The translations under genes were made by a program, and so were the position numbers. From positions 2,666,001 to 2,730,000 of the forward strand of contig CP036296.1 in assembly GCA_007751255.1 (NCBI GenBank): a DNA stretch of 64,000 nucleotides, written 5' to 3'. The first letter of the stretch is position 1; each line of letters starts with the position of its first letter. This DNA is from Engelhardtia mirabilis (GTDB lineage Bacteria; Planctomycetota; UBA1135; GCA-002686595). The notes under the pieces are model-generated. The model saw only the letters and a program-made list of their open reading frames with translations, searched no databases and was not told where the DNA came from. Below are positions 1 through 64,000 of this stretch, one piece after another.

Positions 1-1
1 C

Positions 2-406
2 GACCTGCGCCGCTCGCCGCGCCTGGCCCTGGCGAGCGCGCGCCTCACCGGCCAACAACTCGCCGCCCTCGATCGCGACGCCCCTGAACGCATCGCCGTG
101 CCCAGCGGCAGCCGCCTGAAGGTCAACTACGAGCCCGGCCGTGCGCCCCAACTCGCCGCGCGCATCCAGGAGCTATTCGGCCTGCGCGCGACCCCGCGCG
201 TGGGCGGCGGGCGCGTGCCCGTGGTCATGCAGTTGCTCGCGCCCAACGGACGGCCCCAACAGGTCACCGACGACCTGGAGTCCTTCTGGGCCAAGACCTA
301 CTTCGACGTGCGCCGCGAGCTGAAGCGCCGCTATCCGAAGCATTCCTGGCCCGAGGATCCACTCAACGCCGAGGCCGAACGCAGACCGGGCCGACGCCGC
401 AAGTGA
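2..406 (+). CDS. hrpB: ATP-dependent helicase HrpB, C-terminal fragment (5' end outside window)
   Basis: The gene enters from the left edge, so only the last 134 residues are visible. They read as the HrpB C-terminal domain: a 'VPSGSR' stretch, then 'GGRVPVVMQLLAPNGRP', 'VTDDLESFWAKTYFDVR' and 'RYPKHSWPEDP', a signature I recognise from the C-terminal region of bacterial HrpB (a DExH-box RNA helicase-like protein). The tail ends in a basic 'RRPGRRRK'. The helicase core motifs are upstream of the window and cannot be checked. HrpB proteins are cytoplasmic nucleic-acid helicases whose cellular role is poorly defined. The next gene converges from the right after about 40 bases. Confidence 0.85.
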   Translation, partial: DLRRSPRLALASARLTGQQLAALDRDAPERIAVPSGSRLKVNYEPGRAPQLAARIQELFGLRATPRVGGGRVPVVMQLLAPNGRPQQVTDDLESFWAKTYFDVRRELKRRYPKHSWPEDPLNAEAERRPGRRRK

Positions 407-446
407 CGGCGCCTGCCCGGGACTGCCTCGGCGGACCGAGCGCGCG

Positions 447-3400
447 CTACGGAACCAAGGTCACCGACACCGCCTCGCTGGTGAAGACCGGCGCGAAGCC
501 CGAGTCCAGCTCGACGAAGGCGTGGTGTAACACCAGGCCCGCGAGGCTCGGGTCGAGCCCCGTCGGAACGTCGATCCGGGCCCAGGCGTCGCCCTCGGCA
601 TCCAGGAGGCCGAGAGTGCCGACGAAGGGCGCCTGGTTCGGACCCGTCAGCATCGCGAGCAGGTAGGCGTCGACCTCGAGCGGCAAGACCAGCCCGCCGA
701 GCGCGATGCCCGGACTCGTGCCCGTGGCGCTGCCCAGCACCAGGTACGGCGCAGCGGCCGAGCTCTGCGGCCTGTCGAGCCCCAACACAACGTTCGAGGG
801 CGACGCGAGGGAGACCTCCGCGGGTCCGCCGACCAGGTCGTCGGGATCGAGGCGCACGACCGTCGCCGTTCCGCTCGGCACGATCTTCGTCGCGTCGAGC
901 AGGGCCAGGACCTCGCCACCGTGGACGGCGAGGTTGCGGGCGCGGTCGCCCTCGGAGCCGCCGTCGAGCAGCGCGGTCCAGAGGGTCACGCCGCTCGCGG
1001 TGTCGAGGGCCTGGACCTCGGCCTGGCCGTCAGTGCGCTGGAGACTCAAGTAGAGGATCGCTCCGCCGGCGCCGGGGGTCGTGTCGAGCAGGGCCCGGGG
1101 GTCGGCCGCGTCGCCCAGTACTCGCTGCCAGGTCGCGGTGCCGGTCGCGAGGTCGAAGCCCGAGGCCAGGACGCGCGGCGCCGCTTGGCTCTGCGGCGCC
1201 TCGACCACCGCCGCGAGGGTGCCGCGGCCCTCGTCGAGCACCAGCTCACCGAAGTTGTAGAAGCCCGTGGGGAAGGGATCGATGGCCACGCCCCAGGCCG
1301 GCGCGCCGGTCACGCTGTCGATGCGCGCGAGCACCACGTGGGCGGGCGTCTGGGTGGTCCCCAGGTACTTGCCCAGGACGTAGGTGTCCGCGCCGTCGCC
1401 GCCGAGGGTCAGGTCCATGGGGATCGGATTGCCCAGCTCGACCCCGGGGGCGAAGTCCGAGTCCGTGAGCAGATGGGCTGCGATCAGGGCGCCGCTGGAG
1501 AGGTCGCGGACCACCACGCGGAACTCGTCGATCGGGATCTGCGCGCTGACCAACGTCGACACGCGCCCCCCCGGCCTGTCGACGGCGAGGGCCGAGGCGA
1601 ACCAGGTGTCGAAGCTGCCGACGGGCCAGCCCTCCGTCCAAAGGATGTTCCCCCCGAAGTCGGTGGCCACGATCGCCGTGTCGGTGGCGGACGGATTCTG
1701 GTCGAAGAGGCCGACGGTCATCGGCGTCAGGCCTGGCTCCTCGACGACGGCCAGGTCGCGGGGCTGACCCATGCCGGGCAGATCGATGGTCCACAGGGAC
1801 TGACCGGTGGCGCCGTCGAGGGCCGCGAGCTGGCTGGGTACGAAGGTCGACTGACCGTCGCGCACCAGGAAGACCGTCGAGCCGTCGTCGGTGGCGGCGA
1901 GGGGCGTGCCCGCGCCGAAGTTCACGAAGTCAAAAGGGTTGAAGCCCAACGGGACCTGCCACGCGAGGACCCCGCTGGCGAGGTCGATGGCGGCCACGGT
2001 GCGCTCGGCGTTGGAGCCGATCACTGAGGCAAAGGACCGCGGCGAGCCCTCCGGCGCGATCAACGCCTCCGCCCGCGGAACCACGGCGTCGAAGGCCTGG
2101 ACGTTGGCCCAGACCGACTGGCCCGCGTCGGCGGTCCAACTGCGCACACCGAGGTCCGCGCTGTCGTCCTGAATCGAGCTCATCGCCCGCGCCGCGACCA
2201 CCAGAGGCGTCCCCGCGAGGTCGACGAACTCGGCCCCGGCGATGCCGATGTAGTCGACGTCGCTCGCAACCGTCTGCGTCCATCCGGCGGCGCCGTCGAC
2301 GGTGCTGAACACGTGGACCGTGGAGTCGTCTCCGGCGACGAAGCCGGGGGTGGAGGTGGAGTCGTAGTGGACCGCGCCGAGCTGGCTGACGGGCTCCACG
2401 CGCAGGTGCAGGAAGCCGCCGTTGCGCGCGGGCGGCCCCGCCGGGACGGACCACTGGACCACTCCCAGGGTTGGACGCACCGCGTGCAGCTCCAGGGGTG
2501 CCAGGATCCCCTGGTCCATGTCTTGGGTGACCGCGATCAGGTCCGGCCCGACCGGGTCGTAGGCCAGGCGCCGCACGGCATTGGGCAGCTCCGCGACCCA
2601 CTGGACCGAGCCGTCGGCCATGGCCAGGCTGACGAGGTTCTCGGCGAACCCGTTGGTCGGGCGCGAGCCGACGAAGACGCGCGAGCCGTCGGGCGACATG
2701 CAGATCGCCTGGGTCACGGCCTGGTCGAGGATCGGCGCCAGGTTGCGCGTGAACAGGACGTTGCCGGTCGCGCCGTCGATCCCGAGCACGCGGTCGTTGG
2801 CCAGGGGGCCGACGCCCTCGAGCAGGACCGCCAGGCGCGTGCCCGACACGTCGCTGGCAAACGCCACGGGCGAGGCGTCGCCGGGCAGCTCACGGGCCCA
2901 GATCGAGGCGCCCGTGGCCGGGTCGTGGGAGACGAGCAGGTTCGAGGGCGAGTTGCGCTGGAGCAGGGAGAAGACCCGCGAGCCGTCCGGCGGGCCGGTC
3001 AGGTCCAGCACCGGCTGGTAGGGCAGTGGGTTGAAGCCGAAGGGGTTCTCGAGCACCACCGACCAGGTCTGGGTGCCCCCGTCGATGCGCACGATCCGGA
3101 TGTCGCCGTCCAGGCTGTGGGCCGACGCGAAGACTCCTTGCCCCTCGGCGGGGACGAACATCCCGGCTGCCAGGTAGATCGAGTCGGTCGCGACCCAGCT
3201 CCATTCGACCGACCCGTCGGGGGCCAGGGAGGTGACGAAGGGCAGGCGATCGAGCCCCTGGGCGGAGTAGGAGCTGCCCAGGACGATCGTCGAGTTGCCG
3301 CGGCTCGCGGTCAGAAGCGGCACGTCCTGGAGCTCGGCCCCCAGGGGGATCGGCGTGGCGCCGACCAGGGCCACGTCCTCGTCGAGGGACTGGCCGGAGG

Positions 3401-3470
3401 CGGGGACCGCGACCGCGGCCAGCGCGGCCGTGAGGCGGAGGAGTCGGGTGGGGGCGTGGCGCTGAGTCAT
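447..3470 (-). CDS. Large secreted PQQ-like beta-propeller protein
   Basis: A 1007-residue protein with a clear Sec signal peptide (basic 'MTQRHAPTRLLRL', then an Ala/Val-rich core ending near 'VPASGQS'). The mature part is built of many repeats around 'G.T.W...L', such as 'DGATGQSLWTIDLPG', 'DLASGVLAWQVPLG' and 'DSVTGAPAWGVAID', the pattern of PQQ/quinoprotein-like beta-propeller blades. There are no catalytic quinoprotein residues I can name and no CxxCH haem motif, so an enzymatic role is unsupported; an extracellular structural or binding role is more likely. The last 45 residues ('GLDPSLAGLVLHHAFVELD...') resemble a C-terminal module also present on two other secreted proteins in the window (11434-12474 and 36061-38832). 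It appears monocistronic. Confidence 0.8.
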   Translation of the reverse strand: MTQRHAPTRLLRLTAALAAVAVPASGQSLDEDVALVGATPIPLGAELQDVPLLTASRGNSTIVLGSSYSAQGLDRLPFVTSLAPDGSVEWSWVATDSIYLAAGMFVPAEGQGVFASAHSLDGDIRIVRIDGGTQTWSVVLENPFGFNPLPYQPVLDLTGPPDGSRVFSLLQRNSPSNLLVSHDPATGASIWARELPGDASPVAFASDVSGTRLAVLLEGVGPLANDRVLGIDGATGNVLFTRNLAPILDQAVTQAICMSPDGSRVFVGSRPTNGFAENLVSLAMADGSVQWVAELPNAVRRLAYDPVGPDLIAVTQDMDQGILAPLELHAVRPTLGVVQWSVPAGPPARNGGFLHLRVEPVSQLGAVHYDSTSTPGFVAGDDSTVHVFSTVDGAAGWTQTVASDVDYIGIAGAEFVDLAGTPLVVAARAMSSIQDDSADLGVRSWTADAGQSVWANVQAFDAVVPRAEALIAPEGSPRSFASVIGSNAERTVAAIDLASGVLAWQVPLGFNPFDFVNFGAGTPLAATDDGSTVFLVRDGQSTFVPSQLAALDGATGQSLWTIDLPGMGQPRDLAVVEEPGLTPMTVGLFDQNPSATDTAIVATDFGGNILWTEGWPVGSFDTWFASALAVDRPGGRVSTLVSAQIPIDEFRVVVRDLSSGALIAAHLLTDSDFAPGVELGNPIPMDLTLGGDGADTYVLGKYLGTTQTPAHVVLARIDSVTGAPAWGVAIDPFPTGFYNFGELVLDEGRGTLAAVVEAPQSQAAPRVLASGFDLATGTATWQRVLGDAADPRALLDTTPGAGGAILYLSLQRTDGQAEVQALDTASGVTLWTALLDGGSEGDRARNLAVHGGEVLALLDATKIVPSGTATVVRLDPDDLVGGPAEVSLASPSNVVLGLDRPQSSAAAPYLVLGSATGTSPGIALGGLVLPLEVDAYLLAMLTGPNQAPFVGTLGLLDAEGDAWARIDVPTGLDPSLAGLVLHHAFVELDSGFAPVFTSEAVSVTLVP

Positions 3471-3876
3471 GGTGATTCCTCGGGGGCAAGGGAAGGGATC
3501 GCAGGGGGCCTGGTCGCCAGGCGGGCCGTCGTTACCGCGACACTGGGGTCAATCGCCGGTGCGTGGGGAGTCAGGCCCGCTGAGCATCGCAGCGGATTGC
3601 TGCTCGTGGGAAAGGCGGGGCTGTAATTCGGCGCGCGACGAAACGACTGAACCGACTCCCCTCGACCGTCCTCCCCCGATTCTCGGGGCTGTGCCCCTCT
3701 TGCGAGCGGTGGCCTTCCCACGCCCGACCGAGGGCCTAGTCGGCGCGACGGTCGCGCGCATCCGTCTCGACCGGGCCGCTCGCGACCTGGAGGGAACCCG
3801 CCCCCGACCGGAAGGCCGCCCGAGGTCGAGCGTCCCAGCGAGTCGAGCCGGACCGCGCGCGTTCGGCCCGCTCGAC
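3471..3876. other. Intergenic stretch without a convincing gene
   Basis: About 400 bases upstream of the propeller gene. Open frames cross it on both strands, but their composition (Arg/Pro-rich) is what GC-rich noncoding DNA gives. It presumably carries the promoter of the leftward gene at 3470; I see no confident -35/-10 pair. Confidence 0.4.
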
Positions 3877-4464
3877 ATGAGGTCGACCCTCGCGCGCCTC
3901 GCGAAGGTCGCTGCTGCGCCCCCAGGACTCGCCCTCACGCGGTACGTCGCGACCGGCGCGTACTGGAAGTACCGAATGACCCGTCGGCACGAGATCGTCG
4001 AGACCCTCGATCGACCGACCCCTGTCCTCGGGATCGAGGACGACTCGATCATCCTCCCCGGCGGGCGGCACCTCGCGATCCCGGGCGCGCCGCTGTCCCA
4101 GTCCGCCACAATCGTCGCTTGGGAGACTTCGCGCCATGGACTCGAGCTCGGCCCGGACGGTCGGCAACGGGGCTTGATCGAGGTCTTCCGCCCCAGCGGC
4201 ACACCGCGGATCCGGCGCCACCTGGCGCGGGTGCCGGTCTTCGAGCTCGTCGCGCAGCTGGAGGACGAAGCAACCCGCAAGTCTCCCGGGCGGGCGACGG
4301 TTGTCCCCTTGGGGTCCGAGGAGCCCGCCCCGGCGAAGGGCCGCAGTAGCGATGGGGCCGCGGATCCACTCGCCCTCCAGAGGTGCCAAGACCCCTGGAC
4401 GGGTGCATGGGGGTCGGCAGAGCCCCCCGCAGCTCCTTGCTCCGCCCAGTCTCGCTCTGCATGA
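3877..4464 (+). CDS. Hypothetical protein, possibly degraded
   Basis: I do not recognise this. The frame from the ATG at 3877 gives 195 residues. The middle ('ALTRYVATGAYWKYRMTR', then 'PTPVLGIEDDSIILPGGR', 'SQSATIVAWETSRHGLEL', 'RVPVFELVAQLEDEA') has a balanced, protein-like composition, while the last 60 residues are low-grade Pro/Ala/Arg sequence. That contrast suggests a real gene whose 3' end has decayed, or a chance frame. It stops at the base before the AbiE operator dyad and has no visible ribosome binding site. Confidence 0.3.
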   Translation: MRSTLARLAKVAAAPPGLALTRYVATGAYWKYRMTRRHEIVETLDRPTPVLGIEDDSIILPGGRHLAIPGAPLSQSATIVAWETSRHGLELGPDGRQRGLIEVFRPSGTPRIRRHLARVPVFELVAQLEDEATRKSPGRATVVPLGSEEPAPAKGRSSDGAADPLALQRCQDPWTGAWGSAEPPAAPCSAQSRSA

Positions 4465-4465
4465 T

Positions 4466-4484
4466 TGTCCAAAATATTTGGACA
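4466..4484. promoter_or_regulatory. Operator-like inverted repeat at the head of the abiE operon
   Basis: A perfect 8-bp dyad, TGTCCAAA-ATA-TTTGGACA, sits just before the antitoxin ATG at 4492. It is AT-rich in an otherwise very GC-rich neighbourhood. AbiEi antitoxins are known to repress their own operon by binding inverted repeats in the promoter, so this is the obvious candidate operator. A TTG at 4465 would put the dyad inside the reading frame; the dyad is the reason to prefer the ATG at 4492. Confidence 0.6.
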
Positions 4485-4491
4485 TGCGTGC

Positions 4492-5100
4492 ATGAACTAC
4501 CGAGATACTCAACAGGCCCGACGCGCCCTGGCCAGCACCGCTGCCGATCAAGGTGGCTACTTCACTGCCAAGCAGGCGACCGCAGCTGGCTATTCGCGTC
4601 AGCACGTCAGCTACCACGTCGCTGCCGGCAACTTCGAGCGCGTTGGGCGGGGGCTCTTCCGCCTTCCGACGATCCCGCTCGACAGTCACGACGACCTGAT
4701 CCAGCTGTCCCTCTGGAGCCGAGGCCGCGACGACCTCCCGCAGGCGGTCGTGTCGCACGAGTCGGCGTTGTCGCTCCACGAGCTCAGTCAAATCCTGCCG
4801 GGCAAGGTCCATCTGACTGTCCCCACGAGCTTTCGCAAGCAGCCTCCAAGCAACTGCGTCCTGCACCGCGGTGTCGTCGGATCGGACGACCGGTCGCAGT
4901 GGACGGGGTTCGCCGTGACGACGCCACTGCGCACGCTCGTCGACATTGCACGGACCCGCGAGATCTCTAGTGCGCAGCTCGGCCTGGCCGTCGAGGACGC
5001 CCTCGATCGCGGGCTGGTTCGTAGGCGTGCGATACGAGCTGTGGTCGCCGGCAGCGCCGATCTGGAGCGGCTCGAGGAGGCCCTGATCGCGATCGACTGA
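4492..5100 (+). CDS. abiEi: AbiEi-type antitoxin / autorepressor (type IV toxin-antitoxin)
   Basis: A 202-residue protein. Residues about 10-60 ('GGYFTAKQATAAGYSRQHVSYHVAAGN', then 'RVGRGLFRLP') are the winged-helix N-terminal domain typical of AbiEi/AbiEi_4 antitoxins. The rest follows the family pattern: 'AVVSHESALSLHELSQ', 'KVHLTVP', 'VTTPLRTLVDIA' and a basic C-terminus. In this family the protein both neutralises the AbiEii nucleotidyltransferase without stable binding and represses its operon. The toxin gene starts 6 bases after the stop. A TTG at 4465 would add 9 residues but overlaps the dyad at 4466-4484; the ATG at 4492 fits better. There is no clear Shine-Dalgarno, so a short or nearly leaderless mRNA is possible. 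Confidence 0.85.
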   Translation: MNYRDTQQARRALASTAADQGGYFTAKQATAAGYSRQHVSYHVAAGNFERVGRGLFRLPTIPLDSHDDLIQLSLWSRGRDDLPQAVVSHESALSLHELSQILPGKVHLTVPTSFRKQPPSNCVLHRGVVGSDDRSQWTGFAVTTPLRTLVDIARTREISSAQLGLAVEDALDRGLVRRRAIRAVVAGSADLERLEEALIAID

Positions 5101-5106
5101 ACCGTC

Positions 5107-5967
5107 ATGACCAAGCAGTACGACGACCCGGTTGCGTTCCGAGCGGCACTCCTCGCGCGGCTGCGGAACGTCGCCGCGGAACGGGGTCAGGCGATCCAGG
5201 ATCTCCAGCTCCGGCTCCTGATCGAGCGCCTGCTCGCCCGACTCTTCATGGATCCCGATCCGCCGTGGCGTCTCAAGGGCGGGTTCGCGATGGAACTGCG
5301 CTATCGGCCTCGCGCACGAACGACGCGAGATCTGGACCTCACGATTCGCACAGTCGAGGCGGACTCGAACGCCACAGGGATCGACGAGATCCGCGATGCG
5401 CTCCAGGAGGCCGCGGAGTTTGACCTCGGTGATCACTTCGAGTTCCGAATCGGCGGGTCGACACGCGCACTGCCGGGGGCGCCCCTCGGTGGGGCCACGT
5501 TCCCCGTCGACGTCGTCCTGGCCGGCCGCTCCTTCGGCCGCTTCCAGATCGATGCTGGCCTGGGTGATCCGACCGGTGGGGCGGCAGAGCAGCTTCACGG
5601 CGACAACCTGCTGGCATTCGCAGGGATCGAACCGGTGACCGTACTCGCGGTGCCGAAGCCGCAGCAGTTCGCGGAGAAGCTGCATGCCTACACGTTCCCG
5701 TGGACAGGGCGCGTGAACTCACGCTCGAAGGATCTGGTCGACCTCGTGCTGCTCATCGAACGGGGCGACCTCGTACAAGCCGAAGTAGCCGCCGCCGTGG
5801 CCGAGACCTTCGCGAGGAGAGCGACGCATGAGCTGAGCGTGCCCATCCCCGCGCCCCCGGCGATCTGGCAGATCGAATTCGAGGCGATGGCGAAGCAGGT
5901 GGAACTCAGCGCAGCCACGCTCGAAGTGGCTTTCGAGAGGCTCGGTCAATTCGTGGGCGGGTTGTGA
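5107..5967 (+). CDS. abiEii: AbiEii-type nucleotidyltransferase toxin
   Basis: A 286-residue protein of the AbiEii/AbiGii family (MNT/DNA polymerase beta-like nucleotidyltransferase fold). Residues 56-62 'LKGGFAM' hold the GG of the GS-like motif, and 'RTTRDLDLTI' (72-80) gives the DxD metal-binding pair D75/D77. The downstream conserved motifs are visible as 'EKLHAYT' (190-196) and 'SRSKDLVDL' (205-213). Known members act on tRNA or nucleotides to stop growth, often as phage defence; the substrate here is unknown. It is cotranscribed with the antitoxin, with a gap of 6 bases. All key residues are intact, so the toxin should be active. Confidence 0.88.
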   Translation: MTKQYDDPVAFRAALLARLRNVAAERGQAIQDLQLRLLIERLLARLFMDPDPPWRLKGGFAMELRYRPRARTTRDLDLTIRTVEADSNATGIDEIRDALQEAAEFDLGDHFEFRIGGSTRALPGAPLGGATFPVDVVLAGRSFGRFQIDAGLGDPTGGAAEQLHGDNLLAFAGIEPVTVLAVPKPQQFAEKLHAYTFPWTGRVNSRSKDLVDLVLLIERGDLVQAEVAAAVAETFARRATHELSVPIPAPPAIWQIEFEAMAKQVELSAATLEVAFERLGQFVGGL

Positions 5968-5996
5968 GGCGCGAGCGCTGGGACTGCACGGCCGAT

Positions 5997-6011
5997 CCAG
6001 CGGAACGCTGG
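5997..6011 (+). terminator. Short hairpin after the abiE operon
   Basis: CCAGCG-GAA-CGCTGG, a perfect 6-bp stem with a 3-base loop, lies 29 bases after the toxin stop and is followed by 'CTTT'. It is a plausible terminator for the toxin-antitoxin operon, although the T-run is short. Confidence 0.5.
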
Positions 6012-6260
6012 CTTTGACCTCCACCCCGCGATCGAGCCCTGAGCGAGGCGTGAGCCGGGTTCACTACAGTCCGAGGGAGCGGCTGATGGACCTGAGGGCT
6101 CGACGCGGCCTAGCTTCTGCGACGCCCTCGGTCAGATTCAGTCTCACGCCAGTCATCATGGACCTGCAGCCTGGAGTGGAGATGCTCGATCCGTTCGTCG
6201 AGCGGCGGAGCTCTGCCGGCAACCGATCGAGCACATGACGCCGCTCCAACGCCCACTCCC

Positions 6261-7124
6261 ATGCCCCAAGTCGACGAGCAACTGAAGCGCGGGCGCGCGC
6301 CGCGCGGGCGCGGGCTCCTCGAGTCGGCGCTGTCCGTCGTGCACTCGGGTAGCTGGATGGCCCGCCTGTGGGGGCTCTGGCCGGGCTCGACCCGGGTGCA
6401 GGTCGTGCGTCACGAGCTGGGCCTACTCCCGCCCGGCTCCCCCCGCCTCCTGGTGGCGTTCCTGTCGGACATCCACATCGGTCCGACGACGCCGCCCGCG
6501 CTCCTCGACAACGCTTTCGAACTCGTCGAGCGTGCGACCCCCGACGTCGTCGTCCTGGGCGGCGACTACCTCTTCCTGAGTGCGACCGACGCGCGATTGG
6601 CGGAGCTGGAGCGGCGCGTCGGCAACCTCACCGCTCCCGTCAAGCTCGCGATTCTCGGGAACCACGACCTCTGGAGCGACTTCCGCGCGATCGAACGCGC
6701 TCTGGAGCGGGGCGGGGCCGAGCTGCTCACGAACCGATCGCGGCGACTTCCAGCGCCCCACGAAGAGGTCGCCTTCGTCGGACTCGACGAGCCGCAGTGG
6801 GGAGTCCCCGACCCGAACGCCGCCGTGGCGCACTGCGGCGACGCGGCGCTGCGGTTGGGGGTCTGCCACTCCCCGGATGGTCTGGATCTGCTCGCCGACG
6901 CCGGGCTCGCCCTGCTCCTGTGCGGGCACACCCACGGAGGTCACATCGCGACCCCCTGGGGGGCGCCCTTCGTCCCAGGCCGCGCGGGCCGGCGCTATCC
7001 CCACGGCCTCCACCGAGTCGGCGAGACACACCTCTATGTCTCCCGTGGCCTGGGCGGCATCAGCATTCCCTTCCGCACCTGGGCTCCACCCGATGTCGGA
7101 ATCATTGAGCTGAGAGGTGTCTAG
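6261..7124 (+). CDS. Calcineurin-like metallophosphoesterase (YkuE/YaeI type)
   Basis: A 287-residue protein with the complete dinuclear metallophosphoesterase signature: 'FLSDIHIGP' (DxH, D70/H72), 'VVLGGDYLF' (GD, 101-102), 'LGNHDLW' (GNHD, 133-136), 'VCHSPD' (H203) and 'CGHTHGGH' (GHTH, 222-225). Length and motif spacing match the YkuE/YaeI group, many of which act on lipid-linked phosphates such as UDP-diacylglucosamine or on phosphodiesters; the substrate cannot be read from sequence. Residues 30-42 are moderately hydrophobic and could give membrane association. The gene is preceded by nearly 300 bases without a supported gene and appears monocistronic. Confidence 0.86.
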   Translation: MPQVDEQLKRGRAPRGRGLLESALSVVHSGSWMARLWGLWPGSTRVQVVRHELGLLPPGSPRLLVAFLSDIHIGPTTPPALLDNAFELVERATPDVVVLGGDYLFLSATDARLAELERRVGNLTAPVKLAILGNHDLWSDFRAIERALERGGAELLTNRSRRLPAPHEEVAFVGLDEPQWGVPDPNAAVAHCGDAALRLGVCHSPDGLDLLADAGLALLLCGHTHGGHIATPWGAPFVPGRAGRRYPHGLHRVGETHLYVSRGLGGISIPFRTWAPPDVGIIELRGV

Positions 7125-7669
7125 CTCATTGGCGTCCGCGCCGCTGGCCACGATTCCGTGGCCGAGACAAGAGACTCGAGCAACTGCTGCGCTGATCGAA
7201 CTCAGGCGTACTTCTCCGCGGACTCCTCATGAGGTCCCATGGTCGTCGTACTCGACGAAACACCAGCTAGGTGATCCGAGCCGTGGCATTGCTCATACTC
7301 TGCCCCAGAACACGGCGATCGAATCGAAGGCGCGACAGGTCATGGCGGGTTCACCCTCCCAAGGATGTCCGCCCTCCTGAGTCGCGTCACCTCGGTGCAC
7401 CCGCGCTCGATGTAGCGGCTGGTTGAGAGTCCAGAGTCGAGTAGCTCCTGAGGCGAGCTCTGCAAGCTGCACAGGAGCCTGAGGGTCAAGCACGAGTTCT
7501 GGGCCACGACGCAGGTTGAGGGGCTGGCTGGCTTCCGAACGCACCTGCTCGAGGCCTCGCGGGGGAGGGCATTCCACCGCCGGTCGGCAACCGGTAGCCT
7601 CGAGCCCTCTTGGACGTCCGGTCGAAGCCACGACTGACGATGCGCGTGGGGGTGACCAACAGGGAGCGG
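7125..7669. other. Intergenic stretch, nothing recognised
   Basis: About 540 bases between the phosphoesterase and the next gene, somewhat less GC-rich than the surroundings. Short open frames exist on both strands, but none has a convincing start, composition or domain. The upstream part of the following gene's promoter must lie at its right end. Confidence 0.4.
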
Positions 7670-8557
7670 ATGAAGCACTACACAGTGGATGGTGAACGGT
7701 CGAGGCGGTCGGCGACGCGTCCCTTTGAACTCGGCTGGTCGGGGCGGCTCCTCTCGGTACTGGCGGTGCTGGGATCTGCTTTCGCAGGCGGCCTTGTTGC
7801 CGTCGCCATTCTCGGTGGCCCGGCGCTCGACACCGATCTGAGCACTCGCCCATCCAGCGGTCCTCGGACGAGCGCCGCGCCGAGCGATGGCAATGAGCTC
7901 GACCAAGACCCCGTACGCCAGCAGGTGGCTGTGCTCGAGACGCCTGCAGTCGACCAGCGCACGGCACGCGACTTCCTTTCCGGTCGATCTGACGGTGAAG
8001 CCTACATCGCCGAGTTGGAGAGGAACGGGATCGACGTCGACGGTCTCCCCGCGCTCGAGCCGATCGACGCCGTGCTCCCGGAACTCGCGGATCGAAGCCG
8101 GCGATCGGAAGAGCGGATTGATGGGTTCATTGACGACATCGTCAATTGGACCGAGGGTGCTTCGGTCGAGCAGCTCGCACGGGACTTGCTCCTGAACCTG
8201 CGCGGGAAGGAGATCCCGCTGCCCGAGTTCGAGGCCGCTGCCGAGGTCTACAACGATGAGCTTCGCGGCGCCGCGCGCGCCGAGGCGGTGGCGAGCAATG
8301 CTGCAATCGACGTGGCCATGTCAGGCGGTGACTACGTCCTGTCGCCGTACCTGCACCTACCCGGTGCCGTTGAAGCCCACAGCACCAACCGCGGCGGGCG
8401 CATCTTTCACACGAGATCGAGTCAGCTGCGCGGATGGGTCATGACCGTCGCCCTCGACTCGGAGCGTTATGGGTTCTTCAAGGAGGCCACGGAGCGTAGA
8501 GCCGAGGCCAGCGATGCCAGGTTCCATGGGATGCAGGACTTCATCGACTCCTGGTGA
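7670..8557 (+). CDS. Single-pass membrane-anchored hypothetical protein
   Basis: I do not recognise a family. From the ATG at 7670 the protein has 295 residues: a basic cytoplasmic stretch, one transmembrane segment ('LLSVLAVLGSAFAGGLVAVAI', near residues 28-48) and a soluble exported domain rich in acidic helices ('IAELERNGIDVDGLPALEP', 'RSEERIDGFIDDIVNW', 'EQLARDLLLNLRG'). The C-terminal third ('GGDYVLSPYLHLPGAV', 'RGWVMTVALDSERYGFF') looks like a beta-rich domain. I chose 7670 because AGGGAG lies just upstream. In-frame starts at 7640 (ATG) and 7610 (TTG) have no ribosome binding site. Base use is less GC-biased than in neighbouring genes, which could reflect transfer or weak constraint. 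Confidence 0.6.
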   Translation: MKHYTVDGERSRRSATRPFELGWSGRLLSVLAVLGSAFAGGLVAVAILGGPALDTDLSTRPSSGPRTSAAPSDGNELDQDPVRQQVAVLETPAVDQRTARDFLSGRSDGEAYIAELERNGIDVDGLPALEPIDAVLPELADRSRRSEERIDGFIDDIVNWTEGASVEQLARDLLLNLRGKEIPLPEFEAAAEVYNDELRGAARAEAVASNAAIDVAMSGGDYVLSPYLHLPGAVEAHSTNRGGRIFHTRSSQLRGWVMTVALDSERYGFFKEATERRAEASDARFHGMQDFIDSW

Positions 8558-8647
8558 CCTCTCGGGCGCTCCGCTCCAGCCCGCGACGTAGGGCCGCGCG
8601 GACGCGCGCTCAGAGCCCGTCCGCTCGATGTAGCGCAGTCTCGCTGA

Positions 8648-9757
8648 CTACTCGAACTCGCCGGTGATCGGACGCGCGCCGGCGCGTTGGGGGAGGGCCA
8701 CGACGCGCGCCGTGCCCTCGGCGCCGTCGAGCTTGAACTCGGTGCCCACGGCCTGGTGGCGGCGTTTGACGTAGGCGAGCACCAGCCCCGTGTCGAGCAC
8801 GAACGAGTAGGCCCAGGAAGTCACGATGCCCAGCTCGCGGTCCTTCTCGAGCTTGTCGTCCCAGGCGATCAGCTTGGCGCCGCGCGGCACCGGGTCGTCG
8901 TGGCTCACGGCCAGGGCGACCAGGCGCTTGTTGAGCCCGCCGTAGGTGTCGATCTTGGCCACGACCTCCTGGCCCACGTAGCAGCCCTTGTCGAGGGCGA
9001 AGGCCTCCTCGAGGCGCGCCTCCTGGGGGTAGACGTCGTCGGTGATGTCGACGCCGAAGATCGCCGCCCCGGCCTCCACGCGCAGGCAGTCGCGGGCGAC
9101 GATCCCGGCGGGCTGGGCGCCGGCTTCGCACAGGGCGCGCCAGAGGGCTTCGGTACCGGCCGGACCGGCGTCGACACGCCAGCCCCAGGAGCCCGCGACG
9201 GGGACGCGCGAGAGCTCGACCGGCATGCCGCCGTGGTCCAGGCTCGCGAAGCCGTAGTCGCTCACTTCGGGCAGCGGGCCCAGGACCGCGCTCAGCACCT
9301 CACCCGCCTTTGGACCGCACAAATCGAGCGGGGTGTGTTCGCCAGTCACGTCGGTCAACTCCACCTTGTCGGCGAACAGGAACATGTCGAGGGCCTGGGC
9401 CAGGGCCGGCGCGGCGCCGGGCTCGGTCGAGAGGCGAAAGCGATCGGCCTCGAAACGCAGCTCGAAGTCGGCGAGGACCTTGCCCTTGGGCGACAGGAGC
9501 AGCTGGCGATTGCCCTGACCGGGCTCGAGCCCGCGCACCGTGTTGGCGAGGATCCGGTGGCAGAACTCCAGCCGGTCGTCGCCGCCCATGTCGAGGGCGC
9601 CGCGCCCGGTCGCGTCGAACAGGGCGCAGCCCTCGACCCCCGCCTTGTACTCCGCGGGCACGTCGCCGTAGGTCAACAGGGGGCTGCCGGGGGCCTCGCC
9701 GGCGAAGCGGGCGCCGGCGGCGCGGTGGACGGGATCCAGGATCGATGCGGCGGTCAC
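8648..9757 (-). CDS. ygfZ: YgfZ/GcvT-family folate-binding protein
   Basis: A 369-residue protein from a GTG start. The diagnostic YgfZ motif K-G-C-Y-x-G-Q-E is present as 'KGCYVGQE' at residues 257-264, and the overall T-protein-like fold is visible: 'ALFDATGRGALDMGGDDR', 'LLLSPKGKVLADFEL' and 'GVDITDDVYPQEARLEEAF'. YgfZ/IBA57 proteins are tetrahydrofolate-binding factors that help build or repair iron-sulfur clusters in certain enzymes; the motif cysteine is essential in E. coli YgfZ. It is not the glycine-cleavage T protein, which lacks this motif. The gene is divergent from the ECF sigma operon, with about 90 bases between them that must hold both promoters. Confidence 0.9.
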   Translation of the reverse strand: MTAASILDPVHRAAGARFAGEAPGSPLLTYGDVPAEYKAGVEGCALFDATGRGALDMGGDDRLEFCHRILANTVRGLEPGQGNRQLLLSPKGKVLADFELRFEADRFRLSTEPGAAPALAQALDMFLFADKVELTDVTGEHTPLDLCGPKAGEVLSAVLGPLPEVSDYGFASLDHGGMPVELSRVPVAGSWGWRVDAGPAGTEALWRALCEAGAQPAGIVARDCLRVEAGAAIFGVDITDDVYPQEARLEEAFALDKGCYVGQEVVAKIDTYGGLNKRLVALAVSHDDPVPRGAKLIAWDDKLEKDRELGIVTSWAYSFVLDTGLVLAYVKRRHQAVGTEFKLDGAEGTARVVALPQRAGARPITGEFE

Positions 9758-9847
9758 GGGGGTAGCGCTCGGGGTCGTGGGGGAGGTGCGGGCGGGCGGG
9801 CCCTGAGAATAGGCCGTCCCCGGCGCCGATCCGCCCCGGGAGGTGGC

Positions 9848-10480
9848 ATGTGGCCCCGCATTTCGCCGAAGAAAGGTCGATCGGCCTTTCACGGCCCCCC
9901 TCGCCGGCCGTCCACTGCCCCGCCGGCGCATTCCTTGGACCCGACCGATAGCGATCTCGTACGAGCGACCCTGCGGGGTGATTCCCGAGCCTTCGAGGCC
10001 CTGCTCGGCCGACACGGCCGGGTGGTGTGGGCGTCCGTGCGGCGCCTCTGCGCGGACCCGGAGGAGGCGCGCGAGCTGTACCAGGATGCCGTGGTGAAGG
10101 CCTACGAGAATCTGGGTGAGCTGCGGGAGGTCGAGCGGCTGCGCTCCTGGTGGCTCTCGATCGCCATGAACCTGTCGCGCGAGCGGCTGCGGCGCGGCGG
10201 GCGACGCGCCCGCTTGGAGGGGGACGGGGAGCTGCTCGACCAGGTCGCCGACGGCGCGGAGCCCACCGAGGCCGCCCTCGAGCGCCGGGAGGAAGCGGGG
10301 CGGCTGCGCGCCGCGCTCGAACAACTCCCCGAACGCCAGCGCGAGGTTTGCGACCTGCGCCTGGCCCAGGGCCTGTCCCACGCCGAGATCGGCGCCGTGC
10401 TCGGGATCACCACCGAGGCGTCCCGTGCCAACTACTATCAGGCGGTCAGACGCCTGCGCGAGAGACTGTCCGACGCATGA
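9848..10480 (+). CDS. ECF-type RNA polymerase sigma factor
   Basis: A 210-residue sigma-70 family protein. Region 2 is at about residues 38-103 ('DLVRATLRGDSRAFEALLGRH', 'DPEEARELYQDAVVKAYENL', 'RLRSWWLSIAMNLSRERLR'). Region 4 is at about 155-205 ('LEQLPERQREVCDLRLAQGLS', 'AEIGAVLGITTEASRANYYQAV', the helix-turn-helix). There is no region 3, as expected for ECF factors. The ATG at 9848 has AGGTGG just upstream. Its stop overlaps the ATG of the anti-sigma gene by 4 bases, so the two are translationally coupled and probably under autocontrol. The stimulus is unknown. Confidence 0.92.
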   Translation: MWPRISPKKGRSAFHGPPRRPSTAPPAHSLDPTDSDLVRATLRGDSRAFEALLGRHGRVVWASVRRLCADPEEARELYQDAVVKAYENLGELREVERLRSWWLSIAMNLSRERLRRGGRRARLEGDGELLDQVADGAEPTEAALERREEAGRLRAALEQLPERQREVCDLRLAQGLSHAEIGAVLGITTEASRANYYQAVRRLRERLSDA

Positions 10481-10995
10481 ATGACCACCGAACCGGAACC
10501 CGGAATCCCGAGGCCTGCACGCGCGTGCGCGGGCGGCTCGAGGCGTTGCTCGACGGTGCCCTGTCGCCCCTGGACCGGGCGCGCGACGAGGGGCACCTGG
10601 AGGGCTGCGTCGAGTGCGCCGCCGCGCGCGACGGGGCGGCCGCGTTCCTGGAAACCCTGCGGAGCGAGTACGGCAATGGTGTCGATCCCAGCTGGCGCGA
10701 CGCCGGCCTGGCCGCGCGCCTGGCCGCCGCCACACCCCCGCGCCAGCCCTGGAGCGTGCGCCTGGTCGGCCCCCCCGGCGACCGCGCCGGCCTGCCGGTG
10801 CTCGCGGCCGCGGCGGCGGTGCTGGCCTTGATCGCGCTCGGCTCGAGCGGCGCGGTCGACGACTTGACCATGGAGGTGCGCGAGCAGGTTCAAGTCACCG
10901 ACGGCGAGCTGCGCGAGTTGCTCGATGGCGCCACGCGCACCGACCGTTGGTTCGAGACCCTTCTGAACGCGCCCGACCAGGCGGTGCCGCGATGA
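10477..10995 (+). CDS. Membrane-bound zinc-finger anti-sigma factor
   Basis: A 172-residue protein directly coupled to the ECF sigma gene (ATGA overlap). Residues 40-47 give the H-x3-C-x2-C zinc-binding anti-sigma motif (H40, C44, C47, in 'HLEGCVECA'). One transmembrane helix follows at about 104-122 ('GLPVLAAAAAVLALIALG'), then a short periplasmic tail with acidic helices. The arrangement fits a ZAS-type anti-sigma that holds the preceding sigma factor at the membrane until a signal arrives. I infer this pairing from position and motif. Confidence 0.8.
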   Translation: MNDHRTGTRNPEACTRVRGRLEALLDGALSPLDRARDEGHLEGCVECAAARDGAAAFLETLRSEYGNGVDPSWRDAGLAARLAAATPPRQPWSVRLVGPPGDRAGLPVLAAAAAVLALIALGSSGAVDDLTMEVREQVQVTDGELRELLDGATRTDRWFETLLNAPDQAVPR

Positions 10996-11378
10996 GCGCT
11001 CGCAAGCACCGCCGTCCGCTCTACCCCGCGGCCTGTGCGTCGGGCGCCCTGGGCTTCGCCGTGGGAACGGCCACCGAGAACCCCGGAGCCGGTCTGGTGG
11101 TCGCGTTCCTGGCGGCCCTGTTCGGGCTCTACGTGAGCGGCGTCCTGCGCCTCTTCCCTGTGCACCCGGCCGCGTTCCCCCTGCTCGGCGCAATGCTCGG
11201 GCCATTGCCCCTGTCGTTCATCGGGCGCCGGACCGGCGAGGCCGGCAACATGATCATGGTCGGGCTGATCCTGGGCCTTGCGCTGGGCCTGCTGGAGTGG
11301 GGCGTCGAAGCCGGGCGCGGCTACAAGGGTGCCGCTCCAAGCGAGCAGGCGCCCGCGGACGAATCCGCGGACGCCTGA
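10992..11378 (+). CDS. Small integral membrane protein of the ECF operon
   Basis: A 128-residue protein starting in an ATGA overlap with the anti-sigma gene. It has about four hydrophobic segments ('ACASGALGFAVGTA', 'GLVVAFLAALFGLYVSGVL', 'AFPLLGAMLGPLPLSFI', 'MIMVGLILGLALGLLEWGV') and a hydrophilic acidic tail. I do not recognise the family. Coupling to the sigma/anti-sigma pair suggests it belongs to the same envelope-sensing regulatory unit, perhaps as a signal partner of the anti-sigma factor. Confidence 0.68.
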   Translation: MSARKHRRPLYPAACASGALGFAVGTATENPGAGLVVAFLAALFGLYVSGVLRLFPVHPAAFPLLGAMLGPLPLSFIGRRTGEAGNMIMVGLILGLALGLLEWGVEAGRGYKGAAPSEQAPADESADA

Positions 11379-11433
11379 TGTCGCACTGCTCGAGTTTGCG
11401 CGACCTTCCCCCCCGGGAGGCCGCGCCGCTCGT

Positions 11434-12474
11434 TCAACTGCCGATGGTGATCTCGACCGCGTCGGCCAGCCCGATGAACACGCCGCCGGCCGCGACCGGA
11501 TCGACGATCAGACCCTGGGCGTAGGCCTTCAGGCCGACGAGCACCGGGTCGTCCGGGATCGCCAGGCTGACCGTCGAAGGGCTGCCGGCTCCGCCCCAGG
11601 CGGTGCCGGGGATGAACAGGGACGGGCCCGCGGTGTCCACGAGGACCTCGCCGGTCGCGCCGGGGCCGCCCATGCCGAAGCCCGCGACCGTCAGACCGCA
11701 GGGATAGGCCGCCGAGGGCGCGAAGGCCACGAACGCCGCGGCGAGCGAGCCCGGCGCCTGGGTGCCGAGGGGGTTGTCCACGTCGATCAGTAGGGTCTCA
11801 CCGATCGACGGCGAGCCGCCGCTGACCGCGACGCTGCCGACCGGGTTGACGCCGCAACCGAACACGGTCGCCGAACCGGTCAGGATCTCGGTCACGGACA
11901 TCGACTCGAAGATCAGGCCGAAGGGGTTGAAGGGCCCATCGTCGATGGTCCAGTTGAAGACCGTGAGGCCGGTGAAGTCGTAGTTGCCCACCGCGTCAGC
12001 GATGTCCAGCGACGGCAGCTCGTCGCCGCCGTAGGTCACGTAGAAGTTGTGGTTGAACGGTCCGAAGCTGCCGTTGATGTCGAGCGGCACGCCGATCGGA
12101 CCGTTGACGTCGGTCGAGATGTAGAAGCCGTCCACCGCCGGATCGTTGTTGCGAATGGTGAACAGCGGGTCGTTGCCCGTGTACGGAGCCTCGAGCGGCA
12201 CAGCGCCGCCCGGAAACTGAAGCAGGTACGACGCCTTGTCGATCACGTAGCCGCGCACCGGGAACGACGGGCTGTTGACGAACAGGTCCGAGTCGACGGT
12301 GAAGGTCAGCGTGGCGTGGTCCCCGGGGTTGACCTGGGACAGGGGGCCGGAGCCGATGGCGTTGTATTCGACCTGGCCCTCGACGCGGATCTGGTACTGG
12401 GTCCCGGCCGAGGCCAGGGCCGGAAGGAGGGTGGCGGCCGCGAGGCTGCCGAGGAATTGGGATCTGGTGATCAA
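11434..12474 (-). CDS. Secreted protein with planctomycete-type C-terminal module
   Basis: About 346 residues from a TTG at 12474. A signal peptide is visible ('ITRSQFLGSLAAATLLPALASA'). The first part reads like an exported beta-sandwich ('YQIRVEGQVEY', 'GDHATLTFTVDSDLF', 'FNWTIDDGPFNPFGLIFESM'), in the style of PEP-CTERM-like surface proteins though without a PEP-CTERM anchor. The last 130 residues are a module that starts 'GCGVNPVGSVAVSGGSPS', continues 'LLIDVDNPLGTQAPGS' and ends 'AIPDDPVLVGLKAYAQGLI'. I associate this with secreted planctomycete proteins and suspect a role in sorting or surface retention. Function otherwise unknown. The start is uncertain: there is no Shine-Dalgarno. Confidence 0.75.
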   Translation of the reverse strand: MITRSQFLGSLAAATLLPALASAGTQYQIRVEGQVEYNAIGSGPLSQVNPGDHATLTFTVDSDLFVNSPSFPVRGYVIDKASYLLQFPGGAVPLEAPYTGNDPLFTIRNNDPAVDGFYISTDVNGPIGVPLDINGSFGPFNHNFYVTYGGDELPSLDIADAVGNYDFTGLTVFNWTIDDGPFNPFGLIFESMSVTEILTGSATVFGCGVNPVGSVAVSGGSPSIGETLLIDVDNPLGTQAPGSLAAAFVAFAPSAAYPCGLTVAGFGMGGPGATGEVLVDTAGPSLFIPGTAWGGAGSPSTVSLAIPDDPVLVGLKAYAQGLIVDPVAAGGVFIGLADAVEITIGS

Positions 12475-12733
12475 GGTTGGATCGCTATGGGGGGGATCGG
12501 AGCGGTCGCCGCCCGCTGGGGGAGGGGGTCCACCGGGGACCCGCGGCGACCGAATTGGAACGTCGAAGCTATGGGCGCGGGCCAGGCCCCGCAATGGCAC
12601 TCGGGAGGGGGCGACTGCGATCGGGCCGTAGCGACGTCGGGGACCCCTCGGCGGGCGATAGGCCCGCCCCAGCTGCTGGCTACCCCGCCGGTGCGACAAT
12701 TTGCCGTCTTCCACCGCCCCCCCCGCGGAACGA

Positions 12734-12765
12734 GACTCTGGGGTCCTGGCCCATGGGCCAGAGTC
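12734..12765. promoter_or_regulatory. Nested palindromes in the divergent promoter region upstream of the cytochrome c gene
   Basis: The 318-base gap 12475-12792 separates two divergent genes. Near the cytochrome side it holds CTGGCCCATGGGCCAG (12746-12761), a perfect 16-bp palindrome, and GACTCTGG (12734-12741) paired with CCAGAGTC (12758-12765), which offers an alternative larger stem. The pair lies about 30 bases before the ATG at 12793, suitable for a dimeric regulator or a translational hairpin. No other structure was seen in the gap. Confidence 0.4.
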
Positions 12766-12792
12766 CCACGGCAACCGCCTCGACCCCACGAG

Positions 12793-13722
12793 ATGACCCG
12801 TCCCCGCACCACTGGCTCACCGGCCGCCGCCACGGCGGTCCTGTTCGCCGCCGCTGCGCTCGCGCTCGCGGGGTGTTCGAGCGGTGGAGGCGCGGCGACC
12901 TACCAGTGGGGACTCGCGCCCGAGGTGCGCGCCAAGCTGGCCGGCGACCCCGAGGCCATCGCGCAGGTGGAGGCGACCCTTGTCGAGCTCTTCGGAACCC
13001 CCGCCGCCCCGCGCCCCGCGCCCCTGGCGGACGGCTCCGAGCCGTGGCTGCTCACGATCGACAGCCTGTCCGAGCGCCTGGCCAAGTCGGTGCGGATCGA
13101 CAACGCCCACCGCTTCCACGACGACCTGGCGGCCCTCGCGAGTGGGCAGGTGATCGGGGTCGACTGGTCGGAGGTGATCGAGGACCAGGGCGAGGTGTGG
13201 GCGGCGGCCGTGCACGATGGCGGCGACGGCAAGGCCATCGCGGCCCAGGGCGAGGCGTACCTGCGCGACTGGCTACCGAGCCCGTCGCGCTCCGAGCGCA
13301 TCTACAAGAGCCAGTGCGTCACCTGCCACGGCATCGAGGGCGGCGGCAACGGTCCCTCCGCCACCTACCTCCAGCCGCCGCCGCGCGACTTCCGCTCCGG
13401 CGCCTTCAAGTACTTCCACGAGTCCAACGGCCCGCGGCCCCGGCGCGACGACCTCGTCGACGTCATCTACGACGGGGTGCGCGGCTCGGGCATGGCGGCC
13501 TTCCGATCGATCGCAGCGCCCGACTTGATCGGCCTGGCCGACTACGTGCGCTTCTTGTCGGTGCGCGGCGTGACCGAGGCGGGACTGGCCGAGCACCTGG
13601 CGGCGGGGAGCGAGTTGACCCCCGAGGTGGCCGCAGCGATCTATGCCGAGGCCTGGGAGCCTTGGCTGGCGGCCCTGAACACGACGAGCCCTCCTGAAGT
13701 GGCCGAGGAAGGCACCCGATGA
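12793..13722 (+). CDS. Cytochrome c lipoprotein at the head of the haem A cluster
   Basis: A 309-residue protein with a lipoprotein signal (hydrophobic run ending 'LALAGCSSGGG', Cys28 as the lipidated residue). A single haem-c site C-V-T-C-H is at 175-179 ('KSQCVTCHGIEGGGNG'). The following 'SATYLQPPPRDFRSGAFKY' and 'GVRGSGMAAFRSI' are typical of mono-haem class I cytochrome c domains, the latter giving a likely Met axial ligand. It should be an outer-face membrane-tethered electron carrier. Its stop overlaps the ATG of ctaA by 4 bases, linking it to cytochrome oxidase maturation. The 130 residues before the haem site are unfamiliar. Confidence 0.86.
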   Translation: MTRPRTTGSPAAATAVLFAAAALALAGCSSGGGAATYQWGLAPEVRAKLAGDPEAIAQVEATLVELFGTPAAPRPAPLADGSEPWLLTIDSLSERLAKSVRIDNAHRFHDDLAALASGQVIGVDWSEVIEDQGEVWAAAVHDGGDGKAIAAQGEAYLRDWLPSPSRSERIYKSQCVTCHGIEGGGNGPSATYLQPPPRDFRSGAFKYFHESNGPRPRRDDLVDVIYDGVRGSGMAAFRSIAAPDLIGLADYVRFLSVRGVTEAGLAEHLAAGSELTPEVAAAIYAEAWEPWLAALNTTSPPEVAEEGTR

Positions 13723-14708
13723 CTGCCACCGAATCGACCGCGGCGCCTTCAGCCTGGCCCTACCGCTTCAGCCTCGGGGCGGTGCTCTGCGCCGTGCCCC
13801 TGTTCTTGTTCGGCGGGGTGATCACGACCATCGGCGCCGGCATGGCGGTCAAGGGCTGGTGGAACGCCGAGGGGCACTTCATGCCCCTGTTCCCGATCGA
13901 CATGTGGCTGCGTGACTTCGGCACCTTCGTCGAGCACACCCACCGGCTGTGGGCCATGGCGGTCGGACTCTTCGCGCTCCTGGCGGTGGCCTTCGCCTTC
14001 CGCTCGGGCCGTGGCGCCTCGGCCCGTTGGGCTACGGTCGTCGCCCTGTTGGCGGTCATCGGCCAAGGCACCCTGGGTGGTTTCCGGGTGCTCGAGAACA
14101 GCCCCGATCTGGCCTTCCTGCACGGGGTCGCGGCCCAGGGGGTCTTCGCGATCCTGGCCGCTTCGGCCTTGGTCCTCTCGAGGCGTTGGCGGGTCGCTCA
14201 GCCGGCTCCGGCGGGGGTGGATCTGGGCGCGACCCGGGCCTTGGCCTGGCTCCTGGCGCTGCTCGTCTACGGTCAGATCGCCGTCGGTTGCTGGTATCGG
14301 CACGGCCTGCGCCAGATGGTCGGTGACGGTGTCGGCGGGCGGCTCCACGTGCACTTGACCCTCGCCTTCCTCGTGCTGGCGGCGGTGATCGTGGTGGCGC
14401 GCAAGCTCGGGGCCAATTCCGCGGCGGCGGGCGACAGCGAGGCCGCCGGCCGGCTGCGAGGACTGAAGGTTCGGCTGCACGCCCTGGTGGGGGTGCAGAT
14501 CCTGCTCGGGCTCCTGGCCTGGTGGGCCTACGATGCTCCGGCGCCCGGGGATCCGAAGACCCACAGTGAGTTCGAGATCACCCTTTCGGTGCTCCATGTC
14601 CTCGGCGGGGCGCTGCTCCTGGCCCAGTCGGTGGCGGCGGCCCTGTGGCTGGGGCGGCTGGGCAACTCGGTCGCGGACGGCGCCCGCACGTCGGACGCCG
14701 TCGCCTGA
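13719..14708 (+). CDS. ctaA: Haem A synthase (COX15/CtaA family)
   Basis: A 329-residue polytopic membrane protein with about eight helices. The paired haem-ligand motifs of CtaA/Cox15 are visible: 'EHTHRLWAMAVGL' (first EHxHR) and later 'HVHLTLAFLV' and 'VLHVLGGALLLAQS', plus 'GTLGGFRVLENSPDLAFLHG'. The enzyme oxidises the C8 methyl of haem O to the formyl of haem A for aa3-type oxidases. It is translationally coupled to the preceding cytochrome c gene and followed 37 bases later by ctaB, which supplies its substrate haem O. Confidence 0.92.
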   Translation: MTATESTAAPSAWPYRFSLGAVLCAVPLFLFGGVITTIGAGMAVKGWWNAEGHFMPLFPIDMWLRDFGTFVEHTHRLWAMAVGLFALLAVAFAFRSGRGASARWATVVALLAVIGQGTLGGFRVLENSPDLAFLHGVAAQGVFAILAASALVLSRRWRVAQPAPAGVDLGATRALAWLLALLVYGQIAVGCWYRHGLRQMVGDGVGGRLHVHLTLAFLVLAAVIVVARKLGANSAAAGDSEAAGRLRGLKVRLHALVGVQILLGLLAWWAYDAPAPGDPKTHSEFEITLSVLHVLGGALLLAQSVAAALWLGRLGNSVADGARTSDAVA

Positions 14709-14745
14709 AGCCCCGTCCCGAGTCAGCCCGCGCCCCACAAATCCG

Positions 14746-15657
14746 ATGAGCGAACCGAGCACAGGACTGAAGACCAGCGCCGGGGCCTCCGAGCCCTCGG
14801 TACTCGTGGATTGGGTCACGCTGCTCAAGCCGCGCATCTCGAGCTTCGTCGCCCTGGCCGCCTATGTCGGCGGCTGGCTCGCGAGCGACGGGAACGCGAG
14901 CACGGCCCTGCTGATCGAGTTGTCCTTCTACGTGACCCTCACAGGCGGCGCCGCCGGCATCTTCAATCAGGTCATCGAGCGCGACACCGACGCGCTGATG
15001 CCGCGCACGGCCAACCGGCCCCTTCCCACGGGTCGCATCAGCGTGCGCGACGCGATCGCCGCGGCGGCGGTGATGGCGACGGTGGGGACGGTCGGCCTCG
15101 GCCTGCGCTTCGAGCCCCTGTCGGCGGTGTTGGCCCTGGCGACGATCGTCGCCTACGCCCTGGTCTACACGCCGCTCAAGCGTCACACGTCCTTCAACAC
15201 CCTGGTCGGCGCCCTGCCCGGTGCGATGCCGCCGCTGCTCGGCTACGCCGCCATCGCGGGGGACGGCGGTGTCTGGGGTTGGAGCCTGTTCGCGGTGCTC
15301 TTCGTCTGGCAGTTCCCGCACTTCATGGCCATCGCGTGGCTGTACCGCGAGGACTACGCCGCCGGTGGCATGAAGATGCTGCCGAGCCTGCCCGGGACCG
15401 AGGGCATGGCCGGGCGGCAGGCGCTGCTCTATTCGGTGGTGATCCTGCCGGCGGCGCTGCTGCCGCTGGTGCGGGGCGAGGGCACGATCGTCTACGCGGT
15501 GGGGGCCACGGCCGCGGGGCTGGCCTACGTGGCGGCCTCGATCGCCTTCGCCATGGACGAGAACGTGGTGAGTGCGAAGCGCCTCTTGCGGACGTCGCTG
15601 CTCTACCTGCCGGTGATCTTCGCCCTGGCGATCTTCGACCGCGCGGTGATGCTGTGA
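14746..15657 (+). CDS. ctaB: Protohaem IX farnesyltransferase (haem O synthase)
   Basis: A 303-residue UbiA-superfamily prenyltransferase. The first Asp-rich motif is 'NQVIERDTDALMPRT' (from N74, with D80 and D82), followed by 'ANRPLP'; the second is 'LYREDYAAGGMKMLP'. About eight to nine transmembrane helices follow the family layout. It transfers farnesyl to haem B to make haem O, the substrate of the CtaA encoded just upstream. The ATG at 14746 was chosen because upstream in-frame codons overlap ctaA. Its stop overlaps the GTG of the DUF420 gene. Confidence 0.94.
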   Translation: MSEPSTGLKTSAGASEPSVLVDWVTLLKPRISSFVALAAYVGGWLASDGNASTALLIELSFYVTLTGGAAGIFNQVIERDTDALMPRTANRPLPTGRISVRDAIAAAAVMATVGTVGLGLRFEPLSAVLALATIVAYALVYTPLKRHTSFNTLVGALPGAMPPLLGYAAIAGDGGVWGWSLFAVLFVWQFPHFMAIAWLYREDYAAGGMKMLPSLPGTEGMAGRQALLYSVVILPAALLPLVRGEGTIVYAVGATAAGLAYVAASIAFAMDENVVSAKRLLRTSLLYLPVIFALAIFDRAVML

Positions 15658-16145
15658 GCGTCGGTGCGATCGCGTCCCTGGTCGCGATGCAAGGCGATGG
15701 GGGGGCGGGCACGCCCCTGCATCCCCTGGTGAACGCGTTCATGAACGGGACCGCGACGGTGTTGCTTCTGGCCGGACTGGCGGCGATCAAAGCCGATCGA
15801 CGCGAGCTGCACGCGCGCCTGATGACGGGCGCCTTCGTCGCGAGCTCGATCTTCCTGGTCAGCTACCTGGCCTACCACTTCGGCCCCCAGAAGGAGCTGG
15901 GGCCCACTGCGTTCAACGGGCCGGGACCATGGAAGGTCGCCTACCTGGTGCTCTTGATCACGCACTTGATCGGCGCCGTGGTGAACCTGCCGATGGTGCT
16001 GCGGACCTTCTGGCTCGCCCACCGTGAGCGGTGGGAGGACCACAAGCGCTGGGCGCGCTGGACCTTCCCGATCTGGCTCTACGTCTCGGTGACCGGGGTC
16101 GTGATCTACCTGGTCCTGTACCCGTTCAATCCGCCGCCGGCTTGA
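15654..16145 (+). CDS. DUF420 (YozB-like) membrane protein
   Basis: A 163-residue protein of the DUF420 family: 'HPLVNAFMNGTATVLLLAGLAAI', 'HARLMTGAFVASSIFLVSYL', 'YHFGP', 'THLIGAVVNLPMVLRTFWLA', 'HKRWARWTFPIWLYVSVTGVV'. Four to five helices carry conserved His residues (about H23, H53, H74, H106). The family occurs beside cytochrome oxidase and ctaA/ctaB genes and is thought to help oxidase biogenesis, possibly in copper or haem delivery, but the activity is not established. The GTG start overlaps the ctaB stop; an ATG at 15687 is a possible alternative. It ends the haem A operon: no oxidase subunit genes follow. Confidence 0.86.
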   Translation: MSVGAIASLVAMQGDGGAGTPLHPLVNAFMNGTATVLLLAGLAAIKADRRELHARLMTGAFVASSIFLVSYLAYHFGPQKELGPTAFNGPGPWKVAYLVLLITHLIGAVVNLPMVLRTFWLAHRERWEDHKRWARWTFPIWLYVSVTGVVIYLVLYPFNPPPA

Positions 16146-16343
16146 AGTTCGAAGCCGAGGTGTAACCTCGGGCGATCGCGTTCGTCCATTCGGTGTGGGA
16201 CGGACCAGTGGGGGCGATGGGGACCGAGGGCGGTTGGCGCACTTGCCGCTAGCCGCGCGAATGAGGCTGCTGGCGCGGCGGCTCGAGGCCGTTTGGCGCC
16301 TGACCCGTCGGAAGTCTGCGCGGTGGGTGCTTTCAGCTCGGAG

Positions 16344-16446
16344 GGCGGTGCTGGCGGGCTTGGCGGTGCAGTTGAAGGCGGTGCAGTTGAGGGCGGTGCT
16401 GGCGAGGGCGGTGCTGGCGAGGGCAGTGCAGTCGAGGGCAGTACGG
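16344..16446. repeat. 15-bp GC-rich tandem repeat
   Basis: About six imperfect copies of a 15-base unit, GGCGGTGCTGGCGAG or GGCGGTGCAGTTGAG, run from 16344 to 16446 (best aligned at 16362, 16377, 16392, 16407, 16422 and 16437). The unit length is a multiple of three and stays open in more than one frame. It lies in the roughly 300-base stretch between the DUF420 gene and the next coding remnant, and I see no other structure in that stretch. Confidence 0.7.
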
Positions 16447-16452
16447 AGGTCC

Positions 16453-17149
16453 ATGTCGATCGCCCGCACGTGCCTTGCCAGGGCGAAGGACGTTGCCGCG
16501 CGATTGGGGGCGTGGCGGCCACTCGCGCTCTTGTGTTGTGCCGTGGCCAGCCTGGTCCTGGCGTTCGCATCGGGCGGGAACTGGGTCGCTGACGGCAGTC
16601 GAGACGCTGCGATCTGGGTTGCCGATCGGGACGGCAAGGCCGTCTACCGATTGGACCGGCGTCTGCTGGTGACGCGGCGTTTGGAGGTGCCCTCTCCGGT
16701 GGCTCTGGCGCCGAGGGCCTCGGGAGGAGTTTGGGTCGTGGCGGCCGTCGATGGCGATCCGGCCGGGGCCCTCGAGCTCTGGGAGCTGGACCGAGAAGCG
16801 ACCCTGCGATCGCACGGCCCTTGGACGGCTGGGGGAGGTCTGGAGCGTGGACTCGATCCGCTCGCCGTCGAACGACTCACACGCGTTGCGGCCGGCGGAG
16901 CAGGCGGGGATTCGGGCATCGAGACCGTCGCCGGGCTCGGTTCGGAGTTCGAGGCCGAAGTCGACGCCGGCAGCGTGGAAGCGCGGATCTGGCGCTCGAC
17001 GAGCGACCTCGACGGACTCGTTCGGGTTGCGCGCTTGGGTGATGGCTACCTGGCCCTCTCGCCTGGCGCCATCGCCTCGTTCGACGGGGCCGGTCGCGTC
17101 CTGCGCTCCCAGGGCGGTTTCGACTGGGCCGCGGACGCGATCGTGGTCA
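16453..17149 (+). pseudogene. Truncated exported propeller-like protein, 3' end missing
   Basis: From the ATG at 16453 the frame reads as a membrane-anchored or exported protein: an N-terminal hydrophobic helix ('RPLALLCCAVASLVLAFASG'), then blade-like segments 'DGSRDAAIWVADRDGKAVYRL', 'ASGGVWVVAAVDGD', 'GALELWELDREATL' and 'VRVARLGDGYLALSPGAI'. Protein-like composition ends at 'FDWAADAIVVSG', where the oppositely oriented NUDIX gene ends (17147). From there the frame stays open only as the antisense of that gene. No stop or domain end is present, so I read this as the N-terminal part of a propeller gene whose 3' part was lost, not as the start of a single very long protein. Confidence 0.45.
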
Positions 17150-17701
17150 GCGGCGCAGCAGCAAGGCGGCGGCGACGAGGGTCTTGGCGTCGCGGCAGGG
17201 CAGGGCAATCAGCTCCTCGAGTCCGAGGGTCACCGTGGAGAGCTCCTCATCGTCGTCCGGCGACAGTCGATCTGCGCCCGCCGGGCTCAGGTCGCGCGCG
17301 ACGTAGAGGGACATGTACTCGCTGCAGAAGCCGGGGGCCGGGAAGAACTCGGTCAGGAGCTCCAGGGAGCCGCAGCGCAGACCCGTCTCCTCTTCCAACT
17401 CTCGGCGGGCCGCCAATTCCCTGGGCTCGTGGGCTTCCACTCGGCCCGCGGGAATCTCGATCAGCTCCTGTCCGGTGGCGTGGCGGTACTGGCGCACGCA
17501 GACCAGGCGACCATCCGCGGTCAACGGCGCGACGGCCACAGCGCCCTGGTGGAGCACCAACTCGAGGTTCTGCTCGAGTCCCGAGGGCAGGCGAATCCTC
17601 TCCCGCACGAGGTCGAAGACCCGACCTCTATGCAGCACCTCGCGCTCCAGGGAGTCGGCGCCCTCGGCGCCCCGAATCGGGTCAGGGGGGTCAGTCTGCA
17701 C
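17147..17701 (-). CDS. NUDIX hydrolase, ADP-ribose pyrophosphatase type
   Basis: A 184-residue protein from the GTG at 17701, which has GAGAG upstream; a longer frame to 17857 exists but its extra residues look noncoding. The complete NUDIX box G-x5-E-x7-R-E-x2-E-E-x-G is at residues 86-108 ('GRVEAHEPRELAARRELEEE', then TGL). 'VVHRGRVFDL'-like N-terminal strands, 'VCVRQYRHATGQELIEIPAG' and 'TEFFPAPGFCSEYMSLYVA' match the ADP-ribose pyrophosphatase / NudF branch, which hydrolyses ADP-ribose and similar sugar nucleotides. Its 3' end abuts the truncated propeller gene, and it is divergent from the membrane protein at 17776. Confidence 0.9.
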   Translation of the reverse strand: MQTDPPDPIRGAEGADSLEREVLHRGRVFDLVRERIRLPSGLEQNLELVLHQGAVAVAPLTADGRLVCVRQYRHATGQELIEIPAGRVEAHEPRELAARRELEEETGLRCGSLELLTEFFPAPGFCSEYMSLYVARDLSPAGADRLSPDDDEELSTVTLGLEELIALPCRDAKTLVAAALLLRR

Positions 17702-17775
17702 CGGAAGTCTCTCGCTTCGAGTCGGGAAGGGGCGCGGGACTGTCCGCGCGCGGCAAGTATCCTCTCCGCGAGCTG

Positions 17776-19521
17776 ATGAGCGAGGACGGATCCAGAACTG
17801 ATCGACCGAAGCGGGTCGCCCTGAGTGCGCGACCACTCTGGGGGCTGATCGTCGCACTCGTGTTGGCGGTGGGCTTGTCCTGGCCCCTGGCCGTGTCCGG
17901 CGCCGGCTCGGTCCAAGCCCATCCCCTCGGGGAGTCCAGCGCTACCGCTTCGGGCCACGTGTTGGCCTGGGGTCTCTGGTCGGCGGGTGGTCCCAGCGGT
18001 CCCTTCGTCGAACGACGAGTGGCGAGCCCGGGGGGCGTGTTCCTCGGGGACGGCGAGCACGGCGCTGTGTGGCGCCTGGTCGGTTCCGAGTTGGCGTCGA
18101 TCGTCGGGGTGCACCAGGCGGCCAACCTGTTGACCCTGTCGATCCTGATGGCGAGCGGAGTCCTGGCCTACCTCGTGGCGCGCAGGCTGCGATTGAGCCG
18201 GATCCAATCGATCCTCGCGGCCGTCCTGTGGGTCGCATCCCCCGCCTTGATCGAGCGGGGCCTCGCATCCCACGCCGGTCTGGCGCCGCCAACGGTCCCG
18301 GCGGCGGCGCTGCTGGCCGCGGCCCTGGTTCGATTGCGACGGCCACTGGCGGCTGCCATGGCCCTGGGCGTGGTCGGGGCGTTCGCAGCCGCAGCGGGCG
18401 AGGGAACGGCGTTGGCCGCCGCGCTCGCTGCCGCAGCAGGGGCGTGGTTCGCGCGACCCGCGATGCCGCGGGTCACGGGCGGCCCCACGGTCGTGGCCCT
18501 CGGCCTCACCCTGGCACTCAGTACGACCCTCGCGGCAGCACTCTGGCTCGACTGGGCTCGGGACGAAGCGCTCGGATCCGCGGCCGGCCCCGATGCGGTC
18601 GCACTTGTCGACGGTCCTGCCGAATCACCCGGCGTTGGTGGCGGGTGGCCGAGTTCAGCCCTGCCCGAGCGGATCGGGAGCGCCCCGATCGATAGGCGTC
18701 CGATCGCCGGTCCCTCGCCCTTCCATCCCCTCACACGCTTGCTCGTTACCGGGCACCCGGAGGGCGGGACTGGGCAGCCTGCGGAGCGGAAGAGACCGGC
18801 CCCGGCCCTGGGTCTGGCTGCGATCCTGCTCGGCGCCGTGGTTGTGCTGCGCGTGCCGACCTGGCGTCGACCCGCGATCGTCGGTCTCGTGGCCCTCTCG
18901 GTGGCCGCCCTGGCGCGATCGCTCTGGCTCGAGGCGGCCGTCCTGCCCCTGGCCACCTTGACCATGGCACTGGTCGCTGCCCGGGGAGTCGCGGCGATCC
19001 GATCGCGGCCGATCGCCATGGCTATCGGTGGGCTCGCGCTGCTCGAAGCCGTGGCCCTTCCTTGGCCTCTCCAGCGCTGGGCTCCGTCGAGCAACCTGGA
19101 GCAGCTCGCGGCGAGTCCCGTGCCGGGAGCGATCCTGGACCTGCCAGTGCGAGCCGGTTCGCAAGCGGCGCACTCGCGCCAGGTGATCCACCAGCGCTCG
19201 ACCCCCCTGGCGCTCTTCCCGGAGCGCTCGGGCGGTTCGCTGGAGGCCTTGGTCCGGCGCGCACCGAGCGTCGGGCACCTGCTTCTGGGCCAGGTTCCGC
19301 CGGAACCCGAGCAACTCGCCGCGGAGCTGGAATGGGTAGGCGTCGGCCACCTCATGGCCGAGAAGGGCGCGCTGCTCCCTGCCATGGTCGACGCTTTGGA
19401 CGCGCTCCCCGGCTGGGAGCGCGCCCCCGACGATGCGGTCGTGCACTGGTGGTACCGAACCCGAGGGCTTTGGACAGCCGACGCGCACGACATGAACCCT
19501 TCCGTGAGCGCGGCGCGCTGA
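17776..19521 (+). CDS. Polytopic membrane protein, possible GT-C glycosyltransferase relative
   Basis: A 581-residue protein with a basic N-terminus, a first transmembrane helix ('LWGLIVALVLAVGLSWPLA'), a short extracytoplasmic loop containing 'SSATASGHVLAWGLWSAGGP', then about ten helices in two blocks ('LLTLSILMASGVLAYLVARRL', 'LLAAALVRLRRPLAAAMALGV', 'LGLAAILLGAVVVLRVP', 'AVLPLATLTMALVAARGV') and a soluble C-terminal domain. The layout resembles GT-C type membrane glycosyltransferases, but I cannot point to catalytic residues, so the assignment is tentative. It ends with TGA immediately before an inverted-repeat element end (19522). Confidence 0.7.
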   Translation: MSEDGSRTDRPKRVALSARPLWGLIVALVLAVGLSWPLAVSGAGSVQAHPLGESSATASGHVLAWGLWSAGGPSGPFVERRVASPGGVFLGDGEHGAVWRLVGSELASIVGVHQAANLLTLSILMASGVLAYLVARRLRLSRIQSILAAVLWVASPALIERGLASHAGLAPPTVPAAALLAAALVRLRRPLAAAMALGVVGAFAAAAGEGTALAAALAAAAGAWFARPAMPRVTGGPTVVALGLTLALSTTLAAALWLDWARDEALGSAAGPDAVALVDGPAESPGVGGGWPSSALPERIGSAPIDRRPIAGPSPFHPLTRLLVTGHPEGGTGQPAERKRPAPALGLAAILLGAVVVLRVPTWRRPAIVGLVALSVAALARSLWLEAAVLPLATLTMALVAARGVAAIRSRPIAMAIGGLALLEAVALPWPLQRWAPSSNLEQLAASPVPGAILDLPVRAGSQAAHSRQVIHQRSTPLALFPERSGGSLEALVRRAPSVGHLLLGQVPPEPEQLAAELEWVGVGHLMAEKGALLPAMVDALDALPGWERAPDDAVVHWWYRTRGLWTADAHDMNPSVSAAR

Positions 19522-19551
19522 CTAGTGTCCTGGATCAGATCTGAATGCGCC
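19522..19551. repeat. Solo copy of the CTAG-bounded inverted-repeat end
   Basis: The first 17 bases, CTAGTGTCCTGGATCAG, are identical to the left end of the element at 21711-21877. After that the two sequences diverge. No matching right end was found within the following few hundred bases, so this is a broken or decayed copy. It starts on the base right after the stop codon of the membrane protein gene. The rest of the gap to 19859 holds no supported gene; a short frame ending at 19863 ('GRVFQRYVALERTRALERGQ') could be the C-terminal scrap of a lost gene. Confidence 0.6.
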
Positions 19552-19859
19552 CCGGCACCGCGACCGGCCGCGCAGCAGCCTGGCCGCACAGCAGCCACCG
19601 GCATGGCAGCCTGGTCCGGAGCAACCTCCGACAACTCGGGTCCACGGCGCGCCCGGGTCGCTGTCGTGAGCGCGGCCCCGCCAGCAAACATGGCCTTCGA
19701 GCTGCCTGTTCGCAGCAGGCCCCTCCCGTAGCAGGGGCGATTGCATCTGGACGCCAAGGCCCGGGACGGTGCCCGCGGCCGGGTCTTCCAGCGCTATGTG
19801 GCTCTGGAGCGAACGCGGGCCCTCGAGCGGGGGCAGCCGCTCGAAGGATTTCCGACCCT

Positions 19860-20201
19860 CTAACGAGCGAAGTCGCTGGTCGCGGAGGCCATCGCGTTCT
19901 CGAAGGCATCCAACTCGGCCTGCTCACTCTTCGTGGGCTTGCGCTCCTCCTCGTAGATGCGGTGCAGGCCCGCGAGGAACATGCTGGTCGAGTTCGCGAT
20001 GTCGGGACGATCGTTGTCCATGGCGAGCTGCGCGAACCTCTGAAGTCGCTTCTGGACCTTCGGAATCTCCTGCACGACTGGAGAGAGAGCCCGAGCCTTC
20101 AGGTGGCGCTGGCGAATCTTCTCGCGCTGCTCCTCGATCTTCTGCTCGAGTTCGGCGATGCGCTCTTCGTCGGTGCGGCGGTTGTACTGACGCTTGGCCA
20201 T
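19860..20201 (-). CDS. Small basic coiled-coil protein
   Basis: A 113-residue protein starting 'MAKRQYNRRTDEERIAELEQ', with a strongly heptad-like acidic/basic helix over residues 10-45 ('RIAELEQKIEEQREKIRQRH'), then 'VQEIPKVQKRLQRFAQLAMD' and 'ANSTSMFLAGLHRIYEE'. It has no signal peptide, transmembrane helix or named domain. A short coiled coil with a basic N-terminus is compatible with nucleic-acid or ribosome association, but that is inference. The start is supported by the sharp change to noncoding composition upstream, where the leader carries several hairpins. Confidence 0.72.
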   Translation of the reverse strand: MAKRQYNRRTDEERIAELEQKIEEQREKIRQRHLKARALSPVVQEIPKVQKRLQRFAQLAMDNDRPDIANSTSMFLAGLHRIYEEERKPTKSEQAELDAFENAMASATSDFAR

Positions 20202-21036
20202 TTTGGGTTCGTCCCGGAAATTTCGGGAGCTTCGCGACTCTCGGGTCGAATGGGACCTGAGGCTCGGAGATCTGAGTCTCCAGAGCGAGTCGGGTTTCAG
20301 ACCGGTCCGTGAGACCGGTGCGTCGGGAGAGGGAGAGGGAGTTGGTTCTGAGTCAGCCCGGGAGTGGGGGAGCCACTCTCTTGGGCCGCTTCGCGCGACG
20401 GAGAAGAGCTTTTTCGACTCTTCCAGATTCATTACGGAGGGGCAGACGCTCCTGCCTCTTGTTGATCTCTTCTCGGGCAGCGTTCACCGATCGCAAAGAA
20501 CCCTGCGTCGATGGCACCAATCGGTCAGGTCTGGTCGAGTGGCAACGGGACGACTTGCTCGGGGTTGCCGAGCTAGCTGGGGTTCTGAGCGAATCGGAGC
20601 CGGACGATTCGGATCCACGCCAAATCGGTCTCGAATCCGGGCGCCTCTTCCTTCGGACACCTCGATCTTCGGACGCCTCGAACTTCGAACGCCGTCCCCG
20701 ATGGCCCGGATGAGGAGGGTCCGGATCGCCAGGGCCCGGGTGGGGAGCACGATTCGCGCCCCGCCGTCCTCGGGAGGGTCCACGGATTCACTCCGAGACT
20801 CCTCGAGCGGCCCGAGCGTGGCTCGGGTCACTCCGGCAGGGGGATTCTAGTGTCTGAACTCGCACGAAGGACCGTCCACCCCGGTGGTTTCGGCGAGAGC
20901 GAGTGTCCGCTAACCTGTCGGATCGACCCGAGGGCGATGAAGTCCTCCGACCGCCTCCCCCGCGGTCCCGTTCCCGCGGTGCCCGTCCAATCCTGCGCGG
21001 GCGACCTCCTCGACCCTCACTCACGGCCGATTCCAA
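20202..21036. other. Long hairpin-rich intergenic region
   Basis: About 835 bases with no gene I can support. The part next to the coiled-coil gene holds a series of dyads: CCCGGAAATTTCGGG (20213-20227), GGAGA...TCTCC (20266-20281), ACCGGTC-CGTGA-GACCGGT (20301-20319) and GAAGAG-(9 nt)-CTCTTC (20403-20423). They lie upstream of the leftward gene and could be a structured mRNA leader or a small RNA. The right half, towards hpt, is featureless Arg/Pro/Ser-type sequence in all frames. Confidence 0.4.
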
Positions 21037-21582
21037 GTGCACGACGACATCGAGACCGTCCTCTTCGACGAACGTGAGATTCTGAGTGGGATCGATCGGG
21101 TCGCGGCCGAGCTGACCGCCACCTACCGGGGCGCCGACTTCACGGTGGTCGGTGTGCTCAAGGGGTCCTGCATCTTCGTTTCCGACCTCGTCCGGCGCAT
21201 TCCGATCCCCCTGGAACTGGCCTTCCTGGCGGCCTCGAGCTACCGCGACGGGACCACCTCCGGAGAGCTCGACCTGAACTTCTTCCCCTCCGAGAACGAG
21301 ATCGCGGGTCGCCGACTGCTGCTCGTTGACGACATTCTCGACACGGGGCGGACCATGTCGTCCCTGCGGGCCGAACTCATGTCGCGCGGCGCCGCCGAGG
21401 TCCGGACCTGCGTCTTCCTCGACAAGCCCGCCCGGCGGGCGGTGGAGCTCAACGCGGACTTCCGCTGTTTCGAGGTCGACGACCTCTTCGTCGTGGGCTA
21501 CGGCCTCGACTACGCCGGGCGCTACCGGAACCTGCCCTACGTGGGCGCACTCAAGCCCGAGGTCTACGGCGCCAGCGTCTGA
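21037..21582 (+). CDS. hpt: Hypoxanthine (or hypoxanthine-guanine) phosphoribosyltransferase
   Basis: A 181-residue type I phosphoribosyltransferase. The PRPP-binding motif is 'LLLVDDILDTGRTM' (94-107, with the adjacent acidic pair D98/D99). 'GVLKGSCIFVSDL' (39-51) supplies the LKG cis-peptide loop, the flexible loop is 'SSYRDGTTSGELDL', and the C-terminal 'VDDLFVVGYGLDYAGRYRNLPY' is the purine-binding part typical of bacterial Hpt/HprT. It salvages hypoxanthine (and often guanine) with PRPP to IMP/GMP in the cytoplasm. The start is GTG at 21037, the first initiation codon that keeps the family's usual length. Monocistronic in this context. Confidence 0.94.
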   Translation: MHDDIETVLFDEREILSGIDRVAAELTATYRGADFTVVGVLKGSCIFVSDLVRRIPIPLELAFLAASSYRDGTTSGELDLNFFPSENEIAGRRLLLVDDILDTGRTMSSLRAELMSRGAAEVRTCVFLDKPARRAVELNADFRCFEVDDLFVVGYGLDYAGRYRNLPYVGALKPEVYGASV

Positions 21583-21710
21583 AGTCCCATCGAGCTGCTG
21601 GACTCGACGGCCGGTTCCTTCCGAGCGAGGGACCGTCCGCCATGAACGCCCCGCGCCGCCAATCGCCGCGCTGCAGCCCGATCCCCACTGCATAACTCGC
21701 TCTCTACCGC

Positions 21711-21877
21711 CTAGTGTCCTGGATCAGAAATTTGGCGTCACTTCCCGGGCTCCGATCGCCGCTGGCGTCGCCAGCGCCTCCTCCGAGTATCGCAGCGGAT
21801 ACGCGTCGTCGGCGCGCCTAGCCAGCATCGATCGGACCTCCGGGCAGTGACGCCGAATTTCTGATCCAGGACACTAG
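21711..21877. mobile_element. 167-bp MITE-like element with 31-bp terminal inverted repeats
   Basis: The ends 21711-21741 and 21847-21877 are inverted repeats of 31 bp with one mismatch; each starts CTAGTGTCCTGGATCAGAAA. The interior is about 105 bp, codes for nothing, and contains the perfect dyad CGCTGGCG-T-CGCCAGCG (21760-21776). The CTAG at both borders fits TA-target duplication by IS630/Tc1-mariner-type transposases, which favour CTAG. With no transposase inside, it would be a non-autonomous element moved in trans. A broken second copy of the end is at 19522. It occupies the middle of the 443-base gap between hpt and the pseudouridine synthase gene, which is otherwise empty. Confidence 0.75.
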
Positions 21878-22025
21878 CGCGGACCCCCGGCGCCGAGCAT
21901 CCGCGCCGCCCCATCGCAACGACTGGCGACGCTCCCCGCCGCCAACTGCCCGACGACCTGTCGCCGGGCAGCGCTCTTCTCAACCAGGAACGCCTCCACG
22001 ACGCGCCGCGCGCGTCCACGCCACC

Positions 22026-23159
22026 ATGTCCACCGGCTTCGAAGGACTCGAAGACGCCGAGTACCACGTCGTCCCTGACGACTACCACGGGCTCGAGCTC
22101 GATGAATACCTGTGCCTGCTCTTCGCGGGGCGGGCCAAGGGGTTCCTGCGTCAACAGGTTCGCACCGGGCGGGTGTTGGTGGATGGCGAGCCTGCCCTGC
22201 CCTCCCAGCGAGTGCGCGGGAACCAGGTGCTGGTCCTGGCCATCGACCAGAGCGAGGCCGGCGCGGCGCCGGTGGCGCCCGAGTACGAGGTGCCGGTCCT
22301 GTACGAGGACGAGCGGCTGATGGTGGTCGACAAGCCGCCCGGCCTGGCTGTCGAGCCCGAGCGTTGGAAGCGTGACGCGGCGACCCTGGCCGGGGCTCTG
22401 CTGGCCCGCGCGCGGTCGGCCGGAGTCGTCCCCGCCGAGGAGACGGACGCCTCCGAGGGGGAGGACCCGGAGGCGACGCTCGAGCGGGCCCTCGGATTCC
22501 GTCCGCGCATCGTCCACCGTCTCGACAAGGACACCTCCGGGTGCGTCGTGGCGGCGAAAGAGCTGGAGACCGAACGCCTGCTTCGTGCGGCATTCGAACG
22601 GGGCATCCCCTCGAAGCGCTACCTGGCCCTGGTGGAGGGCGAACACCCCCTGCCCGACGGCGAGATGCAACTGATCGATCGGCCGCTCCTGGTCGACGCC
22701 AAGAAGGGCGGCAAGGTGCGCGTCTCCGGCGCCGGCAAGCCCTCCCAGACCGAGGTGCGCGTGGTCGAGCGATTCCACGGCTACACGCTGCTGGAGTGCC
22801 GCCCGCGCACTGGAAGGACACACCAGATCCGCGTCCACCTGGCGACCGAAGGCTTTCCGCTGGTGGTGGATCCCCTCTACGGCCGGCGCGATGCCCTGCT
22901 GCTGTCCGAGCTGAAACGTAACTACCGCGCCAAGCGCGGCCGACCCGAGCGCCCCCTGTGTGCTCGCCTGACCCTGCACGCGGCTTCGATCGCCGTGCCC
23001 ACCCGACTCCCCGACGAGCGTCCGCTCGCCCCCGTGCCCGAGCAGCTCGGCACCGGACCCAGCCCCGACGGGGATTGGATCCGCGTGGTCTCCGAGACAC
23101 CGAAGGACCTGCTCCAGACCCTCCGCCAGCTGCGCAAGGTGCGCCCCCTACAGCGATGA
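22026..23159 (+). CDS. RluD/RluA-family pseudouridine synthase
   Basis: A 377-residue protein. An S4 RNA-binding domain is at about 23-72 ('LELDEYLCLLFAGRAKGFLR', 'GRVLVDGEPALPSQRVRGNQ'). The catalytic motif 'HRLDKDTSG' (164-172) has the nucleophilic Asp167. 'VLYEDERLMVVDKPPGLAV' and 'LLECRPRTGRTHQIRVHLA' are also conserved. It isomerises uridines in rRNA or tRNA; the exact site cannot be decided, so no specific symbol is given. An insertion of about 25 acidic residues (130-155) sits between strands of the catalytic domain. The stop overlaps the ATG of truD by 4 bases, so two pseudouridine synthases of different families are translationally coupled. Confidence 0.92.
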   Translation: MSTGFEGLEDAEYHVVPDDYHGLELDEYLCLLFAGRAKGFLRQQVRTGRVLVDGEPALPSQRVRGNQVLVLAIDQSEAGAAPVAPEYEVPVLYEDERLMVVDKPPGLAVEPERWKRDAATLAGALLARARSAGVVPAEETDASEGEDPEATLERALGFRPRIVHRLDKDTSGCVVAAKELETERLLRAAFERGIPSKRYLALVEGEHPLPDGEMQLIDRPLLVDAKKGGKVRVSGAGKPSQTEVRVVERFHGYTLLECRPRTGRTHQIRVHLATEGFPLVVDPLYGRRDALLLSELKRNYRAKRGRPERPLCARLTLHAASIAVPTRLPDERPLAPVPEQLGTGPSPDGDWIRVVSETPKDLLQTLRQLRKVRPLQR

Positions 23160-26100
23160 GACTCAAACAACGTGTCGGCGACTTCGTGGTTCGTGAGCTG
23201 CTGCGCTCCGAATACCTGGTCGACCATGGCCCCTTCCGCGTGTACCGCGTCACCAAGCGCAAGTTGACCACCCCCGAAGCGGTCTCGGTGCTGGCCGAGC
23301 AGGCGGGCGTGGATCGCGAGCAGATCTCCATCGCCGGCCTCAAGGACCGCCAGGGGATCACGGTCCAGCACATGTCCGTGCCCACGGGCCCGGAGCTCGT
23401 GATCGATCTGGGCGACATCAAGATCGAGTCGATCGGCTGCGCGACCGAGGCCCTCGAGAGCTCCCACAGCGACGGCAACGCCTTCGAGATCACGGTGCGC
23501 GCCCTGTCGCGCGGCGAGGTCGACGCCCTGCGTGCCAACCTCGAGGACCTGCGAACCTACGGCCTGCCCAACTACTTCGACGACCAGCGTTTCGGCAACC
23601 TGCGCTCGGGCCAGGGTTGGGTCGCGCTCGATCTCTTGCGCGGCGACGTGGACGGCGGACTGCGGCGCATGCTGTGCGAGCCCTCGCCCTACGACGAGGA
23701 TCGCGTGCGTCGGGTCAAGCAGGAGCTGGACGAGAACTGGGGCAAGTGGGACGAATGCCTCGAGGTCGCCCGGCGCCTGGGCCTGCACCGCTCGATCTTC
23801 GAGCACCTGGTCGACAACCCCGAGGACCAGGCGGGCGCCTTCCGCTTCGTGGCCTCGCGCCTGCGGTTGATCCAGCTCTACAGCTTCCAGTCACACCTGT
23901 GGAACCGGGCGGTCACCGCCCTGATGCGCGAGTCCGTTCCGGTCGAGGAGCGTTTCGTGCTCGATTCGGTGGAGGGGCCGCTGGTCTGCCCGAGCGGCAA
24001 GCCGCCGATCTCCGACGGCATGACCGAGAGCTTCCCCCTGCCGGGGCCCGGCCTCGACGGGGTCGACAATCCGGTCCACGAACGTCTGTTGGCCGACGCT
24101 TTGGCCGAGCACAAGTTGGTTCCCGACCAACTGCGGATCGATAACGTGCCCGGCTTCCAGCTCAAGGACGAGCCGCGCCCGCTGATGATCGTCCCGCGCC
24201 ACCTGCGCGTGCGCCCGGCCGAGTTCGACACGGAGAACCGCGGATCGAAGATGGTGCGGGTCAAGTTCGAGTTGCCGCGGGGGGCCTACGCCACCCTGGT
24301 GATCAAGCGCCTGTGCGCGACCCGCGTCGGCAGCGACGCGGAGGCAGACGCGGCCGCACGGGCGGGCGAATCGCGCGACCTGCGCGGACCGCGGGATCGC
24401 GACGGCGAGACGCGTGGTGGCGGTCAGGGCCCGGGCGGCGGCTACGGCCAGCGCGACTCCGGTCCGCGCGGCGGGGGCAACTTCGGTGACCGCAGCGGCG
24501 GTCGCCGGGAGTTCGCCGGAGGCGGGCGCGACGACCGCGGCTTCGGCGGCGGCCGGGGCGGCCCCCGAGATCATGGTGGCGGCTACCGACGCGACGATCG
24601 CGGCGGCTACGCCCGCAACGACCGCGACGGCGGTCCGAGCCGCGGCGGTGATCGCTACCAAGGCGGCCGCCCGAGCGGCGGGCCGGGCGATCGCGACGCA
24701 CGAGCCGGCGGCGACCGCGGGGGTTACCGCCGCGACGACCGTGACCAGCGCGGCGGCGGCTACTCCGGCGGTGGTCGATCCGGCGGTGGCGGCTACGGCG
24801 GTGGCGGCTACGGCGGTGGCCGGCCCGGAGGCAGCGACTCACGTGGTGATCGGCCCGGCGGCGGCTACTCCGGCGGTGGTCGATCCGGTGGTGGCGGCTA
24901 CGGCGGTGGCCGGCCCGGAGGCAGCGACTCACGTGGTGATCGGTCCGGCGGCGGCTACTCAGGCGGTGGTCGATCCGGCGGTGGCGGCTACGGCGGTGGC
25001 CGGCCCGGAGGCAGCGACTCACGTGGTGATCGGCCCGGCGGCGGCTACTCCGGCGGTGGTCGATCCGGTGGTGGCGGCTACGGCGGCAGCCGTTCCGGCG
25101 GGAGCGTTGGCGGCGGCGGATACAGCGGCGGCGGCCGGTCCGGCGAGGGCGAATCACGCGGTGATCGACCGGGTGGCGGCTATTCGGGCGGCGGCCGGCC
25201 CGGCGGCGGAGGCGGCTACGGCGGCGGCCGTTCTGGCGGAGGCTATGGCGGCGGCGGTCGTTCCGGCGGTGGCGATTCGCGCGGTGACCGGCCGGACGGA
25301 GGCTACTCGGGCGGAGGCCGGTCCGGTGGTGGCGGTTACGCCGGCGGCGGCCGATCCGGCGGAGGCCATGGCGGCGGAGGCTATGGCGGCGGCGGTCGTT
25401 CCGGCAGCGGCGCCTCACGCGGGGATCGACCGGGCGGCGGTTACTCCGGAGGCGAGCGCTCCGGCGGAGGCGAGTCGGGTGGCCGACGCTACGGCGGCGG
25501 CAGCTACGGCGGCGGAAGTCGACCCAGCGGCGGCTACTCGGGGGGCGGTCGATCCGGCGGAGGCTACGCGGGCGGTGATCGCTCCGGCGGTGGCGGATCG
25601 GGCGGCGGCTACTCCGGCGGGAGTCGCCCGGGGGGTGGCTATTCCGGTGGCGGACGTTCGGGTGGCGGCGGCTACTCCGGCGGAGGTGGCAATCGACGCG
25701 ACGATCGCTCCGGTGGCAGCAGGTCCGGCGGCGCAGGCTGGGGTCGCGGCGGCCCGTCCGGTGGCGAGCGCACGGGCGGCGAATCCTCGGGCGGCGACCG
25801 GCCGGGCGGCGGCGGAGGCTATCGCGGCGGCGATCGAGACAGCGGGGGCGGCTACCGGCGGGATGACCGCGGCAGCGGCGGTGGCTATCGCGGTGGCGGT
25901 GCTGGCGGCGGAGGCTACCGAGGCGGCGGCGGCGGTGGCGGCGGTCGATCGTCGGGTGGCGGCTATTCCGGCGGCCGCTCCGGCGGAGGGTACGGAGGCG
26001 GCGGCGACCGCAACCGTGGCGCATCCGGCGGCGACCGCGGGAACGATCGCGAGCAGGGCCGCGGCGGTTGGGGCAAACGACGCTTCGATGCCGGTGGCGA

Positions 26101-26182
26101 TCGACCGAAGTCGGGGCCCGATCGCGGATCCGACGGAGGTGATCGCAAGGGCTCGGACTCCGGCGGCTCGTCGGAGAGCTGA
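23156..26182 (+). CDS. truD: TruD-family tRNA pseudouridine synthase with a ~600-residue Gly-rich disordered tail
   Basis: A 1008-residue protein. Residues 1-390 are TruD: the catalytic motif 'AGLKDRQG' has Asp64, with 'SHSDGNAFEITVRAL', 'GLPNYFDDQRFGNLR' and 'LIQLYSFQSHLWNRAV' following the family. TruD makes pseudouridine 13 in tRNA. From about residue 395 to the end the sequence changes to Gly/Ser/Tyr/Arg/Asp only, with units such as 'GGGYSGGGRSGGGGYGGGRP', 'RRDDRGG' and 'SRGDRPGG', resembling eukaryotic RGG/FUS-type low-complexity RNA-binding tails. Usual bacterial TruD is about 350 residues, so nearly two thirds of this protein is an addition. The frame stays open throughout, with codon positions consistent with translation. 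It is coupled by ATGA to the preceding pseudouridine synthase. Confidence 0.9.
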   Translation: MRLKQRVGDFVVRELLRSEYLVDHGPFRVYRVTKRKLTTPEAVSVLAEQAGVDREQISIAGLKDRQGITVQHMSVPTGPELVIDLGDIKIESIGCATEALESSHSDGNAFEITVRALSRGEVDALRANLEDLRTYGLPNYFDDQRFGNLRSGQGWVALDLLRGDVDGGLRRMLCEPSPYDEDRVRRVKQELDENWGKWDECLEVARRLGLHRSIFEHLVDNPEDQAGAFRFVASRLRLIQLYSFQSHLWNRAVTALMRESVPVEERFVLDSVEGPLVCPSGKPPISDGMTESFPLPGPGLDGVDNPVHERLLADALAEHKLVPDQLRIDNVPGFQLKDEPRPLMIVPRHLRVRPAEFDTENRGSKMVRVKFELPRGAYATLVIKRLCATRVGSDAEADAAARAGESRDLRGPRDRDGETRGGGQGPGGGYGQRDSGPRGGGNFGDRSGGRREFAGGGRDDRGFGGGRGGPRDHGGGYRRDDRGGYARNDRDGGPSRGGDRYQGGRPSGGPGDRDARAGGDRGGYRRDDRDQRGGGYSGGGRSGGGGYGGGGYGGGRPGGSDSRGDRPGGGYSGGGRSGGGGYGGGRPGGSDSRGDRSGGGYSGGGRSGGGGYGGGRPGGSDSRGDRPGGGYSGGGRSGGGGYGGSRSGGSVGGGGYSGGGRSGEGESRGDRPGGGYSGGGRPGGGGGYGGGRSGGGYGGGGRSGGGDSRGDRPDGGYSGGGRSGGGGYAGGGRSGGGHGGGGYGGGGRSGSGASRGDRPGGGYSGGERSGGGESGGRRYGGGSYGGGSRPSGGYSGGGRSGGGYAGGDRSGGGGSGGGYSGGSRPGGGYSGGGRSGGGGYSGGGGNRRDDRSGGSRSGGAGWGRGGPSGGERTGGESSGGDRPGGGGGYRGGDRDSGGGYRRDDRGSGGGYRGGGAGGGGYRGGGGGGGGRSSGGGYSGGRSGGGYGGGGDRNRGASGGDRGNDREQGRGGWGKRRFDAGGDRPKSGPDRGSDGGDRKGSDSGGSSES
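24754..25085 (+). repeat. 90-bp tandem repeats inside the truD tail
   Basis: The block containing ACGTGGTGATCGG recurs at 24841, 24931 and 25021, exactly 90 bases apart, with almost no differences. A first, 15-bp longer copy begins at 24754. Each unit encodes 30 residues of the 'GGYSGGGRSGGGGYGGGRPG' plus 'GSDSRGDRP' type. The near identity, compared with the diverged units further downstream, indicates recent in-frame expansion. Confidence 0.85.
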
Positions 26183-26290
26183 TCGAGGCCAGGCGGCCGC
26201 CCCGATCCCCACCGCTCGCTGCGCCAGGGCGCGGCCAGAGCGGTGGGGGGGGCGGCTTCCGCCGCCTTGTGGGGCGAGGGGCCCGCGGCC

Positions 26291-26400
26291 GGAGGCGACC
26301 GTGAGGGCTCGGACTCCCGTGCTTCGACGCTGAACTGCTCGAGTCCCGGCGGAAGGGCCATCGCAACCGCTCGCTGCGCAAGGGCGCGGCGAACGCGGTG
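26291..26400. repeat. Decayed duplicate of the truD 3' end
   Basis: Bases 26291-26400 align over their whole length with 26135-26245, which covers the last 16 codons of truD and 63 bases downstream. Shared stretches include AGGGCTCGGACTCC and CCGCTCGCTGCGC. Both copies end in similar GC hairpin sequence; in the first, ACCGCTC (26211-26217) pairs with GAGCGGT (26238-26244). Between them, GGCGG-CTT-CCGCC (26251-26263) could terminate truD transcription. The rest of the 415-base gap 26183-26597 holds no gene. Confidence 0.6.
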
Positions 26401-26597
26401 CCGAAGGCTGCTCTCGTCGTCTCTCAGCGCGATCGGCTTCGGGCGCTCCGCGAGCAACGCCGCGGCCCGCGTGGGCCTGCTTCGGGTGCGCTCGCGCCGC
26501 GGCAGGTCACGGTGTAGAGTCCAGCGCGCGGCCGCTCCTGCGGGTCGCCCCCGCCCCTGGCCTGCAACTCGCAGCCGCAACTGCTACGCCCTGGAAC

Positions 26598-27467
26598 ATG
26601 ACCCAATCGGATGTTGTCGTCGGTGTGATCGGAGGCTCCGGCCTCTACGAGATGGACGGTCTCGAGGACGTGCGCGAGGTCAGCCTCGCGACGCCCTTCG
26701 GCGCACCGAGTGACGCCTACATCACGGGCACCTTCGCCGGCGTCTCGATGGCCTTCCTGCCGCGCCACGGACGCGGCCATCGCATCTCGCCGTCGGAGCT
26801 CAACTTTCGCGCGAACATCTGGGGCCTCAAGAAGCTCGGCGCGACACACATCGTGTCCGTCTCCGCCGTGGGGTCCATGCGCGAGGACATCGTGCCCGGC
26901 GAGTTCGTGGTCATCGATCAGTTCTTCGATCGGACTCGCCATCGTCCCGACACCTTCTTCAGCGACGGGATCGTGGCGCACGTGCTGTTCGCCGACCCGG
27001 TCTGTCCCGACCTGCGTCTGTTGATGCTCGAGGCCTGTCGCGAGGCGGGGATCAAGGCCCACGACGGAGGGACCTACCTGAACATGGAGGGCCCGCAGTT
27101 CTCGACCCGCGCCGAGTCGAAGATCTACCGGCAGTGGGGGGTGGACGTGATCGGCATGACCAACCTCCAGGAGGCCAAGCTCGCGCGCGAGGCCGAGATG
27201 AGCTACGCGACCCTGGCCATGGCCACGGACTACGACTGCTGGCACGAGGGGCACGATGACGTCACCGTCGAGGCTGTCCTGGAAGTGGCCCATCGCAACG
27301 TGGGCAACGCCAGGGCGGTCGTGAAGGCGGTCGTTCCCAAGATCGCGGCAGGTCCTCCCAGCCGCTTTGCGAATGCCCTCGAGCACGCGATCATGACCTC
27401 CAAAGAGCACATCTCGCCCGAGGTTCGTGAACGGCTCGGGCTGCTGATCGACAAGTACCTGGACTGA
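26598..27467 (+). CDS. mtnP: S-methyl-5'-thioadenosine phosphorylase
   Basis: A 289-residue member of the trimeric purine-nucleoside phosphorylase / MTAP family. 'VIGGSGLYEMDG' (phosphate loop), 'LPRHGRGHRISPSELNFRAN', 'SAVGSMREDIVPGEFVVIDQ', 'NMEGPQFSTRAES' and 'IGMTNLQEAKLAREAEM' are typical, and 'MATDYDCWH' is the MTAP-type purine-site signature, as opposed to the Asn of purine nucleoside phosphorylases. It cleaves methylthioadenosine with phosphate to adenine and methylthioribose-1-phosphate, the entry to methionine salvage. No other salvage genes are adjacent, so it stands alone here. Confidence 0.93.
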   Translation: MTQSDVVVGVIGGSGLYEMDGLEDVREVSLATPFGAPSDAYITGTFAGVSMAFLPRHGRGHRISPSELNFRANIWGLKKLGATHIVSVSAVGSMREDIVPGEFVVIDQFFDRTRHRPDTFFSDGIVAHVLFADPVCPDLRLLMLEACREAGIKAHDGGTYLNMEGPQFSTRAESKIYRQWGVDVIGMTNLQEAKLAREAEMSYATLAMATDYDCWHEGHDDVTVEAVLEVAHRNVGNARAVVKAVVPKIAAGPPSRFANALEHAIMTSKEHISPEVRERLGLLIDKYLD

Positions 27468-27509
27468 GTCTCACCCCTCGCCGCCGCTCCCCTGACCCCA
27501 GCAGCTCCC

Positions 27510-29426
27510 ATGCGACGCCCCGCGCCACTGCCCAGCGCGTTCGATACCGACGACCGGTCGACCCTCGCCGCGGAATCCGCGCGGCACCGAGTGGTGGGAT
27601 CCAAGCGCGGGGTGGCGGAGGGAAGAGCGAAGCGAGCGCTTCGGACGGCGTTACTCACGAGCGCGGTCGCCTGCGTGGGCGGGCTGGCCCTGTGGGGTTG
27701 CCGCAACGGTCCGTCCGCGGATCTGCTCCAGCGCAGCATCGCCGAGGCCGATCAGATGCGCGAATCCGAGGAGGCCTTCGACCCGCGCGGCGCGGTCGAG
27801 GCTCCGGCGTGGCATCGGGGACCGGGCGTGGTCGTCGAGGACACGGGCCCGGCGCGCTTCGTGCCCAAGATTCACGGCGCCTTCGACCCCGACCGAGCTT
27901 TCGAACGCGTGCGTTGGATGGAGGCCCAGTACCGCGCGCCGGGCAACGATGATTACGAGGCGGCGATGGACCGCTTGATCGAGGAGCTCGAGGCCCACGG
28001 CTTCGTTGCCGATGGCGGCTCCAGCGACGCGACTGGTCCTGGCGACTCGAAGCGGGACCGGACCCTCGAATTGCGTGTGATCGAGACTCCCGTGGACCTG
28101 CCGGCTTGGAACCCGATCTCGGGGTCCCTGACCCTGGAGGAGGCCGACGGCGAGATCCACCTGCTGCACGGCTTCGACGACGTCGCCGAGACGGACCGGA
28201 CGATGTTGCCGATCAACGGGCCGGCGGGGGACGTGTCGGGTCCGATCGCCCTGAGCCTGGACGACCTGCGCCCGGGCGACGTTCTGGTGACCGAAGTGCG
28301 TCTGCCCCAGGTGGTGCGGCGGGCGGAGGCACGGGGCGCGGTGGCCGTGGTCTCCTCGTCATTGGGGAGCTACAACGTCGATCCGACCGGCGCCGACCGC
28401 CACCTGGACGCGATCCAGTACCGCCAGCTGCACACGGTTCCGGGGATTCCCGTCTGCCAGATCTCCCAGCGCTCGCTCGAGGTCATCACCGCCGCGACGG
28501 CCCGTGGAGGGGCACAGTTGCACCTGAAAGTCGAGGTGGAGTTCGCGCAGCGACCCCTGCGGACGCTGGTCGCCGTCGTCGTCGGCCGCAGCAAGGGGAA
28601 CGAAGTCATGGGTATCTCGGCTCACCTGCATGAGCCGGGCGCCAACGACAACTCCAGCGGCGTCGCGACCTTGATGGAGTGCGCCGTGCTTCTCGCCGAC
28701 GGCATCAAGGACGGCAGCCTGCGCCGGCCCGACCGCTCGATCGCTTTCATCTGGGGCCACGAGTTCCAGCAGACCGCCGCCTTCCTCGACAACACGGAGC
28801 GCACGGTGGTCGCCGGGATTTCGGCCGACATGACCGGCGAATCGCTGGAGCGAACAGGTGCCATCGCCCTGCTCGAGCGCATGCCCGATCCCGGTGCGCT
28901 GATCACCCTGCCGCCGGACGAGCACAGCGCCTGGGGCGCGGGCGACGTGACCGAGGACAAGCTCGTACCCAGCGGTCTGGCGGTGATCGCGCGCTGCGCG
29001 ATGATCGACGTGGGCTTGGGCGAGGGCGGTTGGGAGTCAGCCGACCACCCATGGGAGGGTGGCAGCGACCACGACGTCTACTTGGCCGAGGGCGTCCCGG
29101 CGGTGCTCTTCTGGCACTTCACGGACTTCGCCTACCACACCAGTCTCGACCGCCTGGAGATGGTCGATCCGCTCGAGATGCGGCGCATGGGCTCGGCGAT
29201 CCTCGGGACCGCCATGGCTGTCGCCGCTGCGAATCCAGGCGACCTCGACCGCTACGTGCGGAGCGTCGAAGTCGAGCGCTCCGTGCGCGTGAAGGCGGCG
29301 CGCGAGGCCTTCGAGTTGGACACGGCGCAGCAATGGGAGAGCTGGTCGAACGGCGCTCGGTCTTGGCTGCGCCGGCTGTGCCTCGGTCTCACCGAAGACG
29401 AAGCCGAGCCGTTCATCGGTCGCTGA
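27510..29426 (+). CDS. M28-family metallopeptidase-like exported protein
   Basis: A 638-residue protein with a long N-terminus before a membrane or lipoprotein-type segment ('ALLTSAVACVGGLALWGCRN'). A PA-like region ('DLRPGDVLVTEVRLPQVVRR', 'ARGAVAVVSSSLGSYN') precedes an M28 zinc-peptidase domain: 'GISAHLHEPGANDNSSGVATLME' (split His and Asp ligands near residue 371), 'FIWGHEFQQTAAFL' (Glu pair region), 'ISADMTGES' (Asp) and 'AYHTSLDRLEMVDP' (last His). The usual HxD is HLH here, so the first ligand set is slightly atypical. M28 enzymes are amino- or carboxypeptidases; the substrate is unknown. It follows mtnP by 42 bases, but its export argues for separate function. Confidence 0.85.
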   Translation: MRRPAPLPSAFDTDDRSTLAAESARHRVVGSKRGVAEGRAKRALRTALLTSAVACVGGLALWGCRNGPSADLLQRSIAEADQMRESEEAFDPRGAVEAPAWHRGPGVVVEDTGPARFVPKIHGAFDPDRAFERVRWMEAQYRAPGNDDYEAAMDRLIEELEAHGFVADGGSSDATGPGDSKRDRTLELRVIETPVDLPAWNPISGSLTLEEADGEIHLLHGFDDVAETDRTMLPINGPAGDVSGPIALSLDDLRPGDVLVTEVRLPQVVRRAEARGAVAVVSSSLGSYNVDPTGADRHLDAIQYRQLHTVPGIPVCQISQRSLEVITAATARGGAQLHLKVEVEFAQRPLRTLVAVVVGRSKGNEVMGISAHLHEPGANDNSSGVATLMECAVLLADGIKDGSLRRPDRSIAFIWGHEFQQTAAFLDNTERTVVAGISADMTGESLERTGAIALLERMPDPGALITLPPDEHSAWGAGDVTEDKLVPSGLAVIARCAMIDVGLGEGGWESADHPWEGGSDHDVYLAEGVPAVLFWHFTDFAYHTSLDRLEMVDPLEMRRMGSAILGTAMAVAAANPGDLDRYVRSVEVERSVRVKAAREAFELDTAQQWESWSNGARSWLRRLCLGLTEDEAEPFIGR

Positions 29427-29475
29427 AGGGCCGCTTGACGGCTGACTTCGGCGTTATCCCACCCCGGGTGCGCGC

Positions 29476-30408
29476 TCAGCGTTCGGGGCGCTTGCCGCCG
29501 AGGGCTGCGTCGAGTTCGGCGCTGCTCAAGGCGCCGTCGCCGTCCAGGTCGAGGCTGGCGACGACCGTCGCAGGCCGCACGGGCAGGGTCATCGGGAACT
29601 CGAGGGCGGTCAGGTCCTCGACGGTGATGCCGCCGTCGCGGTCGAGGTCCAGTCGCGTGAACGGCGGCACGGGGCCGGCGATGCGCGGCGGCATGGGCAC
29701 CTCGCCGAGCCCCGCAGGACGCGAAATGGGGGTGCCGAAGAGGCCTTCGAGGGTCGTCGCCTCGGCGCCGAAGAGGTGCACCGGCGACGAGCGCAGGGTG
29801 TCCAGCAGCGTGGTCAGGAACCCGATCTCGTTGAGTTCGAGCCTTTGGGACGAGTCCGCGTCGAGCTGGCTCAGTGCCAGGGCGGGATCGATCTCGGGCA
29901 CGTCGTAGTCGTCGAGCAGTCGAGTCAGCTCCGCCAGGTCGAGGGCACCATTGAGATCGGTGTCGTAGGCGTTGCGCAGTTGGTCCGTGCCCCGCGCCGG
30001 TGCGGCCACCGCTTCAGCGGGGGGGACCGGGGGCTGGAAGGCGCCCACGCGCTCGATCGCGGCCCTGTAGCGAGCTCCGAACTCCGCCTGACTGACGCGG
30101 CCATCGGAGTCGGTGTCATACCGACCGAACTCGTCGCGATCGAGCAGCAGGGCCTGCTCCGCCTCGCGGAAAGAGATCCAGCCGTTGGAGTCGTAGTCGG
30201 CGGTGCTGAAGTACTCGCGCTCTTGCACGGTCTGCACCGCGTCCGGGGCGGGGGCCGACTCGGCGGCAGTCGGTTCTTGCCCGGCCCCGGTAGCACCCCG
30301 GCCAGCTTGAGCCGCAGTCACGCTCCGAGCCAGAGGCAGGGCCGAGGCGAGGGCGCCGCCCGCACCGAGGGTGCAAGCGATCGCGATGGAAATCCCGGGT
30401 CGACGCAT
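29476..30408 (-). CDS. Secreted EF-hand protein
   Basis: A 310-residue protein with a signal peptide ('ISIAIACTLGAGGALASALP') and six EF-hand loops: 'DYDSNGWISFRE' (71-82), 'DTDSDGRVSQAE' (98-109), 'DTDLNGALDLAE', a degenerate 'DADSSQRLELNE', 'DLDRDGGITVED' and 'DLDGDGALSSAE'. The four canonical loops should bind calcium, and the degenerate one probably not. There is no enzymatic domain. Such calcium-binding exported proteins are common in planctomycetes. It lies 180 bases downstream of the Lon-like gene on the same strand but probably has its own promoter. Confidence 0.82.
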   Translation of the reverse strand: MRRPGISIAIACTLGAGGALASALPLARSVTAAQAGRGATGAGQEPTAAESAPAPDAVQTVQEREYFSTADYDSNGWISFREAEQALLLDRDEFGRYDTDSDGRVSQAEFGARYRAAIERVGAFQPPVPPAEAVAAPARGTDQLRNAYDTDLNGALDLAELTRLLDDYDVPEIDPALALSQLDADSSQRLELNEIGFLTTLLDTLRSSPVHLFGAEATTLEGLFGTPISRPAGLGEVPMPPRIAGPVPPFTRLDLDRDGGITVEDLTALEFPMTLPVRPATVVASLDLDGDGALSSAELDAALGGKRPER

Positions 30409-30588
30409 GCCCCCTAGACTACCCGCACGGGTCGAACGATCGCAGGCCCTGCACGCAGTGCCGATCGGAGTGACCGGCTGGTGACGGCCGATCCGGAGTC
30501 GGTCGCTGGAGCCTCCGCCCCACGGGCTCTCCTCGGCTGCTGTGGTGCCCCGTTGCCCGCCCGTCCTCTGCGGGGACGAGTCGGTGGG

Positions 30589-32394
30589 TTAGCGGGGGCC
30601 GGGCCGGCCCCGTGCGGCTCGGGGTTTGGACCCGCCCTCGTCAGCGCCGGGTCTCGGCCCCGGGGAACGGCCCGAGCCCCGTCCCCGGCGCGGCAAGAGA
30701 GCCAGCTCGAGAACCTCGTCGATGCGGCTCACTAGGTGGATCACCAGGGGCTCGCGAACTTCGCTGGGCAGCCGCATCAGCTCCTCGGCATTGCGACGGG
30801 GAACGACGACCTCACGCACCCCGGCCCGCGCAGCGGCCAAGAGCTTCTCGCGCAGGCCGCCGACGGGCAGGACCGCACCGTGCAGTGAGACCTCGCCCGT
30901 CAGCGCCAGGTCGTGCCTCGCAGCGCGCCGCGACAGCAGCGAGTACAGCGCCACGACGATCGCCGCCCCGGCGGAGGGTCCGTCCTTGGGGATCGCGCTG
31001 GCGGGGAAGTGCAGGTGCAGGTCAAGTTCGTCGAGATGGTTGGCGGCGAGTTTCAGTGAGCCGAGGCGCGTGCGGCCCCAGGAGAGCGCCGTCTGGAAGG
31101 ACTCGCGCATGACCTCGCCCACTTGACCCGTCAGGATCGTGCGACCGCTGCCCGGCATGGCCAATGCCTCGATCGGCAGCAGCGCCCCGCCCGTGGACGT
31201 GTAAGCCAGACCGAGCGCCACGCCGATGCGCGGACGTCGCGCGCGCACCTCGCTCTCGACCAAGGCCGGGCCGAGCAGGGTGCGCACGTCGCTGCGTCGC
31301 ACGCGCAAGCCGCTGCCGCCGCGCAGGACCTCGGCCGCGGCCTTGCGCGCGAGCGTGTCCAGCCTGCGTCCGAGTTGGCGTACCCCGGCCTCCTCGGTGT
31401 GCTCTCGGATGATCGCGCGCACCGCTGCCGGCGTCGGCGTCAAGGACGGCGCGTCGATCCCCGCCCGCGAGCGGGCGCGCGGCAAGAGGTGTCGACGTGC
31501 GATTTCGACCTTGGCGCGCTCTGTGTAGCCCCAGAACTCGATCACGTCGAAGCGGTCGATCAGGGCCTCGGGCATCTCCTCGTGATCGTTGGCGGTCGCG
31601 ATCAAGAGGCAGCGCGAGAGGTCGAAGGGCAAACCCAGGTACTGGTCGAGGAACTCGCTGCGAAGGTCGGAGTCCAACAGTTCGAGCAACGGTCCCCCGG
31701 CGTCGCCGCCCCCGCCCAACTGCAGCTTGTCGAGCTCGTCGAGCAAGATCACGGCGTCGGCCCGCCCCGCGCGGCGCAGGCCCTCGAGGATCGCGCCCGG
31801 GAAAGCGCCTTCTTGTCGGTGGCTGACGCCGCCGAGCTGGTAGTCGTCGGTCATGGCGCCCGTCGCGAGGTTGACGAAGGGTCGCTCCATGGCGCGGGCC
31901 AGGGCCCGGGCGAGGCTCGACTTGCCCGTGCCGGGCGGCCCCACGAACAAGAGGGCGTCCCCGCGGCCAGTGCCGCCCAGCTTGGCCACGGCCAGGGACT
32001 CGAGCACGCGCTGAACGACCTCGTCGCAGCCGGCGTGGGTCTCGGCCAGGTGTCCGGCGATGCGGTCGAGATCGGGCAGGTCGCGCCCCTCCGGTGTCCC
32101 CGTCGAGCCGTCGCCAGGGCCTCCCGGCCAAGGCAGGGAGAGGACCCAGTCGATCCAACCGATCAAGCGGCCCGCTGTGGCCGAGGTGGGAGGCAGGTCG
32201 GCGAGTTGGGCGAGCTCTCGGGAGAGGGCGGCACGGTGCCCGGAGGGCAGGTTGCAGGACGCCAGGCGCTCCTGCAGGTGGTCGGTCAGCCTCGCCCCCG
32301 TATCGACCCTCGAACCACGCTTCGACCGATCTAGAACCCCCTCTAGGGGGCCCAGGGGCAGAAGTTGGCTGTCGTCTTCGAGTCGGTCGCTCAT
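30589..32394 (-). CDS. Lon-like ATP-dependent protease lacking the N-terminal LAN domain
   Basis: About 601 residues. The N-terminal substrate-binding domain of canonical Lon (about 780-820 residues) is absent; the sequence starts near the helical linker ('LTDHLQERLASCNLPSGHRA', 'LIGWIDWVLSLPWPG'). The AAA+ module follows, with Walker A 'GPPGTGKSS', Walker B 'VILLDELDK', sensor 'LIATANDHEEMPEALIDRFD', then the S16 protease domain with catalytic Ser in 'KDGPSAGAAI' and Lys in 'GGLREKLLAA'. Both activities look intact. The Gly/Arg/Pro-rich C-terminal tail is unusual. The ATG at 32394 was preferred over one at 32445 because the extra residues look noncoding. It degrades unfolded or regulatory proteins; target choice must differ without the LAN domain. 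Confidence 0.88.
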   Translation of the reverse strand: MSDRLEDDSQLLPLGPLEGVLDRSKRGSRVDTGARLTDHLQERLASCNLPSGHRAALSRELAQLADLPPTSATAGRLIGWIDWVLSLPWPGGPGDGSTGTPEGRDLPDLDRIAGHLAETHAGCDEVVQRVLESLAVAKLGGTGRGDALLFVGPPGTGKSSLARALARAMERPFVNLATGAMTDDYQLGGVSHRQEGAFPGAILEGLRRAGRADAVILLDELDKLQLGGGGDAGGPLLELLDSDLRSEFLDQYLGLPFDLSRCLLIATANDHEEMPEALIDRFDVIEFWGYTERAKVEIARRHLLPRARSRAGIDAPSLTPTPAAVRAIIREHTEEAGVRQLGRRLDTLARKAAAEVLRGGSGLRVRRSDVRTLLGPALVESEVRARRPRIGVALGLAYTSTGGALLPIEALAMPGSGRTILTGQVGEVMRESFQTALSWGRTRLGSLKLAANHLDELDLHLHFPASAIPKDGPSAGAAIVVALYSLLSRRAARHDLALTGEVSLHGAVLPVGGLREKLLAAARAGVREVVVPRRNAEELMRLPSEVREPLVIHLVSRIDEVLELALLPRRGRGSGRSPGPRPGADEGGSKPRAARGRPGPR

Positions 32395-32722
32395 TGGAGA
32401 GGGGTCCTCGCTCGGCCTCGGGGACGCTCGCTGGACCTGATCCATGGTGCGCGGTTGGCGCCCCTGGAAGGGTCCGAACGGGGGAAGCCCGAGCAGCGTT
32501 AGGACCGCCTTCAGTATCGACCGGTTACAGACCTCGGGCGGGATCGAGCACCAAACGGCGCGTCCTTGCGTTCAGACCTGGGTCCGGACGATGCGCCAAT
32601 CCTCGAAGGTCCAACGGGTTGGGGTCGAGGACCTGGCCGGGGTCTCCGGCGTCGACCTGGCGCAGGACTCCCGGCTGGGTTTGGGCCCACCCCTCCGGCT
32701 CCGTCAACCGGGTGCCGTCCTG

Positions 32723-32790
32723 GGCGGCACTGGCGGCACTGGCGGCACTGGCGGCACTGGCGGCACTGGCGGCACTGGCGGCACTGGCGG
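32723..32790. repeat. 9-bp tandem repeat (GGCGGCACT)n
   Basis: Seven perfect copies of GGCGGCACT from 32723 to 32785, plus five bases of an eighth. It sits in the gap 32395-32951 between the Lon-like gene and the aminotransferase gene. The unit is a multiple of three, so every frame stays open (Gly-Gly-Thr, or Ala-Ala-Leu), but flanking sequence is not protein-like. Perfect identity suggests a variable-number locus. Nothing else was recognised in this 557-base stretch. Confidence 0.9.
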
Positions 32791-32951
32791 CCCGCGCCCG
32801 GCCCACGGCGCGGCGTCCGCCAGGCCCCGCAGCGCGGTCGCACGGCGCACTCGAAATCCGATCCGCTGGGGCCCCGAGGCCGAGTCGGCCGAACCACGCG
32901 AGGGGACCCGGCCGCGGCCCGCCGGGCGCCCGCCCTGGCCCCGCGCAGCGG

Positions 32952-34100
32952 TCAGCCCGCGGCCGTGAGGACCGCTTCGGCCACCCGATCGACGTCCCCG
33001 GGCTCCAGGAAGGGATGGATCGGCAGGCACAGGACCTCCCGCGCCAACTGCTCGGCGCCGGGGAAGTCCCCGGGACCGTAGCCCCAGTCCTTGGCCGCCT
33101 CCTGGACGTGGACGCAGCGGGGGTAGTGGACCGCCGCCGAGATGCCCTGGGCGGCGAGGGCCGCTTGCACCCGGTCGCGCGCGCCGTCCTCCCCGAGGAT
33201 GCGGACCGCGAACTGGTGGAAGGCGTGGGTCGTGCCGGGCTCCACCCGCAGGGCCGAGACCGTCTGACTGCCTTCGAAGGCCGAGTGGTAGCGGGCGGCG
33301 TGCTCGCGACGCCGGGCGTTCCAGGCGTCCAGGTGGGGCAGCTTCACGCGCAGCACCGCCGCCTGCATCGCTTGCAGGCGCGAGTTGGTCCCGACGCGCC
33401 CGTGCATGTACTTTGCCACGCTGCCGTGGTCGCGGATCTGCGACGTGTCGCAGGCCACCTCACCGCTCTGGGTCAACACCATGCCGCCCTCGCCGGCAGC
33501 GCCCAGGTTCTTGGTGGGGTAGAAGGAGAAGGCCGCCGCGTGTCCGTGGACTCCGCAGCGCCATTCGTTTCCGTCGGCGTCCGTGCGACCGGCACCGTGG
33601 GCCTGGGCGCCGTCCTCCAGTACCCAGAGACCCTTCGGATCGGTGATCGCCCGCAGGGCCGGGATATCGACCAGCGCGCCGTAGAGGTGGACCGGGACCA
33701 CGCCCACGGTCTGGTCGTCCAAGGCGGCCGCGACCTGGTCGAGACGCATCAGCGCCGTGTCCGGGTCCACGTCCACGAAGGTCGGCCGCGCGCCGGACCA
33801 GGCGATCGCGCCGGCCGAGGCGAAGAACGTGAACGGCGTGGTCAACACCTTGGCCCCGATCTCGAGACCCAGTGCGCGCATGGCGACCACCAGGGCGTCG
33901 GTGCCCGAAGACACGCCGACGCCGTGGGCAGCGCCCTGGTAGGCGGCGAACTCGCGTTCGAACGCTTGGACCTCGGGCCCCAGGACGTAGACCCCCGAGG
34001 CGAGCACGCGCTCGAGGGCTTCGATCAGGGCCGTTCCACATTGGGCGCGTTCCGCGACCAGGTCGAGGGGAGCGATGGGGCGGGGTTTCGTGGTGGTCAC
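32952..34100 (-). CDS. DegT/DnrJ/EryC1/StrS-family sugar aminotransferase
   Basis: A 382-residue PLP enzyme. 'GPEVQAFEREFAAYQGA', 'GVGVSSGTDALVVAMRALG', 'VLTTPFTFFASAGAIAWSGA', 'TFVDVDPDT', 'VVPVHLYGALVDI', 'VLEDGAQAHGA' and 'AAFSFYPTKNLGAAGEGG' (Schiff-base Lys within 'PTKNLG') are the family hallmarks in order. These enzymes transfer an amino group to keto-sugar nucleotides used in surface polysaccharides or glycoconjugates. No other sugar-nucleotide genes are adjacent. It follows the symporter gene on the same strand after about 40 bases and may be cotranscribed with it. Confidence 0.92.
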   Translation of the reverse strand: MTTTKPRPIAPLDLVAERAQCGTALIEALERVLASGVYVLGPEVQAFEREFAAYQGAAHGVGVSSGTDALVVAMRALGLEIGAKVLTTPFTFFASAGAIAWSGARPTFVDVDPDTALMRLDQVAAALDDQTVGVVPVHLYGALVDIPALRAITDPKGLWVLEDGAQAHGAGRTDADGNEWRCGVHGHAAAFSFYPTKNLGAAGEGGMVLTQSGEVACDTSQIRDHGSVAKYMHGRVGTNSRLQAMQAAVLRVKLPHLDAWNARRREHAARYHSAFEGSQTVSALRVEPGTTHAFHQFAVRILGEDGARDRVQAALAAQGISAAVHYPRCVHVQEAAKDWGYGPGDFPGAEQLAREVLCLPIHPFLEPGDVDRVAEAVLTAAG

Positions 34101-34139
34101 GGGAGTATGGGCGTTGCTGTGGGGGGCGCGGCGCGGCGC

Positions 34140-35792
34140 TTACTTGTAGGTGGGCATGTCGCCCGAGCGGAACAGCTTCCAGTAGTCGTCCAGGTCCGCC
34201 TTCACGCCCCCCGCCAGGAAGTAGATCCCGAAGATGTTCGGGATACACATGGCCATGATCATGGTGTCGCCGAAGGCGAGCATGTTGGTGGCGGAGAGGA
34301 TCGAACCGAGAAAGGTGAAGGCCAGGAAGATCAGCTTGTAGACGATCGAGCTGCCCTCGCCGAACAGGTACGACCAGCAGCGCTCGCCGTAGTAGGACCA
34401 CGAAATCATGGTCGAGAAGGCGAACAGCGCCACGGCGATCGCGAGCACGTACTTGAAGCCGGGGATGACCTGGTTCATCGCGGCCGAGGTCAGGGCGGCG
34501 CCGTTGTTGCCGTCGACGAAGTGGGCGTACTCCGGGTTCTCGTAGGCGCCGGTGATGACGATCACCAGGGCCGTCATCGTGCAGACCACGACCGTGTCGA
34601 TGAAGGGCTCGAGCAGCGCGACGATGCCCTCGCGCACGGCGTAGGGCGTCTGGGCGGCGGAGTGGGCGATGGCCGCGGAGCCGACGCCGGCCTCGTTCGA
34701 GAAGGCCGCGCGCTGGAACCCGACGACCAGCACGCCGACGAAACCGCCCCAGGTCGCACCGGGGTTGAAGGCGCCCTCGATGATCTTCATGAAGGCCGTG
34801 GGGATCTCGCTGAAGTTGACCACGAGGATCGTCAGGGCCGCGAGCACGTAGACCCCGCACATGGTCGGGACGATCTTCTCGGCCACGTTGGCGATGCGTC
34901 GGATGCCGCCGACGATCACCAGACCCACGGCGAAGGTCATGACCGCGCCGTAGACCCAGCTGTTGTCCGCCAGGAAGGGGATCGTGGCGCCGATCGCGCC
35001 CAGGCTCTGGTTGACCTGGAAGCTGTTGCCACCGGCGATCGAGCCCCCGATGCAGAGCACCGCGAAGAGCACCGCGAGGGGGGCGCCGAGCGTCCCCAGA
35101 CCCCTCTCGCGCAGGCCGCGCGAGAGGTAGTACATGGCGCCGCCCATCACGTGCCCGTCCTCGCGCACCTCCCGGTACTTCTGGCCCAGGGTGCACTCGA
35201 CGAACTTGGAGCTCATGCCGAGGAGACCGGCGCAGATCATCCAGAAGGTCGCGCCCGGGCCGCCGATGCTGACCGCGATCGCGACCCCCGCGATGTTGCC
35301 CAGACCGACCGTCGCCGATAGCGCCGCCGAGAGGGCCTGGAAGTGGGTCACCTCACCCTCGGCCTGGTGGTTCGGGTCGGTGTACTTGCCGCGCACGACG
35401 TCGATGGCGTGCTTGAACCCGCGCAGGTTGATGAAACCCATGCGGATGGTGAAGAACGTCGCCCCGATGATCAGCCAGACCACGGCGAAGGGCACCGTGC
35501 GGGGCGACCCGTCGGCCTTTGTCCCGATGAACGGGAGTGGGTAGAAGACCAGGTTCTCCAGCGCGCCGTTGATCCCACCGAAGGTGTCGTCGAGGGCCTG
35601 CTGCCAGGCCGGCAGCTCCCGGACGACGGGATTCTCGATCGCGTCGCCCGCGCCGTCGACCATCTCGGCCGCCCCCTGGGGCGGGGGAGACTCGCTCTCC
35701 TGGGCCGACGCGGGGGCGTGGAGCAGGGCACCGGCGCAGAGGCCAACCAGGAGGAGCTGGGCGAGGAACGAGCTGAAGTTGCGTCGGCGCAT
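34140..35792 (-). CDS. Sodium:alanine (AGCS family) symporter
   Basis: A 550-residue protein from the ATG at 35792, with a cleavable-looking signal ('FLAQLLLVGLCAGALLHAPASA') and a 50-residue extracytoplasmic part before the transporter core. AGCS signatures: 'QALSAALSATVGLGNIAGVA' (sodium-site region), 'GGPGATFWMICAGLLGMSSK', 'AGGNSFQVNQ' and 'SNEAGVGSAAIAHSAAQTP' (the strongly conserved NEAGxGS motif). About 10-11 helices follow. It imports alanine, glycine or a similar amino acid with sodium. A signal peptide ahead of an AGCS carrier is uncommon in most phyla. Divergent from the VCBS gene at 36061 across a 268-base promoter region in which I see no clear operator. Confidence 0.93.
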   Translation of the reverse strand: MRRRNFSSFLAQLLLVGLCAGALLHAPASAQESESPPPQGAAEMVDGAGDAIENPVVRELPAWQQALDDTFGGINGALENLVFYPLPFIGTKADGSPRTVPFAVVWLIIGATFFTIRMGFINLRGFKHAIDVVRGKYTDPNHQAEGEVTHFQALSAALSATVGLGNIAGVAIAVSIGGPGATFWMICAGLLGMSSKFVECTLGQKYREVREDGHVMGGAMYYLSRGLRERGLGTLGAPLAVLFAVLCIGGSIAGGNSFQVNQSLGAIGATIPFLADNSWVYGAVMTFAVGLVIVGGIRRIANVAEKIVPTMCGVYVLAALTILVVNFSEIPTAFMKIIEGAFNPGATWGGFVGVLVVGFQRAAFSNEAGVGSAAIAHSAAQTPYAVREGIVALLEPFIDTVVVCTMTALVIVITGAYENPEYAHFVDGNNGAALTSAAMNQVIPGFKYVLAIAVALFAFSTMISWSYYGERCWSYLFGEGSSIVYKLIFLAFTFLGSILSATNMLAFGDTMIMAMCIPNIFGIYFLAGGVKADLDDYWKLFRSGDMPTYK

Positions 35793-36060
35793 GGGATGGG
35801 GCAGGGGGTCCGAGGTCGCGAGATCGTGCCAAGGGGGCCCGGCCGGTGCCAGGACGGCCCTTCCAACCGGCCTGGTCGTGCGGTTTGGCCCGACCTCCAG
35901 CGGGAGTCGAGAGTTGCGGAGACCCCTCGAGAGAGCGCTCCTTTCGCGACCCGCTTCCGAGTCGCCGGATAGGATAAAGCGGCTACCTATTGACCGGACC
36001 CCCCCCTCGACCCGGCATTCGCCCCACCTCGCGGCCTCGTCCGTACCTGCTCCAACAGCC

Positions 36061-38832
36061 ATGGCCAAGTTCTCTCGTTCCGCAGCCTGCCCCGCGCTCG
36101 CGGCCTTCACCCTTCTCGCGGCCTCCGGCCTGGGTCAGGCCCAGACGGTCGTCGTGACGACCCCGCCCCCCGGCTCGCAGACCAGTCTGGTGAGCGCCGA
36201 AGTCGAGGGCCTGGTGGTCGGCCTGCCCGGCCCCGCCCCGGTCTCGTCGGTCTTCGTTCGGACCCGCTACCCGAATGGGACTTCCAACCCGCCGATGGCC
36301 AAGGACGGGGCCTACACCCCCGGCGTCCTCGGTTGGGAGTACGACCTCGACTGGAACGAGCTGACCGGCCTCGGGACCTGGAAGGGCCGCTGCCAGTGGC
36401 TCGCCAGCGGCACGAACTTCATGGACGTGTACCTGCCGACGGACACATTCGGCTCGCCGTCCTACACCCAGAGCCTGGTCTTCCAGGGCGCGGGCATCAA
36501 CGTGTCCGACGTGATCGCGGCCATCCACCCCGTGCAGCGCACGGTCGACGTGGTGCGTGCCGACGGTAGCGACGGCGCGATCGAGTTCCTGATGGACGTG
36601 TTCAACACGACCCAGAGCCAGACCTACACGGTCGACGTCGAAGCCAAGATCGAGCTGCCCAGCGGCCAGATCGTCCAGCTCCCCATGGGCGGCCCGGGCA
36701 TCGACGCGGTCAACTACACGATCATCCCCGGCGACTTCCAGTACACCTCCGTGGTGGACCCGGATGGAATGCGGTTCGCCTTCGACCTGACCCAGGCGCC
36801 CTTCCCGCAACCCGTGCAGGAGGGGGCCTACCGCATGGAGGTCTTCGTCTACGACGGCCCGGCGCTGATCTACCTGGACGAGGACGTCGACTTCTGGGTC
36901 ACCGATCGCAGCGGCAAGGACTTCCGCGACGTCACCCGCGGCAGCGGTCTCGACGAGGTCTACCTGACCGGTGGCAACCTGCCCTCGGCCGGCAACGGGA
37001 TGGCGGCCTTCGACTACAACAGCGACGGCCTGACGGACATCTTTTTCACCAACCCTGCCAGCGACAAGGCGTTCATCGCGATCGGGCCCAACTGGCCCTT
37101 CCCCGGTGGCCGCAACTACCTGATGCAGAACAACGGTGATGGGACCTTCACCGACGTGACGGTTGCCGCCGGTGTCGATGGCGATCCCACCGTCGGCTCC
37201 TACGGTGCCGCCTGGGGCGACATCAACAAGGACGGCTACAACGACCTCGTCGTCGGCAACCGCGACAGCGCCATCTACACCTACCGCAACAACGGTGACG
37301 GCACCTTCACCGACGTGGCCCTCAACTCCTTCGGCGGGCCGACCTCCGAGTGGAACATGGTGCCGCGACTGGGCGACTACGACGCCGACGGTGACCTCGA
37401 CCTGTACATCGGCAAGTACATGGGCGGGTTCAACACGACCTGGGCGGTCACGGGCGATCGGGACCGTCTGTTCCGCAACGAGTTCGTCGAAGGCAACCTG
37501 GATCCGACCTTCACCGACTGGCCGCTCTTCACCGACGTGACGACCGTGTCCGGCACCGGCAACTTGGGTCTGGCCCTGGCGGCGACCTTCGCCGACGTGA
37601 ACAACGACGGCAACCTCGACATCGCGGCCCACAACGACTTCGGCGCCTTCGCCATCCCGAACCAGCTCTACATGGGCGACGGTGCGGGCCACTTCATCGA
37701 GTCGGGCGCGACCACGGGCTACGACAAGCGCGAGTTCTCGATGGGAGTCTCGCTCTCCGACCTCGACCGCGACGGTTGGCTCGACTCCTACTCGTCGAGC
37801 ATCGGTCGCAACTCCCTGCTGCTCTCCAACGGCGACGGGACCTGGACCGACTCGGCTACGGGCTCCGGCGCCGAGGGCGACTTCATGGCTTCCGGCCCCG
37901 AGGCCGACGGCCTGAACCTCGACGACAACTGGGGCATCATGTCCTGGGACTACGACCTGGATCAGGACACCGACCTCTACGTGGCCGGCTCGGACCTCTC
38001 GGTGGGCTACAACATGCCGATCGCCGAGCTGCACCCGGACTCGGTGTACGAGAACGACGGCACGGCCCACTTCACCCGTCGCGCCGTGGACCTGGGTCTG
38101 GCCAACGGAGCGCGGACCCGCTCGATCCTGTCCATCGACGTCGACCTCGACGGCGACCTGGACGTGATCACCTCGGCCGAGAACGAGGGCGTGACGTTGA
38201 TGCGGAACGACCTCGTGACCACCAACCACTGGCTGCGCCTGCGGCCCAGCACGTGGCGGTCGGCCCCGGGCGGCTTCAACACGAAGTTCACCGTCAAGAC
38301 CCCGGGTGTGACCCAGTACGGCGAGGTCATGACCGAGTCGGCCCACGCGACCTCGCCCGACAACACCCTGACCTTCGGGCTCGGCCCGAACACCAAGGCC
38401 GAAGTCGTGGCCCAGTGGCCCCGCGGCGGCTCGACGACCTGGTTCACCCGCAGCGGTGACACCGAGCATCTCCTGTACGAGACCGTGATCCAGGTCGCGG
38501 GCGGGATCGACGGCTCCGTCAACACGGGCAACATCCCGGACCTGAAGGTCTTCGGGCCCCCCGGGCACTTCGCCTTGGCGGCATTGGGCAACCCGTTGGT
38601 CGGCTTCGGCCTGCCCCTGCCCACCGGCGGCTCGCTCGACATCTTCCCCTTCTTCGACTACCCCCTGGCCCAGATCCTGCCCTTGAGCGGCAGCGGCGAA
38701 GCGAACTGGATCCTGGGTCCGGTGCCGGCCTCGGCCTCGGGCCTGGTCTTCGAGTTGCAGATGGTGACGCTCAACCCGGCCACCCTGGTCTTCGACTCGA
38801 AGTCCGGTGTGAGCACGTTGACGATCAACTGA
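36061..38832 (+). CDS. Large secreted VCBS/FG-GAP (CRTAC-like) protein
   Basis: A 923-residue protein with a signal peptide (ending near 'ASGLGQAQT'). An Ig-like N-terminal half (residues 30-290) precedes a seven-bladed calcium-binding propeller: 'FDYNSDGLTDIFF', 'GDINKDGYNDLVVGN', 'GDYDADGDLDLYIGK', 'ADVNNDGNLDIAAHN', 'SDLDRDGWLDSYS', 'DYDLDQDTDLYVAG', 'VDLDGDLDVITS'. Then 'TNHWLRLRPS' and 'FGLGPNTKAEVVAQWPRG' are ASPIC/UnbV-like. The last 60 residues ('ILGPVPASASGLVFELQMVT') match the C-terminal module of other secreted proteins here. Likely a cell-surface adhesin or scaffold; no catalytic site is evident. A strong hairpin follows. Confidence 0.87.
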   Translation: MAKFSRSAACPALAAFTLLAASGLGQAQTVVVTTPPPGSQTSLVSAEVEGLVVGLPGPAPVSSVFVRTRYPNGTSNPPMAKDGAYTPGVLGWEYDLDWNELTGLGTWKGRCQWLASGTNFMDVYLPTDTFGSPSYTQSLVFQGAGINVSDVIAAIHPVQRTVDVVRADGSDGAIEFLMDVFNTTQSQTYTVDVEAKIELPSGQIVQLPMGGPGIDAVNYTIIPGDFQYTSVVDPDGMRFAFDLTQAPFPQPVQEGAYRMEVFVYDGPALIYLDEDVDFWVTDRSGKDFRDVTRGSGLDEVYLTGGNLPSAGNGMAAFDYNSDGLTDIFFTNPASDKAFIAIGPNWPFPGGRNYLMQNNGDGTFTDVTVAAGVDGDPTVGSYGAAWGDINKDGYNDLVVGNRDSAIYTYRNNGDGTFTDVALNSFGGPTSEWNMVPRLGDYDADGDLDLYIGKYMGGFNTTWAVTGDRDRLFRNEFVEGNLDPTFTDWPLFTDVTTVSGTGNLGLALAATFADVNNDGNLDIAAHNDFGAFAIPNQLYMGDGAGHFIESGATTGYDKREFSMGVSLSDLDRDGWLDSYSSSIGRNSLLLSNGDGTWTDSATGSGAEGDFMASGPEADGLNLDDNWGIMSWDYDLDQDTDLYVAGSDLSVGYNMPIAELHPDSVYENDGTAHFTRRAVDLGLANGARTRSILSIDVDLDGDLDVITSAENEGVTLMRNDLVTTNHWLRLRPSTWRSAPGGFNTKFTVKTPGVTQYGEVMTESAHATSPDNTLTFGLGPNTKAEVVAQWPRGGSTTWFTRSGDTEHLLYETVIQVAGGIDGSVNTGNIPDLKVFGPPGHFALAALGNPLVGFGLPLPTGGSLDIFPFFDYPLAQILPLSGSGEANWILGPVPASASGLVFELQMVTLNPATLVFDSKSGVSTLTIN

Positions 38833-38852
38833 GCCGAGTCCGCGCGCGCCGG

Positions 38853-38884
38853 CGGCCCCGTCCTTTCAACGAAGGGCGGGGCCG
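38853..38884 (+). terminator. GC-rich hairpin after the VCBS gene
   Basis: CGGCCCCG-T-CCTT, loop TCAACG, AAGG-G-CGGGGCCG: a 12-bp stem with one mismatch, 20 bases after the stop. There is no T-run, as is usual in very GC-rich genomes, but position and stability make a terminator the best reading. Confidence 0.6.
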
Positions 38885-38973
38885 TCGGCCGTTCGGGGAC
38901 TCGAAAGCTACGGGCCGTCGGAACGTAGGGCATCATCTGCGACGACCGCGGCCACCGGGTCGCGCACCGAACC

Positions 38974-40332
38974 ATGCTGCAATCGAACCACCATCGCCTT
39001 CCCTCCCGTGCGGCCTCGACCTTCGCCCTGACTCTGGGCGGCCTGGGCTGCTGCATCTCGCTCACCGCGTGCTCCGGCGCTTCGGCCCAGGAGCCTGCGC
39101 AGAGCGAAGAACTCGCCGCGATGACGAAACTGGCGCGCGAGATCCAGGTCGAGGTCGCCGTGCTGCGCGGGCTCGACTTCAACGCCGACGTGCCGGTCGA
39201 GATCGCGACGTTGGAGGGCTTCAGGGCCTACGCAGCGGAGCGCATGGAGTCGGTCGGGAACCAGACCCAGCGTGAGGCCCAGGAGCTGGGCGCCAAGATG
39301 CTGGGGCTGATCCCGACCGAGATGGACTACTGGGGCGAGACGCTCGAGATCCTCGGCGGTCAAGTGGGGGGCTACTACGACCCCGAGCGCGACACCTTCT
39401 CGATCATGGCCGGGGTCACCGGCGCACTGGCCCAGAGCGTGCTGTCCCACGAGCTGGTGCACGCGCTCGACGACCAGCACTTCGACCTCGGCGGGGCCAT
39501 GGAGAGCCGCGCCGAGGACACCGACCGACTGACCGCCTACCACGCCGTGGTGGAGGGCTCGGCGATGGTCGTCCAGACGGTCTGGACCATGCAGCACATC
39601 GGCGACTTCTCCGCCGCCGACATCGCCGAGATGAGCGATGTGACGCCCCAGGAGCTGTTCGAGACGGCGCCGTACATCTGGATGCCGGTGCTGTTCTCCT
39701 ACCTGCGCGGTCAGTGCTTCCTGCAGCGCACCGAGTCCCTGCTGGCCGCCCAGACGCGCAAGTTCGATCCGGCCGACCTCGACCGGGCCTTCCGCGAGCC
39801 GCCGACCTCCACCGAGCAGATCCTGCACCCGGCGAAGTACTGGGATCCCGAGCAACGGGACGAGCCCGCGGTCGTGCGCGTCACCGCCCCTGAAGGCAGC
39901 GTTTGGCAGCCGGTCCACAGCGAAGTTCTCGGCGAGTTCGGGCTGCGCCTGGTCGCCGCGGCGCCCGACTCGATCGAGGTGCCCGACGCCGCCAACCCGA
40001 TGTCCTTCCTGTCGATCGAGTTCACGTCGGACGAGTCCGATGGCTGGGAGGGCGACTGCGCCCAGCTCTTCGAGCGCGACGGGGCATCGCTGTTGGTGTT
40101 GGCGACGGTGTGGGAGACCGAGATCGACCGGGACGAGTTCGCCGAGGCCATGGACGCCCGCCGCGACGCCCTGTTGACCGCGGCCCAGGCCCTCGGCCGA
40201 CATCGAGGCACGACCCTGGCCAGCGTCGCTGCGCAGCCGGTGGGCGAGCTCGAGTTCCAACTGGTGATCGGGATCGGCGTGGGCTCCCCCGACTTGGTCG
40301 GCACGGGCTTCGAGGTCGTGATCGAGCGCTGA
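38974..40332 (+). CDS. Exported HExxH metallopeptidase-like lipoprotein
   Basis: A 452-residue protein with a lipoprotein-like signal ('LGGLGCCISLTACSGASA'). 'GGYYDPERDTFSIMAG' precedes 'LSHELVHALDDQHFDL', an HExxH zinc motif with the H-A-x-D-D-Q-H extension seen in a group of uncharacterised gluzincin-like exported proteins. 'AYHAVVEGSAMVVQ', about 40 residues later, supplies a candidate third ligand (Glu). The second half ('VWQPVHSEVLGEFGLRLV', 'WEGDCAQLFERDG') is a conserved-looking but unnamed domain. Probably a membrane-tethered peptidase; substrate unknown. It appears monocistronic. Confidence 0.8.
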   Translation: MLQSNHHRLPSRAASTFALTLGGLGCCISLTACSGASAQEPAQSEELAAMTKLAREIQVEVAVLRGLDFNADVPVEIATLEGFRAYAAERMESVGNQTQREAQELGAKMLGLIPTEMDYWGETLEILGGQVGGYYDPERDTFSIMAGVTGALAQSVLSHELVHALDDQHFDLGGAMESRAEDTDRLTAYHAVVEGSAMVVQTVWTMQHIGDFSAADIAEMSDVTPQELFETAPYIWMPVLFSYLRGQCFLQRTESLLAAQTRKFDPADLDRAFREPPTSTEQILHPAKYWDPEQRDEPAVVRVTAPEGSVWQPVHSEVLGEFGLRLVAAAPDSIEVPDAANPMSFLSIEFTSDESDGWEGDCAQLFERDGASLLVLATVWETEIDRDEFAEAMDARRDALLTAAQALGRHRGTTLASVAAQPVGELEFQLVIGIGVGSPDLVGTGFEVVIER

Positions 40333-40353
40333 CCCTCGGTCGCCGGCCCGACC

Positions 40354-43300
40354 TCAGGGGAACCGCAGATCCAACCGGGTCGTTTCCCCGGCCGTCACCT
40401 CGGCCCGGGCCTGGAGGTCGTCGTCGGGGTTGCCGGGGCCCTGCGGCAGCACGCGCAGGTCCCAGGTTCCCTGCGCCAGACCGCCCAGGGCGACGGAGCC
40501 GTTGACGATGGAGTCCACACGGCGGTCCTGCCCCTGGGTTCCCCGGCGGGTAGCCTCCGCGATGTAGCGGCGCGGCGCGGAACCATCCGGATTGGCGACC
40601 GACACGAACAGGGTTCCGCCCACAACCAGCTCGAGATCGACGTCGCCGCAGACGACATCCCGCGCGACCTCGACCGGGCCGGCAGTGCCGGCGAGGTACT
40701 GGCCGCCCCAGGCCACGACGGTCAAGGGCGTGTCGGTCGGGACGCCGCGCAACACGTAGCTCCCGTCCGCTTCGGTGGTCACGCGTTCGACTGCGGGGAC
40801 GCCCTCCTGCTCCATCAAGTACCGCTCGGGTCCCGTTCGGCCGGGCAGGGCTCGGATGGTCAGGTTGCTGAGGGACCCCGGCACGAAGCCGCCCTCGAAA
40901 ACCGCGACGCGCATGCCCGGCAGCGCGGCGCCCGACGCGTTGCGTACCACCCCTCGGATCTCGGTCACTGGCAGGTCCAGGTCGAGTCGGTTGTCGCCCG
41001 GACTCAGCAGCAGCTGCTCCTCGTGGGCGGAGAGACGATCTGGATGGGTGATCCGCAGCAGGTAGCTGCCGACCTCCAGGGGCGGGAAGCGATAGGTCCC
41101 CTCGCCGATCGAGGTCGTCGAGGCCGCTGCGGGTGAGCTGGCGTCCCCCGGGTGGAGGGCCAGGCGTGCGCCGATCAGAGGGCGACCGCTCTCGGTGACC
41201 TGCCCGGTGAGCTCGCCCGTCGCGGGGGCGTGGACCGCCACGGTCGCCGTCTCACCGTCGACGACGTCGACCTCGACCCAGCCGCCTGTACCGGGCTGCT
41301 CGAAGTCGACGATCATCGACGAACCCGACAACAGGGTGGGGCTGATGGAGCGGCGCTCGAGGCGAAATCCGTGGCGGCCGGCTTCGAGTCGATCGATCAA
41401 GACTCGGCCGGACGGGTCGGTGACGTGGCGACGGCCCGTGCCCGGCGGCAGTGGCATCCGGGCGGCGTCGCGCTCCGCTGGCGGGCGGCGCTCGATACGG
41501 ACATTCCGCAGGGGCTCGCCGTGCTCGTCGAAGGCCTCGACCAACACGGAACCTCCGGCGACCAGCAGGGCCTCGTAGTCCAGCAGCGGCTCGGAGGGTG
41601 AGACTTCGATGCCCTCGACCTCCAGCACGGCGTGGTGTGGCGACTCGACGCGCAGCACACACGGACCCAGCGCCGGTGCGGTCAGCACGGCGACTCCGGC
41701 AGAGTCCGTGCGCTGGACTTCGGCCAGGTCAGGGTTGCCGCTCTGCAAGCTCGCCTCGCCCCATTGCGCGGCGATAGCGTGCTTGAAGCGCCGTTCCGAT
41801 GCGGCGAAGGGGTCGTCGCGCTGGGGACTCAGGGAGACGCTGGCCCCGGCGACCGGTGAGCGGTCGGCGGCGTCGAGCACCGTGACCCTCAGGGTTGGCA
41901 CCGGCTCCAGGAGGATGTCGCCCAGCGAGAGCTCTGCACCGGGCACCAGGGCGATGTCGCGCAGCTCGCGTTGGGCGAATCCCGCGGCCTGAATCGTCAG
42001 CTGCAGGCGATCCTCCTCGTCGAAGGTCCCCAGGTCCTCCAGGAACACGCGCCCGCCCGGGTGCACCGAAAGGGGCGTGCCGTCGAAGTCGAGCAGCGGC
42101 CGCTGGAGCGCGTCGCCGTAGTGCACGACGAACTCCGAGAGGGGAGCTCCCGTCCGCCCGTTGAGGACCCGGAAGGAGAGCCCGGCCCCGGTTGTGTAGG
42201 CGAGGAGCACTCCGCGCTCGCCGGCGGATGCACGTGCGGACTCGGAGCGGACCAAGGCGCCGGCGAGGGCGCTCGGAGCGTTGTCGTACTGCCGCTCGAA
42301 GGCCTGAAGCTCGTACTCGCGGCCAGCGAGGAGGCCGGTCAGGGCGAAGCGACCTTCCCCGTCCACCGCGGCCATCGGGGTCCGGCGAAGCCCGGGAGCC
42401 TCCAAGGCGTCGTCCTGGCCGAGGGGTGACAGGCGGGCCTGGACTCGGACTCGTTCCAGCACGAACGACGGCGCGCCGGTCACGCGACCTTCGATGTCGG
42501 CACCCCGCTCGAGCGCGAACTCGAGACCGCTGCGCCGCTCGCCGGGTCGCTCGGCTCGGCCGTGGAAGTAACCGGACGGATGGCCCGCGGCCGTCACCTC
42601 GATCGACCACGGACCACAGGCCAGGCGGTCGATGGTGAAGGTCCCCGCGGCGTCGGAGGTTGCGAGGGGCGCGGGTGCCAGCAGGGCCGCGTCTTGGGTC
42701 GGGCCTCGTTCGTTCCGCAGCAACCGCAGCTCGGCTCCCACCACCGGCGCTCCGTCGAAATCGACGACCCTGCCTGCGATCTGCGCGCCCTGCACCAGGG
42801 CGATGGTCCGCAGCGTGGAGTCTGCGGCGAAGTCGCCGGTCAGGTCGTCGTCCTCGTAGGGAGCGAAGCCCGCGGCCAGGACCGCCAGGCGGAGGATCTC
42901 GGTGGGGGTGGCCGCGAGCTCGAAGCTGCCATCGGCGTCTGTCAGCGCCTCGCTCACGCCAGGTTGTAGCCGCGCGTTCCCGCGAGCACCGATCGCGGAG
43001 GGAGAGTCCGCATGGACGTAGTCCAAGGGCAAGCCCGGCCGCCCCGACGCCAGAACCCGCGCACCAGCCACCGGGTTCCCCGACATGTCGACCACGTGCC
43101 CCCCGGTTCCGATCGTCTCACCCTGCGCTGCGTCGTACGAAGTCGGCTCGGGCGAGGCCAGTGCTCGGGACCGACCGCCGGGTCGCTCGAGCTCGCCCGG
43201 GGCACCCAAGGGGCTCGGGTCTGAAAAAGCCGGTGTACCGACAGCGCTCGGGATTGCGCCACTGCTTGCCCTCGAAGCTCGGGCGTCGCCGTCGTCATTC

Positions 43301-43398
43301 TTCGGCCAGAACACTCCGCCGATCTTCGGCCAGAACACACCGCCGATCGTCACGACCAGAGCCGCGACGAGAATCGAAAGACCGGCCCGATAGTTCAT
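40354..43398 (-). CDS. Very large exported carboxypeptidase-regulatory-like repeat protein
   Basis: A 1014-residue protein anchored by an N-terminal helix ('YRAGLSILVAALVVTIGGVF'). It is made of repeated transthyretin-like / CarboxypepD_reg beta-sandwich domains: 'GGHVVDMSGNPVAGARVLAS', 'AGRVVDFDGAPVVGAELRLL', 'TVLDAADRSPVAGASVSL', 'TGQVTESGRPLIGARLAL' and 'RGVVRNASGAALPGMRVAVF' each begin a domain. There is no peptidase domain, so the role is adhesive or structural. The ATG at 43398 has GGGAG about nine bases upstream and gives a sensible membrane anchor; a longer frame to 43536 has no such support. The N-terminus contains a duplicated octapeptide (IGGVFWPK twice). Confidence 0.82.
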   Translation of the reverse strand: MNYRAGLSILVAALVVTIGGVFWPKIGGVFWPKNDDGDARASRASSGAIPSAVGTPAFSDPSPLGAPGELERPGGRSRALASPEPTSYDAAQGETIGTGGHVVDMSGNPVAGARVLASGRPGLPLDYVHADSPSAIGARGNARLQPGVSEALTDADGSFELAATPTEILRLAVLAAGFAPYEDDDLTGDFAADSTLRTIALVQGAQIAGRVVDFDGAPVVGAELRLLRNERGPTQDAALLAPAPLATSDAAGTFTIDRLACGPWSIEVTAAGHPSGYFHGRAERPGERRSGLEFALERGADIEGRVTGAPSFVLERVRVQARLSPLGQDDALEAPGLRRTPMAAVDGEGRFALTGLLAGREYELQAFERQYDNAPSALAGALVRSESARASAGERGVLLAYTTGAGLSFRVLNGRTGAPLSEFVVHYGDALQRPLLDFDGTPLSVHPGGRVFLEDLGTFDEEDRLQLTIQAAGFAQRELRDIALVPGAELSLGDILLEPVPTLRVTVLDAADRSPVAGASVSLSPQRDDPFAASERRFKHAIAAQWGEASLQSGNPDLAEVQRTDSAGVAVLTAPALGPCVLRVESPHHAVLEVEGIEVSPSEPLLDYEALLVAGGSVLVEAFDEHGEPLRNVRIERRPPAERDAARMPLPPGTGRRHVTDPSGRVLIDRLEAGRHGFRLERRSISPTLLSGSSMIVDFEQPGTGGWVEVDVVDGETATVAVHAPATGELTGQVTESGRPLIGARLALHPGDASSPAAASTTSIGEGTYRFPPLEVGSYLLRITHPDRLSAHEEQLLLSPGDNRLDLDLPVTEIRGVVRNASGAALPGMRVAVFEGGFVPGSLSNLTIRALPGRTGPERYLMEQEGVPAVERVTTEADGSYVLRGVPTDTPLTVVAWGGQYLAGTAGPVEVARDVVCGDVDLELVVGGTLFVSVANPDGSAPRRYIAEATRRGTQGQDRRVDSIVNGSVALGGLAQGTWDLRVLPQGPGNPDDDLQARAEVTAGETTRLDLRFP

Positions 43399-43866
43399 TC
43401 TGATCTCCCTCGAGCGCGTCCCCAGGGCCAATCTCCGTCGGTTGTTCGAGGAGCAGCGGGAGGGGCAGCGCAAGTTCTGTTCAACGACTTCCCATCGCGA
43501 GGGCGACTTGCCCGTCGTCGATCGCCATCGCTTCAACGCTTCGATGCCGAGCCGAGCTTAGCCCGATTGCCGAGGGCCGCGAGGACTTTGTGGCGCGACC
43601 GGCCGACGCGCGAGAGCGGTCGATCGAAGCAGCCGTTGGGCTTTCGTATGTCGCCTGAATACAGCTTTCTTTGAACGGACATTGCTACTTCGAAAAGCAC
43701 AAATCGTGCCACTCGACTTCACCGGCTTTTCTGGAATTGGATGCACTTGCGAGCCATGCAGGTGTGGCTAGCATCGCGATCGCTTTCCCGCAGGCTTCTC
43801 CCCGATTCGGTGTACGGCCTGCACTCAATGAACTGCCCGACGTGGGCATCTACGAAGGAGACTTTG
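43399..43866. other. Divergent promoter region, less GC-rich than its surroundings
   Basis: About 470 bases between the leftward repeat protein and the rightward small secreted protein, with no supported gene. TTGCGA (43747-43752) and TAGCAT (43769-43774), 16 bases apart, form a plausible sigma-70-type promoter for the gene at 43867. The visibly higher A+T content from 43640 to 43760 supports a regulatory rather than coding role. Confidence 0.35.
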
Positions 43867-44127
43867 ATGAACGCACTCAAGAACTCGATGAAGGTCGCCG
43901 CCCTGACCTGCCTCTTCAGCGGCGCCGGCATGGCCGCTCTCGTCAGCGCGCAGGACGACACGCCGCCGGTGCCCCCGGGCTACGAGCACACCGGCGTCAA
44001 GTGGCACACGGGCCAGGTCGGCTACCTCGAGAAGCAGAACGACGACGGCACGTGGGTCCACACCGGCATCAAGGTCTACAAGGTGGCCTACAAGCTGAAG
44101 AAGATCGAAGTCGATCCGACCAAGTGA
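43867..44127 (+). CDS. Small secreted protein
   Basis: An 86-residue precursor: a signal peptide ('MNALKNSMKVAALTCLFSGA', cleavage likely after 'LVSAQ'), then about 55 mature residues with 'GYEHTGVKWHTGQVGYLEKQ' and 'GTWVHTGIKVYKVAYKLKKI'. The two segments around 'HTGVKWHTG' and 'HTGIKVYK' look like an internal repeat. AAGGAG (43855-43860) lies six bases before the ATG, one of the best Shine-Dalgarno sites in the window, which suggests strong translation. Function unknown. It precedes the redox operon but a 12-bp hairpin separates them. Confidence 0.76.
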   Translation: MNALKNSMKVAALTCLFSGAGMAALVSAQDDTPPVPPGYEHTGVKWHTGQVGYLEKQNDDGTWVHTGIKVYKVAYKLKKIEVDPTK

Positions 44128-44221
44128 GACGCCTGACGTGACGTCCACCCGCCGGTGAACTCGAGGTCACTCGGCGACGTGGGCGCAGGTCGCGGAGGGA
44201 TCGATCGATCCCCCCGATGCC

Positions 44222-44252
44222 CGGGTTCCCCGCGAACTGAGCGGGGAACCCG
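44222..44252 (+). terminator. Perfect 12-bp hairpin between the small secreted protein and the redox operon
   Basis: CGGGTTCCCCGC, loop GAACTGA, GCGGGGAACCCG: twelve uninterrupted base pairs. It lies 95 bases after one stop codon and 34 bases before the next start. No T-run follows. It may terminate the upstream transcript or act as an attenuator/stabiliser for the peroxidase mRNA. Confidence 0.6.
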
Positions 44253-44285
44253 CGGCTGCGCTCGAGAGGACGGAGGGGTTCAAGC

Positions 44286-45407
44286 ATGCACGCGATCGAC
44301 CTTGCTCGGAACAACGGACCAGCGCTCTTGGGGGCGAGTCTTGCCGTGGTGGCAGTCGTTGTCTTTGCGGCCATCCGCGCTGGCTCGCCCCAGGCGGCGT
44401 CGGCGCCCAGCGCGGATCCGAATCGTTCCCTTACTCCGCTCCTGGTCGACAGGGTTCCACTGGGGCTGGATTGGGAGCCGGCGTCCTACCGCGGCCGAAC
44501 CACGATCGAACCGGCCACGGTGGCTCTCGGCGAACGGTTGTTCTTCGACCCGCGCTTGTCGCGGTCCGGGCAGATGACTTGCGCGACCTGCCACCAGCCG
44601 GAGCGAGCCTTTACGGACGGCCGGGCCCTCGGCCGTGGCGACTCCGGCGAACTCGTGGGACGCAACGCCCCGACGATCCTCAACCGCGGCACCGGGACCC
44701 ACCAGTTCTGGGACGGCCGAGCCGAGGACCTCGCCGCCCAGGCCCTGGGACCGATGCTCTCCGAGGTGGAGATGGGGTTGACCCACGAGCTGTTCAGCGA
44801 GCGCTTCGGCTCGGACCCCGAGATGGTCAGAGAGTTCCGCGAGGTCTTCGGCTCCGGGCCAGACCTGGAGCTCGCCGCCCGCGCCATTGCGGCGTTCGAG
44901 GCCACGCTGGTCACGGCGAATTCCCCCTTCGATCGTTTCGAGTGGGGTGGGGAGCGCGAGGCCCTCTCGGAGGCCGCCCAACGCGGCCTGCGCCTGTTTC
45001 GTCAAGAAGCTGGCTGCACCACTTGCCACACGGGAACCAACTTCACCGATGAGCTGTTCCACAACCTCGGCGTCGGTTTCGACGGCACGTCCAGCCGGCC
45101 AGGTCGCTTCGCCGTGACCGGGGACCACGACGACCTGGGGCGCTACAAGACTCCCACCCTTCGCAACGTGGAGCTCACGGCGCCCTACATGCACGACGGG
45201 AGTCTGGAGACCCTCGACGATGTGCTGACGTTCTACAACGAGGGCGGCCGAGCCAATCCGAACTTGGACCCGGAGCTGCGGCCCCTCGACCTTTCGCCGG
45301 CGCAGTTGGAAGACCTGCGGGCCTTCCTCGAGAGCCTCACCGGCCCGGTCTTCCGACTGGACAGCGGCCTGTTCCGTGAGGGAGCAAGGGACGGACATGC
45401 AGACTGA
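44286..45407 (+). CDS. Di-haem cytochrome c peroxidase (MauG/CcpA family)
   Basis: A 373-residue protein with an N-terminal membrane anchor ('ALLGASLAVVAVVVFAAI') and two haem-c sites: C-A-T-C-H at 99-103 and C-T-T-C-H starting at residue 244. Between and around them are the family motifs 'ALGERLFFDPRLSRSGQMT', 'GRNAPTILN', 'FWDGRAEDLAAQALGP', 'YKTPTLRNVELTAPYMHDGS' (second-haem Met region) and 'LTFYNEGG'. It reduces hydrogen peroxide or, as in MauG, carries out oxidations of a partner protein in the periplasm. It is the first gene of a tight five-gene run; the next start lies inside its last codons. Confidence 0.92.
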   Translation: MHAIDLARNNGPALLGASLAVVAVVVFAAIRAGSPQAASAPSADPNRSLTPLLVDRVPLGLDWEPASYRGRTTIEPATVALGERLFFDPRLSRSGQMTCATCHQPERAFTDGRALGRGDSGELVGRNAPTILNRGTGTHQFWDGRAEDLAAQALGPMLSEVEMGLTHELFSERFGSDPEMVREFREVFGSGPDLELAARAIAAFEATLVTANSPFDRFEWGGEREALSEAAQRGLRLFRQEAGCTTCHTGTNFTDELFHNLGVGFDGTSSRPGRFAVTGDHDDLGRYKTPTLRNVELTAPYMHDGSLETLDDVLTFYNEGGRANPNLDPELRPLDLSPAQLEDLRAFLESLTGPVFRLDSGLFREGARDGHAD

Positions 45408-46239
45408 GCGCAATCGAGTCGCCGCCCGGGCCCTGGTCGCGCTCGCGACCATGGCGGCGGGATTGGTCGTCGGATGCGGCGCGGGCGATGCCGTCGAGCC
45501 CGCAGTGGTCCGGGCCGAGGCTCCCCTTGGCCGCGGCAGTCTGCGCTGCGAGGTGAGGTTGGTGGGTGAGGCGCCCGATGCGCCGCTGATCGTGGCGGAC
45601 AAGAACGTGGAGCACTGCGGAGCCGAGCTGCGCGACCCCGTCCTGCGCGTCCAAGGCGGACGGATCGCCGACGCTGTCGTCTCGGTGGATCCGGGCGAGC
45701 AGGTCGCTGCCGGTGAAGCCCTGCACCTGGACCTGCGTTCGGCGGGCTGCCTGTTGGAGCCCCGCGTGCAGACCGCACCGGTGGGCAGTCGACTGCTGCT
45801 CACGAACCGCGACAACATCACCCACAACCCCCACGGCTGGCTCGATGGCGAGCGCACTGTGTTCAACGTGACCCTGGTGGACGAGGGCGTATCGCTCGAG
45901 CGGACCCTGCGCGATGCGGGCGTCTACCGCATCGACTGCGACACGCATTCGTGGATGCGCGCCTTCATTCACGTGTTCGACCACCCCTTCCACGGGGTCA
46001 CGGGCAGTGAAGGTGAAGTACGGATCGACGGGTTGCCGGCTGGCCCCCGAGAGGTCGTGATCTGGCACGAGGTGCTCGGCTCGCGTCGGATCCAAGTCCA
46101 GATCGAGCCGGGGCGCGAGACCGCGGTCGTGGTCGAGTTCGAGGCGATCGACACCCGATCCGTCGAGCTCACGCCCCCGGGGATGGAGCCTTGGATCGCG
46201 CGGATGGATCCGCTCGAACTGCAGGAGGATCACAACTGA
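45397..46239 (+). CDS. Cupredoxin-like lipoprotein of the redox operon
   Basis: A 280-residue protein (ATG at 45397, overlapping the peroxidase gene by 11 bases). The lipoprotein signal ends 'GLVVGCGAG' (Cys27). The core has a possible type-1 copper set: His in 'DNITHNPHGW', then Cys, His and Met in 'RIDCDTHSWMRAF'. Similar proteins are found next to methylamine-utilisation or di-haem peroxidase genes. The C-terminal 90 residues ('GVTGSEGEVRIDGLPAGPRE') form a carboxypeptidase-regulatory-like sandwich. I infer a copper electron carrier or partner of the MauG-type enzyme upstream; the copper ligands are a reading from sequence only. Confidence 0.8.
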   Translation: MQTERNRVAARALVALATMAAGLVVGCGAGDAVEPAVVRAEAPLGRGSLRCEVRLVGEAPDAPLIVADKNVEHCGAELRDPVLRVQGGRIADAVVSVDPGEQVAAGEALHLDLRSAGCLLEPRVQTAPVGSRLLLTNRDNITHNPHGWLDGERTVFNVTLVDEGVSLERTLRDAGVYRIDCDTHSWMRAFIHVFDHPFHGVTGSEGEVRIDGLPAGPREVVIWHEVLGSRRIQVQIEPGRETAVVVEFEAIDTRSVELTPPGMEPWIARMDPLELQEDHN

Positions 46240-47144
46240 TGGGCAAGTCCGCCGAACGATGGTTCAGCTTCGACTCCATCTGGGTCCAGCTCGGCCTGGC
46301 GTTGTTGCTGGCGACGACCTTCACCCTGACCTTGGGGCCGCGCCTGCTCGCGGCCCACGAGCCGGCCCCTCCACCGCCGGTGCTCGATCGGATGGTCACC
46401 ACCGAGCGTCCCCGCGGGCTCTTCGACCTGGAGGACCTCATCTACATGGTGAGACCCGCCGAGCTCGGCATCGGATCCTGGGAGCCGGGTCAGTTCGCCG
46501 ACTACCGACTCCTCGAACGCGGGGACGAGAAGCAGCCTGGTGAGGAGCGATACCTGCGTGACGTGCGCGCCGAGGTGCTGCGTGAGGCCGATCCCGCCGA
46601 TGCCTACACGGCACAGTTCGGGATGGCCTTCCGCCCGATGCACTGGCTCCGGATCGCCGGTCTGCACGCCTTCCGCGGCAGGCTCGAGGAGACCTACCGA
46701 CTGGCCAACCCTCGCGACCTGCGCATCACCGAGGCCACGCCGGCGGTGTCCTACCAGGACGGCTACATCCCCTTTGTCAGCACCGAGGGGCCGCAGGAGA
46801 TCACCTCGGGCTACGAGTTGCGCGAGGGCCAGCAGGTCGAACTGCAGGTGGGGGATGGGAGCCTGCCCTGCAGGACGTTCGAGGTCTTCCTCCTGGATGC
46901 CGGTTCGGAGTCAGGTGACGAGTTGGTCGGCAAGCTGTGGTTCAGCGCCGACGTGGCCCCCCTGGGCATCGTCCGGCTCCAGACCCAGCGCGAGGCGGTC
47001 GAGTTGATCGCTTGCGGCAAGGGGGGCGAGGCCGCCTTTGCCGCGGACATGGCCCCCCTGATCGAGGGGGCATCGACCTTCACCGGCTTCTGCCACGCCT
47101 GTCACGGAGAGACCTTCCATGAGCGCATCTACCCGCCCCATTGA
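46239..47144 (+). CDS. Membrane-anchored protein with a C-terminal CHACH haem-c motif
   Basis: A 301-residue protein with one N-terminal helix ('IWVQLGLALLLATTFTLTLG') and an extracytoplasmic domain I do not recognise ('FDLEDLIYMVRPAELGIGSW', 'AYTAQFGMAFRPMHWLRIAG', 'ISYQDGYIPFVS'-like strands). The last 20 residues hold C-H-A-C-H at 285-289, a single haem-c attachment site almost at the C-terminus, an unusual place. AGGAGG (46223-46228) precedes the start, which shares one base with the stop of the cupredoxin gene. It probably hands electrons between the neighbouring copper and haem proteins. Confidence 0.76.
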   Translation: MGKSAERWFSFDSIWVQLGLALLLATTFTLTLGPRLLAAHEPAPPPPVLDRMVTTERPRGLFDLEDLIYMVRPAELGIGSWEPGQFADYRLLERGDEKQPGEERYLRDVRAEVLREADPADAYTAQFGMAFRPMHWLRIAGLHAFRGRLEETYRLANPRDLRITEATPAVSYQDGYIPFVSTEGPQEITSGYELREGQQVELQVGDGSLPCRTFEVFLLDAGSESGDELVGKLWFSADVAPLGIVRLQTQREAVELIACGKGGEAAFAADMAPLIEGASTFTGFCHACHGETFHERIYPPH

Positions 47145-47598
47145 GTGCGAGCGTCGGCCGGCGGGGCGCGGCGCCCGGGGTCGGATGCTCGGCGTCGCGG
47201 CCCCCCTGGCACTGCTGGCATTCACGGGTGGTGCCCAGGACTCCGGCGGCGGCACCCGCATCGAGTTCGACTTGCACGGCGAGTTCGTCTTCGACGTCGA
47301 CCTGACCGAGGACTTCTACCACCGCTACCGCGCAGGCCTGTTCGTGCCCGAGAGCGAGCCGCTGGTGATGCGCGCCACGACCCTCGACGACGACGGCGAC
47401 GTGATCATGGCCGGCGGTAAGTACCTCCGCTTCACCTGGGACCAGGGCACCTTCGACGTGCGCATCGACCGCAACGGCCTGGTAGTGCTCCACATGGACG
47501 ACCAGGCTGCGATGAGCCACCTGACCACCGTGCTTCCGCCAACCGTGTCGAGCATGGCGCGGGAGTTTCCCGAGTACCCGAACCACCCGATCCAATGA
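47119..47598 (+). CDS. Exported protein of the redox operon, family unknown
   Basis: A 159-residue protein overlapping the CHACH protein gene by 26 bases. A long basic n-region and a signal core ('MLGVAAPLALLAFTGGAQD') precede a beta-rich mature part: 'TRIEFDLHGEFVFDVDLTED', 'YHRYRAGLFVPESEPLVMRA', 'GKYLRFTWDQGTFDVRIDRN'. There are no cysteines or metal motifs in the mature part. An ATG at 47185 is an alternative start directly at the signal peptide; I prefer 47119 because GGAGAG lies upstream. Function unknown; gene coupling places it with the peroxidase system. Confidence 0.7.
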   Translation: MSASTRPIECERRPAGRGARGRMLGVAAPLALLAFTGGAQDSGGGTRIEFDLHGEFVFDVDLTEDFYHRYRAGLFVPESEPLVMRATTLDDDGDVIMAGGKYLRFTWDQGTFDVRIDRNGLVVLHMDDQAAMSHLTTVLPPTVSSMAREFPEYPNHPIQ

Positions 47599-48050
47599 AG
47601 CTCTGCCGAGGTGCAATCCTGGCCGTGGCCCTCTCGGTCCTGCCCTTGGCCGGCTGCGGCGTGGCCGGAGCCCAGGACCAGCGCGAGTTCCGCGGCCCCT
47701 TCCCCCTGGCCGAGCTGATCGCCGCGGGCGTCGAGCAGGTCGGTCCGGACACGGGGGTCGAGATCCGCATGGAGGTCAGGGGCGCGGACGGGGCGGTGGT
47801 GCCCTACGCCCTGGTGCAGCTCGACTGGGGCGATGGCGGACGCACCGCCTTCCAGTCCGACGTGGAGGGCGTGTTCTGGATCCGCTTCCCGCCCTTTGCG
47901 CTCGACTCGGAGGCCGTCGTCTCCCTCCGGACCATCCCGCACGGCACGGATTTCGTCGTCGAAGACTACGCGAGCTTCAGCCGGCCGCTCGAGGGTGGGG
48001 TCGCCGCGGTGCGCTTCTCGAGCTACGTACCGGCGGCGACGCGCGGCTGA
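47595..48050 (+). CDS. Small lipoprotein, last gene of the redox operon
   Basis: A 151-residue protein coupled to the previous gene by an ATGA overlap. The lipoprotein signal is 'AVALSVLPLAGCGVAGA' (Cys21). The mature part includes 'GVEIRMEVRGADGAVVPYAL' and 'GGRTAFQSDVEGVFWIRFPP', a transthyretin-like beta-sandwich of the carboxypeptidase-regulatory type. No catalytic residues are evident. It may be a structural or binding component of the same periplasmic assembly. The operon converges on the next gene, with only 35 bases between stop codons. Confidence 0.7.
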   Translation: MKLCRGAILAVALSVLPLAGCGVAGAQDQREFRGPFPLAELIAAGVEQVGPDTGVEIRMEVRGADGAVVPYALVQLDWGDGGRTAFQSDVEGVFWIRFPPFALDSEAVVSLRTIPHGTDFVVEDYASFSRPLEGGVAAVRFSSYVPAATRG

Positions 48051-48085
48051 TTCGGACGCGACGGGCGAGGTTCCTGCGCGCGCCA

Positions 48086-49831
48086 CTACCGGCGCACAGC
48101 CTCGAGCCGATCCGCGTCGGCCTCGCGGCCAGCGGCGCGGAGCGCTTCGGCGCGCGCGAGATCCCGCTCGGCGGCGAGGCCCGACAACTCCTCGGTCCAT
48201 GGGTCGGCCGGTTGGCCCGCGAGCCATGCCCACGCGGGCCCCACCGGTTCCGGCTCCGGTGGGGGCGGGGCGCCCACGAACCACAGTCGCTCGTTGGGGG
48301 TGATCGGTCGGCCGCGCAGGACGTTGGCGCCCGGTCGCTCCACCAACACCACCGGCCGCGGACCGTCGAAGACTGTCTGTAGGAATTCGGCCGAAGCCAG
48401 ACGTGCCTGGCGCGGGTCGCCGAAGCGCTCGGGATCGGCGCCATAGGTGTTGCCGAGGGCGAGGATCGCAGGCGCGAGGTCGGGCGCACGACCGGCGAGC
48501 TGCTCGCGGTACCACGGCGTGGTCAACAGCGCGCGGTCGATCGCTGTCACATCGGGGCGCAGGCCCAGGGCCACCTGGCCGTAGAGCACGGGGAAACCGA
48601 GGATGTCGGTGAAACCCATCCTGTTCAGCACCAGGATCGCGTCGGGGGGGCAGGCCTCGAGGGTCTCGCGCAGGTAGCGCTGGGCGCCGTCGGCCCGGGA
48701 CATCCGCACTGCACCGGAGGCGACCGATGGCGCGGGGACCTGGGCCAGGGCGAGCGCTGCTGCCACCAGCAGTGGAGCGGTGGCGGCCCCGGCGCGCGCG
48801 CGCAGGCGTTGTTCGAGCGCAATCAACGCGGTCCCGCCGAGGGTCGAAACGAGCAGGACCAATGGAATGAAGGTCGGCGCTATCCGTGTGCGCAGGGCCA
48901 AGGGCGTCACGTCGTAGGGCACGGCCAGAACGCCGATCACCGCGCCGAGGACGAGGGTCGCTGCCAGTGAGCCGACCATCGCGGCGCCGACCCCGCGTCG
49001 GCCCAGCCAAAGGGCCAGGACCAACGCGAGGGCTGCGATCGCCGGCCATTGAAGCAACGCCTGCTCGAGCACGAACTGGATCCGCGGGCCCAGCGCGCCG
49101 CCGTCGCCCGCGTAGCCCTGTCGGGTGAGGTGCTCCAAGAGCCGCTGGCCCGTGCGGGCGTCACCCCAGTTGACCGCCGGGTCAGCGGCGGCCGCCAAGG
49201 GCACGTAGACGAATGGAAGGAGCCCCGCGACGCCGCCCGCGCTCGCAAGGGCAAGACCCCTGAACCGCGCTCCGCGCCAGGCTGCGATCGCCGCGACTGG
49301 CGCGAGCAAGAGCGTGCTGGCGTGGGCGCACAACCCCAGCCCGAAGAGCACACCCACCCGCAGTGATCGCGGCCGCGGCGCGAGGGCGACGGACAGGGCG
49401 GCCACCTGCACGAAGGCCGCCAGGGCGTAGACCTCGACGATGAGCGCTTGGGAGGTGAAGGTCGGCGCGGCCAGGGGCAAGAGGCCTGCTAGAACGGCCA
49501 CTGTTGTCGATGCTCCCCACTTGCTGGCCAACCTGGCCAGGAGCGCGCAGGTTCCTGCGGCGCAGGTCGCGCTCAGCAGCACCAGGGCCCGCGCCGGGTC
49601 GAGGCCGATCCAACTCGCAAGGTGCGCCATGGGCGCCGCCACCAGCATCCACAGGGGATAGCCTGGCGGATGGGGAACGCCCCAACAGGACGCGGCCGCT
49701 GCGAGTTCGCCGGCGTCTTCGAAGGTCACGCCCGGCGCCGTGCGCGGAATCAGGAAGGCCAGGGCCAGGACCGCGGCGCCCAGTGCGGCGCGCGCGGGAC
49801 TGCCGGGTTCGCGAGATTGGGCGCCGGTCAT
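48086..49831 (-). CDS. DUF2723-like polytopic membrane protein
   Basis: A 581-residue protein. 'VTFEDAGELAAAASCWGVPH' followed by 'PPGYPLWMLVAAPMAHL' is the N-terminal signature of the DUF2723 (GT117-like) family: an acidic pair in the first extracytoplasmic loop, then HPPGYPL. About ten helices follow, then a soluble domain of roughly 220 residues ('DAILVLNRMGFTDILGFPVL', 'YREQLAGRAPDLAPAILALG'). Family members are thought to be GT-C membrane glycosyltransferases acting on exported proteins or lipids, but no activity is proven here. The ATG at 49831 gives a start just before the first helix. Confidence 0.82.
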   Translation of the reverse strand: MTGAQSREPGSPARAALGAAVLALAFLIPRTAPGVTFEDAGELAAAASCWGVPHPPGYPLWMLVAAPMAHLASWIGLDPARALVLLSATCAAGTCALLARLASKWGASTTVAVLAGLLPLAAPTFTSQALIVEVYALAAFVQVAALSVALAPRPRSLRVGVLFGLGLCAHASTLLLAPVAAIAAWRGARFRGLALASAGGVAGLLPFVYVPLAAAADPAVNWGDARTGQRLLEHLTRQGYAGDGGALGPRIQFVLEQALLQWPAIAALALVLALWLGRRGVGAAMVGSLAATLVLGAVIGVLAVPYDVTPLALRTRIAPTFIPLVLLVSTLGGTALIALEQRLRARAGAATAPLLVAAALALAQVPAPSVASGAVRMSRADGAQRYLRETLEACPPDAILVLNRMGFTDILGFPVLYGQVALGLRPDVTAIDRALLTTPWYREQLAGRAPDLAPAILALGNTYGADPERFGDPRQARLASAEFLQTVFDGPRPVVLVERPGANVLRGRPITPNERLWFVGAPPPPEPEPVGPAWAWLAGQPADPWTEELSGLAAERDLARAEALRAAGREADADRLEAVRR

Positions 49832-49883
49832 TCGCCGAGACGCTAACAGTGCCCGCAGGGCGGTGCCAGGCGCCGTGTCGGCC

Positions 49884-49958
49884 GCTGCCGCGAGCCTGGG
49901 CGAGCCATGCTGCCGCGAGCCTGGGCGAGCCATGCTGCCGCGAGCCTGGGCGAGCCCG
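49884..49958. repeat. 25-bp tandem repeat, three copies
   Basis: The unit beginning GCTGCCGCGAGCCTGGGCGA is repeated at 49884, 49909 and 49934. The first two copies are identical and the third differs only in its last two bases. It lies between two leftward genes, just upstream of the DUF2723-like gene, and extends into a degenerate fourth copy. Confidence 0.82.
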
Positions 49959-49985
49959 GTGACCGCGAGCCCGGTCGCCGCGAAC

Positions 49986-50750
49986 TCAGCCGAAGGCCCG
50001 ACCCAAGCGACGGGTCGGCGAGGGCAGTCCGCCACTGATGCGACCACTGAACAGGAACGTCCCGCGCAGCCAATCACCCACGGCCGGCGTCCGCAGTCCG
50101 TCCGCCTCCAGCTGCCAGCGGCTGACGAAGACCGAGAGGGGCGTCCCCGGCGCGTGAACCTCCAGGCGTTGGACGGCCAGACCGGTGATCGGATTCTCCA
50201 GCTCCTCGGCCGCCAGGATCGGCAGGTGCAGCTCCACGCATCCGCCCGGGTCCTCATCGCCGCCCAAGGGCGAAATCCGTCCCTCGGGTCGCAGCCCCCT
50301 GGGCCTGCCGCCCACTTGGGCGATGTCGAGGGCGAAGCCGGCCGTACTGACGGCCAGGACATGACCGCTCTCGAGGGGGCGCGGCAGCCGGCGTCGATCG
50401 CCGACCCAGGTGGTGAAGCGGAAGCTGGTCTCCGAGTTCGCGAAGCCCGGTCGTGGAGGATTGGCCAGGCCCCGCAGCAGCCCGTCGAATGGCGCGTCGG
50501 GGATCAGATCGACACTGTCGACCGCCAGGCGCAGGCGCCCGGGGGAAGCATAGAAGGGCCACACGTCGGGACCGGCGAGCTGATCGCCCTCGTCGAGGCG
50601 CAGCTCGAGACCGCCCCCCAGGGCCAGACGCCGGTCGGCGCCATCGGGATCGCGCCACGGGGTCGCCTCGCCGAGCTGGCGAACCAGGTCGGGCAGACCG
50701 TCGTGGTCGTACTCGGGCGGGAACCCGATGCATTCGAGCAGGAAGTCCAA
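49986..50750 (-). CDS. Conserved-looking hypothetical protein
   Basis: About 254 residues from a TTG at 50750, just after an in-frame TAG; no ATG or GTG is available at the N-terminus. The start 'MDFLLECIGFPPEYDHDGLP' and the segments 'SETSFRFTTWVGDRRRLPRP', 'ESGHVLAVSTAGFALDIAQV', 'GGCVELHLPILAAEELENPI' and 'GTPLSVFVSRWQLEADGL' have protein-like composition. There is no signal peptide, transmembrane helix or metal motif. I do not recognise the family. It could be transcribed with the downstream membrane protein gene across the tandem-repeat gap. Confidence 0.65.
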   Translation of the reverse strand: MDFLLECIGFPPEYDHDGLPDLVRQLGEATPWRDPDGADRRLALGGGLELRLDEGDQLAGPDVWPFYASPGRLRLAVDSVDLIPDAPFDGLLRGLANPPRPGFANSETSFRFTTWVGDRRRLPRPLESGHVLAVSTAGFALDIAQVGGRPRGLRPEGRISPLGGDEDPGGCVELHLPILAAEELENPITGLAVQRLEVHAPGTPLSVFVSRWQLEADGLRTPAVGDWLRGTFLFSGRISGGLPSPTRRLGRAFG

Positions 50751-51044
50751 GGCGCTGGGCGAAGGTGGTTGTCCCCTCTAGCCCCTTGGACGGCCGTCGC
50801 CTACCGGTGAGTTCCACAGAGCGGGGTCCGAGGGCAGGATTTGCACCCAGGCCCCCCCCTGGCGCGGGTTCCGAGACGGCCGACCGGCGCTCTGGGCGAC
50901 CCAGGGCCGGGGATCGGGTCTGGCGGGCGGCGGGACCGAGGCGCATCATCCCGGAGACGAACGCGGGTTCCCTCGCCCCCCGGAAGCGTCCCGCCGAGCG
51001 ATCCCGCTCACGGTCGGGGCCCGCGACAACCGACAACCGACACC

Positions 51045-52037
51045 ATGAGAAGACTCGCGGCACTACTCGCTGTGCCCTTGCTGGCCATCGGGCTGGCGGG
51101 CCCGGCCGACGCCCAGGTGGGCAAGGTCGTCCCCGACAACATTGAGCTCGACGATTTCGCGAACACCGATGCGAACGATTTCGGCGACTTCACCGGGCGC
51201 ACGATCCTGATCGAATTCTTCGCCTACTGGTGAGGCCCCTGTGGGGCCTCGGTTCCGCACCTGAACGAGCTTCAGGCTGAGTACGGAAGCCGGGGACTCA
51301 CGATCATTGGCGTGACCAATGAAGGCAAGTCCGACACCGAGAAGTGGATCAAGGACAAGGGAGCCACCTACCCCTACGCGTACTTCAAGGGCAGCGACCT
51401 GCAGAAGTTCGCGGAGATGAAGGGCTGGCCCCACGCCATCCTGATCAACCCCGAGGGACGCGTGGTCTGGGCCGGTCATCCGGGCAACCTGGGCGGAAGC
51501 ATCATCGAGCAGAACCTCGACGGCGCCCTGCCGGTGCCGCTGTTCGACTTCCCCAAGAAGGCGAGCAAGATCAAGAAGGCCATCCAGGACCGCGAACTCG
51601 CCGTGGCCCTGGCCGAAGCCAAGGAGTACGAGGCCGCGGGTGAAGAGCTCGCGGTGGAGATTCGCTCGGCGGTCGAGACGCTGATCTCCTCGCGGGTCGA
51701 CTCCCTCAAGAAGGCCCACGAGAAGGGCGACTTCATGACCCTGGTCGATCGCGGCCCTGACCTGGTCAAGTCCCTGGACGACCTGCCCCAGGCGGCGGAG
51801 ATCCAGGCGCTGCTCGACCAAGTGGACGAGGACGACGACGCTCAGGAGGTCGTCTCCGCCCAGCGCGCCATCGCGAAGATGCGCGAGGGGCTGGAGAAGC
51901 TGAAGAAGAAGAAGGAAGTCGACAAGCTGGTCGAGAAGCTCGAGCAGCTGTCGGAAGAGTTCAGCGGCTCATTCGCCGCCGAACAGGCGCGCGACCTGAT
52001 GGCCGAGTTGACTCAACTTCGACCCCAGCTCAAGTGA
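51045..52037 (+). CDS. Thioredoxin-fold selenoprotein (Sec at in-frame TGA), exported, with coiled-coil C-terminus
   Basis: Read through the TGA at 51231-51233, this is one 330-residue protein. A signal peptide ('RRLAALLAVPLLAIGLAGPA') leads into a thioredoxin/TlpA fold: 'GRTILIEFFAYW', residue 63 = TGA, then 'GPCGASVPHLNELQAEYG', 'GLTIIGVTNEG' and 'GWPHAILINPEGRVVWAG' (with the cis-Pro). W-TGA-G-P-C aligns exactly with the W-C-G-P-C redox motif, so Sec replaces the first Cys. Frame and family similarity continue without a break on both sides. Residues 180-330 are a charged helical/coiled-coil region ('EGLEKLKKKKEVDKLVEKLE'). A conventional caller would split it into a 62-residue stub and a fragment starting near 51312. 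The alternatives, a nonsense mutation or sequencing error, are less likely given the SECIS-like structure. Confidence 0.85.
51247..51295 (+). promoter_or_regulatory. Candidate bacterial SECIS hairpin
   Basis: Downstream of the TGA the RNA can fold with an apical stem CCTGAA (51260-51265) / TTCAGG (51271-51276) closing the loop CGAGC, which has G at its second position. A lower stem pairs 51247-51257 with 51284-51295 (eleven pairs with one bulged G, one pair being U-G), separated by an asymmetric internal loop. The apical loop begins 32 bases after the TGA, within the spacing I recall for bacterial SECIS elements. A competing perfect 8-bp hairpin, GAGGCCCC-TGT-GGGGCCTC, starts inside the TGA itself (51232-51250). 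Confidence 0.6.
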
Positions 52038-52053
52038 ACTCGCGCTGACGAGC

Positions 52054-52101
52054 ACGGGCGCCGGCCCTCCGTCCCGAAGCGGGCGGGGGGGCGGCGCCCG
52101 T
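52054..52101. terminator. Bidirectional terminator-like hairpin
   Basis: ACGGGCGCCG (52054-52063) and CGGCGCCCGT (52092-52101) are perfect 10-bp complements around a GC-rich loop that can pair further (GCCC with GGGC). It lies between the convergent selenoprotein and aldehyde dehydrogenase genes, so it can serve both strands. Confidence 0.55.
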
Positions 52102-52172
52102 CGCGTTCGGGTCCCTGTGGGTTCGAGAAGCCGGCTCCCGCGCTCGCTCGCCCGGGGGACGGGCGACGACCC

Positions 52173-53597
52173 TCAGCGCCGATGCAGGATCAGCGTGCGC
52201 AGCTCCGTCATCTCTTCGATCGCGTAGCGCGGCCCCTCGCGGCCCATGCCCGAGCGTTTGACGCCACCGTAGGGCATCGCGTCCGAGCGGAAGGTGGGCA
52301 CGTCACCCACGACCAGGGCGCCCACCTCGAGCTGCTCGAAGGCGCGCAGGGCGCGATCCAGGTTGCCGGTGAACAGGCCCGCCTGGAGCCCGAAGGGGCC
52401 CTCACCGGCGCAATTCAGGGCCTCGTCGAAGTCGTCGAAGGGCTCCAGGACGGCGACGGGCCCGAAGGCCTCGGCGCACCACAGGGGTGAGTCGTGGGGG
52501 ACGTTCTCGAGCAGGGTCGGTTGCAACACTGCGCCCTGCCGCTCGCCGCCGATCAGAGTTCGCGCGCCGCCCCGGGCCGCGTCGGCGATCCAGCCCTCCA
52601 GTCGCCGCGCGGCGTCCTCGTCGATCAGCGGGCCGACGACGGTCGCATCGGATCTGGGGTCGCCCACCACCAGCTTCGAGGTGGCGTCGATGAGGCGCTC
52701 GCGCAGCTCTGCGAAGAGCGAGTGATGGCCCACGATGCGCTGCACGCTGATACAGCTCTGACCGGACTGACCGAAGGTCCCGACGATCAGGCGCGAGACG
52801 GCGTCCTCGAGGTCACTGCCCTCGTCCACGATGCACGCGGCGTTGCCGCCCAGCTCGAGCGCCACCCGCCGCGGCGCCGCGCGCCGGGCCAGTTCCCAAC
52901 CCACGCGGTCGGAGCCGGTGAACGACAGGAAGGCCACGCGCTCGTCGTCGATCAACGGCCCGGCGTGTTCGACCTCGAGCGGCAGGACGTTGATCGCTCC
53001 CCGGGGCAGGTCCGTCTCCAGCAACAACTCGCCCAGGGCCAGGGCCGAGCGTGGCGCCTTGTCCGACGGCTTGAGGACGAACGGACAGCCGGCCGCGATG
53101 GCCGGCGCGACCTTGTGCGCCACCAGGTTGAGCGGGAAGTTGAAGGGCGTGATGAGGCTGCACACACCGATCGGCACCCGCCGCGTCAGGGCCGAATAGC
53201 CCTCGGTCGCCGGCAGATGGTCGAGCTCCATGCTCTCGCCCCCCGCGCGGCTACACTCCGCCGCGCTCAGCCTGAAGGTCGACACCGCCCGAGAGACCTC
53301 CCCGCGAGCATCCCGCCGGGGTTTGCCCACCTCGGACACGATCAGCTCGCAGAACTCCTCCGCACGGGCCTCCAGGGCTTCCGCGGTTTGTCGCAGGGCG
53401 CGCTCGCGCGCGTGGCGGGCGAGGGCCGCGCATTCCCCACGGGCCGCGGCGCTCGCCGCCAAGGCGCCCTCCACGTCCTGGGGTCCGGCCAGGGCCACCT
53501 CGGTGGGCGGCCCGGCACCCGAGCGATCGGGTACTTCGAGGTGGCGCTCGCGGTGCTCGGAGCGCCCTGCAAGAATCAGCGGGGTCTGGTTCGCCAT
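52173..53597 (-). CDS. Aldehyde dehydrogenase family protein
   Basis: A 474-residue NAD(P)-dependent aldehyde dehydrogenase. In order: 'VPIGVCSLITPFNFPLNLVA' (cofactor region, with the Asn of 'PFNFP'), 'GCPFVLKPSDKAP' (Lys), 'AFLSFTGSDRVGWELARRA', 'ALELGGNAACIVDEGSD' (general base Glu) and 'FGQSGQSCISVQRIV' (catalytic Cys), then 'EAFGPVAVLEPFDD' and 'PYGGVKRSGMGREG'. All catalytic residues are intact. The specific aldehyde is not deducible; it resembles succinate-semialdehyde/glyceraldehyde-type cytosolic enzymes. The ATG at 53597 is supported by noncoding-looking residues upstream. It lies on the opposite strand between the two thioredoxin-fold paralogues and has no obvious link to them. Confidence 0.93.
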   Translation of the reverse strand: MANQTPLILAGRSEHRERHLEVPDRSGAGPPTEVALAGPQDVEGALAASAAARGECAALARHARERALRQTAEALEARAEEFCELIVSEVGKPRRDARGEVSRAVSTFRLSAAECSRAGGESMELDHLPATEGYSALTRRVPIGVCSLITPFNFPLNLVAHKVAPAIAAGCPFVLKPSDKAPRSALALGELLLETDLPRGAINVLPLEVEHAGPLIDDERVAFLSFTGSDRVGWELARRAAPRRVALELGGNAACIVDEGSDLEDAVSRLIVGTFGQSGQSCISVQRIVGHHSLFAELRERLIDATSKLVVGDPRSDATVVGPLIDEDAARRLEGWIADAARGGARTLIGGERQGAVLQPTLLENVPHDSPLWCAEAFGPVAVLEPFDDFDEALNCAGEGPFGLQAGLFTGNLDRALRAFEQLEVGALVVGDVPTFRSDAMPYGGVKRSGMGREGPRYAIEEMTELRTLILHRR

Positions 53598-53726
53598 GGT
53601 CGTGGATTTGGGGTCCACGAAACATAGTCCCGATGGGGCACCTGCGACACCGCCCCGATCGCGTCGGGTCGGCGCTCGCACCCAGGCGCCGGACCACTCG
53701 CATTTCTCGACCGAAGGATGACTCCG

Positions 53727-54725
53727 ATGTTCCTGCACACGCTGGCGGCCCCCGCCCGGGCCGCCGCCGCCGCGCTGGCCCTGTCCGCCCTTTGCCCCGC
53801 CCAGGTGGGCATGGAGATGATCGAGCCGCCCCTGCGCGAGTTCGGCAATACCGCCGCCGCCGAGTACCAGGACTACCTCGGGCGGGCCGTGCTGCTCGTC
53901 TTCGTGCAGCCCGGGGAGCAGACCTCGGATCAGCTCGTCTCACACTTGAACGTGCTGGTCGACACCTACGGTTCGCGGGGCCTCTCCGTCGTCGCCGTCA
54001 CCCCCGAGGACGACGAGGCCGAGCTGCGCACGTGGATCGAGGTCCGCCAGGCGAAGTTCGGCTTCGCCCTGATGCGCGGAGAGGAGCTGCAGCGCTTCGC
54101 GCTGATCGCCTCCTATCCCCACGCCTTGCTGGTGGATCCGGCGGGCACCGTGGGTTGGTCGGGCTACGGCGGACAGGTCACGGCGGACGTGATCGCACCC
54201 CACATCACCGGCGCCCTGCCGCGGCCGATGTTCGATTGGCCCCGCGACGCCGACAAGGTCGCCCAGGAGATCCGCAAGGGGCGACTGGCGCAGGCACTGG
54301 AGGCGGCGACTGCCGTCAGGTCCGAGAATGGCGACCTGGGCACCGAACTGGTCGAGTCGGTCAAGGGCTTGGTGACCTTCCGCGTCGAGCGACTCCGCGC
54401 CGCGCGAGCCAGCGGCGACTACGCGCGGGTTCTGAACGAAGGCGACGACACGGTCCGCATGCTCGAAGGCCTGCCCCAGGCTGCGGACGTTGAGGCGCTG
54501 GTCGAAGAAGTCGAGGGCGACGACGCCGCAGTCGAGATCGCCGGGGCCCAGCGCGACGTCGCGCGCCTGCGCGGGCGCTTCGACAAGCTCAAGAAGAAGC
54601 GCGACGCCGACAGTCTGGTCTCGAAGTTCGAACGCCTGGCCGCCGACAACGTCGACAACCACGCCGGCGAGGATGCGAAGCGCGCTCTGGACGAGCTCAA
54701 GCGCCTGCGTATCGGCTTGCAGTGA
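53727..54725 (+). CDS. Thioredoxin-fold paralogue of the selenoprotein with a lost active site
   Basis: A 332-residue exported protein (signal 'ARAAAAALALSALCPAQ'). It aligns along its length with the selenoprotein at 51045: 'GRAVLLVFVQPGEQTSDQLV' against 'GRTILIEFFAYW-Sec-GPC', 'YGSRGLSVVAVTPEDDEAEL', 'SYPHALLVDPAGTVGWSGYG' and the same acidic helical C-terminus ('RDVARLRGRFDKLKKKRDAD'). At the active site the ungapped alignment puts Glu in place of Sec and Ser in place of Cys, so it cannot do thiol/selenol exchange. A binding or regulatory role is likely. The ATG at 53727 has AAGGA eight bases upstream; an ATG at 53718 overlaps that site. Confidence 0.82.
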   Translation: MFLHTLAAPARAAAAALALSALCPAQVGMEMIEPPLREFGNTAAAEYQDYLGRAVLLVFVQPGEQTSDQLVSHLNVLVDTYGSRGLSVVAVTPEDDEAELRTWIEVRQAKFGFALMRGEELQRFALIASYPHALLVDPAGTVGWSGYGGQVTADVIAPHITGALPRPMFDWPRDADKVAQEIRKGRLAQALEAATAVRSENGDLGTELVESVKGLVTFRVERLRAARASGDYARVLNEGDDTVRMLEGLPQAADVEALVEEVEGDDAAVEIAGAQRDVARLRGRFDKLKKKRDADSLVSKFERLAADNVDNHAGEDAKRALDELKRLRIGLQ

Positions 54726-54761
54726 TCCCGCAATGGCCGGCGCTTCGTTGCAGCGCGAAAC

Positions 54762-56165
54762 TCATTCAGGCCGGCGCTCGTACAGACGCAGGGAACCCTG
54801 GCGCGTCGGCGGGTCGCCGGCTTGGGGCGGGGTTCCGCGGCGACCGGGTCCGCCGATGGCGATGCCCACCGGGGATCCAGCGTCACGGGGGTCGCGCAGG
54901 ACGGCCACGTTCCAACCGAGCAGCTCACCGCGCAGGCGAGAGGGAATGTCCTGGATCAGGGCGCCGTCGACTCCGCTGTAGCAGCGCAGCGCGCCTGCCC
55001 GTCGATCCGTACGCCCGATGCGCTGCGTCGCATAGGGCGATCCAACGATCAGGTCGGGCCAGCCGTCGCCGTTGACGTCGATCCCTCCGGCCAGGCCGCG
55101 GCCGAAGAAGTCGCCCGCGCTGCTGCCGTTCAGGATGAAGCGTCGTTCGCCGGACCGTCCGTCGAAGACCTGCACTCGGCCCACGTCGGCCAGACCACCG
55201 AACTCGGCCGAAGGCGAGGCCACCGCGTACTCGGAGCGTCCGTCGCCGGTCACGTCGCCGATCCCCGCTACCCGCGTGCCGAAGCGTTCGTGGGGCAGCT
55301 CGCCGTAGAGGGTTCGCAAGGGGCGCTGTGTGCGCGCGTTGAAGATCCGCACCGTGCCGGATTCGGGGTGGACTCCCCGCTCGTTCGGCGCGCCCACGAT
55401 CAAGTCTTCGCGCCCGTCGGCGTTGACGTCACCTGCGGAGGCAATGGCACTGCCGAAGCGGTCGCCTGGGCCGCTGCCCCGCAGTACGGCGATCGGCTCG
55501 AGGGTCTTGCCCGAATGGATCCGTACGGTGCCCGCGTCGCGCGCCTCGCCGGGCGCTCCCACGGCGATGTCGCGAATTCCGTCGTCGTCCAAGTCGCCGA
55601 TGATCGCCAGGGCGCTGCCGAACATGGCGTGGTCCACCTCGCCGGTCAGCAAGTGCTTCATGGGTGCCATCGTGCGTCCCGAGAAGAAGCGCACCTCGCC
55701 CCGCCGCAGTCCGCCGCCGGCCGCCGAGCGCACACCCACCAACAAGTCGCCGACACCGTCGTGATCGACGTCGAGGTCCCCGGCGATCGCGTATCCGAAC
55801 TCCTCGCCCGGCGCGCCGAAGAAGTGGGCCAACTCGCGCCCAGTCTTGCCCGACAGGACCCAGACGGCGCCAGGGGTGTCCTCCCCGAGCGCCGGCGCCG
55901 ACGCCGCCGCGTCCGCGATGCCGTCGCGATCCCAGTCGCCCACACCGGTGACGTCGAAGCCGAAGCCCGCCGTGCGCTCGCCGCGGGCGGCGTTCTCGGT
56001 CGCGTACAAGCGGCCATCGGCGGGGGGCGGAGGCGCGGGCGCCGCCTTCGACTCGGGCCCGGGTTCTTGGGTCGATCCGGCAGCGACGTTGGCGACCAGA
56101 GTCAGTGAAACGAGTCCGCGAAGCAGCAAGCAGGAGCCGCGGAAAGGGGAGCAGTCGTGGGGCAT
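54762..56165 (-). CDS. Secreted FG-GAP (integrin alpha-like) propeller protein
   Basis: A 467-residue protein with an N-terminal signal ('CLLLRGLVSLTLVANVAAGS') and seven FG-GAP repeats, each with a calcium loop: 'GVGDWDRDGIADAAASAPAL', 'GDLDVDHDGVGDLLVGV', 'IGDLDDDGIRDIAVGAPGEA', 'AGDVNADGREDLIVGAPNE', 'IGDVTGDGRSEYAVASPS', 'GGIDVNGDGWPDLIVGSPY', and a last blade near the C-terminus. The shape is the seven-bladed integrin-alpha propeller. Probably an extracellular binding protein; no enzymatic domain. The ATG at 56165 is used because the residues before it are not signal-like. Convergent with the thioredoxin-fold paralogue. Confidence 0.87.
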   Translation of the reverse strand: MPHDCSPFRGSCLLLRGLVSLTLVANVAAGSTQEPGPESKAAPAPPPPADGRLYATENAARGERTAGFGFDVTGVGDWDRDGIADAAASAPALGEDTPGAVWVLSGKTGRELAHFFGAPGEEFGYAIAGDLDVDHDGVGDLLVGVRSAAGGGLRRGEVRFFSGRTMAPMKHLLTGEVDHAMFGSALAIIGDLDDDGIRDIAVGAPGEARDAGTVRIHSGKTLEPIAVLRGSGPGDRFGSAIASAGDVNADGREDLIVGAPNERGVHPESGTVRIFNARTQRPLRTLYGELPHERFGTRVAGIGDVTGDGRSEYAVASPSAEFGGLADVGRVQVFDGRSGERRFILNGSSAGDFFGRGLAGGIDVNGDGWPDLIVGSPYATQRIGRTDRRAGALRCYSGVDGALIQDIPSRLRGELLGWNVAVLRDPRDAGSPVGIAIGGPGRRGTPPQAGDPPTRQGSLRLYERRPE

Positions 56166-56382
56166 GGTTCCAACCCTATCCGACCCGACCTGCCCCGTTT
56201 CCATTCGGCCCCCGCCCGTCGCCAGGATCTGCGCTACAGACGCCCGCCTCGCCCTGCGGCGGCGCCCCGCGTGCCGCCACGACCTGGAGCTGGCGTGACG
56301 AGCCGGCTCGGGAGGGGCCCGCAGGCCTGCGCCAGCGGAAGGACGGAGCGCCCTGGTGGCGTGTACCTGGCGCTCGCCGCCC

Positions 56383-59367
56383 TCAGCCCGCAGTCAGGCG
56401 TCCGAAGGCGTCGAGCAGCTCCTCGGCGGCCAGGCCGCGGCCGGCGAGGCGGCCGCGCACGGCCCGCAGGAGGTCCGCGGGCTCGCCGCCCCAGGCGCGC
56501 AGGGCGCGGCGGGCGCGGGCGTCCATGGCGCCGGTGCGGTCCGGCGCCTCGAGCTTCGCGCCCAGGGTCAGGCCCAGGACCTCGATGGCGTCGAGCAGGG
56601 CCTCGCGGCTTGGCTCGGCGTCGAGGATGCGTTGCCAGAAGTCGGTCGCTGCGGCCAGACGGTCGTCCGGCTTCTGGGTGTCCTGAAGGGCCAGTCGCAG
56701 GGCGGCGGCGGCGTCGGTCCAGCGACCGGCCTCGCCCAACAGCTCGCACCGCAGGAGCGCGAGCGGGCGGTAGGTGCCGGCGTCGAAGAACAGGTCGTTG
56801 CCCTCGCGGGCGGCGTGGGCCTGCTCGGCCACCTCCAGCGCTTCAGCGTCCCTTCCGAGGGCGCGCAGAGCCAGGGCCTGTCGGAACAGCAGAGCCTTGT
56901 GGGCGGCGTCGGCCGTGTGGACCGCGAGGTCCAGCGCCTCCTGGGAGCGCCCCGCGGAGAGCAGCGAGTCGAGCTCGACCACCAACATGCTCGCCATCCG
57001 ATCGACGCCGAGTCGCTCCGAATAGACACGCATCCACTCGATGCCACGATCCGGCCGGCCCTCGGCGCGGAAGCCGTGCACGGCGTCGATCAACTCCCGC
57101 CTGGCGCCCACGGGGTCGCTGTCCACACGCTCGATCGCGCGGCGCGCCACCTCGTCGAGAACGACCTCGAGCGGGATCGCAGGTCGCCCGTCCGCGCCCG
57201 CGAAGGCCAGACGCGGCAGTCCCTGTTCGTCGGGGGACAGCTTGACGGTCGGCAGTCGCTCCCAGGGCGTGCCGTGCACGAGGCAAGCGCGAATCAACGC
57301 TTCCAACGCCGCTGCATCGTCGCCCTCGGCCAGGTCCATGGTCGCCTCGAGCACCTCGAAGTCAGCGCGCTGTTCGCCGAGCGGGTCCAGCTCCCGTGCC
57401 TTGGCCAGACTGCGTCGCGCGGCCGGCAGGCGAAGTTGGGCGAGCTGCTCGCGCGCCAGGGCCAGGTGGGCGCTGGCGTTGCCGGGAGCGGACTCCACAC
57501 GTCGCTCGCGCAGGGCCAGGGCCACCTCGCGCCTGCCCATGCGCGCGGCCATGCGCGCGACGGCCGGAAGTCCGCCGGTGTCGCCCGGGTCGATGGCCAG
57601 GGCTCGTTCCTGAACTGCGAGGGACTCGTCGGGCCGGCCGCGGTCGTGCAAGGCGATCGAGCGCTCGCGCAGGGCCGCGCCCGCCAGGGGCTGCGCGACG
57701 GCGAAGACCAAGCCGACGAGGGCCACGGCGAGCACCCCGGCGACCGGGGCTGGGGCGACGCGATGCTCGCGCACGGCCGCCGCTGCGAACCAGCCGAGCG
57801 CGATCCAACCCAGGGTCGGAACGAAGGTTCCCTGGCTCTGCCCCAGATCGAGCAGGTTGGACGCGTGCAGCGCCATCAGGCTGGCCAGGACCCCCGCCGG
57901 GAGCGCCCGATCGGCACGGGTCTCGGCGGCGCGCAGGGTTCGTCGCGCCGCCTCGATGGTGCAGAGCAACAGGGCTCCGTAGAGCAACAGCGCCGGCCAA
58001 CCGGCGCCCTCGGCGATCCCCAGGGGCAGATTGTGGGTGTGGAGCGTCTGCGTCGTGCCGTCGTAGAAGGAGGGCAGGGCGTACTTGGCGTGGACGTGGT
58101 ACTGGTTCGGACCGACGCCGAACCACGGCGACTCGCGCAGGGAGGCCAGGGCCATGCGCCAGAAGTGGTAGCGCTGGCCCAGGGCAGAGAGGCCGCCAGC
58201 CATGCCATCCAAGCGGACCCGCAGGCCGTCGGCGGCGGGCGAGGCCCAGAACCCGGCGCCGGCCGCGATCAGGAGCACGGCGCCCGCGTACCACGGCCGG
58301 CCGTCGCGCGGCGCGCGGCTCGTGAAGGCCAGCGCGAACGTGGCCAGTCCGGCGCCGAGGCCCAGCAGGCTGGCGCGGCTGTCGGTCTGTATCAGGGCGG
58401 CGACGGAGCAAAGGGCCAGGGCGACGCTGCCCCAGCGAACGGCTCGCGAGGACCCCCCGGCGAGCGCGAAGCCCAGGCCCAGGGTCGCACCGCCCGCGAA
58501 GAGCGGGCCGATGCCGTTCGGGTGCATGTCGAACAGCCGCAGGCGCGAATCCAGCAGCGCGGTCCAGCCGGTGACCTGCGCCGTCTCGGTGTAGCCGACC
58601 GCGAGCAGGGTCAGGCTCGCGCCGACGCCGGCCAGCAGGGCAACGGCCACGGCGCGACGACCGCTCGAATCGAGCAGGAGCCCCAGACAGAGGGCCAGGG
58701 CACCGCCGGCCGCGACGCGTGCGAAGACTCGCAGGCCCTGACCGACGCTGTCTCCGAGGAGCGCGGCGACGAGGACCCAGAGGGTGAAGCTGAGGCCGAC
58801 GCCGAGCACCACGCGGCCTCCGCGACCCAGGGGCCGCAGGGGCGTTCGTGCCAGCTCGAGCACGAGCAAGAGCACGCAGGCCGCCAAGAGGGCGAAGACG
58901 GCCTCGTCGTGCCGCGAGAAGAGCTTGCCGTTGGCGGTGGCTCCGAACACGGCCAGCACCGCCAGCCGCGCGCCTGCGTCCTTCGGCCCGGCGAATCCCA
59001 GGGTCGCGAGTCCCAAGAGGGTTCCGATGGCCAGCATCCACGGCCACAGGTAGGGCGTGTCGCCCAGGTCGAAGTTGGTCGCGAAGGATGGCAGCTCGCA
59101 CACGGCGCTGGTGCCGAGGGCCCACGCGACGACCGCGCCGGCCACGGAGGTCCAGCCGGGTCGCCGCCAAGCCGCGGCAATGAGTAGCAACGCCAGGCTC
59201 GACCGCGACACGACCGGAACTCGATCGGTCCAGGACGCCGCGCCCGGGAAGGTGCCAGCGAGGATCAGGGTCTCCACGGCGTAGAGGCCGTAGCTCGCTG
59301 CGACCAGGCCGATCGCGATCGCGACCACATCGGTTGCGGCGCGTCCGATCCTCGAGGGCTGGCTCAT
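56383..59367 (-). CDS. O-antigen ligase (Wzy_C)-like membrane protein with TPR domain
   Basis: A 994-residue protein. Residues 1-520 form about twelve helices; the Wzy_C ligase/polymerase segment is 'QTDSRASLLGLGAGLATFAL' and the large periplasmic loop is 'YHFWRMALASLRESPWFGVG' followed by 'PNQYHVHAKYALPSFYDGTT' and 'QTLHTHNLPLGIAEGAGWPA' (conserved GxG-PN and H-H residues). The C-terminal half is TPR-like ('RSIALHDRGRPDESLAVQER', 'ARRSLAKARELDPLGEQRAD'). Such proteins attach or polymerise surface glycans. The start overlaps the stop of the preceding glycosyltransferase-like gene (ATGA), making it the last gene of a four-gene leftward operon. Confidence 0.82.
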   Translation of the reverse strand: MSQPSRIGRAATDVVAIAIGLVAASYGLYAVETLILAGTFPGAASWTDRVPVVSRSSLALLLIAAAWRRPGWTSVAGAVVAWALGTSAVCELPSFATNFDLGDTPYLWPWMLAIGTLLGLATLGFAGPKDAGARLAVLAVFGATANGKLFSRHDEAVFALLAACVLLLVLELARTPLRPLGRGGRVVLGVGLSFTLWVLVAALLGDSVGQGLRVFARVAAGGALALCLGLLLDSSGRRAVAVALLAGVGASLTLLAVGYTETAQVTGWTALLDSRLRLFDMHPNGIGPLFAGGATLGLGFALAGGSSRAVRWGSVALALCSVAALIQTDSRASLLGLGAGLATFALAFTSRAPRDGRPWYAGAVLLIAAGAGFWASPAADGLRVRLDGMAGGLSALGQRYHFWRMALASLRESPWFGVGPNQYHVHAKYALPSFYDGTTQTLHTHNLPLGIAEGAGWPALLLYGALLLCTIEAARRTLRAAETRADRALPAGVLASLMALHASNLLDLGQSQGTFVPTLGWIALGWFAAAAVREHRVAPAPVAGVLAVALVGLVFAVAQPLAGAALRERSIALHDRGRPDESLAVQERALAIDPGDTGGLPAVARMAARMGRREVALALRERRVESAPGNASAHLALAREQLAQLRLPAARRSLAKARELDPLGEQRADFEVLEATMDLAEGDDAAALEALIRACLVHGTPWERLPTVKLSPDEQGLPRLAFAGADGRPAIPLEVVLDEVARRAIERVDSDPVGARRELIDAVHGFRAEGRPDRGIEWMRVYSERLGVDRMASMLVVELDSLLSAGRSQEALDLAVHTADAAHKALLFRQALALRALGRDAEALEVAEQAHAAREGNDLFFDAGTYRPLALLRCELLGEAGRWTDAAAALRLALQDTQKPDDRLAAATDFWQRILDAEPSREALLDAIEVLGLTLGAKLEAPDRTGAMDARARRALRAWGGEPADLLRAVRGRLAGRGLAAEELLDAFGRLTAG

Positions 59368-61073
59368 GCGGACGGTTCCGGGGTGTTGTTGTCGCTGGAC
59401 GCCTGCACCGCGGCGCCCCGGCGCTCGCGGCCTCGAGCCCACAGCAAGCTCATCGAGACCACGATCGCCAGGGGCGCCACGTGCAGGATCAAGCGACCCG
59501 GAATGGTCGTGGTGTAGAGGTGAGCCAGGTCCCAGGGCGTGACCAAGAGGATCACGGCGTACATCGCGAACGTCGCGACGACGAGGATCAGCAGCGGGAG
59601 CATCGGATGACGCATCAGTGCCAGGGGACGGCGAATCGTCCACCAGCCGGCCGCGGCGCCGAAGACCACCCACAAGAGGTCCCAGCGCAGCACGTGGCCG
59701 AGCGAGGTCGCGAAGCCGAGCAGCACGACCGGCAGCCGAGCCAGGGCCCCGGCCAGATCGGTGGGGGTGTTGTTGGTCACGCCTGCGCCCGGCGGAGGCT
59801 CACCCAGTCCCGCCAGCGCGGCCAGGGCGCGGGGGTAGTCCTCGTCGATCGACGGGATCTGGCCCCGGATCGCCAGCCACGGCGCGATCAACAGGGCGCA
59901 AGTGAAGCCCGACACGACCAGGGCGACCAGCGGTCGAGTGTGCGCGGCGTCGGCGCTGGAGCGCACGATGCGTCGCCAGGGGATTGCGGCGCCGAAGATC
60001 GCGAAGGTCACCGCGGCCAGGGCCAGGCCTTCGTTCTTGACCAGCGCGGCGCCGCCCAGGCACAGGCCGGCCAACACGGAGTCGGCGCGGTCCGAGTCCA
60101 GCCCGCTGCCCGGGGAGCGTCGCAACAGGAGCACCGCGCCGGCCGCGAGGAGCACCGCCAGGGGCAGGTCGCCGGCCCCGTCGAGGGTCCAGCCGTCGGG
60201 CATGCGCCAGCCGGGCGTACCGACGTCGTCCCAGACCAACAGGCCGGCCGCGGAGCGCAGGAGCTCCAGCGGCACGACGGTCAAGGACTCGACGAACTGC
60301 GACTCGGCCACGCCGGCGTCGGTCGACCAGGACACGTAGTTGTAGGGCAGCCGCGAGTAGTAGAGCAGCGGCAGGGAGGCCAGCATCAACACGCCGTACA
60401 GGGCCGGCGAACGGCCGCGCGGTCGCAGCACGCTCCACAGCACCGCCGCGCCGATCAGGACGTACAGGCCCATCAGGCTGCGCGTCGCATCCTCGTCGAA
60501 GTGCCCGCCGACGGTGGCCACGGCCGCGTGCAGCGCGGGAATCCCCGGCGGGTAGTTGGGGTGCGTGATCGGTCGGCCGACGGAGCGGTGCGCTTCCAGC
60601 TCGGGCGGAATCACCATCCACGATTCGGTGCCGAAGCCCTCCTCGTGAACCAACTTGCCCTTGTAGGCGAAGTGGAACACCGGATCGAACAGGTGCATGG
60701 GCAGGGTCGACGTGTACACCTGCGCGAAGCCCAGGAAGAAGAGGCAGCCGGCGGCGAGACCGATCTGGGTCGGGCGCCAGGGCTCGCGCGGCAGGGGCGC
60801 ACCGCCGCGCCGCAAGCTCGCTAGCCCGGGCAGGCCGACCAGTCCGAGCCCGATCACCAACCAACGCCCCGCTCCATTGGAGAGGGGACCACCGACGGCG
60901 ACGATCGCGGTCCACAGGGCGGGCACGATCGACAGACCGAGCGCCAGTCCGAGGCCGAGGCGTTCCACGCGGGAGCGCGGGCGCCCGCCCCAGAGTCGCT
61001 CGATCAGGGCCAGGACGCCCAGGCCGAAGGACCACAGGGCGAAGCCGACCAGCAGGGAGGCGGGAGTGATCAC
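59364..61073 (-). CDS. Membrane glycosyltransferase-like protein (GT-C type)
   Basis: A 569-residue protein with about twelve helices. The first large extracytoplasmic loop carries 'TLPMHLFDPVFHFAYKGKLV' and 'GRPITHPNYPPGIPALHAAV', with acidic and His residues in the position expected for a GT-C catalytic loop, and 'VLWSVLRPRGRSPALYGVLM' follows. I cannot assign the donor or acceptor. It is coupled on both sides by 4-base overlaps: its start with the stop of the 243-residue gene, its stop with the start of the ligase-like gene. This points to one pathway of envelope glycan assembly. Confidence 0.8.
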   Translation of the reverse strand: MITPASLLVGFALWSFGLGVLALIERLWGGRPRSRVERLGLGLALGLSIVPALWTAIVAVGGPLSNGAGRWLVIGLGLVGLPGLASLRRGGAPLPREPWRPTQIGLAAGCLFFLGFAQVYTSTLPMHLFDPVFHFAYKGKLVHEEGFGTESWMVIPPELEAHRSVGRPITHPNYPPGIPALHAAVATVGGHFDEDATRSLMGLYVLIGAAVLWSVLRPRGRSPALYGVLMLASLPLLYYSRLPYNYVSWSTDAGVAESQFVESLTVVPLELLRSAAGLLVWDDVGTPGWRMPDGWTLDGAGDLPLAVLLAAGAVLLLRRSPGSGLDSDRADSVLAGLCLGGAALVKNEGLALAAVTFAIFGAAIPWRRIVRSSADAAHTRPLVALVVSGFTCALLIAPWLAIRGQIPSIDEDYPRALAALAGLGEPPPGAGVTNNTPTDLAGALARLPVVLLGFATSLGHVLRWDLLWVVFGAAAGWWTIRRPLALMRHPMLPLLILVVATFAMYAVILLVTPWDLAHLYTTTIPGRLILHVAPLAIVVSMSLLWARGRERRGAAVQASSDNNTPEPSA

Positions 61074-61801
61074 GCGCCACCCCCTTCATCTTCCAGGGCT
61101 TCGGCGGCGGCCTCGGCGTCGAGCTCGGCCTGGGTCGGACCAGAGCCGATGCGCGGCGCCAACTCGATCGGCACCCACTCGCCATCGACGCGCTGGGCGA
61201 GGTCGACGCGGTCGATCAGGAAGCGCTTGGTGACCGGGTAGCGCAGTCGGTACTCGATCCCGAGGGCGTCGATCGCGGCCTCATCCCGTGCGACCAGGGA
61301 CTCGCCGTCCTCGCCCTCGAGTTCGAGGAAGTGGTAGTCGAGCCAGCGCGGGTAGTCGACCAGCGTGCCGCTGGCCAGCTCGGGTTGTCGCACGTACACG
61401 CGGGCCGGGTAGGCGTAGTGGTTCAGGTACAGGAACCAGCGTGCCTGGCCGGTGTACTGCCAAATGCTGCGGCCGTCCGGCGTGATCTGGGGCTTGGGCT
61501 CCACGAGCACCTTGGAGCCCCGGGGCAGGGTGCGGGCCAGCCGCTCGTTGAACTCGAGGAAAGTGCGCTTGAAGAAGGGCACGCCGAGCAAGGTCGCGCG
61601 TTGCTCGTCGATGTCCTTGCCGGCTCGCACGCGCAGGTACCCCTGGGTGTAGTGCACCGCGAAACCCGCTGTGAAGACGGCCATCAGGGCGCTGACGCCG
61701 ACCAGCACGGCGAAGAAGCGCCCCGGCGGATCGGCCAAGGGCGGCGCGATGTGCGGGTCGGTCTCCGCTCTCGCCGCAGGTCCTGAAGTCGCGCCGATCA
61801 C
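61070..61801 (-). CDS. Single-pass membrane protein of the glycan operon
   Basis: A 243-residue protein with one helix near the N-terminus ('FFAVLVGVSALMAVFTAGFA') and an extracytoplasmic domain: 'PRGSKVLVEPKPQITPDGRS', 'YTGQARWFLYLNHYAYPARV', 'YVRQPELASGTLVDYPRWLD', 'EDGESLVARDEAAIDALGIE'. The acidic C-terminus is Glu/Ala-rich. The theme of a release-style 'WFLYLNHYAYPARVYVRQP' also occurs in proteins encoded beside GT-C transferases, but I do not know the family's function. It is coupled by ATGA overlaps to the sulfatase-like gene upstream and the glycosyltransferase-like gene downstream. Confidence 0.72.
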   Translation of the reverse strand: MIGATSGPAARAETDPHIAPPLADPPGRFFAVLVGVSALMAVFTAGFAVHYTQGYLRVRAGKDIDEQRATLLGVPFFKRTFLEFNERLARTLPRGSKVLVEPKPQITPDGRSIWQYTGQARWFLYLNHYAYPARVYVRQPELASGTLVDYPRWLDYHFLELEGEDGESLVARDEAAIDALGIEYRLRYPVTKRFLIDRVDLAQRVDGEWVPIELAPRIGSGPTQAELDAEAAAEALEDEGGGA

Positions 61802-63387
61802 TGCTCACCTCCCTCGTCCGGTCCACCGTCGCCGTCGTCCACCAGGTAGCCCGCGGCGATCAACTGCTCGCGCAGCGCGCTCGGCAACTCGCCCGGCGAG
61901 GCGCCGGCGCGCAGCGCGGCCAGGGCGTCGAGCTCGCTCCACAGGGTCTCGGCGCGTGCGAAGCGCGGGTCGGCCTCGCGCTCGGCCTGGGGCGGCACGA
62001 GGAAGCGACGCTCGCTCGGGTCGCGCCCGAGGTCGAAGAGGCCCGGCTTCAGCCCCGGCCCGGGTCGCAGGACCTTCCAGCCAGGTCCGCGCACACCGCG
62101 CACATCGAGGGACAGGGGCCGCACGGTCAGCTCCAAGGGCAGCGGGCGTTCCACCTGCGCGCCACCTTCGATCGCGGGGCGCAGGCTGTGCCCGAAGACG
62201 CCGCTGCCGAAGTCGACAAGACGCGCGTAGTCGGCGATCGTCGGCGCCACGTCGACCAGGCCCACCAGCGGCGCGATCGTGCGTCCGGCCGGGATCGTGC
62301 CGGGCAGTCGCAACAGCAGCGGCACCCGCAGAACCTCGTCGTACAGCCCGTTCTTGTGGCCGAAATTCTGGTGATCGAGGAACTCCTCGCCGTGGTCGGA
62401 GGTGACCACCACCAGTGAGTCGTCGAGCCGACCGCGCGCCTCGAGGGCAGCGAGCATGCGACCGATGTTGTCGTCCGTGTAGCGGATCTCGGCGTCGTAC
62501 AGGGAGATCAGTCGCGCCAGGTCGCGGTCGTCGAGGGGCTCCTTGTCGACCAGGAAGCGCCGTCCGTAGTCCTTGAAGTCCTGACCGTCGATCGGACCGT
62601 CGTAGCGCTCGGCGCCGGGAAAGAAGATGTCGAAGGCGCGCGGCGCGTTGTAGTCGTAGTGCACGTCCCACATGTGCACGAAGGCGAAGTAGCGCTCGTC
62701 GTCGCCGATCTCCGCCAGGCGCCGCTCGAAGGCACCGACTACGGCCGGCCCGGTGACGCCGTGGTGGGAGCGCTCGTGCAGGCTGCGGACGTCGCCCCAG
62801 GCTTCGCTGCCGGGCGCAACGCCGTCGACGCCGAACATGCCGTCGGCGTCGGCCACCGCGACACTCGAACAGTCGTCGTAGGTCTCGAATCCGCGGCCGA
62901 AGCCGAACCAGGGGTGCAGGTTGGGTCCGGACCAGATGCCGAAGGTCCGCCAGCCCTCGTCGGCGAAGGCTTCGGCCAAGAGTTGGTGCTCAGGGCTCAG
63001 CCGATCGGGCAGGTCGCGCACCCCGTGCACCTCGTCAGGCTGGCCCGTGAGCAGGGCCAGGTGGGACGGCAGGGTCCAACTGGTGGTCGAAACGACCTGT
63101 TCGAAGCGCGTGCCCTGGTCGGCCAGCAGCCGGTCGATGTTGGGCGTGGTCGCTTCCGCAGGTGCCGTGCTGCTGCGGTAGCCGTAGGACGAGAGGTGGT
63201 CCGCGCGCAGGCTGTCGATGCTGATCAACAGGACCCCCCGCGGCCCGCTCTCAGGGCCACCGCCACAGCCCGTCGCCAGGCCGGCCAGGATCGCGAGGGC
63301 GGCCGCCCCGCTGTGGGGGCCCGCGACCGGTCGTCGATCGGCGGGTTGGATCGCCGCGGGTCGCGATCGTTGGTCGAAGCTGGGCAT
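61798..63387 (-). CDS. Sulfatase / alkaline-phosphatase-superfamily lipoprotein
   Basis: A 529-residue protein with a lipoprotein signal ('ALAILAGLATGCGGG'). The fold is clear from 'GVLLISIDSLRADHLSSYGY', 'TPNIDRLLADQGTRFEQVVS', 'TSDHGEEFLDHQNFGHKNGL' (second metal site: DHG, H-K-N-G-L-Y-D-E) and 'RVPLLLRLPG'. At the nucleophile position it has 'STTSWTLPSHLALLTG', not the C/S-x-P-x-R motif needed for formylglycine, so it is not a classical sulfatase; Thr or Ser would be the nucleophile, as in phosphoglycerol or phosphoethanolamine transferases and phosphodiesterases. It heads the leftward four-gene operon, which supports a role in modifying envelope glycans. Divergent from the M1 peptidase gene. 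Confidence 0.88.
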   Translation of the reverse strand: MPSFDQRSRPAAIQPADRRPVAGPHSGAAALAILAGLATGCGGGPESGPRGVLLISIDSLRADHLSSYGYRSSTAPAEATTPNIDRLLADQGTRFEQVVSTTSWTLPSHLALLTGQPDEVHGVRDLPDRLSPEHQLLAEAFADEGWRTFGIWSGPNLHPWFGFGRGFETYDDCSSVAVADADGMFGVDGVAPGSEAWGDVRSLHERSHHGVTGPAVVGAFERRLAEIGDDERYFAFVHMWDVHYDYNAPRAFDIFFPGAERYDGPIDGQDFKDYGRRFLVDKEPLDDRDLARLISLYDAEIRYTDDNIGRMLAALEARGRLDDSLVVVTSDHGEEFLDHQNFGHKNGLYDEVLRVPLLLRLPGTIPAGRTIAPLVGLVDVAPTIADYARLVDFGSGVFGHSLRPAIEGGAQVERPLPLELTVRPLSLDVRGVRGPGWKVLRPGPGLKPGLFDLGRDPSERRFLVPPQAEREADPRFARAETLWSELDALAALRAGASPGELPSALREQLIAAGYLVDDGDGGPDEGGEQ

Positions 63388-63563
63388 CTGGGGTGAGGGG
63401 CGGTGGGAGGGCCGGGCCAGCTCCGAATCGGGTCCGCGACAGGCGCAACCGTAGGTGGACCCCCCAGGGGCGGTCAAGCCGACCGATCGGTGCGACGGAG
63501 CGCTGCGGAGTCGGCTCCGGGGGCGCGGACTCGTTAGGATGCGCCGCCCGCTCTACAAGCTCC

Positions 63564-64000
63564 ATGATCTCGTTCCCGCAGCTCCCGTCGGCCGTCGCGC
63601 CGGTCCTCCTCCTCGTCGCATCCACGCTCCTGGGCGGCTGCCGGTCAGCGACCGTCGACGGGCGCCCCGAGGGTGCCTCCGAGCCGGCTCCCGAAGCGCC
63701 GCCCGTGGCGTTGGAGCACGTCTCCCTGGCGCTCTCCGTGGATCCCGAGGCTCGGGTCATCCACGGCCTCGCCGACCTTCGGGTGCGGGCCGACGCGCCG
63801 CGGGTGGAGTGGTTGCCCCTGCGCCTGGAGCGCCTCGCGGTCGAATCGGTGACCGACGCCGCGGGCGCCGAGCTGCCCTTCAGCCACCAGGACGGCGAGC
63901 TGGCGATCATGCTCGGCGGTCCGCTGCTCGAGGGCGAGACGATCGAGGTCCAGGTTGCCTACAGCGGCCGCCCCGAGCGCGGCCTGGCCTTCGTCGACGA
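63564..64000 (+). CDS. M1-family peptidase-like lipoprotein, N-terminal part (runs off window)
   Basis: The frame from the ATG at 63564 is open to the window edge (145 residues). A lipoprotein signal ('APVLLLVASTLLGGCRS') precedes 'EHVSLALSVDPEARVIHGLA', 'DLRVRADAPRVEWLPLRLER', 'LPFSHQDGELAIMLGGPLLE' and 'TIEVQVAYSGRPERGLAFVD', the N-terminal beta-saddle domain of M1 aminopeptidases, in which the 'Y-S-G-x-P-x-x-G' stretch is typical. The catalytic HExxH domain lies outside the window, so activity cannot be judged. Confidence 0.72.
   Translation, partial: MISFPQLPSAVAPVLLLVASTLLGGCRSATVDGRPEGASEPAPEAPPVALEHVSLALSVDPEARVIHGLADLRVRADAPRVEWLPLRLERLAVESVTDAAGAELPFSHQDGELAIMLGGPLLEGETIEVQVAYSGRPERGLAFVD

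Follow-up and report, generated by a model that had tools for sequence, protein, structure and literature searches.

The predicted selenoprotein gene and its product

The analyzed window, a stretch of 64,000 nucleotides, covers positions 2666001-2730000 of contig C1 in the 6.95 Mb, two-contig genome of Engelhardtia mirabilis. All window features described here lie on the forward strand. A frame of 330 amino acids (51045-52037) runs from an ATG to a final TGA, the true stop, and contains one internal stop only, the TGA at 51231-51233 (codon 63). The original prediction had placed a lone in-frame TGA on the first Cys of a W-C-G-P-C motif within a continuous thioredoxin-fold frame, and this was borne out: when codon 63 was read through, the sequence was FFAYW-U-GPCGASVPHLNEL, with the putative selenocysteine (Sec) in the first position of U-G-P-C, and the 330-codon frame was otherwise open. 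Ordinary ORF calling split the gene into 50841-51233 and 51312-52037, the two fragments that had been foreseen.

The read-through protein starts with a signal-peptide-like stretch (MRRLAALLAVPLLAIGLAGPADAQ; 51045-51116, judged by eye), and the family alignment showed similarly hydrophobic N-termini in its relatives. The thioredoxin-fold domain (51120-51470, residues 26-142) matched AhpC-TSA (PF00578) with 48.6 bits (gathering cut-off 26) and Redoxin (PF08534) with 44.8 bits (cut-off 26.6); the Pfam cut-off of Thioredoxin_8 was likewise passed. A charged C-terminal region of approximately 150 residues (about residues 177-330, 51573-52034), the part originally described as a long coiled coil, followed, conserved in the family at low identity; its residues 183-321 had a weak likeness to positions 211-349 at the end of the NCBIfam model NF041382 (VPGUxxT type 1). 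The window protein passed the cut-off of no NCBIfam model. The nearest solved structures by sequence were ResA- and DsbE-like oxidoreductases (PDB 4nmu, 3gl3 and 1st9). Judged from its sequence, the gene almost certainly encodes a secreted thioredoxin-like selenoprotein of a ResA/TlpA-like UGPC type. From the fold, the UGPC motif and the leader, we infer that the protein most likely acts as a disulfide reductase or isomerase of the cell envelope.

A paralogue of equal length with the same C-terminal region lies 1.7 kb downstream (53718-54725). It has no TGA and carries QPGEQTSD in place of UGPC, and is thus predicted to be redox-dead. At L033, L061 and L047, too, a second family copy lies close to the first. 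ARAGORN detected no tRNA in the 64-kb window; the Sec genes sit elsewhere in the genome.

Distribution of the family in Planctomycetota

A family match was found in 150 of the 151 genomes searched. When the family alignment was used as the query, matches at E up to 1e-25 came from 145 of the class's 154 genomes. Among the matches listed class-wide, an in-frame TGA occurred one or more times in 137 of 150 and was absent from 13, one of the latter (on G071) starting past the TGA site. Across the phylum, a match at E up to 1e-40 was present in 144 of 392 genomes, many of them in other classes, and the TGA was present at most places among the matches listed. Exactly one internal TGA was present in 72 of the 76 collected family sequences and none in the remaining four. 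The codon alignment comprised 70 of the 76, leaving out the four sequences without TGA and the distant own-genome members L004 and L005; the TGA occupied the same codon in 70/70 and was preceded by Trp in 69. Three of 72 flanks were dropped from A2, and four of 70 with indels from A3. In homologues without TGA, codon 63 was mostly Cys. A chance nonsense mutation, which had been called improbable at the outset, is hard to reconcile with a TGA in the same codon of every aligned relative, and the check for Cys or TGA at codon 63 came out in favor of Sec. With the TGA at one codon and TGA-bearing matches across the phylum, the predicted selenoprotein family is spread widely in Planctomycetota. No family member passed a cut-off in the NCBIfam search. 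L330 and L331 each had a second TGA-bearing family match, with the motif IHUEPCI and no recognized hairpin.

The Sec machinery of the genome

All four genes for which a search had been proposed (selA, selB, selC and selD) were present. The tRNA-Sec scored 70 bits with RF01852 (cut-off 47), and ARAGORN independently called a SeC tRNA with anticodon tca; this independent call carries weight because 5 of 14 control genomes also passed the RF01852 cut-off. The scores of selA (385 bits), selB (313 bits, in an ORF of 762 aa) and selD (318 bits) were each above a cut-off that 2/14 controls exceeded. The selD gene adjoins selA and has its own in-frame TGA. The Sec system of the genome is complete.

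Further TGA-bearing redox genes were found in the same genome: a paralogue of the window selenoprotein (C1:168618-169574), a W-U-G-P-C protein (C1:780775, L005), an R-U-P-S-C protein (C1:3801362) and a peroxiredoxin (C1:3562488, L098). Counting selD and the window gene, the genome has at least six selenoprotein candidates. Relatives of selD were matched in 77 of 81 genomes, with an in-frame TGA at 74 of the 77 places; one of the three places without TGA starts past the site. None of the findings that had been set beforehand as speaking against a selenoprotein (missing Sec genes, unrelated residues at codon 63, an assembly error) came true, and the selenoprotein reading is supported. What the original prediction overlooked was the spread of the family across the phylum and the unusual putative SECIS.

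A conserved hairpin 77 nt from the UGA

Synonymous codon use in the family showed unusual constraint over codons 64-71, with a stronger effect over codons 85-96, and the gene's opening codons stood out too. Codons 87-93 form a hairpin of the family pattern UC-N-U-Y-GG [CGUGA] CC-R-R-N-GA, which we call P3. In the window gene it reads UCAUUGG-CGUGA-CCAAUGA (51304-51322; +73..+91 relative to the UGA, loop +80..+84). When all column pairs of codons 45-135 were tested in 63 sequences, the P3 pairs +75x+89 and +77x+87 ranked first and fourth. The other top column pairs mostly reflected splits between the two main clades and were taken as background; no outer closing helix around P3 appeared among the first 60 pairs, which besides the two P3 pairs held only such clade-split background. 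In 66 sequences, 91.6% of the cells of the 7-bp helix were paired and 50 cells were changed on both sides, values reached in 0 of 500 shuffles. Sliding the partner strand by 1-3 columns lowered pairing to 16-61%. Pairing probability was 0.53-0.65, compared with about 0.1 in synonymous shuffles (62 sequences, 20 shuffles).

P3 was complete in 53 of 83 TGA members vs. 4 of 112 homologues without TGA, most of the latter distant. Two Cys genes, L353 and L195 (the latter on the L110 contig), kept a perfect P3 with a CGUGA loop; the link between P3 and the TGA is therefore not absolute. L195 is a close Cys paralogue and one of the four homologues with complete P3 and no TGA. In L195 and L353 the hairpin seems to be a remnant left after Sec was recently exchanged for Cys. 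Three distant Cys proteins had 7/7 pairs at the P3 position with other loops. The loops of the 57 genes with the hairpin at this position (far-type) were CGUGA in 38, CGUGU in nine and CGUUG in six.

In the main text of PMC13188914, the consensus bacterial SECIS (bSECIS) has a stem of 4-16 bp, an apical loop of 3-9 nt with G in the first two positions and then G or U, and a spacing of 16-37 nt from UGA to apical loop; it normally adjoins the UGA. The 7-bp stem and 5-nt loop of P3 lie within these ranges and the loop follows the G and G-or-U pattern, but the distance from UGA to loop is 77 nt in sequence, roughly double the permitted maximum. An Rfam search returned no SECIS match; two weak archaeal snoRNA matches were dismissed as chance. 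A covariance model, R1, gave high scores in the own genome only for the window gene and its paralogue (C1:169323-169421). It was dropped as evidence of structure because coding conservation enters its score, and it also retrieves Cys homologues.

Similar loops were found in other selenoprotein genes of the clade. The peroxiredoxin hairpin had a loop that was mostly CGUGAUC; of the 26 genes located, 24 placed the loop motif at +24 (12% in resampled sequences), a SECIS-like and normal spacing of 21 nt. A motif served to locate these 26 of 30 loci; L261 was placed wrongly but is counted in the 26. In selD, a GU loop was present at +35 in 20 of the 24 genes located among 30 (resampled 14%). The located TPGU peroxiredoxins (L098 and relatives) carried TTC-CGT-GAT-CGA, in which the Arg codons CGT and CGA were nearly invariant; both are codons that the selenoprotein family seldom uses, and in the peroxiredoxins they apparently serve to keep the SECIS hairpin. 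The loop motif that P3 has in common with the peroxiredoxin hairpin is the one hint of SelB binding.

Exchange of near and far hairpins

The 83 distinct TGA genes were sorted by rules that were fixed after this discovery set had been seen. Only the far hairpin was present in 57, only a nearer GU-loop hairpin in 16 (near-type), both in four and neither in six; by comparison, 84% of codon-resampled sequences had neither, 12% far and 3.5% near. Under a stricter CGU[GU] rule the counts were 55 far, 10 near, two both and 16 neither. Among TGA genes without the far hairpin, 16 of 22 thus had a nearer one (e.g., gaggugc-CGUGCC-gcaccuc at +20), and the two positions tended to exclude each other (Fisher p = 5e-9, kinship ignored). 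All seven P3 pairs were found in 0 of 16 near-type genes vs. 50 of 57 far-type genes. A quick tree, in which 18 of 80 inner branches were open, required at least seven near/far changes. The pair with both hairpins under the strict rule, L058 and L062, is sister to the far-type genes L050 and L053.

The near loops of L005 (+41) and L085 (+44) fell slightly past the normal range. In L005 (C1:780775), the loop of the hairpin GGAGCU-CGUGC-AGCUCC occupies +41..45. The gap back to the UGA holds a strong hairpin, GGUGAG-AUGC-CUCACC, an arrangement that may be a smaller version of the bridging proposed below for the window family.

P3 is probably the SECIS of the window gene. This reading rests on its stem and loop, on the loops of the clade's peroxiredoxins and selD and, as the most telling point, on the near/far exchange.

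Hairpins between the UGA and P3

No common structure was predicted by RNAalifold for the region next to the UGA (-6..+62), and a fixed hairpin there (+9..13 x +24..28) had no covariation above 500 shuffles. As both tests were null, a SECIS adjoining the UGA was dropped for far-type genes. The window gene has a strong GC-rich 8-bp hairpin at 51232-51250, GAGGCCCC-UGU-GGGGCCUC, which includes the GA of the UGA codon and competed in the folding model; it could block or tune decoding.

Two other helices were detected in the gap. The strands of P1 lie at +17..+25 and +62..+70 in the family register (51248-51256 and 51293-51301 in the window gene), and P2 is an apical hairpin inside P1 (+38..+51, 51269-51282). 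The longest P1 pairing in the window gene comprised eight pairs, +16..+23 (51247-51254) with +57..+64 (51288-51295); this shifted register would leave 29 nt, with P3 perfect, and one fold of the gene preferred P2 at 51261-51275. Across 62 sequences, P1 had a pairing probability of 0.21-0.35 vs. 0.01-0.04 in 20 synonymous shuffles, and P2 (+38..42 with +47..51) 0.33-0.53 vs. 0.09-0.24. The number of cells changed on both sides was above all 500 shuffles for P1 and P2 alike. In a fixed register, 66% of P1 cells were paired; the register varies. At least six P1 pairs were formed in 47 of 57 far-type genes of the discovery set (resampled mean 16.2, maximum 24, 200 runs) and in 4 of 16 near-type genes (resampled 4.6).

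In 39 of the 47 far-type genes with P1, 0 to 4 nt separated the end of its 3' strand from P3, so the two helices could stack. With P1 folded, 54 nt (+17..+70) leave the path and the P3 loop comes to lie about 23 nt behind the UGA, similar to the 21 nt of the peroxiredoxin gene. The effective spacing was 18-36 nt, a range imposed by the limits of the search; once these were widened it was 13-45 nt, with 31 of 43 genes at 19-28. That P1 and P2 bridge the gap and set the distance is somewhat favored by these pairing patterns.

Predictions in a hold-out set

Four predictions were written before 40 regions with and 20 without an in-frame TGA were fetched from other classes of the phylum, and the class rules were applied unchanged. 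The regions yielded 43 TGA genes and 21 genes without TGA; one alignment gapped at the site was dropped. The TGA genes comprised 16 far, 15 near, two both and 10 neither, i.e., a hairpin in 33 of 43 (19% in resampled sequences). By contrast, a hairpin was present in 1 of 21 genes without TGA (resampled 6%). Of the 16 far genes, 15 had the loop motif at +80 or +81 and one, L307, at +75; near positions ranged from +20 to +42. Near and far again tended to exclude each other (Fisher p = 0.0016, kinship ignored). At least six P1 pairs were found in 13 of 16 far genes (resampled mean 4.1, maximum 9) and in 7 of 15 near genes (resampled 5.4, maximum 10); one gene without TGA was too short for the P1 test. 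The four predictions held, with near-type genes not free of P1-like pairing and 10 TGA genes in neither class. L320 and L322, from other classes, showed a third putative SECIS position in the same family, a hairpin with a CGUGA or CGUGC loop and its motif at +42.

Proposed mechanism and competing explanations

The sequences themselves show the UGA, a set of Sec genes, conserved covarying hairpins and the near/far exchange, and from these we infer the following course. SelB and tRNA-Sec would decode UGA 63 as selenocysteine, and SelB would bind P3 (+73..+91) rather than a hairpin adjoining the UGA. The intervening RNA would fold into P1 with P2 at its tip, the 3' strand of P1 ending a few bases before P3, and the folded RNA would bring P3 to a spacing usual in bacteria, approximately 20-28 nt behind the UGA. 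In relatives, the SECIS would have moved to the nearer position, some genes holding both. As a whole, this account of an exported UGPC selenoprotein with P3 as SECIS, a P1-P2 bridge and near/far moves is the best explanation, and we hold it with good confidence.

TGA 63 might have arisen through faulty sequencing or, in a gene under decay, through a recent nonsense mutation. Decay does occur in the family, as the downstream copy lost its redox motif. However, the frame is otherwise intact, the 70 relatives with one TGA carry it at the same codon and only 4 of 76 family sequences have none; in other classes, 43 of 64 hold-out genes had the TGA at this site, although a TGA had been the selection criterion for 40 of the 60 regions. 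An assembly error, raised with the original prediction, is excluded by the same homologues, which already refute the error or nonsense reading, and we give it practically no chance. Hardly more credible is a selenium-free decoding in which a suppressor tRNA or a reassigned code inserts Cys, Trp or Gly at the UGA. The frame would be open whatever residue the TGA encodes, but the genome has the SeC tRNA with selA, selB and selD, the sole internal TGA of the window gene falls on the redox Cys while a TGA also terminates the same gene, and selD and the peroxiredoxin relatives carry a TGA as well.

A more serious, though still unlikely, competitor to P3 as SECIS is an ordinary, poorly conserved hairpin near the UGA acting as the working element, with P3 serving as a translational pause for export or folding, or in mRNA stability. 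The position described as normal for bacterial SECIS elements in the main text of PMC13188914 fits this proposal, as do the stable folds by the UGA in individual genes, the window gene included, and the synonymous constraint on codons 64-71, part of which can also be explained by the P1 strand at +17..+25. Against it stand the absence of covariation in the near hairpin tested (+9..13 x +24..28), the match of the P3 loop to that of the clade's peroxiredoxins, and the restriction of all seven P3 pairs to far-type genes (0/16 near-type vs. 50/57).

If the displaced-SECIS account is true, bacterial Sec insertion does not need a SECIS close to the UGA, a case that the 16-37 nt rule does not cover. 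With P3 as SECIS, the published spacing rule would be too strict, as far-type members of a phylum-wide family fail it, and relatives with near, far and both elements would form a natural series of element movement inside a coding sequence. SelB binding and distance setting would be split over two separately mutable hairpins; therefore, the question of ribosome distance would be directly testable. Beyond the window gene, we consider it probable that this Planctomycetota family has a modular, position-mobile SECIS, in which a SelB hairpin at +80 is delivered to the ribosome by a co-folded bridging hairpin, and which has hopped several times between this site and nearer ones of the same gene via two-SECIS intermediates.

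Comparison with known systems

A literature search over listings, abstracts and mainly open-access papers returned neither a bacterial SECIS at such a distance nor an account of the window selenoprotein family. The term "planctomyc" is absent from the body text of two surveys of bacterial selenoproteomes, one of 2016 and one of 2026 (PMC13188914). Selenoproteins of two other planctomycetes, fdhA and fmdB among them, are described in PMC4807772.

Table 1 of PMC13188914 includes UxxC thioredoxin-fold entries (Prx-like PF00578, thiol-disulfide isomerase-like cd02966 and Redoxin PF08534). The window protein resembles them in its thioredoxin fold with Sec first in UxxC; unlike them, going by the table's descriptions, it has 330 amino acids with a conserved C-terminal region. 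Overlap of the window family with these entries at the superfamily level is likely. Long thioredoxin-like (seleno)proteins are also modeled by NF041382, which 17 of 52 family members matched at E up to 0.01, and NF041054 (WAxxUGC_long), which 49 of the 52 matched. However, the Sec motif of the window family differs, and the window protein remained far under the cut-offs (20.8 of 350 bits for NF041382 and 36.8 of 300 bits for NF041054). With the ResA/TlpA/DsbE thiol-disulfide oxidoreductases it shares the thioredoxin domain and the envelope leader, but it has Sec for the first Cys and approximately 150 more C-terminal residues, and its 58.9 bits with the ResA model NF002854 were below the cut-off of 170. 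At the RNA level, P3 is like a bSECIS in its 7-bp stem and its 5-nt loop, with a G in the first two positions and then U. It is unlike a bSECIS in lying 77 nt away, in the second covarying hairpin that fills the gap, and in a position that shifts among relatives.
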